DNA of 41,008 nucleotides from Nitrospiraceae bacterium (GTDB lineage Bacteria > Nitrospirota > Nitrospiria > Nitrospirales > Nitrospiraceae): assembly GCA_919902665.1 (NCBI GenBank), contig CAKKRK010000145.1:1-41008 (forward strand), given 5' to 3'. Below the pieces are notes generated by a model. That model was given only the letters and a program-made list of their open reading frames with translations. It was not told the origin of the DNA and did not search any database. The position numbers and the translations under genes are program-made. This document shows positions 1 through 41,008 of the stretch, one piece after another; the first letter of the stretch is position 1, and each line of letters opens with the position of its first letter.

Positions 1-2
1 TG

Positions 3-995
3 GCCTCGATGGCCTCGCCGGGACGCGATATCAAGCTGGCAGAAGAACGGATCGAAGGCTACCGCAATTTCGCCAATAAGATTTGGAATGCCGCACGATT
101 CGGGTTGATGTATCTCGATGGACCACGCACCACTCTTCCGCCGGCACAACGGACGTTGCCTGACCGGTGGATCCTGAGCCGTCTCGCCCACACGATCTAC
201 ATCGTCACAGCGGAGTTGGAGTCCTACCGCTTCGATCGTGCAGCGACAGCCCTCTATCAGTTCATCTGGCATGAGTACTGCGACTGGTATCTGGAGTTGA
301 TTAAACCGGTCCTGCAAACGCCAGAACACCCGGATGGAGCCAGCACAAGGCACACGCTTGTGGAGACACTGGAAACGACCATGCGGCTGCTGCATCCCTT
401 CATGCCGTTTATCACAGAAGAAATTTGGCAGACCATTCCCCATCAGGGAGACAGCATCGTTGTGCAGAACTATCCGGACTCGGACCAGGCATGGGCCGCG
501 CCTGATGCGGAACAACTGTTCGCATTATTGGAACAGACGGTGGGACTTGTCCGAACCAGCCGAGTCCTGTTGAATTACTCGCCGGGGCAGCAGATTCCGT
601 TTCATGTCGGGCACGACGACCTGGACAGACAGAGCCAGCTCCATCAGTTACAACGACACCTGGCCCACCTCAGTCGCGGCACTGCCGATGTGAGCCCGCC
701 GCAAGATTGGCCGGCGGCGAGATTGTTGCGGCTGGTCACGGAAGGTCTTTCTGTGGGTATCGCTGTCGCCGATGACGTCGACCTGAAGAAAGCGATTGAG
801 CGTCTGGCAAAGCAAATCACGGAGACCGACAAGGAATTGCAACGGGTCGATGGGAAGCTGAAGAACGCCGAGTTTGTGTCGAAAGCTCCACCGGACGTGA
901 TTGCCGAGCACCAGGAGCGGGTGCGGACCCTGTCCCGCGACCGTGCCTTGCTGGACAACAGCGAACAGCAGCTCCGCACGATGCTGGGATCCTGA
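3..995 (+). CDS. valS: Valine-tRNA ligase, C-terminal part (5' end outside window)
   Basis: Class I aminoacyl-tRNA synthetase that charges tRNA-Val. Only the last ~330 codons are present; the frame is open to the left edge, so the Rossmann catalytic core, editing domain and KMSKS loop lie outside. The visible part starts in the conserved segment just after KMSKS (ASPGRDIKLAEERIEGYRNF). It continues through the helical anticodon-binding domain (roughly residues 50-150, with WHEYCDWYLELIKP and PFMPFITEEIWQ). It ends in the charged C-terminal coiled-coil arm (about 260-328) typical of bacterial ValRS. An ATG at position 9 is internal and not the real start. nadC begins 3 bases after the stop, suggesting cotranscription. 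The identity is very secure. Confidence 0.97.
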   Translation, partial: ASMASPGRDIKLAEERIEGYRNFANKIWNAARFGLMYLDGPRTTLPPAQRTLPDRWILSRLAHTIYIVTAELESYRFDRAATALYQFIWHEYCDWYLELIKPVLQTPEHPDGASTRHTLVETLETTMRLLHPFMPFITEEIWQTIPHQGDSIVVQNYPDSDQAWAAPDAEQLFALLEQTVGLVRTSRVLLNYSPGQQIPFHVGHDDLDRQSQLHQLQRHLAHLSRGTADVSPPQDWPAARLLRLVTEGLSVGIAVADDVDLKKAIERLAKQITETDKELQRVDGKLKNAEFVSKAPPDVIAEHQERVRTLSRDRALLDNSEQQLRTMLGS

Positions 996-998
996 GAT

Positions 999-1880
999 AT
1001 GGCCACCCTCCCCGCTGCAGAGATCCGCCGCGCCGTGCGTCAAGGGCTCGAAGAAGATCTGGCTCAGGGAGATGCCACGACCGCATCGATCTTTCCATCT
1101 CCGGTGCCGGCTCGTGCCGAGATCATTGCGCAACAGCTGTTGGTTGTGGCAGGCATGGCCGCAGCGGTTCAAACCTTTCTCATGGTCGATCCTTCCCTGC
1201 GGTTGTCGGTTTCCAAACGAGATGGCGACCGAGCTAAGAATGGAGAGTCGCTTCTTCAGATCGAGGGTGATGGGCGGTCCATCCTGCAGGCCGAGCGGGT
1301 TGCCTTGAACTTTCTTCAACATCTGTCCGGGATTGCCACCCTGACGCAACGGTTCTGCCACGCTGTGCGCGGCTACCCCGCGAGTATTCTGGATACCAGA
1401 AAAACGCTTCCCGGCTGGCGTGCGCTTCAGAAGTGGGCCGTATCGCTTGGCGGAGGGATCAACCACCGACACTCACTGAGTGACGGGATTCTGATCAAAG
1501 ACAACCATCTGGCCCTTCTTCAACGCACTCGACGACCGGTTGAACGGGCCTGTCGATTGGCACATGCCCGTCGCTCGGGCGCGCTCCCGATTATTGTCGA
1601 GGTAGAATCCCTCTCTGAGGTCCGGCAAGCGCTCGCAGGAAAGCCTGATATTATTCTGCTGGATAACATGGCTCCGGACCTGGTCCGACGTGCCGTAGCA
1701 TTGATCAAGAAGCAGGCCCTGGTGGAAGTGTCGGGCGGCATCACCCTGAAGAGCGTCCGAGCCATGGCTGCAGCCGGCGCCGATCGCATCTCCATCGGAG
1801 CGCTCACTCATTCTGCCCCGGCAGCAACAGTCAGCCTTGTCATGACGCTGACTCGGCCTTCACGACGTCGGCGTTCGTAG
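999..1880 (+). CDS. nadC: Nicotinate-nucleotide pyrophosphorylase (carboxylating)
   Basis: Quinolinate phosphoribosyltransferase: it converts quinolinate and PRPP to nicotinate mononucleotide, CO2 and PPi in de novo NAD synthesis in the cytosol. The 293-residue length is normal. Visible family signatures are EDLAQGDATT (19-28), DTRKTLPG (132-139), GGGINHR (151-157), the EVE acidic motif (201-203), LLDNM (220-224) and SGGI followed by ISIGALTHS (245-272). The C-terminus has a short basic tail (RPSRRRRS). It starts 3 bases after valS and is followed immediately by birA, so it sits in a cofactor-supply cluster. No other nad genes are visible here. Confidence 0.96.
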   Translation: MATLPAAEIRRAVRQGLEEDLAQGDATTASIFPSPVPARAEIIAQQLLVVAGMAAAVQTFLMVDPSLRLSVSKRDGDRAKNGESLLQIEGDGRSILQAERVALNFLQHLSGIATLTQRFCHAVRGYPASILDTRKTLPGWRALQKWAVSLGGGINHRHSLSDGILIKDNHLALLQRTRRPVERACRLAHARRSGALPIIVEVESLSEVRQALAGKPDIILLDNMAPDLVRRAVALIKKQALVEVSGGITLKSVRAMAAAGADRISIGALTHSAPAATVSLVMTLTRPSRRRRS

Positions 1881-1883
1881 TTG

Positions 1884-2723
1884 ATGTCGTCCTCCGCCCC
1901 ACTCAGCCTCGATCGTATTCGCAGCACCCTGGCGACCGAGTCACTTGGGCAGATCTTGTATCTGCACCACGATCTCCCCTCGACCAACATGGAGGCGGCT
2001 GTTCTGGCGCGAGCGGGTGCACCGCACGGCACCGTCGTGATTGCTGAAAGCCAGTCAAGCGGCTACGGTCGACATGGGCGCGCCTGGTTTTCTCCGCCGG
2101 GGTTGAACATCTATTGCTCCATCATTGTACGTGGGATGGGTGACAACCTATCGCTTTCACAATGGTTATCCTGGGTGCCGCTTGTTAGCGCACTTGCCGC
2201 CACCGAGGCGATTCAACAGACGGCGGCTGTGTCCCTTTCGCTGAAGTGGCCGAACGACCTGCTTCTCCATGAACGCAAAGTCGGCGGGATTCTCTGCGAG
2301 AGCAGCGTTGCCACTATCAATGATCCGGTCGTGGTGATCGGAATCGGGCTGAATGTGAATGTCCCCCCGCTATCTTTTCCCGAAGAATTGCAGCCAATTG
2401 CGGCCTCATTAGTGGAAGCCTCGCGACAACCGATCGACCGCAATCGGCTCATTGCGCAACTGCTCCTGGAGCTTGAACAGTGTCTTGGCGAGCTTCGATC
2501 TTCTGGATCTGTCCGCCTGAGACAGGCCTATACGGCTCGCTGTGCCACGTTGGGGCGCCACGTTCGTGTCCTGTTCACGAATGATCATCCGATCGTCGGC
2601 ATCGCAGAGGCGCTTTCTGCCGACGGCGCGCTACAAGTGAGAACTGTGCCGCCGCACCCTCGTTCACAACCGATGCCGCTTGTCGATGTCCGTGCAGCCG
2701 ATGTCATCCATCTGAGAGAGTAG
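1884..2723 (+). CDS. birA: Biotin-[acetyl-CoA-carboxylase] ligase, monofunctional
   Basis: Activates biotin with ATP and attaches it to the lysine of biotin carboxyl carrier protein. The 279-residue protein begins directly with the catalytic domain and has no N-terminal helix-turn-helix, so it should not repress bio genes as E. coli BirA does. Signatures are STNMEA (33-38), a diverged biotinyl-AMP loop GYGRHGR (60-66), KWPNDL (121-126), KVGGILCE (132-139) and GIGLNVN (153-159), then a small C-terminal SH3-like domain. The ATG at 1884 is preceded in frame by a TTG at 1881 directly after the nadC stop; I chose the ATG. The Shine-Dalgarno is weak, so translation may be coupled to nadC. Confidence 0.94.
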   Translation: MSSSAPLSLDRIRSTLATESLGQILYLHHDLPSTNMEAAVLARAGAPHGTVVIAESQSSGYGRHGRAWFSPPGLNIYCSIIVRGMGDNLSLSQWLSWVPLVSALAATEAIQQTAAVSLSLKWPNDLLLHERKVGGILCESSVATINDPVVVIGIGLNVNVPPLSFPEELQPIAASLVEASRQPIDRNRLIAQLLLELEQCLGELRSSGSVRLRQAYTARCATLGRHVRVLFTNDHPIVGIAEALSADGALQVRTVPPHPRSQPMPLVDVRAADVIHLRE

Positions 2724-2747
2724 CGAAAATGCAGTAGGCCGGGTAGA

Positions 2748-3545
2748 ATGAATGCGATGCTCTTAGCGGTCGACATCGGGAACACCAACGTGGTCGCAGG
2801 GATCTTCGACGGATCGACTCTGCTGACCCATTGGCGGTTGGCGACCGATCCCAAGACCACAGCCGATGAATATGGCGTCCTGTGCCTCAGCCTCATGGCC
2901 CGAGACGGGCGCCTCCCAGCGCACATCACCGGCGCGATCATCTCCAGTGTCGTTCCCGCCCTCACGGAGACGTTTGAGTCGATGGTTGAAACGTCCTTTG
3001 GCTCTACCCCGATCACCGTTTCTCACGACATGGATACGGGTCTCATGCTGAAATACTCGAATCCGAAAGAGATCGGAAGCGACCGTATTGTGAATGCGGC
3101 GGCGGCCTATGAGAAGTTTCACCGTGATCTCATCATCGTCGATTTCGGCACCGCGACGACGTTTTGTGCCGTCAACCGAGATGGAGAGTATCTCGGAGGG
3201 GTGATCGCACCGGGTCTGACCATTTCCGCGGAGGCGCTGTTTACCAGAGCGGCGAAGTTGAGCAAAGTTGAGCTCGCCCGGCCTAAGACCGTCATTGGAA
3301 CCGATACCGCCAGCAGTATTCAGTCGGGGCTCATCTTCGGCTATGCCGGTCTCGTGGACACGCTTGTTCAGCGGATGGAAAGGGAAATGGGGCGCACGTC
3401 ATATGTGATTGCCACAGGTGGATTGGCCTCAGTGATCGCGCCGGAGGCGCGATCGATTCAACATCTGGAACCGTTTTTGACCCTTCATGGGCTGGAACTC
3501 CTCTATCGCCGTGCCCGCGGTGCGAGTCTGACGCAGTGGGTCTAG
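2748..3545 (+). CDS. coaX: Type III pantothenate kinase
   Basis: Phosphorylates pantothenate, the first step of CoA synthesis, using the CoaX fold (ASKHA superfamily), which is insensitive to CoA feedback and often needs a monovalent cation. Length is 265 residues. The phosphate-binding motif DIGNTN (9-14), GSDR (110-113), DFGTATT (132-138) and GGVIAPG (150-156) are all intact. The order birA-coaX is common in bacteria. The start at 2748 has a second possible ATG three codons later, just before the conserved LLAVDIGNT; both lack a strong ribosome-binding site. The gene closes the cofactor cluster; an 89-base gap precedes grpE. Confidence 0.95.
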   Translation: MNAMLLAVDIGNTNVVAGIFDGSTLLTHWRLATDPKTTADEYGVLCLSLMARDGRLPAHITGAIISSVVPALTETFESMVETSFGSTPITVSHDMDTGLMLKYSNPKEIGSDRIVNAAAAYEKFHRDLIIVDFGTATTFCAVNRDGEYLGGVIAPGLTISAEALFTRAAKLSKVELARPKTVIGTDTASSIQSGLIFGYAGLVDTLVQRMEREMGRTSYVIATGGLASVIAPEARSIQHLEPFLTLHGLELLYRRARGASLTQWV

Positions 3546-3634
3546 TCTTCTTCGTGCCCACGTCATTTTATTTTCCCCTTACCCGTTGACTTCTCTCCTC
3601 CTATGGATATCTCCACGCTTGTAGAGGTATCAGG

Positions 3635-4219
3635 ATGAGTCACGATCAAGAACAGAAAAAACCAAACGCCAATACAATCGAGAACTTAGAGGAAGCTTCT
3701 CCGGTTATGGACGCAACAGGCTCCTCAGTTCAGGATGAACTGGCCAGTAAGACTGAAGAGTGTACAGCGCTCAATGACAAGTACCTCCGGCTGGCTGCGG
3801 AATTTGAAAACTACAAACGGTTGATACAGCGCGACCAGCGTGAGCAGATTCGATTCGGGAATGAACAGATTCTCAAAGAGCTGCTGCCGGTTGTCGATAA
3901 CATGGAGCGGGCGATCAAAGCAGCTCGAACAAGCGGTGGCGATTCATCGCTCGTGCAGGGTGTGGAACTGACGCTCAAGCAACTCTCCGGGACCCTGACT
4001 AAGTTCGGTGTGCAAGCGATTGAAACAGCAGGCCAGGAGTTCGACCCAAGCGCTCATCAGGCCGTTTCGTACGGGCCATCGAACGACGTGCCGGCCAACA
4101 GTGTATTGGACGAATTTCAAAAAGGGTATCGATTGCACGATAGAATTCTACGGGCGGCCATGGTCAGTGTGTCGTCAGGTCCAGCCAATCCAAGCGAACA
4201 TGACTCAACGACGCATTGA
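3635..4219 (+). CDS. grpE: Nucleotide exchange factor GrpE
   Basis: Co-chaperone that releases ADP from DnaK. The 194 residues show the usual layout: an acidic, low-complexity N-terminus (1-35), a long coiled coil containing YLRLAAEFENYKR, a four-helix region with ELLPVVDNMERAI, and the C-terminal beta-wing with VLDEFQKGYRLHDRILRAA. GAGG lies a few bases before the ATG. The 89-base region upstream contains neither a CIRCE inverted repeat nor a clear sigma-32 site, and hrcA is not adjacent, so the heat-shock control is not readable here. dnaK follows after 41 bases and dnaJ after that, forming the classical chaperone cluster. Confidence 0.96.
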   Translation: MSHDQEQKKPNANTIENLEEASPVMDATGSSVQDELASKTEECTALNDKYLRLAAEFENYKRLIQRDQREQIRFGNEQILKELLPVVDNMERAIKAARTSGGDSSLVQGVELTLKQLSGTLTKFGVQAIETAGQEFDPSAHQAVSYGPSNDVPANSVLDEFQKGYRLHDRILRAAMVSVSSGPANPSEHDSTTH

Positions 4220-4260
4220 CCTGATTCAGTCGTCGTGGTCGAGAAGGAAGGAGTTCAGCA

Positions 4261-6180
4261 ATGGGTAAAGTCATCGGTATCGATCTCGGGACCACCAACT
4301 CTTGTGTGGCGATTATGAGCGGCGGAGACCCCGTTGTGATCGCCAATGCCGAAGGGAGCCGGACCACTCCTTCTGTCGTCGCCATCACCGATAAAACTGA
4401 ACGGTTAGTTGGGCAAATTGCGAAACGGCAAGCGATCACCAACCCCGAGAACACCATTTACTCCGTGAAACGCCTGATGGGGCGCAAGTTCAAGAGTCGC
4501 GAAGTTCAAGAAGCCATGAAGCGGCTTCCGTACAAGGTGGTTGAGGCCGATAACGGTGATGCCCATGTAGAGTTGCGCGGTAAACGCTATAGCCCACCGG
4601 AAGTCTCCGCCATGATTCTGCAGAAAATGCGGCAGACTGCTGAAGACTATCTCGGTGAAAAGGTCACTGAGGCCGTGGTGACCGTCCCCGCATATTTTGA
4701 CGACAGCCAGCGCCAGGCGACCAAAGATGCCGGCCAGATTGCCGGGCTGAATGTCCTGCGTATCATCAATGAGCCGACAGCGGCCTCCCTTGCCTACGGT
4801 CTGGACAAGAAGAAAGACGAGCGAATCGCCGTGTACGACTTGGGCGGCGGCACCTTTGACGTTTCCGTTCTTGAAATCGGTGAAGGCGTCTTCGAGGTGA
4901 AATCCACCAATGGCGACACGTACCTCGGCGGTGATGACTTTGATCTCCGCGTGATGGATTGGCTGGTTGACGAGTTCAAGAAAGACCAGGGCATCGATTT
5001 GCGGAAAGACCGGATGGCGCTCCAACGCCTGAAGGAATCGGCGGAACGGGCCAAGATCGAACTCTCGTCGTCTCAAGAAACGGAGATCAATCTGCCGTTC
5101 ATCACCGCCGATGCCAGCGGCCCTAAGCATATGGTCACCAAGCTCACACGGGCCAAGCTGGAACAGTTGGTCGATGATCTCATTCAACGCACGATTGAAC
5201 CCTGCCGTAAGGCCTTGTCCGATGCGAGCGTCACGGCCAAGGATATTCAAGAAATCGTCTTGGTCGGCGGTATGACCCGCATGCCCAAAGTGATTCAGGT
5301 CGTGAAGGACTTCTTTGGAAAAGAACCGCACCGTGGGGTGAATCCAGACGAAGTCGTTGCCATCGGAGCCGGCGTTCAAGGCGGAGTTCTCAAGGGCGAA
5401 GTCAAAGACGTGCTGCTGCTCGATGTCACTCCATTATCGCTGGGCATTGAGACGCTGGGTGGCGTATTCACCAAGCTCATTGAGCGCAACACGACTGTTC
5501 CAACCAAAAAAAGCCAAGTGTTCTCGACGGCGGCTGATAGTCAAACAGCCGTCACTATCCGCGTGTTTCAAGGTGAACGGGACATGGCCAATGACAACAA
5601 ACTGCTTGGGCAGTTCGACTTGGTCGGTATTCCTCCAGCGCCACGCGGCATGCCGCAGATTGAAGTGACGTTCGATATCGATGCCAACGGCATCGTGCAC
5701 GTGTCGGCAAAGGATTTGGCCACACAGAAAGAGCAATCCATCAAGATCACGGCGTCCAGCGGTCTGAGTAAGGATGAAGTTGAGAAGTTTGTTCGGGATG
5801 CGCAGTCGCATACGGAAGACGATAAGAAACGCCGCAAGCTGGCGGAAGCCAAGAACCAGGCGGATAATCTCGTCTATCAAACCGAAAAAAATATCACGGA
5901 ATACGGTGACAAAGTCTCCGACGAGGAAAAAACGAAAATCCAGGATGCCGTCGCAGCCGTCAAAAAGGCACTCGAAGGCACCGATGCCGAGGCTATTGAA
6001 TCGGCGACACAATCACTCATGACGGCCTCGCACAAGTTAGCCGAAGAGATGTACAAGAAAGCCGCCGCATCTCCTGGCCCCCAACCAGACGCTTCGTCCT
6101 CAGGCAGCACCGGTGAGACCAAGACCGACGAGAAAGTCGTGGACGCAGAATTTGAAGAAGTAGACAAAGACAAGAAATAG
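4261..6180 (+). CDS. dnaK: Chaperone protein DnaK (Hsp70)
   Basis: ATP-dependent chaperone that folds and disaggregates cytosolic proteins with DnaJ and GrpE. The 639-residue length is standard. The nucleotide-binding domain carries [10 protein letters not shown] near the start, [33 protein letters not shown] and [10 protein letters not shown]. The interdomain linker is seen in [19 protein letters not shown]. The substrate-binding domain and helical lid follow, and the C-terminus ends in the charged EEVDKDKK type tail. A strong ribosome-binding site (AAGGAAGGAG, 4245-4254) precedes the ATG. Long antisense reading frames in this gene are codon-usage shadows. Confidence 0.98.
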
Positions 6181-6205
6181 CCTAGAATACCGCCTCAGAC
6201 AACCC

Positions 6206-6230
6206 GAGCTCCCGACACCGTCGGGAGCTC
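6206..6230 (+). terminator. Strong hairpin between dnaK and dnaJ
   Basis: A perfect 11-bp stem (GAGCTCCCGAC, 6206-6216, with its complement at 6220-6230) and a 3-base loop lies 26 bases after the dnaK stop and 24 bases before dnaJ. The tail is only moderately T-rich (TATTTCATATTTC), so complete termination is doubtful. A partial terminator or mRNA-processing/stability hairpin that lowers DnaJ relative to DnaK is a reasonable inference. Confidence 0.6.
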
Positions 6231-6254
6231 AGCTATTTCATATTTCAATTCGCA

Positions 6255-7388
6255 ATGGCAGCCGTGTCAAAACGCGATTACTACGAAACTCTCGGCGTCG
6301 ATAGAAGCGTATCCGACGACGATCTCAAAAAAGCCTATCGAAAGCTCGCGCGCCAGCACCATCCAGATCTCCATACCGGCGATCAACAGAAAAAAACAGC
6401 CGAAGAAAAATTCAAAGAAATCAACGAAGCCTACGAAACGCTGAGCGATCAAGAAAAGCGGAAACGCTACGACATGTTCGGCCATGCCGGGGCACAACAG
6501 GGTGGGCCTGGTTTTGATGGGTTTGATTTCAACCGTGGCGGATTCGGAGAGGTGTTCAACGATATCTTCGAGGATTTTTTTGGCCAAGCCCGAGGAGGCG
6601 GGGCACCTCGCGCCGAACGTGGCAACGATCTCCAATACAACCTCGAGGTTGAGTTCGAAGAGGCTGTGTATGGAAAAGAGGCCAAGCTCAAAATCCCACG
6701 TTGGGAAATCTGCATCGACTGCAAAGGAACGGGTGCCAAGTCAGCGGCGTCCATCAAGACATGCGCCAGCTGCAAAGGTGCTGGTCAAATTCGATTTCAG
6801 CAAGGGTTCTTCAGCGTCAGCCGTCCATGCGGTCAATGTGAAGGCGCCGGTCACTTTGTCACGGAACCCTGTTCGACCTGCCAGGGACGTCAACGGGTTT
6901 ACAAAGAACGCACTATCGCCGTCCATATTCCAGCCGGTATTGAGACCGGCATGCGACTTCGTCTTTCCAATGAAGGAGAGCATGGCCCCAATGGTGGCCA
7001 TCCCGGCGACCTCTACGTGGCAGTTACTGTCAGACCCCATAAAATTTTTCATCGTAAGGGACTCGATATCGCTTGTGATGTGCCGGTCAATCTCGTTACG
7101 GCCGCACTCGGCGGAAAAGTGGAAGTCCCGACTCTTACGGGGGCAACCGTCATCAAGGTGCCGCCTGGCACACAACATGACAAGGTGCTTCGGATTAAAG
7201 GGATAGGGGTTCCAAGCCTGAAGGGTGGATCGACAGGCGATCAGGTCTATACGATCAAAGTTCAAATCCCCACCAAATTAACGGCCCGACAGAAAGAACT
7301 CCTGATGGAGTACGCGAAAGAAAGTGGCATGACTATGGAAGCCAACGGCGACGGCTTCTTCGATAAGATGAAAACCTTCTTCGAGTAG
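6255..7388 (+). CDS. dnaJ: Chaperone protein DnaJ
   Basis: Hsp40 co-chaperone that stimulates the DnaK ATPase and delivers substrates. The 377 residues contain the J domain (about 7-73) with HPD at 36-38, a Gly/Phe region (80-115), and a zinc-finger region with four cysteine pairs (C153/C156, C170/C173, C192/C195, C206/C209). C-terminal substrate-binding domains follow, with VHIPAGIETGMRLRL. The fourth zinc motif reads CSTCQGRQ rather than CxxCxGxG, so its last Gly is lost while both cysteines remain. The start ATG has no clear Shine-Dalgarno; the upstream hairpin is close. This is a type I DnaJ, normal in length. Confidence 0.96.
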   Translation: MAAVSKRDYYETLGVDRSVSDDDLKKAYRKLARQHHPDLHTGDQQKKTAEEKFKEINEAYETLSDQEKRKRYDMFGHAGAQQGGPGFDGFDFNRGGFGEVFNDIFEDFFGQARGGGAPRAERGNDLQYNLEVEFEEAVYGKEAKLKIPRWEICIDCKGTGAKSAASIKTCASCKGAGQIRFQQGFFSVSRPCGQCEGAGHFVTEPCSTCQGRQRVYKERTIAVHIPAGIETGMRLRLSNEGEHGPNGGHPGDLYVAVTVRPHKIFHRKGLDIACDVPVNLVTAALGGKVEVPTLTGATVIKVPPGTQHDKVLRIKGIGVPSLKGGSTGDQVYTIKVQIPTKLTARQKELLMEYAKESGMTMEANGDGFFDKMKTFFE

Positions 7389-7427
7389 TCTCCCCTACCC
7401 ATCCGGGTTAATCCCCTTGAGTCCCTC

Positions 7428-8168
7428 ATGCCTGTGTTGTTTGTTTCCCCTGAGTGCATCGATCAGCAGACCATCGTGGTCACCGGCGATGTGCTCGTGC
7501 ATCTCCGAGACAGTTTGCGCATCACAGTCGGCGAGACTCTATGGCTCAACAGCGGACAGGGCGCCAAGTTACGCGTTGAAATCACGGATGTGTCCAAACG
7601 AGCGGTCACTGCACATATTCTCGAAACGATCCAGGAACCACCTCGCCAGACACCTCGCCTAATCCTCGGCCAATCGCTGCTTAAGGGGGAGAAGATGGAC
7701 TGGGTGATTCAGAAGGCGACTGAACTCGGCGTCAGCGAGATTGTGCCGATTGGAAGTCAGCACAGTGTGGTACAACTGAAAGCCGATCGCGTGGATCACC
7801 AGCTCGCCCGTTGGCAACGAATCGCCTTAGAAGCCGCCCAGCAATCCGAACAGTGGCGTATCCCCACCGTCGCGAAGCCACAATCTCTCTCAGTCCTTCT
7901 GACCAGCGTGGCGACCGGCATGCTCACACTCATGCTTGTTGAGCGGCGGGACGGGAAGAGTTTGCAAACGGTCAATCTACCGCAAGATGCGACCGGCTCC
8001 ATACTGATCTTGATCGGACCGGAGGGTGGCTGGAGCCAAGAGGAAGCGCAGATTGCCGAGCAGGCAGGAATCCAGCCCATTACCCTTGGTGAGCACATCC
8101 TGCGAGCAGAAACAGCCGCCATCGCAACCATCAGTATCCTCCAATCACGCCTTGGCACACTGAGCTGA
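7428..8168 (+). CDS. rsmE: 16S rRNA (uracil(1498)-N(3))-methyltransferase
   Basis: SPOUT-fold enzyme that methylates U1498 of 16S rRNA with S-adenosylmethionine. The 246 residues show an N-terminal PUA-like RNA-binding part (1-70) and the knotted catalytic domain. Motifs are KGEKMDWVIQKATELGV (86-102), the EAAQQSEQ region (135-142), LIGPEGGWS (195-203) and LGEHILRAETA (220-230), the SAM-binding knot. It lies 39 bases after dnaJ; the dnaJ-(prmA)-rsmE order is common in bacteria, and prmA is absent here. It is the last gene of the left plus-strand block before a 358-base gap. Confidence 0.95.
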   Translation: MPVLFVSPECIDQQTIVVTGDVLVHLRDSLRITVGETLWLNSGQGAKLRVEITDVSKRAVTAHILETIQEPPRQTPRLILGQSLLKGEKMDWVIQKATELGVSEIVPIGSQHSVVQLKADRVDHQLARWQRIALEAAQQSEQWRIPTVAKPQSLSVLLTSVATGMLTLMLVERRDGKSLQTVNLPQDATGSILILIGPEGGWSQEEAQIAEQAGIQPITLGEHILRAETAAIATISILQSRLGTLS

Positions 8169-8526
8169 ACGAGATTGGCAGCATTGACCAGCGGAACAAT
8201 GTGGCTCTGTGATTGCGCATCGTTCTCGTCATCGCCTTGCTCCTCTCGTATGCCATCTCTCAGTGGAGTGGGTGCAGCTAGGCTCCCACTGATCATACTG
8301 TCCAAAATTCCGAGGTCTGCGATCGTGGTACAGCGGGTTCTGTGCCCTTCATGGAGTATCGGGCTGTTGATTTAGGAGCGATTAGTCAGTGATGATGAGT
8401 CGAACAGACGCTTGTACGCGATAGGCTGACGGACAGCTGTAAGGCTTGTGCCATCGACGGGAGCGAGCGTGGGGATGCTGCATTCGATCCGGGGTCTGGC
8501 TGGGTGCTAGAGAGGTGGACATTCGC
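8169..8526. other. Intergenic region upstream of terC
   Basis: 358 bases without a convincing gene. I looked for a yybP-ykoY-type manganese riboswitch, which often precedes TerC-family genes, but could not recognise its conserved core. Reading frames here lack coding character. The last bases carry a good ribosome-binding site (GAGAGGTGG, about 8510-8518) for the terC start. Confidence 0.5.
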
Positions 8527-9300
8527 ATGTTCGATTGGCTGACTCAATCAGAGATGTGGATCGCGCTGGGCACATTGACGGCCCTGGAAATCGTGCTCGG
8601 GATCGACAATATCATCTTTATCTCCGTCCTCGTGAGCCGGCTACCTCAGCAGCAGCGAAACCTAGCACGCCGTCTTGGGCTAGGCCTGGCGATGATCGCA
8701 CGACTGGGATTGTTATTCTCGATTTCGCTTGTGATGGAGCTGACGGCTCCCCTATTTACGGTGCTGAGTCAAGCGATCTCAGGGCGAGATCTGATTCTCA
8801 TCATCGGTGGACTGTTTCTCCTCGCCAAAGCCACCCACGAAATTCATGAAAGTTTAGAGGGTGCGGATGACCAAGCAGCTATATCGGTTCCGGCCAGTTT
8901 TGGGATGATGTTGTTGCAGATCACTGTGCTAGATCTCGTCTTCTCGTTAGATTCTGTCATCACGGCCGTTGGTCTCGTTGATGACGTCTCCGTCATGGCG
9001 ACGGCGATAATCGTAGCCGTGCTCGTCATGTTGTTCGCCGCCCGTTCGATCGGCGATTTTGTCGATGCCCACCCAACGATCAAGATTCTTGCGCTATCCT
9101 TCCTGATCCTTGTCGGAGTGACTCTGATGGTTGAGGGATTTGATGTTCATGTACCGAAGGGATATATCTACTTTGCGATGGCTTTCTCAGTTGCCGTGGA
9201 GATGATCAACCTGCGGATCCGCGCACGCACCGCCCCACCCCGTAAACTGCACAACCGTTACGCGAGCGGCGAGACAGAAGGTCCAGCCCAAGACCATTGA
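8527..9300 (+). CDS. TerC-family integral membrane protein
   Basis: Polytopic inner-membrane protein of the TerC/YgdQ/YoaE family; members are linked to metal-ion (for example manganese) export or membrane-protein metallation. The 257 residues contain about seven hydrophobic segments and the two signature acidic membrane motifs, LEIVLGIDNIIFI near residues 16-28 and DLVFSLDSVI near the middle. The reading frame is open further upstream (to 8446), but the chosen ATG gives the family N-terminus MFDWLTQSEMW and has GAGAGGTGG at suitable distance. There is no CBS or CorC domain. It converges with the MFS gene. The substrate cannot be told from sequence. Confidence 0.9.
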   Translation: MFDWLTQSEMWIALGTLTALEIVLGIDNIIFISVLVSRLPQQQRNLARRLGLGLAMIARLGLLFSISLVMELTAPLFTVLSQAISGRDLILIIGGLFLLAKATHEIHESLEGADDQAAISVPASFGMMLLQITVLDLVFSLDSVITAVGLVDDVSVMATAIIVAVLVMLFAARSIGDFVDAHPTIKILALSFLILVGVTLMVEGFDVHVPKGYIYFAMAFSVAVEMINLRIRARTAPPRKLHNRYASGETEGPAQDH

Positions 9301-9365
9301 CATCGACCTCACGGCAGCCATTCAAGCCGATCATCTTGCTCCTTGGAGATGGCGCAAACAGCTGG

Positions 9366-10826
9366 TTAGGCAGGCTGGGCTGGGTGTCTGGGAGAAGGTC
9401 GTGATGATAGAGGTGTTGCCAATTGTTCGAGCGACTGCCCTTCCGCATTGATTCCCAACCACAGTTCAATCGCCGCGCCGAGCAGCATCATGCCTCCGCC
9501 CAGCAGATATCCATAGAAAACGCTCGTCATCGATGTTTCGATGAGCCTCCCGTAGAGCCACGGCGCCGCCACACCGGCCCCTTGTGCCACGATAAAGAAA
9601 AAGGCAATGGCCATGGCTCGGATCTCCATCGGAAATATTTCGCTCACCGTCAAATAAGCGGCACTGGCCCCGGCCGATGCAAAAAAGAAGATCAGCGACC
9701 AGAACATCATATGCTGAGTGAGCGTCAAGGAACCTATCCAAAACAGATATCCCGCAAACCCCAAAAGCAGACCAGCTAGGCCGTAGGTCAAGCTGATCAT
9801 GAGTTTGCGGCCGACCGTATCGAATAGTCGACCTAATAGCAGCGGACCCAAGAAATTGCCGAGTGCGAAAGGCAAGAGGTAGAGTCCGATGGTGCTGCTG
9901 AGCACGCCGTAATATTTCGTCAGCAATAACGGATAGGTGAACGACACCGCATTATACATGAACGATTGTGTGACCATCAGTCCGATGCCGAGGACCGTCC
10001 TTCGTGGATACGACTGGAAGAGTTCCCGAGCAACAGTCACGATTGTCGCGTGGGGGCGAGCATGGACCGTGATCGTCCCATGGGGCTCCGTCAGCAACGT
10101 TCCTTGATCCTGCTCCACCTCTCGTTCAATCTGCGACACAATGGCTTCCGCATCAGGAACCCGACCATGGGTCATCAGCCAACGTGGGCTTTCGGGAATC
10201 ACACGCCGAACGATGATGATCGCCACTCCCAGCACTGCACCGAACACAAAGCACAGTCGCCAGCCGATCGATTCAGGAAAGATAGCCGGATTTAGTAACA
10301 GCAGCGTCAGCAGTGCGCCGACCGCCGAGCCGAGCCACCAGGTTCCGTTGATTGCTAGATCGGTATGCCCACGGCTTCGAGCGGGAATTAATTCGTCGAT
10401 GGCCGAATTGATCGCGGCATACTCGCCACCTATCCCGGCGCCGGTCAGAAATCGAAACAACATGAAACTCATGAGGTCCCATGAGAAAGCTGTCAGCACC
10501 GTCGCCACAAGATACAGGGCCAACGTGATCATGAACCATTTCTTTCGTCCCTGTCGGTCGGTGAGGTAGGAAAAGACCAGCGCGCCAACAACCGACCCGG
10601 CTAAATATGCAGAGGCTGTGAGCCCTACTTCTGATTGCGTGAGGTGTAATGCGTCTGGGTGGGTCAGCATCGGACCGAGCGCGGCTACGATGGATACTTC
10701 AAGCCCATCGAGCAGCCACGTGATCCCCAGTGCCCCGACGACCCGCCAGTGCCAGCGGGCCCAGGGCAACCGATCCATGCGTTGTGGAATATTGGTAGTG
10801 ATCGAGATGCCAGACTCGGCAGGCAT
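9366..10826 (-). CDS. MFS transporter (sugar/organic-acid:H+ symporter-like)
   Basis: Twelve-helix major facilitator of 486 residues. It shows the cytoplasmic loop motif DRQGRKK between helices 2 and 3, the helix-1 segment ITWLLDGLEVSIVAALGP, a helix-5 region with GIGGEYAAINSAIDELIPAR, and the internal repeat of the loop motif (GRLFDTVGRK) after helix 8. PESPRWL follows helix 6, as in sugar and aromatic-acid transporters. A long cytoplasmic loop separates the two halves. GAGGGTAA precedes the start. It lies 47 bases downstream of zwf, so it may carry a substrate related to hexose metabolism, but that link is only contextual. Confidence 0.88.
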   Translation of the reverse strand: MPAESGISITTNIPQRMDRLPWARWHWRVVGALGITWLLDGLEVSIVAALGPMLTHPDALHLTQSEVGLTASAYLAGSVVGALVFSYLTDRQGRKKWFMITLALYLVATVLTAFSWDLMSFMLFRFLTGAGIGGEYAAINSAIDELIPARSRGHTDLAINGTWWLGSAVGALLTLLLLNPAIFPESIGWRLCFVFGAVLGVAIIIVRRVIPESPRWLMTHGRVPDAEAIVSQIEREVEQDQGTLLTEPHGTITVHARPHATIVTVARELFQSYPRRTVLGIGLMVTQSFMYNAVSFTYPLLLTKYYGVLSSTIGLYLLPFALGNFLGPLLLGRLFDTVGRKLMISLTYGLAGLLLGFAGYLFWIGSLTLTQHMMFWSLIFFFASAGASAAYLTVSEIFPMEIRAMAIAFFFIVAQGAGVAAPWLYGRLIETSMTSVFYGYLLGGGMMLLGAAIELWLGINAEGQSLEQLATPLSSRPSPRHPAQPA

Positions 10827-10873
10827 TTACCCTCGTAGCATAACGACGCGGCAGAGGATTCGTGCGGGAATTC

Positions 10874-12340
10874 CTACCAGCCCAATTGCCAGTTCAGACC
10901 GTTTTGCTCCACAAGCGCGTCGGCTTCCTGTGGCCCCCACGATCCAGCCGTATAGACATGCACCGGTCGGGGGCTGAGCAAGAGCGGGTCGTACAGTCGC
11001 CAGGCCGTTTCTGTAAAGTCCGAGGTCACGAACAATGTTTGGTCGCCGATCATGACGTCGCGCAACAGTGTTTCGTAGGCTTCCGGCAGTTCCCCGCCGA
11101 AGGCTTTGCCGTAGTCGAATCTCAATGCACGATCGGCAAACTTGAAGGGCCGCCCAGGTGTTTTCACGGAGAAGCAGAGAGAAAATCCTTCACTCGGTTG
11201 CAGCATGATCAGTAACTTGTTGGGATTGAGACTGCCTGGTTCCAATGATCGAAAGACTTGAATGGGTGCCGAGCGGAAGGTGACGGCCACCTGGGTAATC
11301 TTGCGCGGAAGCCGTTTGCCGGTTCTTAAATAAAACGGCACTCCCCTCCAACGCCAGTTGTGAATCTCCAACTTCAACGCCACGTAGGTTTCAGTCTTGG
11401 AGTCTGGCGGCACACCTCGTTCTTCCAGATAGCCGGGGATCCGCTGGCCGGCGACATCCCATGCCGCATATTGGCCGAAGATCACGTCCTGAGAGCGAAT
11501 GGGGGAAATCGAACGCAATACTTTTAGCTTTTCCGCTTGAATCTCGGATGCTTCGAAGGAAGTCGGCACTTCCATGCCGACGACGGTCAGGAGTTGCGTC
11601 AAATGGTTCTGGACCATATCGCGCAACGCGCCGGCCCCCTGATAGTAGGCTCCACGGTGTTCGACACCGAGGTCTTCCGCAACCGTGATTTCCACGCTCT
11701 CGACTGAATCGCGATTCCAGAGTGATTCAAAAATGGGGTTCGCAAAGCGAAAGGCCAATAGATTTTGTACGGTCTCTTTGCCGAGATAATGATCGATACG
11801 ATAGATCTGGGACTCTTCGAGATAACGATGCAAGAGGGTATTGAGCGAGCGTGCCGAGTGGAAATCATGACCGAACGGCTTTTCAAAGACCACTCGCACC
11901 CACCCATGGCTCTTGAGCAATCCGGTTTGATCGAGGAGTTCGAGGGTTGCAGGCACAATCGTCGGCGGAAGCGCCAGGTAAAAGATTCGGTTTTGAGGCA
12001 GATTCCTCGCCACTTCAAACTGAGCGATATACTTGGCAAGAGCTTCGTAGTCCGCCAATTCGCCTTCGCGCAAGGTGTGATAATACACATGATCGTCACA
12101 CCATTGGCGCAGGTCGGTCGTATGACGCGACCCGGAACTGCTCAGGCCCTCATACGCCCATAACCGGAAGGCGTCTTGACTGAGCTCCGGCAACGCAGCG
12201 CCGACAATGAGGGTGTTCTGTTTTTCCAGTTCGCCGTAGGTGCGCAAGTGAAAGAGTGCGGGCAGGAGTTTTCGCCGGGTCAGATCACCGGTCGCTCCTA
12301 GAATAATAAAGAGATGCGGCTCGACGGCTCGTTCGTTCAT
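10874..12340 (-). CDS. zwf: Glucose-6-phosphate 1-dehydrogenase
   Basis: Oxidises glucose 6-phosphate to 6-phosphogluconolactone with NAD(P)+, entering the oxidative pentose phosphate pathway. The 488 residues carry the dinucleotide-binding GATGDLTRRKLLPAL (15-29), EKPFG (153-157) and the substrate-site RIDHYLGKE (181-189). The frame extends 51 codons upstream, but the ATG at 12340 directly precedes the conserved N-terminus and has AGGAG about 6 bases before it, so the longer start is rejected. The small gene at 12366-12563 lies 25 bases upstream and an MFS gene 47 bases downstream, probably one transcript. Neither pgl nor gnd is visible. Confidence 0.96.
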   Translation of the reverse strand: MNERAVEPHLFIILGATGDLTRRKLLPALFHLRTYGELEKQNTLIVGAALPELSQDAFRLWAYEGLSSSGSRHTTDLRQWCDDHVYYHTLREGELADYEALAKYIAQFEVARNLPQNRIFYLALPPTIVPATLELLDQTGLLKSHGWVRVVFEKPFGHDFHSARSLNTLLHRYLEESQIYRIDHYLGKETVQNLLAFRFANPIFESLWNRDSVESVEITVAEDLGVEHRGAYYQGAGALRDMVQNHLTQLLTVVGMEVPTSFEASEIQAEKLKVLRSISPIRSQDVIFGQYAAWDVAGQRIPGYLEERGVPPDSKTETYVALKLEIHNWRWRGVPFYLRTGKRLPRKITQVAVTFRSAPIQVFRSLEPGSLNPNKLLIMLQPSEGFSLCFSVKTPGRPFKFADRALRFDYGKAFGGELPEAYETLLRDVMIGDQTLFVTSDFTETAWRLYDPLLLSPRPVHVYTAGSWGPQEADALVEQNGLNWQLGW

Positions 12341-12365
12341 GTTCTCCTGGTGTGACCTGGTTGCG

Positions 12366-12563
12366 TTACTCGTCCGGCTCCTCGATCGGGCCAGCCCATT
12401 CACCTTTGGCCAGTGGGACTTCCTGAAACCCGCCGTCCGGCCATTGGAACTGTCCTGCCTCATCGACAAGCACGATAAAGGGATCGGCCTCATGCGCTTG
12501 TCCCCGGAACCAGTACCAGCCAGGTCTTGTCGGTTTGTCGTTGCTCCAACGATAGGGCGACAT
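12366..12563 (-). CDS. Small hypothetical protein upstream of zwf
   Basis: A 65-residue soluble, acidic protein rich in Trp, Pro and Gly (MSPYRWSNDKPTRPGWYWF near the start, GEWAGPIEEPDE at the end). There is no signal peptide or membrane segment. The chosen ATG has AAGGAAG at good distance; an in-frame upstream ATG would add 11 residues. The pattern with aromatic residues and the PGWYW box suggests a small beta-rich domain, but I do not recognise a family. The 25-base spacing to zwf makes translation from a common mRNA likely. Coding character and ribosome-binding site support a real gene. Confidence 0.72.
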   Translation of the reverse strand: MSPYRWSNDKPTRPGWYWFRGQAHEADPFIVLVDEAGQFQWPDGGFQEVPLAKGEWAGPIEEPDE

Positions 12564-12656
12564 CGATTCTTCCTTATGTCCTGAACGGTTCGTCATTCCT
12601 CCACGTCTTCATGTTCTGGTACAGTACGGAATCTCTATTCGTGACCCTATCACGTC

Positions 12657-15176
12657 ATGTCCACACTTCCAATAGAAGACGTGCTGCCGTCAGTCTGCCG
12701 GGCATTGGAAGCCGGTCCGAATGCGTTGCTCACCGCCCCTCCGGGAGCTGGGAAAACCACTCGTGTCCCAGTAGCGTTCCTGAACGCCCCCTGGTTGTCG
12801 GGTAAAAAAATCTTGCTGCTTGAACCCCGGCGGCTCGCTGCGCGAGCTGCCGCTCACCGGATGGCCGACCAGCTGCACGAGCCCATTGGGGAAACCATCG
12901 GCTATCGGATGCGATTCGACACGAAGATCGGGCCGAGGACTAAAATCGAGGTCGTCACTGAGGGAGTGCTGACCCGGCTACTCCAAGAGGATCCGTCGTT
13001 GGCTGCCTACGGCATGGTGTTGTTCGACGAATTTCATGAACGAAGTCTGCAAGCCGACCTGGGACTTGCCCTCTGTCTTGAAGCTCAACGTCTCTTTCGC
13101 CCAGACCTTCGCCTCTTGGTGATGTCGGCGACCCTCAACTGCGGTCCTGTCAGTGAGCTGATGGGTCATGCGCCGCTCATTACCTGCGAAGGTCGGCTGT
13201 TTCCCGTCGAAACCCGATACCTCGATCGCGCTGTTTCCGGACGACTTGATCATGCCGTGGTGCAGCACATTCGACGATCACTGGCGAACGATGACGGTAG
13301 CTTGCTGGTCTTTCTTCCGGGAATGGCTGATATCCGCCGAGTCGAGCGGACGCTGTTGGAGTCGAAACTGGGACCATCGATACAGATCGCACCACTGCAC
13401 GGTGAGCTTCCGCAAGACATGCAAGACGCGGCGATTCGACCAGCCGCTCCTGGCTCACGAAAAATCGTGCTTGCCACGTCGATTGCCGAAACCAGCTTGA
13501 CCATCGAGGGGGTGCGCGTGGTCATCGACGGAGGCTGGCTCCGCATTCCTCGGTTCGATCCTCGCTCCGGTCTGACTCGGTTGGAGACCATTCGCGTCAC
13601 GCGAGATTCTGCTGAGCAACGCCGTGGCAGAGCGGGGCGTCTTGAACCAGGCATCTGTTACCGGCTGTGGACCGAAAAGGAGCAGGCCTCACTCGCAGTC
13701 CATCGTCCACCGGAAATTCTCGAGGCAGATCTAGCCCCGCTGATGTTGGATCTCGCCCAGTGGGGCGCGCAGAGTCCGGATGAATTCTCCTGGCTCACCC
13801 CGCCGCCGCCTGGTGCGGTCGCCCAAGCCAAAGACTTGCTCATCCAGCTCGGCGCCTTCTCAACGGACGAGCGCCTGACAGACCATGGACGGCAAATGGC
13901 CGAGCTTCCGCTGCATCCCCGCTTGGCGCATATGCTGATTAGCGCCATTTCACTGGGGCTTGCCGATCAAGCATGCGAAGTGGCGGCGCTGTTGAGTGAA
14001 CGTGACGTCCTGCACGGACCGTCGGCAGACCAGAATGTAGATGTGCGTGTCAGGCTGGATGTGCTTCAGGGTGAAGGTGATTTCAGCAGCCAGACAGTCA
14101 ATCGAACCGCCCTCGAACGCGTGAGGCGAACGGCTCAACTCTGGCAACGACAGCTCAAGAGGCTGCCGAGGAAGCCCAACGGCGACGGACATGACCACCC
14201 GCATGTGGCTGGTCTTTTGCTCGCACTGGCCTACCCTGATCGGATCGCGCAGCGACAACCTGCTGACACTGCCAGTTACCGACTTGTGAATGGGCGAGGT
14301 GCACGGTTCAGAAGACCTGATCCCATCGCGACGGAACCCTTCCTTGTCATCGCGGACTTGGATGGAGGAGGCCAGTGGGCCAATATTAACCTCGCAGCTC
14401 CGATCACGTGCGAAGCCATTGAATCGTTGTACCAGGAGCAGGTAATCGAAGAAGAATTGGTTGTCTGGGATGAGCGTATTGGTGCTGTTCGAGCCTCATG
14501 CCGTCGCAGCCTCGGATCCGTCATTCTTTCAGAGGACGCCCTCTCAAAGCCAGATGATCAGTCCTTAGTTCATGCGCTTTTACAGGGAATAGGCAAAGTA
14601 GGGATTCATATATTAAATATTCCGCCTGAGCTTCAACAGTGGCGATCTCGAGTCATGTGGGTTCATCGCATCGAAGCTTCTCACTCAGACTGGCCAGATC
14701 TTTCCGAGAGGGCGTTACTGACGACGTTGGATCAGTGGCTAGGGCCTTACCTCGCCGGAATCACAACACTTGATCGTGTGAAGCGGTTGGATTTGACCGT
14801 GCCATTGCATGCCTTGCTTACGCGCGAACAGCAACGGCGTCTCGACAGGATGGCCCCAACTCATATTACGGTACCGAGCGGCTCTCATCTCCGCGTCGAC
14901 TACGATCAGCCAGATCTCCCGGTTCTTGCCGTACGACTACAAGAGATGTTCGGTTGTCAGGAGACGCCACGGGTGGCGGACGGAAAGATTCCCGTGATGT
15001 TGCACCTTCTCTCACCCGCCAAGCGCCCGGTGCAGGTCACTCAAGATCTCGGCGGATTCTGGAAGCGAGCGTATCAAGATGTCCGGAAGGAACTACGTGG
15101 TCGGTATCCAAAACACCACTGGCCTGAAGATCCGCTGAATGCCGTGCCGACGGCAAAGGCAAAGCGGCGCAGTTAA
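12657..15176 (+). CDS. hrpB: ATP-dependent helicase HrpB
   Basis: DEAH-type superfamily 2 RNA helicase of unknown physiological role, standard length at 839 residues. Motifs are Walker A APPGAGKTTR (27-36), motif II as DEFHER (124-129), SATL (157-160), the TSIAETSLTIEGV box (274-286) and QRRGRAGR (321-328). These are followed by HA2/OB-like regions and the HrpB-specific C-terminal domain with LSPAKRPVQVTQDLGGFW near the end. It is transcribed divergently from the small gene/zwf operon, with 93 bases between start codons that must hold both promoters. No strong Shine-Dalgarno is seen. Confidence 0.95.
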   Translation: MSTLPIEDVLPSVCRALEAGPNALLTAPPGAGKTTRVPVAFLNAPWLSGKKILLLEPRRLAARAAAHRMADQLHEPIGETIGYRMRFDTKIGPRTKIEVVTEGVLTRLLQEDPSLAAYGMVLFDEFHERSLQADLGLALCLEAQRLFRPDLRLLVMSATLNCGPVSELMGHAPLITCEGRLFPVETRYLDRAVSGRLDHAVVQHIRRSLANDDGSLLVFLPGMADIRRVERTLLESKLGPSIQIAPLHGELPQDMQDAAIRPAAPGSRKIVLATSIAETSLTIEGVRVVIDGGWLRIPRFDPRSGLTRLETIRVTRDSAEQRRGRAGRLEPGICYRLWTEKEQASLAVHRPPEILEADLAPLMLDLAQWGAQSPDEFSWLTPPPPGAVAQAKDLLIQLGAFSTDERLTDHGRQMAELPLHPRLAHMLISAISLGLADQACEVAALLSERDVLHGPSADQNVDVRVRLDVLQGEGDFSSQTVNRTALERVRRTAQLWQRQLKRLPRKPNGDGHDHPHVAGLLLALAYPDRIAQRQPADTASYRLVNGRGARFRRPDPIATEPFLVIADLDGGGQWANINLAAPITCEAIESLYQEQVIEEELVVWDERIGAVRASCRRSLGSVILSEDALSKPDDQSLVHALLQGIGKVGIHILNIPPELQQWRSRVMWVHRIEASHSDWPDLSERALLTTLDQWLGPYLAGITTLDRVKRLDLTVPLHALLTREQQRRLDRMAPTHITVPSGSHLRVDYDQPDLPVLAVRLQEMFGCQETPRVADGKIPVMLHLLSPAKRPVQVTQDLGGFWKRAYQDVRKELRGRYPKHHWPEDPLNAVPTAKAKRRS

Positions 15177-15271
15177 TTTAAGCGCGGCATCATTCAATAA
15201 TCACTTGAGATCTTACTGCAAGAGATTTAATAAACAAAGCATTCCATCGACTCACAGTTCTGTCAGTGTGC

Positions 15272-15577
15272 TCACCCATTCCCGCGTCGCTCCTCCCAGA
15301 TTCGAAATGCCACAAGGTCCTGTGCGAGGCTATGGAGCAGCAGCGCCAACACCGCCGCATCATCGATGAATCCAACACCAGGGATAAAGTCTGGTATCAA
15401 GTCTACCGGGCTCACAACGTAGAGCAGGGCTCCTGCAAGCGAGGCAAGTGTGCGCACGGAGAGCCCCCGGTAGCTACCATCCTTCCAAGCCTTGAGAAGA
15501 CGACCCAACAGGGGAAGGTCAGACCGGAGACGCCCGATCATGCGGAGCATCTCAAAGAACCTCGTGGACATTTTCAT
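15272..15577 (-). CDS. YkvA/DUF1232 family small membrane protein
   Basis: A 101-residue protein whose central hydrophobic stretch carries the YkvA (DUF1232) signature SPVDLIPDFIPGVGFIDDAA, a conserved box of unknown function in small membrane-associated proteins. The frame is open for another 47 codons upstream, but the ATG at 15577 has GGAGGT a few bases before it (a second ATG two codons on, at 15571, is also possible), so I chose the short form. It converges with hrpB across 95 bases. There is no evidence about function beyond the family. Confidence 0.85.
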   Translation of the reverse strand: MKMSTRFFEMLRMIGRLRSDLPLLGRLLKAWKDGSYRGLSVRTLASLAGALLYVVSPVDLIPDFIPGVGFIDDAAVLALLLHSLAQDLVAFRIWEERRGNG

Positions 15578-15993
15578 CTTCACCTCCAGAACGACCGGTT
15601 TCCTTGTTCTTCGTGGGAGAACGCGTTGTGCACCTTGTCGTAAAGCATACCAAAGACAGAGAATGTTTTGAAGTAAGACAAAGATGGCATCTCGACTTAA
15701 GACCCAACCCAGCTCCACTATGCACCCACGACGAGGCTCTGGTCGTTTGTGATCACATCGACGCCGCCATTAAAACATTGAACGGCTAACGAGCAAATCA
15801 CTACACTCGCCGCTGAGTAGGTCGCCGCAAAAGCAGATAGTGGTGTGATAGCGACTTCCGGCAGTGACTTGTAGATCCTCTAGGTGGCCGAGAATCGTGG
15901 GGTGAAGCGAAGGTGGAAGGAGATTGCCTTCGGCAGGCAACCCCCACAGGGGCTATCTGCCGACTGAGTGGGGTGCAGGAACTTGACCGGAAA
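15578..15993. other. Gene-poor region between ykvA-like and the small secreted protein gene
   Basis: 416 bases without a supported gene. A 61-codon plus-strand frame at 15604-15789 ends in a peptide loosely like the C-terminus of a class III/V aminotransferase (PLCTHDEALVVCDHIDAA) and might be a gene remnant, but nothing upstream supports it. Two hairpins lie at 15924-15952 (separate entry). Confidence 0.4.
15924..15952 (-). terminator. Tandem hairpins downstream of the small secreted protein gene
   Basis: On the minus strand, a CCCC/GGGG stem with a 3-base loop (15942-15952) is followed by a 6-bp stem TTGCCT/AGGCAA with a 5-base loop (15924-15940). They lie 42 bases after the stop codon of the gene ending at 15994. 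There is no T tract, so this is a tentative terminator. Confidence 0.35.
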
Positions 15994-16269
15994 TTATTCA
16001 GTCTTGGCCTTTAGTTCCTTCACTTTCCCCTTGGCCCGTTCACCAGCGGCCTTGATATTGCCTTTGGCCCGTTCACCCATGGCTTTCATTTTATTGCCCT
16101 GGGCTTCTTCTATCTTGGCCTTGGCTTCCCCCTTTGCTTCCTCTACGGTGGCTTTTGCTTCCCCCTTCATCGCTTCCATGGTGGCAGCGGTCTCGCCTGC
16201 ATGCGTGAACGACGGGGTAAGAAACAGAACCGCACCCAACGATAGCACTGTTAGAAATGACAACCGCAT
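15994..16269 (-). CDS. Small secreted Lys/Ala/Glu-rich repeat protein
   Basis: A 91-residue protein with a clear signal peptide (about 1-24, hydrophobic LSFLTVLSLGAVLFL ending THA-GE), then a mature part made almost only of A, K, E, G and a few R/M. Two repeat types are visible: EAKGEAKA twice, and GERAKGNIK/GERAKGKVK. The pattern predicts amphipathic helix or disorder, similar in composition to LEA-like or CsbD-like stress proteins. The ATG at 16269 has AAGGAG seven bases upstream; a TTG six codons earlier is less likely. It would act in the periplasm. The LEA comparison is by composition only. Confidence 0.78.
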   Translation of the reverse strand: MRLSFLTVLSLGAVLFLTPSFTHAGETAATMEAMKGEAKATVEEAKGEAKAKIEEAQGNKMKAMGERAKGNIKAAGERAKGKVKELKAKTE

Positions 16270-16420
16270 AGGGAATCTCCTTTGCAATGAAGTGAATGGG
16301 TGTCAGAGGTTGTGCCTATTCATGCGCAATCTCAAGTTTCGATGGAAATTCTGAATCTGCTTCGAGTTTGAGTCATTTCATCTGGTTTATGTGAATAGTA
16401 GCTAGGAGCGACTATGGCTA

Positions 16421-18166
16421 TTAACGAAACAGTCGTACAGGAACTTTCCGGCCTTTGATCCGAGCGCGGCCGAGCTGGTCGATAATACGAGCGGCGAGGG
16501 ATTCCGGGACATCGACGATGGAAAACCGATCTTCGATTTCGATCGCGCCGATGACGTTGGAGTTGACCTTCACCTCGTTGGCGATTGCGCCCACAAGGTC
16601 GCCTGGCCTGATACCGGCTTCGTGTCCAGCGCCGATGTACACCCGTGCCATGCCGGTCTCCCGCTGTCCACCTTGACGAGGCGGCCCAGTCGGCCGACGC
16701 TCAGGTCGGGAGGATGTGCTGCGGGATCGGTCGTCATAGCGACCAGCCTGCCGGACCGGCCTGCCGAATTCCGGCTGCCTGGCAGACACCCCGGGAATCT
16801 CCTGTTCCGGACGCTCCCCACCCTGCGCCCGAACCAGCAGTTTGATCGCGGCTGCTGCCACATCGGTCGCTGAATGGGAGGCGGCCAGCCGATCAACAAG
16901 GGGTGTGAACCCATCCAGCTTCCCATCGCGCAAGACCTCTGCCATAGTCGCGTGGATCCGCTCCAACTGTTTGGCGCGAAGATCGGCGACGCTGGGCACT
17001 GGCAAGACGGTGACCTGAGCTTTCGTGTGTTGCTCAATCGTTCGCAGTAGACGCTGTTCTCGAGGATCAAGGATCGTGATAGCCACGCCTTCCCGACCAG
17101 CTCGGCCAGTCCGACCGATCCGATGCACATAGACTTCAGCTGACGACGGGAGATCATAGTTGATCACGTGTGATACTTGGGGGATATCCAAGCCACGCGC
17201 AGCCACATCGGTCGCCACCAGCAACTCAGTTTGCCCGCCTTTGAATGCCTGCATCACACGGTCACGCTGCCCCTGGTTCATACCTCCATGAATCGCTTCG
17301 GCTCGATGGCCGCGACCCGTCAGCATCGCCGTCACTTCATCGACTTCTAGTCTGGTTCGACAGAAGACCAGTGCGGACTTCGCACCGGACACGTCGATCA
17401 CACGGGCAAGCGCCGCCCCTCGATGCGGTCTCGTGACAATATAGGCCACTTGCTGGACGCGCGGGGCCGTGCCGGCTTTGACTGGTTCTTTGGCAATCGT
17501 AATCTCGACGGGATTGTGGAGATGCCGGTGGGCGATCGAACGAATCCGTGGAGGCATCGTCGCGGAGAACAAGGCGGTCTGTTTGGTCTTGGGCGTTCCG
17601 GTCAGGATCGCGTCCAGGTCATCCGCAAACCCCATGTCGAGCATTTCATCGGCCTCGTCCAATACGACGATCTTCACGTCTTGTAGCTTGAGCGTGCCAC
17701 GGCGGATATGATCCAAGGCTCGGCCTGGTGTGGCGACGACCACGTCGACTCCCCGCTTGAGCGCATACAACTGCGGGCCGATGGCTTGCCCACCATAGAC
17801 CGCTAACACCGTCATGCGTAATTCCTTGCCGTACCGTTGCATCGCTTCTCCGACTTGAATCGCCAACTCGCGGGTCGGGACGAGCACAAGCGCTGATGGG
17901 CGAGCCTTGGCTTCATGACCGATTCGCTGCAGCAATGGCAACGCAAATGCTGCGGTCTTGCCGGTGCCGGTCGCCGCCTGTCCGAGCAAATCTCGTCCTG
18001 CGAGGAGCGGCGGAATCGCTTCGCGTTGGATGGGGGTGGGTTCTTCGTAGCCCAACGTTTCCAACGTCGTGAGAAGTGGCGCTTCAAGTCCTAAGGAAAC
18101 GAATCCTGGTGAAAATCCTGTTGCGGTCGGGCTGGCGGACACCGAAGGGTGACTCTGTTTCGTCAC
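16421..18166 (-). CDS. DEAD-box RNA helicase with DbpA-type RNA-binding domain
   Basis: ATP-dependent RNA helicase of the DeaD/CsdA/DbpA group, 581 residues. Motifs are the Q motif region (GYEEPTPIQREA), AATGTGKT (64-71), PTREL (97-101), VLDEADEMLDMGF containing DEAD (170-173), SAT (201-203), VATDVAARGLDIP and HRIGRTGRAG (348-357). A disordered, Arg-rich linker (about 440-500) leads to a C-terminal DbpA RNA-binding domain (about 503-581, ending GRKVPVRLF). Members act in ribosome assembly, cold adaptation or mRNA decay. The likely start codon is GTG, with AAAGG about 12 bases upstream. The gene seems monocistronic. Confidence 0.93.
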   Translation of the reverse strand: MTKQSHPSVSASPTATGFSPGFVSLGLEAPLLTTLETLGYEEPTPIQREAIPPLLAGRDLLGQAATGTGKTAAFALPLLQRIGHEAKARPSALVLVPTRELAIQVGEAMQRYGKELRMTVLAVYGGQAIGPQLYALKRGVDVVVATPGRALDHIRRGTLKLQDVKIVVLDEADEMLDMGFADDLDAILTGTPKTKQTALFSATMPPRIRSIAHRHLHNPVEITIAKEPVKAGTAPRVQQVAYIVTRPHRGAALARVIDVSGAKSALVFCRTRLEVDEVTAMLTGRGHRAEAIHGGMNQGQRDRVMQAFKGGQTELLVATDVAARGLDIPQVSHVINYDLPSSAEVYVHRIGRTGRAGREGVAITILDPREQRLLRTIEQHTKAQVTVLPVPSVADLRAKQLERIHATMAEVLRDGKLDGFTPLVDRLAASHSATDVAAAAIKLLVRAQGGERPEQEIPGVSARQPEFGRPVRQAGRYDDRSRSTSSRPERRPTGPPRQGGQRETGMARVYIGAGHEAGIRPGDLVGAIANEVKVNSNVIGAIEIEDRFSIVDVPESLAARIIDQLGRARIKGRKVPVRLFR

Positions 18167-18514
18167 GGAAACCGTTACCTTTCTGCCGATGATGGTCGTG
18201 GAATTGTAGAGAGTAAGGAACGACGACTCACAGCAAGCCTGATGTTACGTTGGAATGGGACGATAGCGCAAGACCAGGATCAGCCTGTTTTTAAAAATCG
18301 TCACCAGGCAGGTCGCGAAGCACCCAAGGCTCAAGCCGAGCCTCGGAACAGGATCGACTCACAGTGCATCGGGTTCGCATCATGTTGTCCGAGGGGGATA
18401 GCTCTCACAAGCTGGGCGGACAGGATGTTCCGTACCTGTCCGCCCACACAGGGTCACCAGCTGATATGAGACATCTTTTGTCCGGCAAAGCCATCCAGGG
18501 AGAAGCCTGCCGTC
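18167..18514. other. Intergenic region upstream of the DEAD-box gene
   Basis: 348 bases that must hold the promoter of the DEAD-box helicase gene (minus strand). No convincing gene is seen. A perfect inverted repeat lies at 18413-18446 (separate entry). Several short frames continuing from the broken gene at 18515-18835 carry no recognisable motif. Confidence 0.45.
18413..18446. repeat. Perfect 12-bp inverted repeat with 10-base loop
   Basis: TGGGCGGACAGG at 18413-18424 is exactly complementary to 18435-18446, with loop ATGTTCCGTA. It lies about 70 bases past the stop of the gene at 18515-18835. The GC-rich stem would form a very stable hairpin in either transcript but has no T tract on either side. 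It could be a terminator, or the remains of a mobile-element end. Confidence 0.6.
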
Positions 18515-18835
18515 TTATAGCTTCGGTAGAGCCAACGCACGCACAGGAACTAACCGATCCTCTGTCGGGATCAGGAACATCATTTGTGCGAGGGCTCGGT
18601 ATCTCGCTTCCAATGCACGGCATCGATTCACGAATCGGCTGGCGGATATTCGAGGGAAATAGTTGCGGTGCTGCTCGTAAAAGAGCGCCCGGCGTCCCCA
18701 ACGCTCCGCCTTGAAGATGCACAACCGGGTAACCAATTCAAAAAGATGCTTTGGTGACAACTGTGTGGGTCTCCGTCTCATTGGTGCGGGGATAACAGAT
18801 GTGGAGAGGGTGAGTCCTTTTGTCACATTCTTCAT
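18515..18835 (-). pseudogene. Probable truncated transposase-like fragment
   Basis: A 106-residue basic protein. Its start is well supported (AAGGAGG seven bases before ATG 18835). The segment LSPKHLFELVTRL, the YFPRISASRFVNRCRALE box and the following helical stretch resemble the N-terminal helical region of IS982/IS5-type DDE transposases, where a short 'xYFP...SRFxxR' element precedes the catalytic domain. The DDE catalytic part is absent: the frame ends at VPVRALALPKL, and the other two frames downstream show nothing recognisable. It may be a truncated insertion-sequence gene, or a short unknown protein; the family assignment is an inference from pattern only. Confidence 0.35.
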
Positions 18836-19062
18836 AGCGCGTCCTCCTTGTGCTATGTGCCTGAACCATCGTCTTGAGCATCGCGACGTAAGCGCCTTGC
18901 GCGCCCACAGCCTCGGCTCATCCTTAGATAACGTTATAATCCCAGAAGATGAAGAGAGCATTAGGAGAAGATGAAAACTTCTTCATAAATGGCAAGAAGT
19001 TATGCCTCCCCCACAATCCTGCATGGCGTGAGAGGAGGGAACAGGCAAGACGACGGGGTTGA

Positions 19063-19491
19063 CTATTCGGCGCAGGTGCAGCCTGGGAGGATTTCGGTGG
19101 CAATGTAGGTCAAGTTGTTAGTGTAGGACATAAAACCCTTCCGGCGTCCAAAGAGGGTCAGCACACAGTCTGCTCCCTTGTGGTTGATAAAAAACCGGTA
19201 GTCAGTGCCAGATGGAGCGGCAATGGCGAAGGGGCGTGATCCGAGATCGTAGGTTGTGAGGGTGGAGACGGTCTTGTGTGCAAGGGCATCCGCAATCTCA
19301 GGCTTTTCACCCTCCTGAGTGAGAATGCTCGACAGTTGGTGAGTAAACGACGTGCGGCAGGATTCCTCCGAGAGGTTCGTTACCTTGGCCACCGAGACAC
19401 AGCCCGATGCTGTCAGGGCCACCGCTAGGGAGAACGCGCATACTCGGTGGGCTGGGTACACCAGCCATGCCATATGACGCAGCCTGGCCAT
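19063..19491 (-). CDS. Putative lipoprotein, last gene of the partner-switching operon
   Basis: A 142-residue protein with a type II signal peptide. The hydrophobic stretch AFSLAVALTASGC ends in a lipobox with Cys31. The mature part has four further Cys (in EESCRTS, ADCVL and the terminal GCTCAE) and a region with DYRFFINHKGADCVLTLFGR. I do not recognise a domain. Start choice: ATG 19491 (a second ATG at 19473 would also keep the signal). GGGGGAGG lies 15 bases before the first, which is rather far. It follows the membrane-protein gene after 49 bases, so it is probably cotranscribed and acts at the envelope. Confidence 0.72.
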   Translation of the reverse strand: MARLRHMAWLVYPAHRVCAFSLAVALTASGCVSVAKVTNLSEESCRTSFTHQLSSILTQEGEKPEIADALAHKTVSTLTTYDLGSRPFAIAAPSGTDYRFFINHKGADCVLTLFGRRKGFMSYTNNLTYIATEILPGCTCAE

Positions 19492-19540
19492 GGAGCGGAA
19501 GTGTAGCCTCCCCCTGTCCGATTGCACAACCTGATCCTTC

Positions 19541-20320
19541 TTATCGCTCAGGGGGCACAAAGCTGACGTTGCCGAGGGCCGTGGTTTGGACTGGCGGATA
19601 GGTTCCCTCGAATCTGGCCGGAAACACGTACAGGCGCTCCCTAACTGAGAACAGCAGCCGATACTCCTGTTCGGCATCACTGCGCAGATACAGCGTGAGC
19701 AGCGAGGAGGTTGCTTGTTTATCGACCCGTGCCCAGTTTAGTCCGAGTTGCGTAGGAACCACATATAGGCCCGCGATAATCATGGCGAATGCGATATACG
19801 CCATCGACAGATCAATGAGCCCGCCCATTGTTTTGAACCGCGCCACGAGCAGTTCGAGTGCCGAGCTCAATAAGAGCAGAATTGCAACAACACCGATCGT
19901 GGACAGAACAATAGCCGATGTGACATAGCCTAATGTGCTTAGGACTAGGGTCATCACCAAGAGCGCGAACAAGAACCATGGCCCATACTGAACCACGGCC
20001 AGGGAGCGCTTGAACTGAGCGTTCGCAGTCAAATCGTCCTGATCGGCGATCACTACGAGGTTCGTCGTAGCCAGATACCCGAGGTAGAGCAGGAGTAACA
20101 GCGGTACCCAGCTTTGACTGAAATAGGTCGCCGTCGGAACTTCCTCTAAGATCCACGAGGCTCCGAATTCTGAAAAATAGGCTTTCGTATAAAACGATCC
20201 CGAGAGATACGCCACCCCACTCAGGGCAGCCAACCCGGCTATCGCCTTCGGCGCCTGCTCGATGAGTCGTCGAGCCCCGGCTCGAGCAGATTCAGTCTTG
20301 TTTTGGTCGTCGCGGGGCAT
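19541..20320 (-). CDS. Hypothetical multi-pass membrane protein
   Basis: A 259-residue protein with about five hydrophobic segments (near 25-45, 68-92, 112-135, 138-160 and 165-190) and a soluble C-terminal part of about 65 residues predicted outside the bilayer core. It begins with a charged N-terminus (MPRDDQNKTESARAGARR). No family motif is recognised. It lies 27 bases after the STAS gene and 49 bases before a lipoprotein gene. The order phosphatase/kinase/antagonist fusion, STAS, membrane protein, lipoprotein suggests the membrane pair is an input or output of the partner switch, which is inference from synteny only. Confidence 0.75.
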   Translation of the reverse strand: MPRDDQNKTESARAGARRLIEQAPKAIAGLAALSGVAYLSGSFYTKAYFSEFGASWILEEVPTATYFSQSWVPLLLLLYLGYLATTNLVVIADQDDLTANAQFKRSLAVVQYGPWFLFALLVMTLVLSTLGYVTSAIVLSTIGVVAILLLLSSALELLVARFKTMGGLIDLSMAYIAFAMIIAGLYVVPTQLGLNWARVDKQATSSLLTLYLRSDAEQEYRLLFSVRERLYVFPARFEGTYPPVQTTALGNVSFVPPER

Positions 20321-20347
20321 GGGGCATGATGGAGCACACCGAAATGG

Positions 20348-20731
20348 CTAGCCCGTAAAGGCGGCGGCAGCCTCTTCTTCCGTGTTGCACAATTGAATGC
20401 TCTCTCCATACACCCGGTTCAGCAGGTCAAAGCCGCTGGCCTGAAGAGCTTCTTTGACCATCCCTTTTGCAGCAGCAATCTTCATCTGCCCTTGAACATT
20501 GTTGAGCTGCTTGCAGGCCAGTATCAGGACTCGGATCCCTCCGCTGCTGATATAGTCGATATCAGCCAGATTGAGGATGACCTTTTTCGCACCTGCATCC
20601 ACAATCTTTTTCATTTCCTGGATTCCCTGTTCCGCAGTGGTGGCGGAAAGGCTGCCCTGCATCGTGACGAAGGTGATCCCGGCATTCTGGCGGGAGGTCA
20701 CCGTCAATGTGTGTCTGGTCCCTTGATCCAT
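20348..20731 (-). CDS. STAS-domain anti-sigma factor antagonist
   Basis: A 127-residue single-domain STAS protein of the SpoIIAA/RsbV type. In partner switching such a protein, when dephosphorylated, binds an RsbW-type kinase/anti-sigma factor and frees its target. The signature LADIDYISSGGIRVL (55-69) contains the Ser62-Ser63 pair in which the phosphoacceptor is expected. AAAGGG precedes the ATG. It lies 62 bases after the 925-residue multidomain regulator, whose phosphatase and ATPase modules are obvious candidates to act on it. It gives the operon two STAS modules, one fused and one free. Confidence 0.9.
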   Translation of the reverse strand: MDQGTRHTLTVTSRQNAGITFVTMQGSLSATTAEQGIQEMKKIVDAGAKKVILNLADIDYISSGGIRVLILACKQLNNVQGQMKIAAAKGMVKEALQASGFDLLNRVYGESIQLCNTEEEAAAAFTG

Positions 20732-20793
20732 AGTTATGTCCCTTTCCGGATTAGGAGAAGATCGTCATTCTATCTTAGCAGACCGGCAGCTCG

Positions 20794-23571
20794 TCAACGT
20801 AACTCTTGGACCTTTGATAAGGCCTCTTCCAGCGTGGAGGCATAGAGACTCATCATCAATGCCCCGCTTAATTGCAGGACTGTACGGACGTGGTCGTTCC
20901 CCCCACAGATCACGACTCTTCCGTCGGTTTGGGGCATCGCCATTGCGGCTTTTAGGATTACCCGAAGCCCGATCGAGGAAATATACGAAATGCGGGAGAG
21001 ATCGAGCACGATCTGCCGTTCTCCCTGCCCGATGTGGTCCATCAAAATCTGCTCGACCTCCGGTGCGCTGTTCGTGTCGAAGCGGGTCTGTGGCGTGACG
21101 ATCATGACGGCCCCACTCCGGCGTGACTCGACACTCTTGTCGATGTTCCTTGGAGCGTCGTGTGAGGGGAACGGCAGCCGCTCGACATCGAACGAGCGGA
21201 TCTCGGTCTTGTCAGGAGCCTTCATGGTAGTGGACGTTTTAGCTACCAACTGTTTTTTCACTGTCAAGACGTTGTGCCCCACAGTGCGATGGTACGACAC
21301 CTCATCAAACATGGAGCGCACCAAGTGAATTCCCAGACCACCGATCTCGCGCTCATGAAGCAGGAGCGACAGATCAGGAGGCGCGACTGTTAGCGGGTTG
21401 AAGGGAATGCCATCATCCGTAATGGTGAAGATGACGCAGGTATCACGCACTTCGCCTTCGACCTCAATGTGATGCTCCGTCGGGGCGTTGGGGAAGGCAT
21501 ACTGCACCACATTGTTAAGCAGGTCGTCTAACGCCATATTGAGAGTGGGAATAAGCGGCTTGGCTCCTTCCCATTGTGCCACATACTGTTCAAAGGCCAT
21601 CTGGAGGTCCGGAATGGCCATCAATTGATTGGGCATCGTTTGACGGAAGACCCGATCGACCACGTCAGACGGGGCGATGCCATGATACCGCAGTCCCAAC
21701 ATCGTGATATCGTCCGCCTGCGGGACTTCACCCGCAAAGGTTCTCACTGCCTGCATGATTTCACCGAGGCGATCGACCACGGAGACAGCCTGAGATTTGG
21801 CGAGGACCGTTTTTAGCCGCTCGTTGCCGAACAGTTCGCGCCGCCGATTATCCGCTTCGGTAACCCCATCGGTGTACAAGAAGAGCTCATCTCCCGGACC
21901 CAATTGGATGGTCGTCTCCTTGAAGGCGATGCCCTCCATGGGACCGACCATGGGGCCGTCGATGCCCGTCAGCCACTCAAACTGTCCATCTTGCCGTTTC
22001 AGCAGAGGAGGATTGTGGCCGGCGTTCGTCGTGAGGAGCGAGCCATCGCGGAGATTCAAGATGCCGAGATACAAGGTCACAAACATGCAGGAATCGTTGT
22101 CCGCACTCAGCGCATCGTTGACATGTGTGACGATACTGGCGGGTGAGGGATCGGAGGCCGCCAGCGTCTTCACCATAGTCTTGGTCATGGCCATAAAGAG
22201 TGCGGCTGGGACACCGTTGCCCGATACATCGCCAATCACGAAACAGAGCCGATGCTCATCGACCAGGAAGAAATCATAGAGGTCGCCACCGACCTCCAGC
22301 GCCGGTTCGAGCACCGCATAGAGTTCGATCTCCCTCCGATCCGGGAAAGCGGGGAATACGCGTGGGAGCATACTCCGTTGAATGTCTCGACCGACATTCA
22401 GTTCTTCCTGCATGCGGGCCTTCGCGGTTTCAACCAATGCGAGGGAATCCGCTAACCGTGCCTTGGCATCTTCGGCAGCCTGTTCGGCGTTTTTCAATGC
22501 CGTAATGTCGGTCGCGATAAAGACAATCCCGCCATCATGCGTCTTCCGCTCATTGATTTGAAGCCACTCTCCACTGGACCGGTATTGAATGTAGGGTGTG
22601 ACAGGATTTCTATGCACATCCAGGCGCCAGTGCATCCAGGGTTCGACATTCCCGATCGCCGCTGGAATATCGCCGCGTTCGGCAGTCCGGCGAACGATCG
22701 ATTCGAACGGGTCGCCTGCTTGAACTTCGGGCCCAGTCCCAGACATGACTTCACGATATTTGCGATTACAGATGACCAGACGGTCGTCCACGTCGAAGAG
22801 AGCAAACCATTGGGGGACGCTTTCGATGGCTTCGATCAGACGCGCATGGCTATCGCGTGCCAGGCTTGATGCCGCCGTTACTTGCCGATCGATGATGGCC
22901 AGGAGGGTCGAGAGTGAGACGGCGACCACCGCGAGGAGATCAACCTCGATTCCAGGCGCTGGAGCACTGGACGCGATGCCGGACAGACCGTACGTCGGAA
23001 TCATCCCGATGAAGTGGGACCCAGAGAGCGCAAGTCCCATGGCGCTCGCCTTTTCTGTCACTCGCCAGTTTCTGTGCGTGATATTCCACGATCCGATCAC
23101 GATGCCGATGATGCTGAGTGCCACGATCCCAACCGTCGACAGCACAAAGAGCAACAAATCATTCTGGAGATCGATCGGCTGGTGGACCGCCATCATACTG
23201 GCGAAATGGGTCAGGGTCATACAGCCCCCCATCAGCATGCCCCCGGAGATGAGACGCATCCGACTGTCGGCATGGCTGCTGATCAGGTATACGGCGACGG
23301 CTCCTGTCGCTCCGGCGGAGAGAAATGAAAGCACGGCAAGCCCTGAATCCTGGGCTGCTGAGACCGAGGGACAGAATGCCAGATTGCCGATGTAGTGAAT
23401 CGCCCAGATTTCAAGACCCGCGGCGACGGCACCGATCGTCAGCCATCGGAACCTGACGGGGCCTTGATCAGGAGCGCGCATCCGTTCGGCGATGCTGAGG
23501 ATGACATAGGCAGCCGAGCCACCCAGCAGCAACGAGGACACACCTAGCAAGGGATCGCACATTCCGAGCAA
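20794..23571 (-). CDS. Multidomain partner-switching regulator (MHYT-like, PAS, SpoIIE, HATPase, STAS)
   Basis: A 925-residue membrane protein that joins a complete partner-switching circuit. An N-terminal seven-helix MHYT-like sensor (8-235) has diverged motifs around H59, H122 and H186. A PAS domain (246-360) and a short coiled coil (360-398) follow. Next comes a SpoIIE/RsbU PPM phosphatase (398-630) with metal-site motifs GGDLYDFF (428-435), DVSGNG (448-453), LYTDGVTEAD and ADDIT (619-623). An RsbW-type ATPase (645-775) has DDLLNN (682-687), TDDGIPFNP and GGLGIHLVR. A STAS domain (818-920) has YISSIGL. A TTG start at 23571 is chosen because AGGAG lies 8 bases before it; an in-frame ATG follows three codons later. 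The target of the switch is not identifiable here. Confidence 0.92.
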   Translation of the reverse strand: MLGMCDPLLGVSSLLLGGSAAYVILSIAERMRAPDQGPVRFRWLTIGAVAAGLEIWAIHYIGNLAFCPSVSAAQDSGLAVLSFLSAGATGAVAVYLISSHADSRMRLISGGMLMGGCMTLTHFASMMAVHQPIDLQNDLLLFVLSTVGIVALSIIGIVIGSWNITHRNWRVTEKASAMGLALSGSHFIGMIPTYGLSGIASSAPAPGIEVDLLAVVAVSLSTLLAIIDRQVTAASSLARDSHARLIEAIESVPQWFALFDVDDRLVICNRKYREVMSGTGPEVQAGDPFESIVRRTAERGDIPAAIGNVEPWMHWRLDVHRNPVTPYIQYRSSGEWLQINERKTHDGGIVFIATDITALKNAEQAAEDAKARLADSLALVETAKARMQEELNVGRDIQRSMLPRVFPAFPDRREIELYAVLEPALEVGGDLYDFFLVDEHRLCFVIGDVSGNGVPAALFMAMTKTMVKTLAASDPSPASIVTHVNDALSADNDSCMFVTLYLGILNLRDGSLLTTNAGHNPPLLKRQDGQFEWLTGIDGPMVGPMEGIAFKETTIQLGPGDELFLYTDGVTEADNRRRELFGNERLKTVLAKSQAVSVVDRLGEIMQAVRTFAGEVPQADDITMLGLRYHGIAPSDVVDRVFRQTMPNQLMAIPDLQMAFEQYVAQWEGAKPLIPTLNMALDDLLNNVVQYAFPNAPTEHHIEVEGEVRDTCVIFTITDDGIPFNPLTVAPPDLSLLLHEREIGGLGIHLVRSMFDEVSYHRTVGHNVLTVKKQLVAKTSTTMKAPDKTEIRSFDVERLPFPSHDAPRNIDKSVESRRSGAVMIVTPQTRFDTNSAPEVEQILMDHIGQGERQIVLDLSRISYISSIGLRVILKAAMAMPQTDGRVVICGGNDHVRTVLQLSGALMMSLYASTLEEALSKVQELR

Positions 23572-23767
23572 CGGTGAAGCTCCTGTCAGGACGTTCGTTC
23601 CATGCGCGGATCAGCCATCATGACACGCGCGTTTGAATTGTCGGCGGTTGCGCCAAGGCGGAGGAGAGGATCCCTCAAACCTGGCCGTATCACCTACCAT
23701 GAGAAGTCGCAGCTCGCAAGCAAGAGGGCGCCACGGTACTTCTTCACAGGATGTATCACAACTGCCG

Positions 23768-24775
23768 CTACTGCACCGGTTGATTGAGGCGGTCCCAACG
23801 TGGAGTCCTCGAGCCGAGATCAACAGACCAATAAATACACATCGCTTGCCCCAGAATGTGCTCCTTGCTGATCGGTCCCAAGAATCGGCTATCCAGACTC
23901 TCCTCCCGATTGTCACCCAAGACGAAATAGCTGTCGGGAGGTACGGTGACAGGCCCAAGGTTATCACGGACGTTTCCAGACAGGCTCGATGCGTCGGTAT
24001 GTTCCACATAGGGCTCGGTCAAGGCTTCTTCGTTCACCGAGACCACCTGATTGTGAACTTCGATCCGATCGCCAGGAACCCCGATCACGCGATGGAGAAA
24101 AAGTGTCCCATTGCTGTCTGGATAGCGATAGACGACGACTTCGCCGCGTTGAGGTTCTGCAGCATGATACGCAGCCCTATGTGCGATCACATGGTCTCCC
24201 GGCAAGAGCGCCGGGACCATCGCCTCATGTGAGATCTGGAACCGATGTGACCAGGCCCGCACCGCAGGCAACAGGTCCGGCAGACGGTCCGTCACAAAAT
24301 TCCAGCGGAGTTCTTGCATTCTGGACGTTGGGCTGAGAACTTCGTTGTCATACCCCTCGACCAATCGCCGGGCTTCTGGAACCGACAACATTGAGGCATA
24401 GTATTGCCCAAGATGGTGCTCCCAGAATTGTTCCGGGGCCAGATCGAACAGCATGACTTTGAGTGAGCGTACAAATGACTGCGCGATGCGTTCCTTCTCG
24501 GATGGCGTGAATGGACTGGTCAGATCAGACTCGATCTCTAGCTGATGGCTGAATCCCGCCACATCGGCTTGGTCCGCAATAGACTGGTACAAACGATCCG
24601 ATGCCACCTCCAGGCTGGCCAACTGGTGAAATACAGCCTGTGACTCGCTGGTACTGTCAGCGGGAGCCATAGGAGCCGTGCTGCATCCAGCCCAGAGGCC
24701 ACTCCATGTGATAAGCAGACAGAGGGCAACATGATTCAAAGATCGACTAAGGATGAGAGACAGGCAGGAGAGCAT
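23768..24775 (-). CDS. Signal peptidase I-like protein lacking both catalytic residues
   Basis: A 335-residue exported protein with an N-terminal hydrophobic segment ending LWAGC (Cys31, imperfect lipobox). A helical region (40-150) vaguely like DUF2059 follows, then an S26 signal peptidase fold (175-320). Box B reads ISHEAMVPALLPGD: the nucleophile Ser before Met is Ala185. Box D reads FLHRVIGVPGDRI: the general-base Lys is His228. Box E, GDNREESLDSRFLGP (287-301), is well kept. So the fold is present but the Ser/Lys dyad is absent. The ATG at 24775 has GAGAGGAG about 17 bases upstream, which is far. It may bind signal peptides or be a regulator; protease activity is unlikely. Confidence 0.85.
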   Translation of the reverse strand: MLSCLSLILSRSLNHVALCLLITWSGLWAGCSTAPMAPADSTSESQAVFHQLASLEVASDRLYQSIADQADVAGFSHQLEIESDLTSPFTPSEKERIAQSFVRSLKVMLFDLAPEQFWEHHLGQYYASMLSVPEARRLVEGYDNEVLSPTSRMQELRWNFVTDRLPDLLPAVRAWSHRFQISHEAMVPALLPGDHVIAHRAAYHAAEPQRGEVVVYRYPDSNGTLFLHRVIGVPGDRIEVHNQVVSVNEEALTEPYVEHTDASSLSGNVRDNLGPVTVPPDSYFVLGDNREESLDSRFLGPISKEHILGQAMCIYWSVDLGSRTPRWDRLNQPVQ

Positions 24776-24817
24776 TGGGCGGTTCAGTCAACGCTCCTCT
24801 CGTTTGTGAACCCCAGG

Positions 24818-24868
24818 AGGATACCGCACTGGGGCCTGATAGGAAAGGGCATTCAGTCACAATCTGGG
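24818..24868 (-). repeat. 50-bp repeat copy 1, upstream of the signal-peptidase-like gene
   Basis: Aligns without gaps to 27164-27213 with 37 of 50 identical positions. On the minus strand the best kept blocks are TTGTG, CCTTTCC, ATCAG and GCGGTATCCT. It ends 43 bases before the start codon at 24775. TATCCT with CTTTCC 18 bases upstream could be a -10/-35 pair, so a shared promoter or operator is possible. Confidence 0.55.
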
Positions 24869-24976
24869 CAACGTGTCTGTGAGCGGGAGAGGCCAACCCT
24901 ATCACCCGTTGCAGTGGGGATATCAGGCAATACACCGCAGCGGTTCTGAGCAGGCCGGGCATCGAGCCTTATCCGG

Positions 24977-25729
24977 CTATGTTCCGCATTTCCCCAACCG
25001 ACGGTGAAATAGCTCCAACACCATGTCGTAGCAGATCCGGGCCGCTGCCGGATCATAGCGAGGACCTTCGTCACGCATGAATGCGTGCGCGGCGTTGAAC
25101 TCGTGCCACTGGAAATGCACGTCGGCATCGCTCAGCGCGTTGTAGATAAGCGCCCGCCCTTCGTGGGGAATGTGCGGGTCCTGTCGGCCCCAGATCATCA
25201 ACAACTCCCCTGTAATCTTGCCGATTCGATCTAAGCTGTCGTCATGCGTACCCTGCCCCAGGCCGCGTTTGTGGATGTCCGTGGCGTAGAAACAGGCAGC
25301 GGCCAGTACATCGGGCTGCATCGCCGCGCGAAATGCCAGATGTCCTCCGATGCAAATCCCGATCACGCCCAGCCTGCCTGTGCAGTACGGTGACGATGCC
25401 AGATAGTCCAGTGCCGCGCGCGCATCGCCGTCGTAGCTCGACAAGGTCTTCGTGATCTTATGTTGATTGCCGCGTGCCGCGCCTGCTTCGTCATAGGCTA
25501 ATACCGTCCCGGCCGGCTCCAGCTCGTGGTAAATTTCCGGCACGGCCACCACAAATCCATGGCTCGCCAGCATGGCCGCCGTACGCCGGATCGGTCCCGA
25601 GACCTGGAAAATCTCCGAGTACAGAACCAGCCCCGGATAGCGTCCCTCTTCGATAGGGCGAACGAGATAGGTCCGCATCGGCCCTGTCGGAGTCGTGAGA
25701 TCAGCCGAGTCAATGTCGGTAATAGTCAT
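24977..25729 (-). CDS. Dienelactone hydrolase family protein
   Basis: Alpha/beta hydrolase of 250 residues related to carboxymethylenebutenolidase. The expected triad is visible: nucleophile Cys126 in GVIGICIGGH, Asp184 in WGRQDPHIP and His215 in NAAHAFMRDEG. There is no signal peptide, so it is cytosolic. GGAG lies seven bases before the ATG. Dienelactone hydrolase proper acts in chlorocatechol degradation, but most members of the family have unknown ester or lactone substrates, and no aromatic-degradation genes are visible here. It is separated from its neighbours by 200 bases downstream and 132 bases upstream, so it is probably its own unit. Confidence 0.9.
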   Translation of the reverse strand: MTITDIDSADLTTPTGPMRTYLVRPIEEGRYPGLVLYSEIFQVSGPIRRTAAMLASHGFVVAVPEIYHELEPAGTVLAYDEAGAARGNQHKITKTLSSYDGDARAALDYLASSPYCTGRLGVIGICIGGHLAFRAAMQPDVLAAACFYATDIHKRGLGQGTHDDSLDRIGKITGELLMIWGRQDPHIPHEGRALIYNALSDADVHFQWHEFNAAHAFMRDEGPRYDPAAARICYDMVLELFHRRLGKCGT

Positions 25730-25861
25730 AGGCTACTCCAATGGCAATGAGCAGTCAGCCCACGCACGTCTCAAGGACGATGCGGCATGAGTCGAGTATA
25801 GAACAACTCCGGCAAGCACCGTATGAACAACAGAAAATCTCCCACGACCAAATCTGCTCTC

Positions 25862-27055
25862 TTATGCCTGACCATCGCGAGGCCAAGCCGATCTGTACCC
25901 TGCGCGTTTGAACCAGTGCGGTGTCAGAAGCTTGAGAAGGGTCCGGGGCGTGAACGCCAGATCTCGATAGGTTCGTTTCCCGGTCATGACGTCCGTTACC
26001 ACTTCACAGAGGCGTTGACCCTGTTGAGAAAACGCCCACGATCGGATGCGGGGAAAATCGTACAGCAGTCGGGCCAGCCATCGTCCTGCTTGTAGTTCAG
26101 GAAGGATCGTCTCAGTGAGTGAGCGGGTGTACTCACTTCGGACGGACTCCTCTTCAAACCGCCCGTCAATCAACGATTGTGCAGCCATCAGACCACTTCG
26201 AATGGCGAACGAAATCCCTTCTCCGGTGACGGGATCGGCGAAGCCTGCGGCATCACCGACCAACAGGATTCGCTTGTCGACGAATGGTCCTCGTCGCGGA
26301 CGAATGGGAATGACAAAACCATGTCGATCCACCCGTATGACAGATCCGCAACCGAGCAAATCGAGATAGCGCGCCATCGAGGATTTGAGATCACTCCCCC
26401 GTTGTCTCGTCGACAGGACACCGATCGAGAGATGCTGTTGTTTGGGAAAAGCCCAGGCATACCCATGAGGCAGCAGATCAAAATCAAATCTCGCTGTGTT
26501 CTGAAATCTGTCCAACTGGTCAGGAGACACCGTCACTTCATATTCAAGCGCCGGAATAAGGACACGTCCATCGGCCATTCCCATGGTTCGGGCAACCGTG
26601 CTGATCGCCCCATCGGCTGCGATGACGAACTTGGCCTTCATCGAGCCCTTGTTTGTCGCAACGGTGACGAAATCACTGTGGAACGACACTCTCTCGACAG
26701 CACATTGTTGGTGGACGACTGCTCCGGCTGTTTGAGCTGTGGAAAGAAGGGCATAGTCAAACTGATCGCGCATCGTCATGGAGACGATCGGAGTCGCTCG
26801 ATGAGTCGTGAAGGATAATCCGGCAGGAAGAACATTGAGCTGTGCCGTATGGCAATCTTGTTCGACGACGTGACGCACATCCAAAGGCAGCGCCTGCATG
26901 GCCCGTCCCACAATCCCGCCACCGCACGTTTTGTACCTCGGTAGGGCAGCCTTTTCGATGACGGTGACCGCCACACCCGCTTTGGCCAGACCCCATGCCG
27001 CGCAAGCCCCGGCCGGTCCACTGCCGACCACAATGACGTCATACGTAATGGACAT
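25862..27055 (-). CDS. Geranylgeranyl reductase family FAD-dependent oxidoreductase
   Basis: A 397-residue flavoprotein of the GGR family, which reduces isoprenoid double bonds or acts on related lipids and quinones. It has the FAD-binding GSGPAG (11-16), the family box RYKTCGGG (40-47) and the second FAD motif GDAAGFADPVTGEGI (267-281). There is no transmembrane helix; membrane association is likely peripheral. Its upstream region (109 bases before the ATG) carries a copy of a 50-bp repeat shared with the signal-peptidase-like gene. The substrate cannot be decided; menaquinone side-chain or archaeal-type lipid saturation are family precedents. Confidence 0.9.
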   Translation of the reverse strand: MSITYDVIVVGSGPAGACAAWGLAKAGVAVTVIEKAALPRYKTCGGGIVGRAMQALPLDVRHVVEQDCHTAQLNVLPAGLSFTTHRATPIVSMTMRDQFDYALLSTAQTAGAVVHQQCAVERVSFHSDFVTVATNKGSMKAKFVIAADGAISTVARTMGMADGRVLIPALEYEVTVSPDQLDRFQNTARFDFDLLPHGYAWAFPKQQHLSIGVLSTRQRGSDLKSSMARYLDLLGCGSVIRVDRHGFVIPIRPRRGPFVDKRILLVGDAAGFADPVTGEGISFAIRSGLMAAQSLIDGRFEEESVRSEYTRSLTETILPELQAGRWLARLLYDFPRIRSWAFSQQGQRLCEVVTDVMTGKRTYRDLAFTPRTLLKLLTPHWFKRAGYRSAWPRDGQA

Positions 27056-27405
27056 AGTTTAAGCCTGTGTCAGTCGCGATGAGGCATGCACTCTGCTGTA
27101 CCTGATGCGACACACATGTGATTGCACGCTTCACGAAACACCTCTTTGGTCTTGGGTTGCCGTAGGATACCGCATCAGGCGCTGATGGGAAAGGTAATCT
27201 AACCACAACCTGGACGGCCATCCATTCAGCTGAGTAGCCGAGAATCGCCCTGCGTTGTGTCTCGATGAAAGGTCAGGCCATCTTCCGTCTTCAAATGTGG
27301 TAGCCTGTGGAGAGGGAACACCGTCCCACACCTGCGTGTGGCAATCACGTTGGTTGACTCCCTCACCCGCCACGCTTGGTGGGGAAATTGGGATACTGGG
27401 AATAT
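27056..27405. other. Divergent intergenic region
   Basis: 350 bases between the geranylgeranyl-reductase-like gene (minus) and the metallopeptidase (plus). It contains copy 2 of the 50-bp repeat (27164-27213) and a 6-bp hairpin CCACAC/GTGTGG with a 4-base loop (27326-27341) just before the plus-strand gene. Promoters for both genes must lie here. No gene is seen; frames on the minus strand are shadows. Confidence 0.45.
27164..27213 (-). repeat. 50-bp repeat copy 2, upstream of the GGR-like gene
   Basis: Second copy of the element at 24818-24868, same orientation, 37 of 50 identical. It lies 109 bases upstream of the start codon at 27055, farther than copy 1 from its gene. The conserved GCGGTATCCT end points towards the gene in both cases. 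Confidence 0.55.
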
Positions 27406-28092
27406 ATGGCAGGTTTCATTCTGCTCGTGATCATCGTCGGTCTGGTGATTTTCGGGCCACAATTCTGGACCAAGCGGGTGTTTGCCAAGCATAGCGCCCC
27501 CCGTCCTGACTATCCGGGAACCGGGGCAGAATTGGCTCGGCATCTGCTCAATCGGTTTGACATACAGCACATCACTGTTGAACCGACCGAGACGGGCGAC
27601 CACTACGATCCGGTCAGTAAAGCAGTCCGTCTGACGCCCGCGATCTTCGATGGAAAATCTCTCACGGCGATTACGATTGCCGCTCACGAAGTCGGGCATG
27701 CCATTCAAGACCATCAGGGGTATCAGCCGCTGGCGGAACGCACCAAACTTGTACGGATTGCGCAGGGCGCGGAGAAGGTCGGGGCGGTCCTGATGATGGG
27801 GATTCCCATCGCGGCCGCAGTCGCACGCACCCCGGCTGCGAGTGTTATTGTTCTGATGGCTGGACTGGCGACGATGGGGATTTCCACGCTGGTCCACCTC
27901 GTCACGCTACCCGTCGAGTGGGACGCGAGCTTCCGGCGTGCCATGCCCATCCTCCGACAGGGCCAGTATCTGACGCCTGACGATGAGCGGGGGGCTCGTA
28001 GCATCCTCACCGCTGCTGCCCTGACCTACGTGGCAGCTTCGCTCGCCAGTCTGCTGAACTTATGGCGCTGGATCGCCTTCCTCCGGCGCTAA
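27406..28092 (+). CDS. Neutral zinc metallopeptidase, YugP-like
   Basis: Membrane-bound peptidase of the Zn_peptidase_2 (YugP) family, 228 residues from the ATG. It begins with a transmembrane helix (GFILLVIIVGLVIFGP), followed by the zinc-binding HEVGH (94-98) in AAHEVGHAIQDHQGY. Two further hydrophobic regions (about 130-175) and a C-terminal helix (LTYVAASLASLLNLWRW) follow. The substrate is unknown. The frame is open upstream to a TTG at 27376 (ten more residues, GKLGYWEY), and a TTG at 27388 is also possible; no start has a good Shine-Dalgarno. It converges with hflX over 163 bases, which contain an 8-bp inverted repeat (28148-28184). Confidence 0.9.
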   Translation: MAGFILLVIIVGLVIFGPQFWTKRVFAKHSAPRPDYPGTGAELARHLLNRFDIQHITVEPTETGDHYDPVSKAVRLTPAIFDGKSLTAITIAAHEVGHAIQDHQGYQPLAERTKLVRIAQGAEKVGAVLMMGIPIAAAVARTPAASVIVLMAGLATMGISTLVHLVTLPVEWDASFRRAMPILRQGQYLTPDDERGARSILTAAALTYVAASLASLLNLWRWIAFLRR

Positions 28093-28255
28093 GCCAGCCC
28101 CGGTACACAGGCTCGCCCATCATCAGATCTGGTCCAACCAGCGTCGAGAGTCGCGGTGAAGGCGGGCAGCCAGAATCGCGACTCGATCCGTTGTTCAGCT
28201 CAAGACTGCTTTTGGGGGAATCGTTCGGTTGGTTGAGGAAGCGATCTACTGCGTA

Positions 28256-29641
28256 TCATGCGAGCTTCTTTTTGATCACCGTCAGGTTCTCAGGAGTTGA
28301 GCGCACGCGAATCGTGAGTCCCTCGGCATCATAGTGTTCGGACAGGATCCGCATCCGAGTGCGGATCTCTGCCAGGATCTTTTGAGCTGTAAACGGAATA
28401 TGTAATTCCTCGTCGATCATCTCGCTCTCAAAGTACTGCATGATGCGCTCACGCAACATGTTCAGATCGTCCTGGCTCCTCGTGGACAGACACACGGCAT
28501 CAGGATATTCAGACTTCAGCAAGGCGATCGCCTCCGGGTCGAGCCGATCTTGCTTGTTTAACACCAAGAGACTAGGACTATCCGTAGCACCGACTTCGGC
28601 CAACACCTTCCGTGTCACCTCAAGTTGAGACCGGAAGGAAGGATCTGAGGCGTCGACGACAAACAGCACCAATGAGGCATAGGCTGCTTCATCCAACGTC
28701 GACTTGAACGAGGCCACCAGGTCATGCGGGAGTTTTTTAATGAATCCCACCGTATCGCTCATGAGCACTTTCGGACGCGTTTCGGGATAGAGTGGACGGA
28801 TCGTGGTATCGAGTGTGGCGAACAACTTGTCGGCCACCAGCACATCGCTGCCCGTCATCGCTCGCATCAGCGAGGATTTGCCAGCATTGGTGTACCCGAC
28901 AAGCGCGACGGTCAATTCATTGTCCCGTCTCGCGCGACGCGTGAGATGCTCGTCCCCGATGGCCGCTAATTCGGTTCTGAGCTCTTTCAGGCGATCACGA
29001 ATTCTTCGCTTGTCGAGCTCAAGACTCGTCTCGCCTGCCCCTTTCCCGCCGACTCCCCCGCCTTGCCGCTCGCTCCCACCACCGGACTCGCGCACTCGTG
29101 GTGCCAGATAATTGAGCCTTGCGATTTCCACCTGGAGTCGGGCTGCTCTGGTTCGAGCATGTCGACTGAAAATCTCAATGATGACCCCGGTGCGATCGAG
29201 TACCGGCACGCCGGCGGCACGTTCGAGATTCTTTAATTGTGACGGCGACAGATCACAGTCCACGATGACAATCTGCGCCTGCTCGCGTGGGCTGGGTACG
29301 GTCTCGCTCGGTTCATCCGATTCGCTTTCTTCTGACTCCTCTGCTTCGTCTGATACAGCTGCCTCGTGCTTCAAGGCGGCTTTGTGCATCGGTTTTCCAA
29401 ATGACGCCGCGATGGTTCCCGGCCCACCGGTCCATCGTGCTAATTCGGTGAGTTTGCCTTGCCCGAGGACCGTCGCAAATGTATCGGAACTCCGCTTTTG
29501 AGTCAGCTGACCGATAACTTGGTATCCGAGGGTTTTCACCAGACGTGTGAGCTCGTGCAGCGAGCTCTCCAGCTCCTCCCTCGTCACACGAGGGGTCTGA
29601 ATCGCCACCAGCACGGCACGGGATTGTGAGGGAGTCGTCAT
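28256..29641 (-). CDS. hflX: GTPase HflX with acidic insertion
   Basis: Ribosome-associated GTPase that can split stalled 70S ribosomes after stress. At 461 residues it is longer than many family members. The N-terminal domain has GQGKLTEL (60-67), then an unusual insertion (about 70-118) rich in Glu and Ser (EAEESEESESDEPSE), then VDCDLSPSQLKNLE. A glycine-rich linker (187-203) with GAGETSLE leads to the G domain: G1 GYTNAGKSS (249-257), DTVGFIKKLP (G3) and NKQD (G4). A C-terminal domain closes it. The ATG has AGGA upstream. It is separated from the next minus-strand gene upstream by 84 bases. Confidence 0.94.
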   Translation of the reverse strand: MTTPSQSRAVLVAIQTPRVTREELESSLHELTRLVKTLGYQVIGQLTQKRSSDTFATVLGQGKLTELARWTGGPGTIAASFGKPMHKAALKHEAAVSDEAEESEESESDEPSETVPSPREQAQIVIVDCDLSPSQLKNLERAAGVPVLDRTGVIIEIFSRHARTRAARLQVEIARLNYLAPRVRESGGGSERQGGGVGGKGAGETSLELDKRRIRDRLKELRTELAAIGDEHLTRRARRDNELTVALVGYTNAGKSSLMRAMTGSDVLVADKLFATLDTTIRPLYPETRPKVLMSDTVGFIKKLPHDLVASFKSTLDEAAYASLVLFVVDASDPSFRSQLEVTRKVLAEVGATDSPSLLVLNKQDRLDPEAIALLKSEYPDAVCLSTRSQDDLNMLRERIMQYFESEMIDEELHIPFTAQKILAEIRTRMRILSEHYDAEGLTIRVRSTPENLTVIKKKLA

Positions 29642-29725
29642 CGTGTCCTGTTCCTGGGCTACATTGTGGGTGAAGGGGTCTGATCTTAACAGGGAATTTC
29701 GTGTTTAGGGCAGCTCACGTCGCGG

Positions 29726-30871
29726 TTATGTATCGAGAACGTCTTTCACAACGAAATGCGGGACGAAGCGGCTCTGATTTCCGTGAATAAGACCACGATC
29801 TTCTCGAATCCCCATTCCTGCCGGCTCGTCCCCGACCACCCAGGATCCGATCACCGGGTGCCATCCCTCAAACACCGGCAACGGCATGTACTGCTGATAG
29901 ACTGAGAGCTGCGCATCGTAGGGTCCGGCGGTCGTCAGTACCTGATCCCCATTCACGATCGAGATATTGGCGCCTTCGCGTGACCAAAATGGCTTCTTGA
30001 CATAGGCCGCACAGTCCCCCGGTCCGGAAAAGAAGGCGGGCAACAGATTAGGGTGATCGGGATACCACTCCCACAGCAACGCGAGCAGACCTTTGTGGCT
30101 CAGCACCTGTTTCCAGGCCGGCTCCAGCACCATCATCGAAGACCGGGGCAGCTCTGCCGCAAAGGCGTCCTGACACATCCATTCCCAGGGATAGAGCTTG
30201 AAGAGCGCGGAGATCGGCTCGTTCCGATGATCCACAAACCGTCGCCGCTCCGGCTCCCACCCAATCTGTTCGATCGGCAAGGTCTGCACGCGCCACCCGG
30301 CCTGGTTTGCCGTATCGGCCAGATAGGTCACCGTTTGTCGGTCCTCGTCGCTCCCATCCAAACAGGCCAAATGGAGCAGATCGTTCGAGGACTGCCGACG
30401 GATCGTGCACCACTGTGCGATCAACCGCTCATGCAGACTATTGAATTGATCCGCCTCCGGACAGGTCTCTCGCACCCATCCCCATTGCCCGACGGCGGCT
30501 TCCAGCAACGAGGTAGGCGTATCGGCGTTGTACTCGAGTAATTTTGGCGACCCGATTCCGTCATACCAGAAATCAAACCGCCCATAGAGCGACGGCTCCT
30601 GCCGCTCATACGAATCGATGATCCAGGGCCGCCACTGTTCGGGAATGTGGAGATCGGCAAACCGATCCTCGTGGATGATCCGCTCGACGGCCTCGACACA
30701 GAGCCGATGTAGCGAGCCCGTGGCCGATGCGAGCCCGTCGACCTGCGTCTCGCTCAACTCATAGGCGACATCTTCGCGCCAATAGCCGCCGTCCAGACTG
30801 TGATAGGTGACGCCGACTCGGTCGAGTTGCGCCGGCCAATCGGCGCGCGGTTGCCTCACACGACGATGCAT
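29726..30871 (-). CDS. Glutathionylspermidine synthase family ATP-grasp protein
   Basis: A 381-residue ATP-grasp enzyme of the GSP_synth (YgiC/YjfC) type, joining a carboxylate to an amine with ATP. Visible are RFDFWYDG (98-105), LEYNADTPTSLLEA (112-125), the nucleotide-binding KKPFWSREGANISI (292-305) and GIREDRGLIHGNQSRFVPH (354-372). The amidase domain of bifunctional E. coli Gss is absent, as in YgiC, so the product is not necessarily glutathionylspermidine. It starts 2 bases after the stop of a small gene, strongly suggesting translational coupling. Cytosolic; the actual substrate is unknown. Confidence 0.9.
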   Translation of the reverse strand: MHRRVRQPRADWPAQLDRVGVTYHSLDGGYWREDVAYELSETQVDGLASATGSLHRLCVEAVERIIHEDRFADLHIPEQWRPWIIDSYERQEPSLYGRFDFWYDGIGSPKLLEYNADTPTSLLEAAVGQWGWVRETCPEADQFNSLHERLIAQWCTIRRQSSNDLLHLACLDGSDEDRQTVTYLADTANQAGWRVQTLPIEQIGWEPERRRFVDHRNEPISALFKLYPWEWMCQDAFAAELPRSSMMVLEPAWKQVLSHKGLLALLWEWYPDHPNLLPAFFSGPGDCAAYVKKPFWSREGANISIVNGDQVLTTAGPYDAQLSVYQQYMPLPVFEGWHPVIGSWVVGDEPAGMGIREDRGLIHGNQSRFVPHFVVKDVLDT

Positions 30872-30873
30872 GG

Positions 30874-31179
30874 CTACGCCCCCTCTTCCGGCTTATAGAA
30901 TTGGCCGCCAGTCCTGCCGAAGCCACCGCGTTGGCATACGACCGTGAGATCATCGCCTGATGGAACATCGAAGCCCGGTATGGCAGGAAGGACCAACCCC
31001 AGGTCGTTCATCTGATCGCCTCGCACAGACGACCCATCCGATCCCTGCCCAACCGCGATCCACACCATCACTCCTAATCCATCTGCCGCCTCGGCCAGAC
31101 TCACCCGCACCTCGGGTGAATACCGCAGATGAGGAGGCACCGGGCTGGGCACAGGCCCATCCGGCCTTTTCTTGTCCAT
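30874..31179 (-). CDS. Hypothetical protein coupled to the ATP-grasp gene
   Basis: A 101-residue protein with a Pro-rich N-terminus (MDKKRPDGPVPSPVPPHLRY), a middle segment with SLAEAADGLGVMVWIAVGQG, and a Gly-rich tail (GGFGRTGGQFYKPEEGA). There is no signal peptide or clear membrane helix. ATG 31179 has AAAGG five bases upstream; the frame continues a further 20 codons but without a better start. The gene ends 2 bases before the GSP_synth-type gene. E. coli ygiC also follows a small gene (ygiB), but I see no sequence resemblance to YgiB. A substrate or partner of the ligase is one possibility. Confidence 0.65.
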   Translation of the reverse strand: MDKKRPDGPVPSPVPPHLRYSPEVRVSLAEAADGLGVMVWIAVGQGSDGSSVRGDQMNDLGLVLPAIPGFDVPSGDDLTVVCQRGGFGRTGGQFYKPEEGA

Positions 31180-31470
31180 GGGAACCTTTCGCTCAACACA
31201 GAAGACCTGGGATGGAACAGGGAGACGGGCTGCGTTCACGGCCAGCCGTGACAGGCACGTGCAGACATCTTACACGGATTGAGGGCTCGCTGGGTGAGTC
31301 AACTGCGGGCACATCATGATACCGGCTGTTGATGCTCAAGCGCACACCGTCAGAGAGGTGCCTGCATGGCTCAAGATCCGCCTCCTCCATTCTGTGCGAC
31401 TTGAATGAGCCATTGCTGCTAACATGTCTCGTACCCTAGAATCTTGCAACTATGACCACAAGGAGCGACC

Positions 31471-32286
31471 GTGAACCGAATGCCCCTCCTCGCCGCCTCG
31501 ATTCTGTTGTCACTGACCGGCCTTCTTTCCGCCTCTGAGGCCCAGGCAGAAAACGGCTCTCTCAATAGCGGCTCTAGCTCGTCGCGGAACGCCGCGATCC
31601 AAAAGACCAGCAGCGCCGACGAATCGCCAGCTGGTCGCACACAGACAAACGAAGCCGATGGGCCGTCCCCAGAGGCCGCTCATACCAGCAAGACGCTGGA
31701 ACCCCTGGGCGTTCTCTTGCTCCTGCTGTTCCTGGGAGCGGCGACAATTTTCTACTACCTCAAAATACAGCGCCCCTCCCTCCCCGACTTTTCCGGACTC
31801 CCCGGGCGCGACCCCGCCCTTGATAACCGGTCAGAACCGCCGTCTCGCACACACAAACGAAACCTGTCGATTGACCAGGTCACCTCCGCGGATAAAGCCA
31901 CCTTCCAGCAACTGCTGAGCGACGTCCATGCAGCCTGGAGCAGGCAGGACCTGGCCGGATTGGGGCAATTCGTGACACCGGACATGCTGAACTACTTCAG
32001 CACCACCCTGGCCGATCACACCAAGCGGGACATCCAGAACCATGTGGAAGATGTAACCTTGCTCCAGGCCGAAGTCCTGGAAGCCTGGATGGAAGGCACC
32101 GTGTACTATGTGTCGGCAGGGCTCCGCTGGAGCGCCCGTGACTACAACCTGTCCCTGACCAAGCAGCGCGGAGAGCCAGGATATGTCGTCACAGGCAGCG
32201 AGGAGACGCCAACTGAGTCGCGCGAAATTTGGACCTTCGTGCGCGAGCAAGATGGCACATGGCTGCTCTCAGCGATTCAGCACTAA
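31471..32286 (+). CDS. Tim44-like domain membrane protein
   Basis: A 271-residue exported, membrane-anchored protein: signal peptide (1-26, ending EAQA), a Ser/Asn-rich disordered segment (27-75), a transmembrane helix (about 78-97, LGVLLLLLFLGAATIFYYL), a linker, and a C-terminal Tim44-like domain (about 135-271) with QLLSDVHAAWSRQD and REIWTFVREQDGTWLLSAI. The start is GTG, decided by AAGGAG five bases before it. Bacterial Tim44-like proteins are often described as inner-membrane transport or assembly factors, but roles are mostly unknown. It is divergent from the ATP-grasp operon, with 291 bases between. Confidence 0.85.
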   Translation: MNRMPLLAASILLSLTGLLSASEAQAENGSLNSGSSSSRNAAIQKTSSADESPAGRTQTNEADGPSPEAAHTSKTLEPLGVLLLLLFLGAATIFYYLKIQRPSLPDFSGLPGRDPALDNRSEPPSRTHKRNLSIDQVTSADKATFQQLLSDVHAAWSRQDLAGLGQFVTPDMLNYFSTTLADHTKRDIQNHVEDVTLLQAEVLEAWMEGTVYYVSAGLRWSARDYNLSLTKQRGEPGYVVTGSEETPTESREIWTFVREQDGTWLLSAIQH

Positions 32287-32639
32287 GAAAAGTGGGACGT
32301 GCGGAACCGGCGGGATGAGACGTCAAACATGAACGGTGAAACGAGCCAAGAGAAGGGCTGTCTGGTCAACCAATCGCCCCCTGTTAGAGAAACCAGAGAG
32401 CATTCATTCACCACGGTATGAATGGGCTTAGAGCCGCTGCAGTGACCGGCCACGCAATTCGATCACAGTAATTGGATGAGGGCAGTCATCATCGGACGTC
32501 AGGGTGACGAGCAGATCATCGCCGACGACATCGCCAAATGAACCGGCACGATCGCCTATGAAGTCTCTGCACCATCGGCCCACTCGTGCCGCGTCTGTAT
32601 CACGAAGGCTGAGGTACCCCCGTCCTCATGCTCGTACTT
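32287..32639. other. Intergenic region between two convergent genes
   Basis: 353 bases without a firm gene. On the minus strand 32428-32583 is an open frame of 51 codons from a GTG, encoding an acidic peptide (with SFGDVVGDDLLVTLTSDDD and VIELRGRSLQRL) that looks protein-like but has no Shine-Dalgarno and no known family. It could be the remnant of a gene. No terminator hairpin is obvious. Confidence 0.35.
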
Positions 32640-33221
32640 TCACTGGCCTTCCGGTTTCCACTCACTCACCAATTTCTTGGCCTTGGCAATTTGAGCCTCC
32701 GTCATCCCTTTGGCCAAAATATCGCGCAGCATGGGCGCGGACTTATCTCCGTTCGTCGCGGCCAGACTGACCCACATATACCCCTGGACTTTATCTTTCG
32801 GCACGCCTTCCCCGTCATCGTACATAATCCCGAGTTTCGTTTGAGCGAGCGCGTCTCCTCGGTTGGCCCCGAGACGGAACCATCGTAGGGCTTGCTGATA
32901 GTCCTTCGGACCGCCTTCGCCATTAAAGTACAAGGTGCCGAGGCTGAACTGCGCCCTGGCATGTCCCTGCGCCGCCGCTTTGGCATACCACTTTCTGGCT
33001 TCTGCATCGTCCTGCGGCACCCCCCGGCCCTTGTGGTATAGCATTCCCACGTGATACTGCGCCATGGCATCGCCCTGCTCCGCCAATGGCTGCCACTCAC
33101 GCATGGCAGTGGCGTAGTCTTCAGCGTCATGGGCCGTCATGCCAGCCTGAAAATCGGCCCATGCCGGAACGGCGAGACAGAAGATCGATAACACAAGGGT
33201 ACTCGCGAATCGGAAAATCAT
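32640..33221 (-). CDS. Sel1-repeat protein, secreted
   Basis: A 193-residue periplasmic protein: signal peptide (1-22, ending PAWA), then three Sel1/TPR-like repeats of about 36 residues. Each has the AQ..LG.LY..G.G pattern (for example YHVGMLYHKGRGVPQDD, FSLGTLYFNGEGGPKD, TKLGIMYDDGEGVPKD), followed by a charged C-terminus. Such repeats form protein-binding solenoids. ATG 33221 has GAGGAG just 3 bases before it; the frame extends 8 codons upstream to a less likely ATG. No enzyme domain. The partner is unknown. Confidence 0.9.
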   Translation of the reverse strand: MIFRFASTLVLSIFCLAVPAWADFQAGMTAHDAEDYATAMREWQPLAEQGDAMAQYHVGMLYHKGRGVPQDDAEARKWYAKAAAQGHARAQFSLGTLYFNGEGGPKDYQQALRWFRLGANRGDALAQTKLGIMYDDGEGVPKDKVQGYMWVSLAATNGDKSAPMLRDILAKGMTEAQIAKAKKLVSEWKPEGQ

Positions 33222-33290
33222 AGGCTCCTCGTAAAAATGGCGCATTTTAAAAGAATCGCGCTGGGAGGTGCAAGGTCAACCATGAGGCAG

Positions 33291-33523
33291 TCAGTGGCCA
33301 CACATGCGCCAGAGCGGGGGCATCAGATCATAGGCGGCTACGGACAGCACCACAGCAACCAGCGATCCAAGCAGGCCTATGACAGAGAGCCTAACAAAGG
33401 GAGCAGAAACAGGATGAGCATCAGCAGTACCGCGAGAGACCGATGTTGTTCGTAAAACGTGTGGTGGTGACCAGCGAGGGACTCGGCAAAAGATCATACT
33501 GATTTCTTCTTCAGGGCGCTCAA
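33291..33523 (-). pseudogene. Possible broken two-helix membrane protein gene
   Basis: From a TTG at 33523 one frame reads LSALKKKSV, meets TGA (33494-33496), and then continues with SFAESLAGHHHTFYEQHR and the hydrophobic LAVLLMLILFLLPLLG before TAG. A second frame picks up with a further hydrophobic stretch (SVIGLLGSLVAVVLSVAAYDLM), ending at 33291. The two hydrophobic pieces look like a small two-helix protein broken by a stop and a frameshift. No family is recognised, and chance cannot be excluded. Confidence 0.25.
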
Positions 33524-33561
33524 TTCTTTCTGCTAAAGGCTTCCACCCTCTTTATGTAAGC

Positions 33562-33951
33562 CTATCTGCTCCGGTACTTCTCAGACAGGTGGGTGACCGC
33601 TTGTTCGGCGTGTTTCCTCGCCACGTCTGCATGACCTGCCTTCCCATGCTCAATGGCCTGTTTAAGTTCCTTGATCCCTGCGTCCACATGCGGAGCCTCA
33701 CCGGCCTTCAGGGCAGACTGGAGCGCCGCTTCTGCACTGGTTAGGAGTGCACCCACATGACCCTGTTGGCCATGGTCCGCCGCCTCTGTGGCAAGCATGA
33801 TGGCATCCTGGCGGTTCTGCTCCTCAGCACGCACCACATCCCGCCTGGCCCCGCCTTCACCAAAGACCGGTTGCAACGGCAGCACTGTGGCCGTGGCGAG
33901 GATGAACAGGGAAGCGAGTGCGACAGCTCGTGGCATGGTAGATCGTATCAT
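33562..33951 (-). CDS. SmbP-like small periplasmic metal-binding protein
   Basis: A 129-residue secreted protein: signal peptide (about 1-30, VALASLFILATATVLPLQPVFG), then a helical, His-rich mature part. Repeats such as AADHGQQGHVGALL, AIEHGKAGHADVARKHAEQA and HLSEKY match the style of SmbP, a periplasmic protein described from Nitrosomonas that binds copper and other metals through regularly spaced His. The ATG at 33951 is chosen because AAGGAG lies seven bases upstream; the ATG two codons earlier would sit only one base from it. A role in metal buffering is inferred from composition; the spacing of His fits, but no metal specificity can be read. Confidence 0.75.
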   Translation of the reverse strand: MIRSTMPRAVALASLFILATATVLPLQPVFGEGGARRDVVRAEEQNRQDAIMLATEAADHGQQGHVGALLTSAEAALQSALKAGEAPHVDAGIKELKQAIEHGKAGHADVARKHAEQAVTHLSEKYRSR

Positions 33952-34241
33952 TGGCATGCTCCTTTTCTTACAAGAAGTGAACCGACCTCAGTAAGCACCC
34001 CACTACAGAGTGAGGGACCGGGGATGGCGCCTTCTGGCTTTCGCTGAAGTTACTGTACCATGCATCACTTCGGAATTTCCCCAGGACCAGTCGCCAACAA
34101 CGGTAGCCGTCAATCATGGTGAGTCTTCAGTGCGACCGCGCCGCGCTGTCGTCCGATGCGTCGATGGCTCAGTCCCTCAAGGAGAACGGCGTGAAGTCCT
34201 GTGGTGGTCATGGACGTCACCACGCACGATTATCGGAGGTA

Positions 34242-34409
34242 ATGATGAAGACGAAAGAGGTTCTTCAGGCAAAAGCAGGGGTTGTGGTTTTGCTGGGAGA
34301 GTCCGTTCGGATCGTTCGTGAGCTACAAGGACTCACGCAGAGCGAGTTGGCTCGAAGGACCAAGTGTCTGGCTAAGGCGCCAGGAACTGGTTGCCCCTCT
34401 ATACAATAG
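34242..34409 (+). pseudogene. Truncated XRE-family transcriptional regulator
   Basis: A 55-residue frame with an excellent start (GGAGG directly before ATG-ATG; the second ATG at 34245 is equally possible). It begins as an XRE helix-turn-helix, with LLGESVRIVRELQGLTQSE followed by LARRT, helix 1 and the start of the recognition pair. The sequence then departs from the family (KCLAKAPGTGC) and stops, so the recognition helix and the rest of the domain are missing. Its 3' end overlaps that of the convergent gene at 34399-35127 by 11 bases. It is probably a gene cut by recombination, or it may make a short non-binding peptide. Confidence 0.55.
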
Positions 34410-35127
34410 ATTGTGTCACGCTGCGAATAAGAGGAATGAACTGAACGCCATTCACACCCATAGTCTTACTCCAGACTGTATTCGGAAACAAATCCTGGCT
34501 TTGAGACTCAACCAGTTGTTTCCATTGCTCATGATTGTCAAATGGTATGCCGCGGTCTTTCATCTCATCTGCTTTTAAGAAACCAAGATAGACAAGAATC
34601 ACAGGAATACCCATCGTGGTGACTTTCCATGACCAGGCAAAGCGATTCGACAGCTGATAATGGGAATCTCGCGAGAGGTTCCAGGCAACACCACTAGCAG
34701 AAGATAAAGAGCGGCTGGCTTCCTCGATACAGGTGCCAATCCTCTCATGGTTCGACGCACTGCTCGCAGAAGGGTTTGGCTCAGTCCGTTTACCACTCTC
34801 TTCCTTTACCAATTCTTGGTCGTGCGCTTTTGCCTCAACGAGGATTAATCCTTCCCGGCCACCAATCGTCGCCTGACTGATAATGTCCCAGTTTGGGGTG
34901 TTCGCGGCAACGTGTCTAACGGCCAGCCACCAGTTGGAAATCTCTTCTCGCTGAAAGCTTGATAAGAACGGCGCAGTGTTGCCCAACTTCCCTTCGGTTG
35001 GATCAGAAAGGCCCTTCGGTGCCCAGACATGGCGAGATGGATCAACAACGGCATGCGGTGCGACTAAGGCAGTCAATCGTCTGGCGACATCTTCGCGCTC
35101 ACCTTCTGTGAACAACACGCAGCGCAC
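34399..35127 (-). CDS. Hypothetical protein with PD-(D/E)XK-like motif
   Basis: A 242-residue cytosolic protein. The segment NTPNWDIISQATIGG, followed by LILVEAKAH, has the spacing of a PD-(D/E)XK nuclease core: Asp81, then Glu98-x-Lys100 at the end of a beta strand. This suggests a restriction-endonuclease-like fold. The C-terminal half (with SNRFAWSWKVTTMGIPVILVY) resembles uncharacterised proteins with this motif. The start is GTG; a second GTG lies three codons later. No strong Shine-Dalgarno. No methyltransferase or antitoxin is adjacent, only a truncated XRE gene. Nuclease activity is a prediction. Confidence 0.65.
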   Translation of the reverse strand: MRCVLFTEGEREDVARRLTALVAPHAVVDPSRHVWAPKGLSDPTEGKLGNTAPFLSSFQREEISNWWLAVRHVAANTPNWDIISQATIGGREGLILVEAKAHDQELVKEESGKRTEPNPSASSASNHERIGTCIEEASRSLSSASGVAWNLSRDSHYQLSNRFAWSWKVTTMGIPVILVYLGFLKADEMKDRGIPFDNHEQWKQLVESQSQDLFPNTVWSKTMGVNGVQFIPLIRSVTQSIV

Positions 35128-35214
35128 ACGGCTACCACGCTGTTCTTTGACCGGAAGACTCTCTAATCAATTAGTCATGTCCCCTCCTCGTTTGCACACT
35201 GTCGTGTTCCCTAT

Positions 35215-35685
35215 TCATGCCAAAATCATCGCGATCTGAGCCGGTGTCAGCAGGGCGTCTGGTTTGTGCCGACCGAGCCAGTTGATTGCCTCTTCCCCGG
35301 ATAGCTCCAAGACATCTCTTGCCAGCAACGCGGCAAACAAGGCGGTTCGCCCGAGTCCTGCAGAGCAATGGATCAGGATATTGTGACCATCAGACACACG
35401 CCCTTTGGCCTGCTTCAGCACGGCAGCCAGTTGCCCATTGGAAGGAATGCCGTAGTTAGGCATGGGAAGAGGGAAAACCGTCAGGCCTTCCTCTCGATAA
35501 AGCGCAAGCAAATCCCTCCCCGTCTTTTCCTTACACTCTTCTATTTCTGCCAGGAGAACGACTGAGGAGATGTCGGCGGCTTTCAAATCCTGAAGGAGTG
35601 TTCCCCCTGGATCATACAGCCCGAATGGCATGGGGCTGCCGTAGACCTGACCGCGGAGATTGAGAGGATAGAGGGTAAGCGACAA
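35215..35685 (-). CDS. Protein-tyrosine/dual-specificity phosphatase-like protein
   Basis: A 156-residue protein with the PTP signature HCSAGLGRT (106-114; Cys107 nucleophile and Arg113 for phosphate). The general-acid loop, usually PxPDxGxP, reads PMPNYGIPS with Asn77 in place of Asp, so catalysis may be much reduced or use another acid. There is no transmembrane segment or signal. The start is TTG, supported by AGGAG nine bases upstream. It lies 87 bases downstream, on the minus strand, of nothing obvious and is probably its own unit. It resembles atypical DSPs of bacteria; whether it acts on protein, nucleotide or lipid phosphates cannot be told. Confidence 0.82.
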   Translation of the reverse strand: MSLTLYPLNLRGQVYGSPMPFGLYDPGGTLLQDLKAADISSVVLLAEIEECKEKTGRDLLALYREEGLTVFPLPMPNYGIPSNGQLAAVLKQAKGRVSDGHNILIHCSAGLGRTALFAALLARDVLELSGEEAINWLGRHKPDALLTPAQIAMILA

Positions 35686-35972
35686 GTGAACGGGCTCCTA
35701 GTAAAACCGTGCGCCTCGCATACGAGTGAAGCTCATAATCCCATAGATGGGAAAGAATCCCGGCACATTTTCTTTTTCCTGGTCTCTGAGTCTGAACGGC
35801 GGGAGGAAGAGGATGCGCAAGGTGCCGGACGGCCGCCCACGAAGAAATTCAGAATGTCCCCAGTTTCTTCCTCTGTTTGATTGCAGAACCTGACCCTGAA
35901 TCTCTGCTCCAATGGGAGGTCTATGGCAACATTCTCATTGCATCCGATTACTCCTTCGGGTACCGTCCGCCC

Positions 35973-37784
35973 ATGTCTACTCCTCGGGTATCGCTCATGT
36001 CGATTCTCGTGCTGGCAACGGGACTCACGCTGCTAGCCGCCTGCAACCACCTACAGACGCCGCGCTTCATGCATCCAACCGAACAGGGGCCGGTCATTCC
36101 GCTGTCGGTTAAGCTGGTCTTCGATGAGTCAGTTCGCTCAGCCATCTTAGAGCAGACAGTCTGTGCCGACAGTTTGTGGAAGAGTCCTCTAGGCGACGTA
36201 CTCGTTCAATCCTTCACCGAAACCGGGCGGGCTCGCCTTGCACACCTGACGGTCGGAGACCCGTCGGGAACGGCACAAGCGGTCGCTGCTCCCGCATCCG
36301 AAGTCACGGCTTTCATCACGCTGGCGAACGCCTCCTTCGATCCGACATCACGCAGTGGGTCGGCCGACAGCAACTATCTCGCTCAATTTGATGTCCGTCT
36401 TTTGGCTACCTTCCAAGATGACCAGGGGCGCCGGTTCCCGAAAGCATCGATAGTCTATTCGCATCGGGTGGCGTTGTGGACGCCCCAACTCGGCGGTAGC
36501 GATAACCGATGTGAAACCGGGCAGTTGGACGCCGCCGTGCAAACGGCAGCCGATCATCTTGCCGATCAATTCATGGGATACCTGGTGCAGTTGCGGAAAA
36601 AAACGCACGGGGAGAGCACGGTGGGCCGGCAGAGTCCCGGTGCCACGCCAAGCCTGCTGGCCATCAAGGCAACTTTGCTGGATGCCAACAACAATCTCGT
36701 GCTGGAAAGTGGCGAGAAGATCGGCATCAGGATCGACGTAACGAATACCGGCAAGACCGCTTTGAATGCTGCGGCCATTACCCTCTCAGGGACGCCCATA
36801 CTCATCGAGACCTTCGCGAGCACGCTGTCGCCGTCGGTACGGATGGCCAACCTTCAGCCAGGGGAAACGAAGAGCACCATCCTGTGGGGAACACTGCCGG
36901 CGAATGCCGAAGGATCGCATGGCGAACTCACTGTGACGGTCATACCGTCTGGCACAGCAAACGGCGCACCGGCGACACACACCCTCATGGCGACCATGGC
37001 CTCTCGCAACGAGCCGACGGCATCAGTACCATCGTCCGCCCTACGTCCGACCTCGACTACCACCGCAGGCGGGAATATTCCAGACCGATATGCTGTCATC
37101 GTGAGGCTTGGCCACTACCAGACTCCCTGGCTGGGATGGCGGGACGGACTTTCGTTCGACACCAAGGAAACCATCTCAAGGTTTACCGAATCCCTCCAGG
37201 TACCTGAGGGACATACGCTGTTGCTCCAAGACGAGTTGGCGACCCAGGCCGACGTCAAGGAAGCCCTCGCACTCTGGCTCACCAAGCGAGTCACGAAAGA
37301 CTCGATCATCTTCTTCTACTTCGCCGGACATGTACGCGCCGACTCACGAACCGGTGAAATATTTCTGATGCCTTACGACACCACCCCGCAATCATCACTG
37401 TCTCAGTTGATCCCCCTCCGGCTTCTCCAAAATCGTCTGGTCAACCTGGGGGCTAGACTGGCAGTTGCCATCATCGAAGCACCGGTGGCCATGGACGCAG
37501 CGACGAAGAACAGTGCCATCCGACTCGCGGACCCCAATTGGATCGGTGATCTTGATGGATCCTCCAAGGTTGGGGCTGGAACGGTCATTCAAGTCTCTCG
37601 GCGCAACCCCTCGTCGCAGAGTCTTCTAAGCGGATTAACCGGCAAGGCAGATCTTGACGACGATCGAACCGTCACCGTTGGCGAATGGCTCCGCTCACTC
37701 AGGACCATTGCTGTCACGGTTCCAGCACTCCCTCCCGACCTTGCAATCCAGTCACTTTCTCTGAGTCGCGTGAACCAGCCGTAA
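35973..37784 (+). CDS. Lipoprotein with caspase-like domain lacking the catalytic Cys
   Basis: A 603-residue lipoprotein: lipobox LTLLAAC with Cys24. An N-terminal domain of unknown type (about 35-215) has the segment PLSVKLVFDESVRSAIL. A CARDB/NEW3-like beta-sandwich (about 230-335) has IGIRIDVTNTGKTALNAAA and LQPGETKSTI. A Thr/Ser-rich linker leads to a caspase-like (C14) domain (370-603). It keeps YAVIVRLGHY, the DELATQADVKEALALWL strand-helix and the catalytic His in YFAGHV (His453), but the nucleophile position in the usual DAC box reads IIEAPVAM (Pro504). The frame extends 32 codons upstream to a TTG at 35877, but ATG 35973 gives a clean signal peptide. Protease activity is unlikely. 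Confidence 0.8.
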   Translation: MSTPRVSLMSILVLATGLTLLAACNHLQTPRFMHPTEQGPVIPLSVKLVFDESVRSAILEQTVCADSLWKSPLGDVLVQSFTETGRARLAHLTVGDPSGTAQAVAAPASEVTAFITLANASFDPTSRSGSADSNYLAQFDVRLLATFQDDQGRRFPKASIVYSHRVALWTPQLGGSDNRCETGQLDAAVQTAADHLADQFMGYLVQLRKKTHGESTVGRQSPGATPSLLAIKATLLDANNNLVLESGEKIGIRIDVTNTGKTALNAAAITLSGTPILIETFASTLSPSVRMANLQPGETKSTILWGTLPANAEGSHGELTVTVIPSGTANGAPATHTLMATMASRNEPTASVPSSALRPTSTTTAGGNIPDRYAVIVRLGHYQTPWLGWRDGLSFDTKETISRFTESLQVPEGHTLLLQDELATQADVKEALALWLTKRVTKDSIIFFYFAGHVRADSRTGEIFLMPYDTTPQSSLSQLIPLRLLQNRLVNLGARLAVAIIEAPVAMDAATKNSAIRLADPNWIGDLDGSSKVGAGTVIQVSRRNPSSQSLLSGLTGKADLDDDRTVTVGEWLRSLRTIAVTVPALPPDLAIQSLSLSRVNQP

Positions 37785-37810
37785 CTCGCTCCCTCCGTTA
37801 ACCCGCATTG

Positions 37811-38024
37811 TTCATGACAGTTCGTCGCCAAATCGAGGAGCCGCGTCGCGAGGCCGAAGCCCGGAGGACCTGAGGCTTACTCATGCAGTAGGTCGAAGGT
37901 CCGAGGGGCGAGCCCACCGCCCCAAGCCTTGTCGTAGCACCGGATCGGCGATTGCAGCATACGTTTTCATGAATTCTGAACACGATCGGCAATGCAGGCG
38001 CGTCTCGAGACGAACTGTCATGAA
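37811..38024. mobile_element. MITE-like element with perfect 16-bp inverted repeats
   Basis: TTCATGACAGTTCGTC (37811-37826) is the exact reverse complement of 38009-38024, bounding 214 bp in all. The interior is GC-rich with internal structure (GCGAGGCCGAAGCCCGGAGG and related blocks) and a short partial duplication (GATCGGCGATTGCAG near 37943 and GATCGGCAATGCAGG near 37984). It encodes no gene. No target-site duplication is evident next to the repeats. Size and termini fit a miniature inverted-repeat element, or a large intergenic hairpin between the caspase-like and porin genes. Confidence 0.6.
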
Positions 38025-38033
38025 GAATAGGTG

Positions 38034-39647
38034 CTAGAAATTCACGTGCAACTGCGTGTAGGCCCAGATCGAATTCACCGCTGAAGCCCCGCTCCCAGCG
38101 GCATTCCCAGAGGCCAACTGGTCGAGCATTTGGCCGGCGATCAGATAGGATATGCCGGTCTGCCAGGCCACCTTGTTGTCCTTAAAGAACAGGGTATAGA
38201 CCCCATCGATTTCCTTGTACAGCGAGTTGCTGGTCGCGATATTGGCAGCGGTTCCGGCAGTCGGAGCGGAGAAGCAGCCTTGGTTGGCGGTATACCAACA
38301 ATCGCTGTTGTTGGCTTTGCGGAAGATCCAGAATCGGAAATCCAGATGTTGCGCGAGACTCGGCTTCATCTGCAAGCTGGCGCCGTAGCCGACCATGTTC
38401 CGCCAGGCCATCCGATCGGCATAGCCCATCAAAATATGGTTCGTTGGATAGAGATTCTCGAAGGTGTTCGCTGTACCGCCACAACCGGCCCCGGTGTCTG
38501 CATTACAGTTCGCCTTGTTTCCGTCACCCGATGCATAGTTGAACTCCAAACCGACGCGTGGGGTCCACGGCACATCGTGGAGGGTAATCCCTCCCTCTGC
38601 GGCAAAAGCTTGGGCATTGATGTGGAGTCGATTGCTGGACAGACCCAACCCCATTGATCCGATCTGCCAATAGCCCTCGGCCGTCCCGTCGAACATCCCT
38701 TGTCTAAAGGCCACTCGACCGCCCAATGTATGGCGGTGCTGGTCGTTGGCATGTGGAGCAGTGATGGCAGCGCTATTGGTTCCACCAGTACTTGCTTGTT
38801 GGTTGTTCAAAAACACCCAGAGGGGCTCAACCGACATGCTCGGCATGGGTTTGAAAACCAGCCTGGTAAACACCAAATCTGCATTCTTACTGCCTGCCCC
38901 GCCGCCGGAAACCGCTCCCGATCCCGCACCGTTTGTAAAAGCTTCTGCATCAGCAAGGCGCACCCAACCTCCCCAGACTTCGTACGCATTCTTGGAATAT
39001 TGCAGGGTGACACCATCAAAGGAGAAACCGACATTGTTCCAATCAAACGCGCCAAATAAGCGTTGGTTCCCCATCTGGATGAGCTGCCGGCCGGCCTTCA
39101 GGTTGAGACCATTGACCCCGAGATTGCGGATCAACATATAAGCCTGGCGGATCCCCAGGCTGGAGGTCGAATTGGGGTCGTTCGCGGGATTCGCTGCTCC
39201 AGGATTGCTGTTCGCGCCCCAATTCTTCCCATATTGTATCTGGACGAAGGTATCAACATCGGGTGAAATCGCATAGTTGAGCCCCAGCCGCATCCATTGT
39301 TGAACAAATTGATCAGCGGTATCGCCTCCATTGGGGGCGCGGCCGGTTGAAAGTTGGGAACCCGCTGTATTTACATTCAATCCGAAGTTTGGGTTGACAC
39401 GAAGTTCCGGCCTGACCCGGAGGTCGCCGGAGATGGTCACTCTGCTGATATCGAACAGCGGACTCTTAGGTGGATCGAAGTTCCAATACCGTACGAGATC
39501 CGGCATGCCGCGCGTAACCGGCGGCTCCTGGCCTGGCTGGTCCTTCACTTCGTCCGTATCCGGCGGATTGGCCAAGGAGGAGGTCGTCGGCAGTATCGTG
39601 AGCAAAGCCGCTGCCAACAGCCCCACGAGAACCATTTTGCGTCCCAT
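38034..39647 (-). CDS. Alginate-export family outer membrane porin
   Basis: A 537-residue exported beta-barrel protein of the alginate_exp (AlgE-like) family. Signal peptide 1-26 (LVGLLAAALLTILPTTSSLA); barrel starting with VTISGDLRVRPELRVNPNFG. Typical repeating aromatic beta-strands follow (MRLGLNYAISPDVDTFVQIQ, LNLKAGRQLIQMGNQRLFGA), and the C-terminus ends in an aromatic strand (SIWAYTQLHVNF). The family name does not prove alginate transport; in autotrophic nitrifiers such porins are common and their substrates unknown. ATG 39647 is chosen for GGGAGG seven bases upstream; the frame runs 24 codons further. It lies 68 bases downstream of the cupredoxin-like gene. Confidence 0.9.
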   Translation of the reverse strand: MGRKMVLVGLLAAALLTILPTTSSLANPPDTDEVKDQPGQEPPVTRGMPDLVRYWNFDPPKSPLFDISRVTISGDLRVRPELRVNPNFGLNVNTAGSQLSTGRAPNGGDTADQFVQQWMRLGLNYAISPDVDTFVQIQYGKNWGANSNPGAANPANDPNSTSSLGIRQAYMLIRNLGVNGLNLKAGRQLIQMGNQRLFGAFDWNNVGFSFDGVTLQYSKNAYEVWGGWVRLADAEAFTNGAGSGAVSGGGAGSKNADLVFTRLVFKPMPSMSVEPLWVFLNNQQASTGGTNSAAITAPHANDQHRHTLGGRVAFRQGMFDGTAEGYWQIGSMGLGLSSNRLHINAQAFAAEGGITLHDVPWTPRVGLEFNYASGDGNKANCNADTGAGCGGTANTFENLYPTNHILMGYADRMAWRNMVGYGASLQMKPSLAQHLDFRFWIFRKANNSDCWYTANQGCFSAPTAGTAANIATSNSLYKEIDGVYTLFFKDNKVAWQTGISYLIAGQMLDQLASGNAAGSGASAVNSIWAYTQLHVNF

Positions 39648-39715
39648 AATTGTCCTCCCATTGGATATGTTGTCAAAATAGGAGGCAATGACCTCGATAT
39701 TTTTGAAACATCTCG

Positions 39716-40537
39716 TCAATAGTCAATGAAGACTTTTCGCACTGGGAACTCAAAGACGACGTCAATGGTCTTTGTTGGTTTGACATTAATCTCCTGCTGA
39801 CGGATATGCGGCCTGTCATAGATTGGTCGCCCCTTCTCCTCTCGTATGACCTTGTAGCCTTCATGCCATGCCACCAGGGTGTACTTGCCTGCCGGGACCC
39901 CGCTAATGACAAATTTTCCGTCCGCGTCTGTGACCGCAAAATACGGATGATCAAAAGCCGCCCAATAGGCGTTCATATTGTTATGAACATCACACTGAAG
40001 CCGCATCACGCCCTTTTCGTTCTGGAGGGATGTCCGCAAGAACTTGTGGGTAATTTCCTGGCCGGGATCGGGCATAGGGAAGTGCAGAAGTGAGACATTC
40101 TGTGCGTCGAAAAAGTCTGGGTTGTGGAAAAACAAATCGTGGTTGACCATCACCAGCAGTTGGCTTCTAACGAATGGATAAATGTGCTCAGTGAATTGAC
40201 AATTCACCATATGGAGCCAGTATTTGTCCGCTGGTGCCTTCCCCTTCTCAACCTGTTCAAGATAGACAAGCACGTATGGCACACCCTTGTTTTTCGAATT
40301 GACCTGTAACGCTTGAGAGGCTACTTCTTGGCCGCAGACGTTCGTGTTTGCTTCATTTTCAATTGGCTGGAGTTTAGGGACCTCGCCCTGCCATACCGCA
40401 ACTCCGGTAATGGTGCCTCCGTCCTTGACATCGATCACCTGGTATGGTTCAGCAAAAATGGGCCCTGCTCCAGCCTCTATCAGCCCCATCACCAGCATCA
40501 GCACCACCCAAGATGTGATGGTCTTTGCTCGATTCAT
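39716..40537 (-). CDS. Periplasmic cupredoxin-like protein with carboxypeptidase-regulatory domain
   Basis: A 273-residue exported protein: signal peptide (1-29), an N-terminal region with a Cys (NVCGQEV), then a cupredoxin-like fold. The possible type-1 copper ligands are His138 (HDLFFHNPDFF), Cys182, His185 and Met188 (LQCDVHNNMNAYW), in the plastocyanin order. It is followed by HPYFAVTDADGKF and the carboxypeptidase-regulatory-type beta-sandwich (VPAGKYTLVAWHEG, about 195-265). AAGGAGG before the ATG gives a firm start, and the 23 upstream codons are rejected. It is followed by the porin gene. A role in electron transfer or copper handling is inferred; binding is not proven. Confidence 0.8.
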   Translation of the reverse strand: MNRAKTITSWVVLMLVMGLIEAGAGPIFAEPYQVIDVKDGGTITGVAVWQGEVPKLQPIENEANTNVCGQEVASQALQVNSKNKGVPYVLVYLEQVEKGKAPADKYWLHMVNCQFTEHIYPFVRSQLLVMVNHDLFFHNPDFFDAQNVSLLHFPMPDPGQEITHKFLRTSLQNEKGVMRLQCDVHNNMNAYWAAFDHPYFAVTDADGKFVISGVPAGKYTLVAWHEGYKVIREEKGRPIYDRPHIRQQEINVKPTKTIDVVFEFPVRKVFIDY

Positions 40538-40962
40538 ACGTGAACCTCCTTGTGGAATTGGGTTCTGTCGCAAATTTCTAGCAAGAGGGTCAGGTCTTGC
40601 GATCATACATTGATCCAGAGTTCGCAGGCTTCGCTTCTTGGCTCTGCCGAGGTAAGCGCAGGGAAGCCAGGCTTCCTATCAACGACCGGGCCGAAGAATA
40701 CCCTTTTCCCTAGGAGAAATCACGCCCCTCTCTGAGAAGTGCTGAGGACTGCCGGACAGGACTGAGGTATGAGGACTGAGCGATGAAGAAGAGCTTATGG
40801 CAGAACCCAGCAACGACTCGGGAATCTTGTTCTGACATCTTCGGAACGATATCCGACCAGCCTCACGCTGTGAGGACCCATCTCTCGACCCGGCGGCGGG
40901 GTGCGTGCTCCACTCCCCTCGCTGCTCACGATTTCACTACCCTGCTTCGCCACGCCTGTAGC
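40538..40962. other. Gene-poor right-hand region
   Basis: 425 bases with no supported gene. It should hold the promoter of the cupredoxin-like gene. The sequence has no coding character in any frame (a 60-codon frame at 40783 has no ribosome-binding site and no recognisable sequence). It leads into the repeats at the window edge. Confidence 0.45.
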
Positions 40963-41008
40963 TAGCACATCATCTGTCCGGTTTTTGTAGCACGTGAAGT
41001 GTCCGGTT
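40963..41008. repeat. Two 21-nt direct repeats, possible insertion-sequence end
   Basis: TAGCACATCATCTGTCCGGTT (40963-40983) recurs as TAGCACGTGAAGTGTCCGGTT at 40988-41008, 25 bases later, with 16 of 21 positions identical and an identical TGTCCGGTT end. Multiple short direct repeats starting at TG are typical of the ends of some insertion-sequence families, such as IS21. The element would continue beyond the window, so this is a guess about the end only. Confidence 0.45.

Follow-up and report, generated by a model that had tools for sequence, protein, structure and literature searches.

A partner-switching operon of Nitrospira with a STAS domain fused to its MHYT-PAS-PP2C-RsbW-like protein

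In the partner-switching systems of Bacillus (RsbU/RsbV/RsbW and SpoIIE/SpoIIAA/SpoIIAB), phosphatase, kinase and STAS antagonist are separate proteins acting on a sigma factor. The stretch of DNA analysed here (the window; 41,008 nucleotides, contig CAKKRK010000145.1 of assembly GCA_919902665.1) carries the three modules in one reading frame behind a membrane sensor and a PAS domain, next to a gene for a free STAS protein. A first interpretation made from the letters alone (the sequence-only reading) saw in this a complete circuit with kinase, phosphatase and substrate fused, an intramolecular switch, and an output that could pass through the free STAS. The source genome comprises 3.56 Mb in 240 contigs and is 99.86% complete; its close relatives are all Nitrospira.

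The 925-residue protein and its free STAS neighbour

The features of the locus were assigned as follows.
20794..23571, minus strand: whole ORF, MHYT - PAS_7 - SpoIIE/PP2C - HATPase_c_2 (RsbW-like) - linker - STAS (ORF and Pfam)
22882..23571, minus strand: membrane sensor, residues 1-230 (Pfam MHYT, PF03707, E 2.3e-10, in two stretches; motif positions; hydrophobic segments)
22480..22827, minus strand: PAS_7, residues 249-364 (Pfam, E 1.6e-19)
21685..22260, minus strand: SpoIIE/PP2C phosphatase, residues 438-629 (Pfam, E 6.8e-51)
21253..21630, minus strand: HATPase_c_2 RsbW-like domain, residues 648-773 (Pfam, E 2.6e-17)
21523..21525, minus strand: codon of Asp683, at the position of RsbW Glu49 and the SpoIIAB N-box glutamate (profile alignment)
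21139..21243, minus strand: linker, residues 777-811 (homologue of the spacer that separates the genes in split lineages; disorder predicted; rapid evolution)
20821..21129, minus strand: C-terminal STAS, residues 815-917 (Pfam, PF01740, E 5.9e-14)
20974..20976, minus strand: codon of Ser866, phospho-acceptor position equivalent to the SpoIIAA phospho-serine (alignment)
20348..20731, minus strand: free STAS, 127 aa (Pfam STAS, PF01740, E 5.3e-17)
20543..20545, minus strand: codon of free STAS Ser63, phospho-acceptor position (alignment)

Positions 23571..20794 form one uninterrupted ORF of 925 codons, and the plus strand across 20794-23571 has stops throughout. Translation would begin at a TTG at 23571, with an AGGAG at 23584-23580, 8 nt upstream. 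The single chain is real: the uninterrupted frame recurs in more than 40 genomes. The domain composition given by the sequence-only reading was also borne out, since in a Pfam search MHYT, PAS_7, SpoIIE, HATPase_c_2 and STAS each scored over the curated cut-off, including the four families that it had named for a profile search.

The sensor holds three MHYT-type motifs (IHY at 58, THF at 121 and SHF at 185, the third, SHFIGM, found by eye). A simple hydropathy scan gave five membrane segments, against seven for MHYT domains of the CoxC type. CoxC of Afipia is built alike at its N-terminus, where an MHYT sensor of roughly 230 residues that carries three His motifs leads into a signalling output; its 7-TM MHYT domain mediates a CO response via copper (PMC11347149), but the output of CoxC is LytTR DNA binding.

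The phosphatase scored 173 bits against PF07228 (cut-off 25), has all of its metal-site motifs (GGD, GDVSG, TDG and ADD) and resembles SpoIIE, RsbX, SiaA and RssB in a structure search. The RsbW-like domain scored 63.5 bits against PF13581 (cut-off 27.4) and contains an N-box (DLLNN, with N687), a G1 box (DDG, with D719/D720) and a G2 box (GGLG at 744). In the C-terminal STAS the motif ISSIG places serines at 865 and 866, the numbering of the sequence-only reading. Ser866 aligns with the SpoIIAA phospho-acceptor, and both it and Ser63 of the free STAS line up with the SpoIIAA site that is altered in 1tid. The acceptor serine and the ATP-site boxes are alignable with the three modules of the Bacillus systems; those have a glutamate in the N-box.

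The best fold match was the RsbU-RsbW crystal structure of Rv1364c from M. tuberculosis (3ke6, E 2.6e-18). The AlphaFold2 model had a pTM of 0.49, its inter-domain placement was not confident, and STAS docking judged from it was discarded, the model coming without inter-domain scores.

A complete single-chain circuit is already known. A passage in PMC9138534 describes Rv1364c as the whole toolbox on a single polypeptide, PAS-PP2C-RsbW-STAS, and passages there and in PMC7693655 describe self-phosphorylation and self-dephosphorylation of its own STAS at Ser600; loss of Rv1364c kinase activity was reported by an earlier paper, according to a title in the reference list of PMC9138534. Rv1364c shares with the Nitrospira protein the PAS, PP2C/RsbU, RsbW-type and STAS modules in the same order, but at 653 aa it is shorter, has no MHYT membrane sensor and is linked to SigF. 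What is different here is the membrane MHYT sensor, an aspartate in the N-box and the presence of split and fused forms within one genus, and no B/F-type sigma factor scored over the cut-off. In SypE of Vibrio fischeri, too, a kinase and a phosphatase share one chain and control a small free STAS, SypA (PMC10120452), although SypE has the order kinase-REC-PP2C, with a REC domain and neither a fused STAS nor a membrane sensor. The premise of the sequence-only reading that these modules normally occur apart holds for Bacillus and is qualified by Rv1364c and SypE.

Conservation and fusion history

Across Nitrospira, the same five-domain ORF occurs at 69-97% identity in more than 40 genomes, which include the single-contig assemblies G024 and G127; in a minority of Nitrospira genomes the gene is missing or fragmentary. 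The search for the same architecture was positive in these genomes and returned split forms in some Nitrospira and in the outgroups. Nei-Gojobori counts in four clades gave a dN/dS of 0.05-0.20 in all domains; because of these values every domain, the RsbW-like and STAS domains included, is under purifying selection. The free STAS gene, which starts 62 bp past the stop of the 925-aa ORF on the same strand, lies directly downstream at every intact fused locus with enough flanking sequence.

Several neighbouring and degraded loci were recorded. Directly upstream, at 23768-24775 (minus strand), a signal-peptidase-I-like gene is kept in most relatives with enough flank and drifts to about 60% identity. 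After the free STAS, at 19063-20320 (minus strand), lie a 259-aa membrane protein and, overlapping it, a 205-aa ORF that matched no family, both confined to some Nitrospira clades. Promoter and terminator scans gave no more matches than shuffles would give. At L131:1-8001 (genome G137, the same locus as L048), a tandem partial duplication adjoins the full-length gene and consists of a 392-aa ORF that covers the PP2C end, HATPase and STAS and, behind it, a second free STAS that is partial. At L050:3962-5557 (Nitrospira sp. CG24B), the gene breaks off near residue 483, the remainder of the switch is gone at the cut site and a helicase gene on the other strand follows. At L130:1-2904 (G161), an MHYT-encoding remnant with several stops stands alone at a contig end; here the switch seems to be in decay.

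Eight Nitrospira genomes (G005, G015, G017, G131, G139, G140, G159 and G160) carry the split arrangement [MHYT-PAS-PP2C-HATPase][STAS][STAS]. Two genes separated by a stop, the layout that the sequence-only reading had set against its own claim, are therefore absent from the source genome and present in a set of sister genomes. In the split genomes the stop always falls right past the last HATPase strand (KKRLVA*, KKKLVS* and similar), and the STAS is its own ORF 95-103 nt on, usually in another frame, the spacer providing a start codon and mostly a clear Shine-Dalgarno sequence (AAGGAGG in G159, for example). Where the genes are fused, this interval measures 96-108 nt, is read in frame and encodes a linker of about 33 residues. 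Its dN/dS is 0.25-0.59 versus 0.05-0.20 in the domains, and nowhere is the AlphaFold2 model less confident than at residues 777-811 (pLDDT about 30-40); the linker is predicted to be disordered. In four fused loci (L006, L014, L016 and L027) an AGGAG and an in-frame ATG remain at the split-STAS start site, so that both fused and free forms of that STAS might be made; in the window this ATG has become AAG.

All outgroups are split, with the STAS in a gene of its own: other Nitrospiraceae genera (L117-L119), other Nitrospirota (L032), Flammeovirga (L096) and the Geobacter/Desulfobulbus-type operons (L063-L066). The split operons of related Nitrospira and of the Flammeovirga and Nitrospirota outgroups resemble the fused locus in that a PP2C-HATPase protein is followed by a STAS gene; they differ in that the STAS is unfused and, in the outgroups, in an N-box glutamate. 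The simplest reading of these arrangements is that the split form is ancestral and that fusion occurred by stop loss. The fused/split trait needs three changes on the maximum-likelihood tree, a single fusion origin is not rejected (p-AU 0.283), and the sampled split copies of Nitrospira form one clade on the STAS tree (95/96); a single fusion event is neither shown nor rejected, and fusion may have happened once or a few times. A divergent copy in G021 (L031/L129) has a separate, apparently broken STAS gene, with the free STAS on the other side.

On the STAS tree, the fused and the free STAS fall into two families (100/100 and 99/99), which indicates that the pair is old and did not arise through duplication when the fusion occurred. 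The second serine of ISS is kept in all complete rows of both. The fused STAS has the interface aspartate equivalent to RsbV Asp23 (as RFD, 35 of 39 rows), whereas in the free STAS a GSLS or GSLA motif, with Ser or Ala, stands where this aspartate is expected (all 35 Nitrospira rows). RsbV is described as using Asp23 to bond to its kinase. Indirectly, this difference fits a role of the fused STAS as resident partner and of the free STAS as having a different or additional partner and an output role.

The N-box aspartate of the RsbW-like domain

In the protein of the window, Asp683 takes the place of the N-box glutamate; profile alignment sets it on the E of RsbW SEACTN and SpoIIAB SEAVTN. In GHKL enzymes, changing this glutamate often lowers activity strongly, and aspartate sometimes substitutes for it. 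The kinase activity of the RsbW-like domain is thus doubtful, because the N-box residue that would contact the acceptor serine is an aspartate. What the sequence-only reading called a fused kinase, phosphatase and substrate holds as to the modules in one chain and the intact phosphatase motifs; on the kinase it is weakened by this residue.

One alternative, possible and put forward tentatively, takes the kinase to be attenuated or dead. The RsbW-like domain would then bind STAS as a nucleotide-dependent clamp, with competition from the tethered STAS; another kinase would phosphorylate the STAS proteins, and the protein would be mainly a phosphatase. It accounts for an aspartate in all Nitrospira orthologs except the divergent copy of G021, which arose by one change on the tree, set against glutamate in nearly all outgroup alignment rows and in all 27 readable non-orthologous HATPase_c_2 stretches sampled across the phylum. 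The same glutamate contacts the acceptor Ser56 of RsbV in the RsbW crystal structure (Glu49; PMC7340262) and the SypA serine in a model of SypE (PMC10120452), and specialised non-kinase RsbW proteins are known (RsbW1 and RsbW3 of M. smegmatis; PMC7693655). However, aspartate is a conservative replacement that might still act as base; N687, the G1 aspartate and the G2 GGLG are intact in a domain under strong purifying selection; and G021, which keeps the glutamate, has a broken STAS gene, so that glutamate does not simply track function. A related proposal, which we consider somewhat unlikely, is that with the genus-wide change the domain is no longer an ordinary kinase, that its former STAS substrate became covalently attached, and that within a membrane sensor-phosphatase the pseudokinase-like domain and tethered STAS together form a built-in competitor for the free output STAS.

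Proposed mechanism, targets and meaning

The reading that we favour is on balance the probable one, if narrowly so: a partner-switching module derived from a three-gene operon, whose first two genes were joined by stop loss while the spacer became a flexible linker, and in which the tethered STAS is resident and the free STAS is the output. The ancestral operon would have encoded a membrane sensor-phosphatase-RsbW protein, an RsbV-like STAS and a second STAS. After loss of the stop behind the RsbW-like domain, the MHYT and PAS domains would sense a signal, by analogy a copper-bound diatomic gas, and set PP2C activity, the helical segment before the PP2C domain relaying the signal to the phosphatase. 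The RsbW-like domain would bind, and probably phosphorylate, the STAS serines. Held at high local concentration, the tethered STAS (Ser866) would be the resident partner of that domain and would compete with or buffer the free STAS (Ser63), which would be the diffusible output, dephosphorylated or released with the phosphatase on. We infer in this scheme that phosphorylation takes place, which STAS receives it, what the signal is and that a downstream target responds.

Less room is left for a stricter version, close to the sequence-only reading, in which the protein is a self-contained and fully active kinase-phosphatase-substrate circuit to which the covalent link is essential. All modules are present, and the self-phosphorylating and self-dephosphorylating Rv1364c, as portrayed in the passages cited above, is a precedent; but the same STAS is a separate gene in sister Nitrospira, the linker is a former spacer, disordered and under relaxed constraint, and the N-box has an aspartate. 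This version is improbable. The mechanism does not depend on the tether, because sister species run the system with the STAS detached. An intramolecular switch as such is plausible, tempered by the predicted disorder of the linker, the low pTM and those sister species.

Classical sigma control would make the RsbW-like domain the anti-sigma factor for a sigma of the B/F type and the fused STAS its anti-anti-sigma factor; this is improbable. Among solved structures, RsbW and SpoIIAB come closest to the domain in sequence, and a passage in PMC7693655 describes binding of Rv1364c to SigF in vitro; yet no sigma gene lies in the neighbourhood, and since no sigma factor of the source genome came up to the SigBFG cut-off (highest score 131 bits, cut-off 234), a target of the B/F type is unlikely. 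The 259-aa and 205-aa downstream products were also considered as obligate targets and rejected; such a role seems unlikely because both are absent from several lineages that keep the switch.

The source genome also encodes a second, unfused partner-switching set inside a chemotaxis/flagellar cluster (L094:12356-15383, contig C20), made up of a STAS with canonical DSSGLG, a REC-PP2C, an HPt and a REC-HATPase with an N-box glutamate. FlgM and a FliA-sized sigma factor are encoded on the same contig, and no link of this set, FlgM or the FliA-sized sigma factor to the system in the window was seen.

An artefactual joining of two genes, through faulty sequencing or assembly, has practically no probability and was ruled out: related genomes do have a stop at that site and the draft G029 has a frame break beside a run of N, but the fused frame is conserved in more than 40 independent assemblies, single-contig ones included, and dN/dS across the join is coding-like.

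A literature search on partner switching in Nitrospira returned one incidental mention and no paper describing it. Partner switching is among the main bacterial phosphorylation switches, and the effect of tethering its components has been studied essentially in Rv1364c. Nitrospira amounts to a natural experiment: closely related genomes have the same operon, in some with a fused and in others with a free STAS, and the linker is still recognisable as the old spacer, to which is added a genus-wide substitution at a substrate-touching residue of the kinase. With the split and fused series and this substitution, the effect of tethering becomes directly testable. For nitrite-oxidising bacteria the system is, in addition, a candidate for a sensory output of gas or redox signals.
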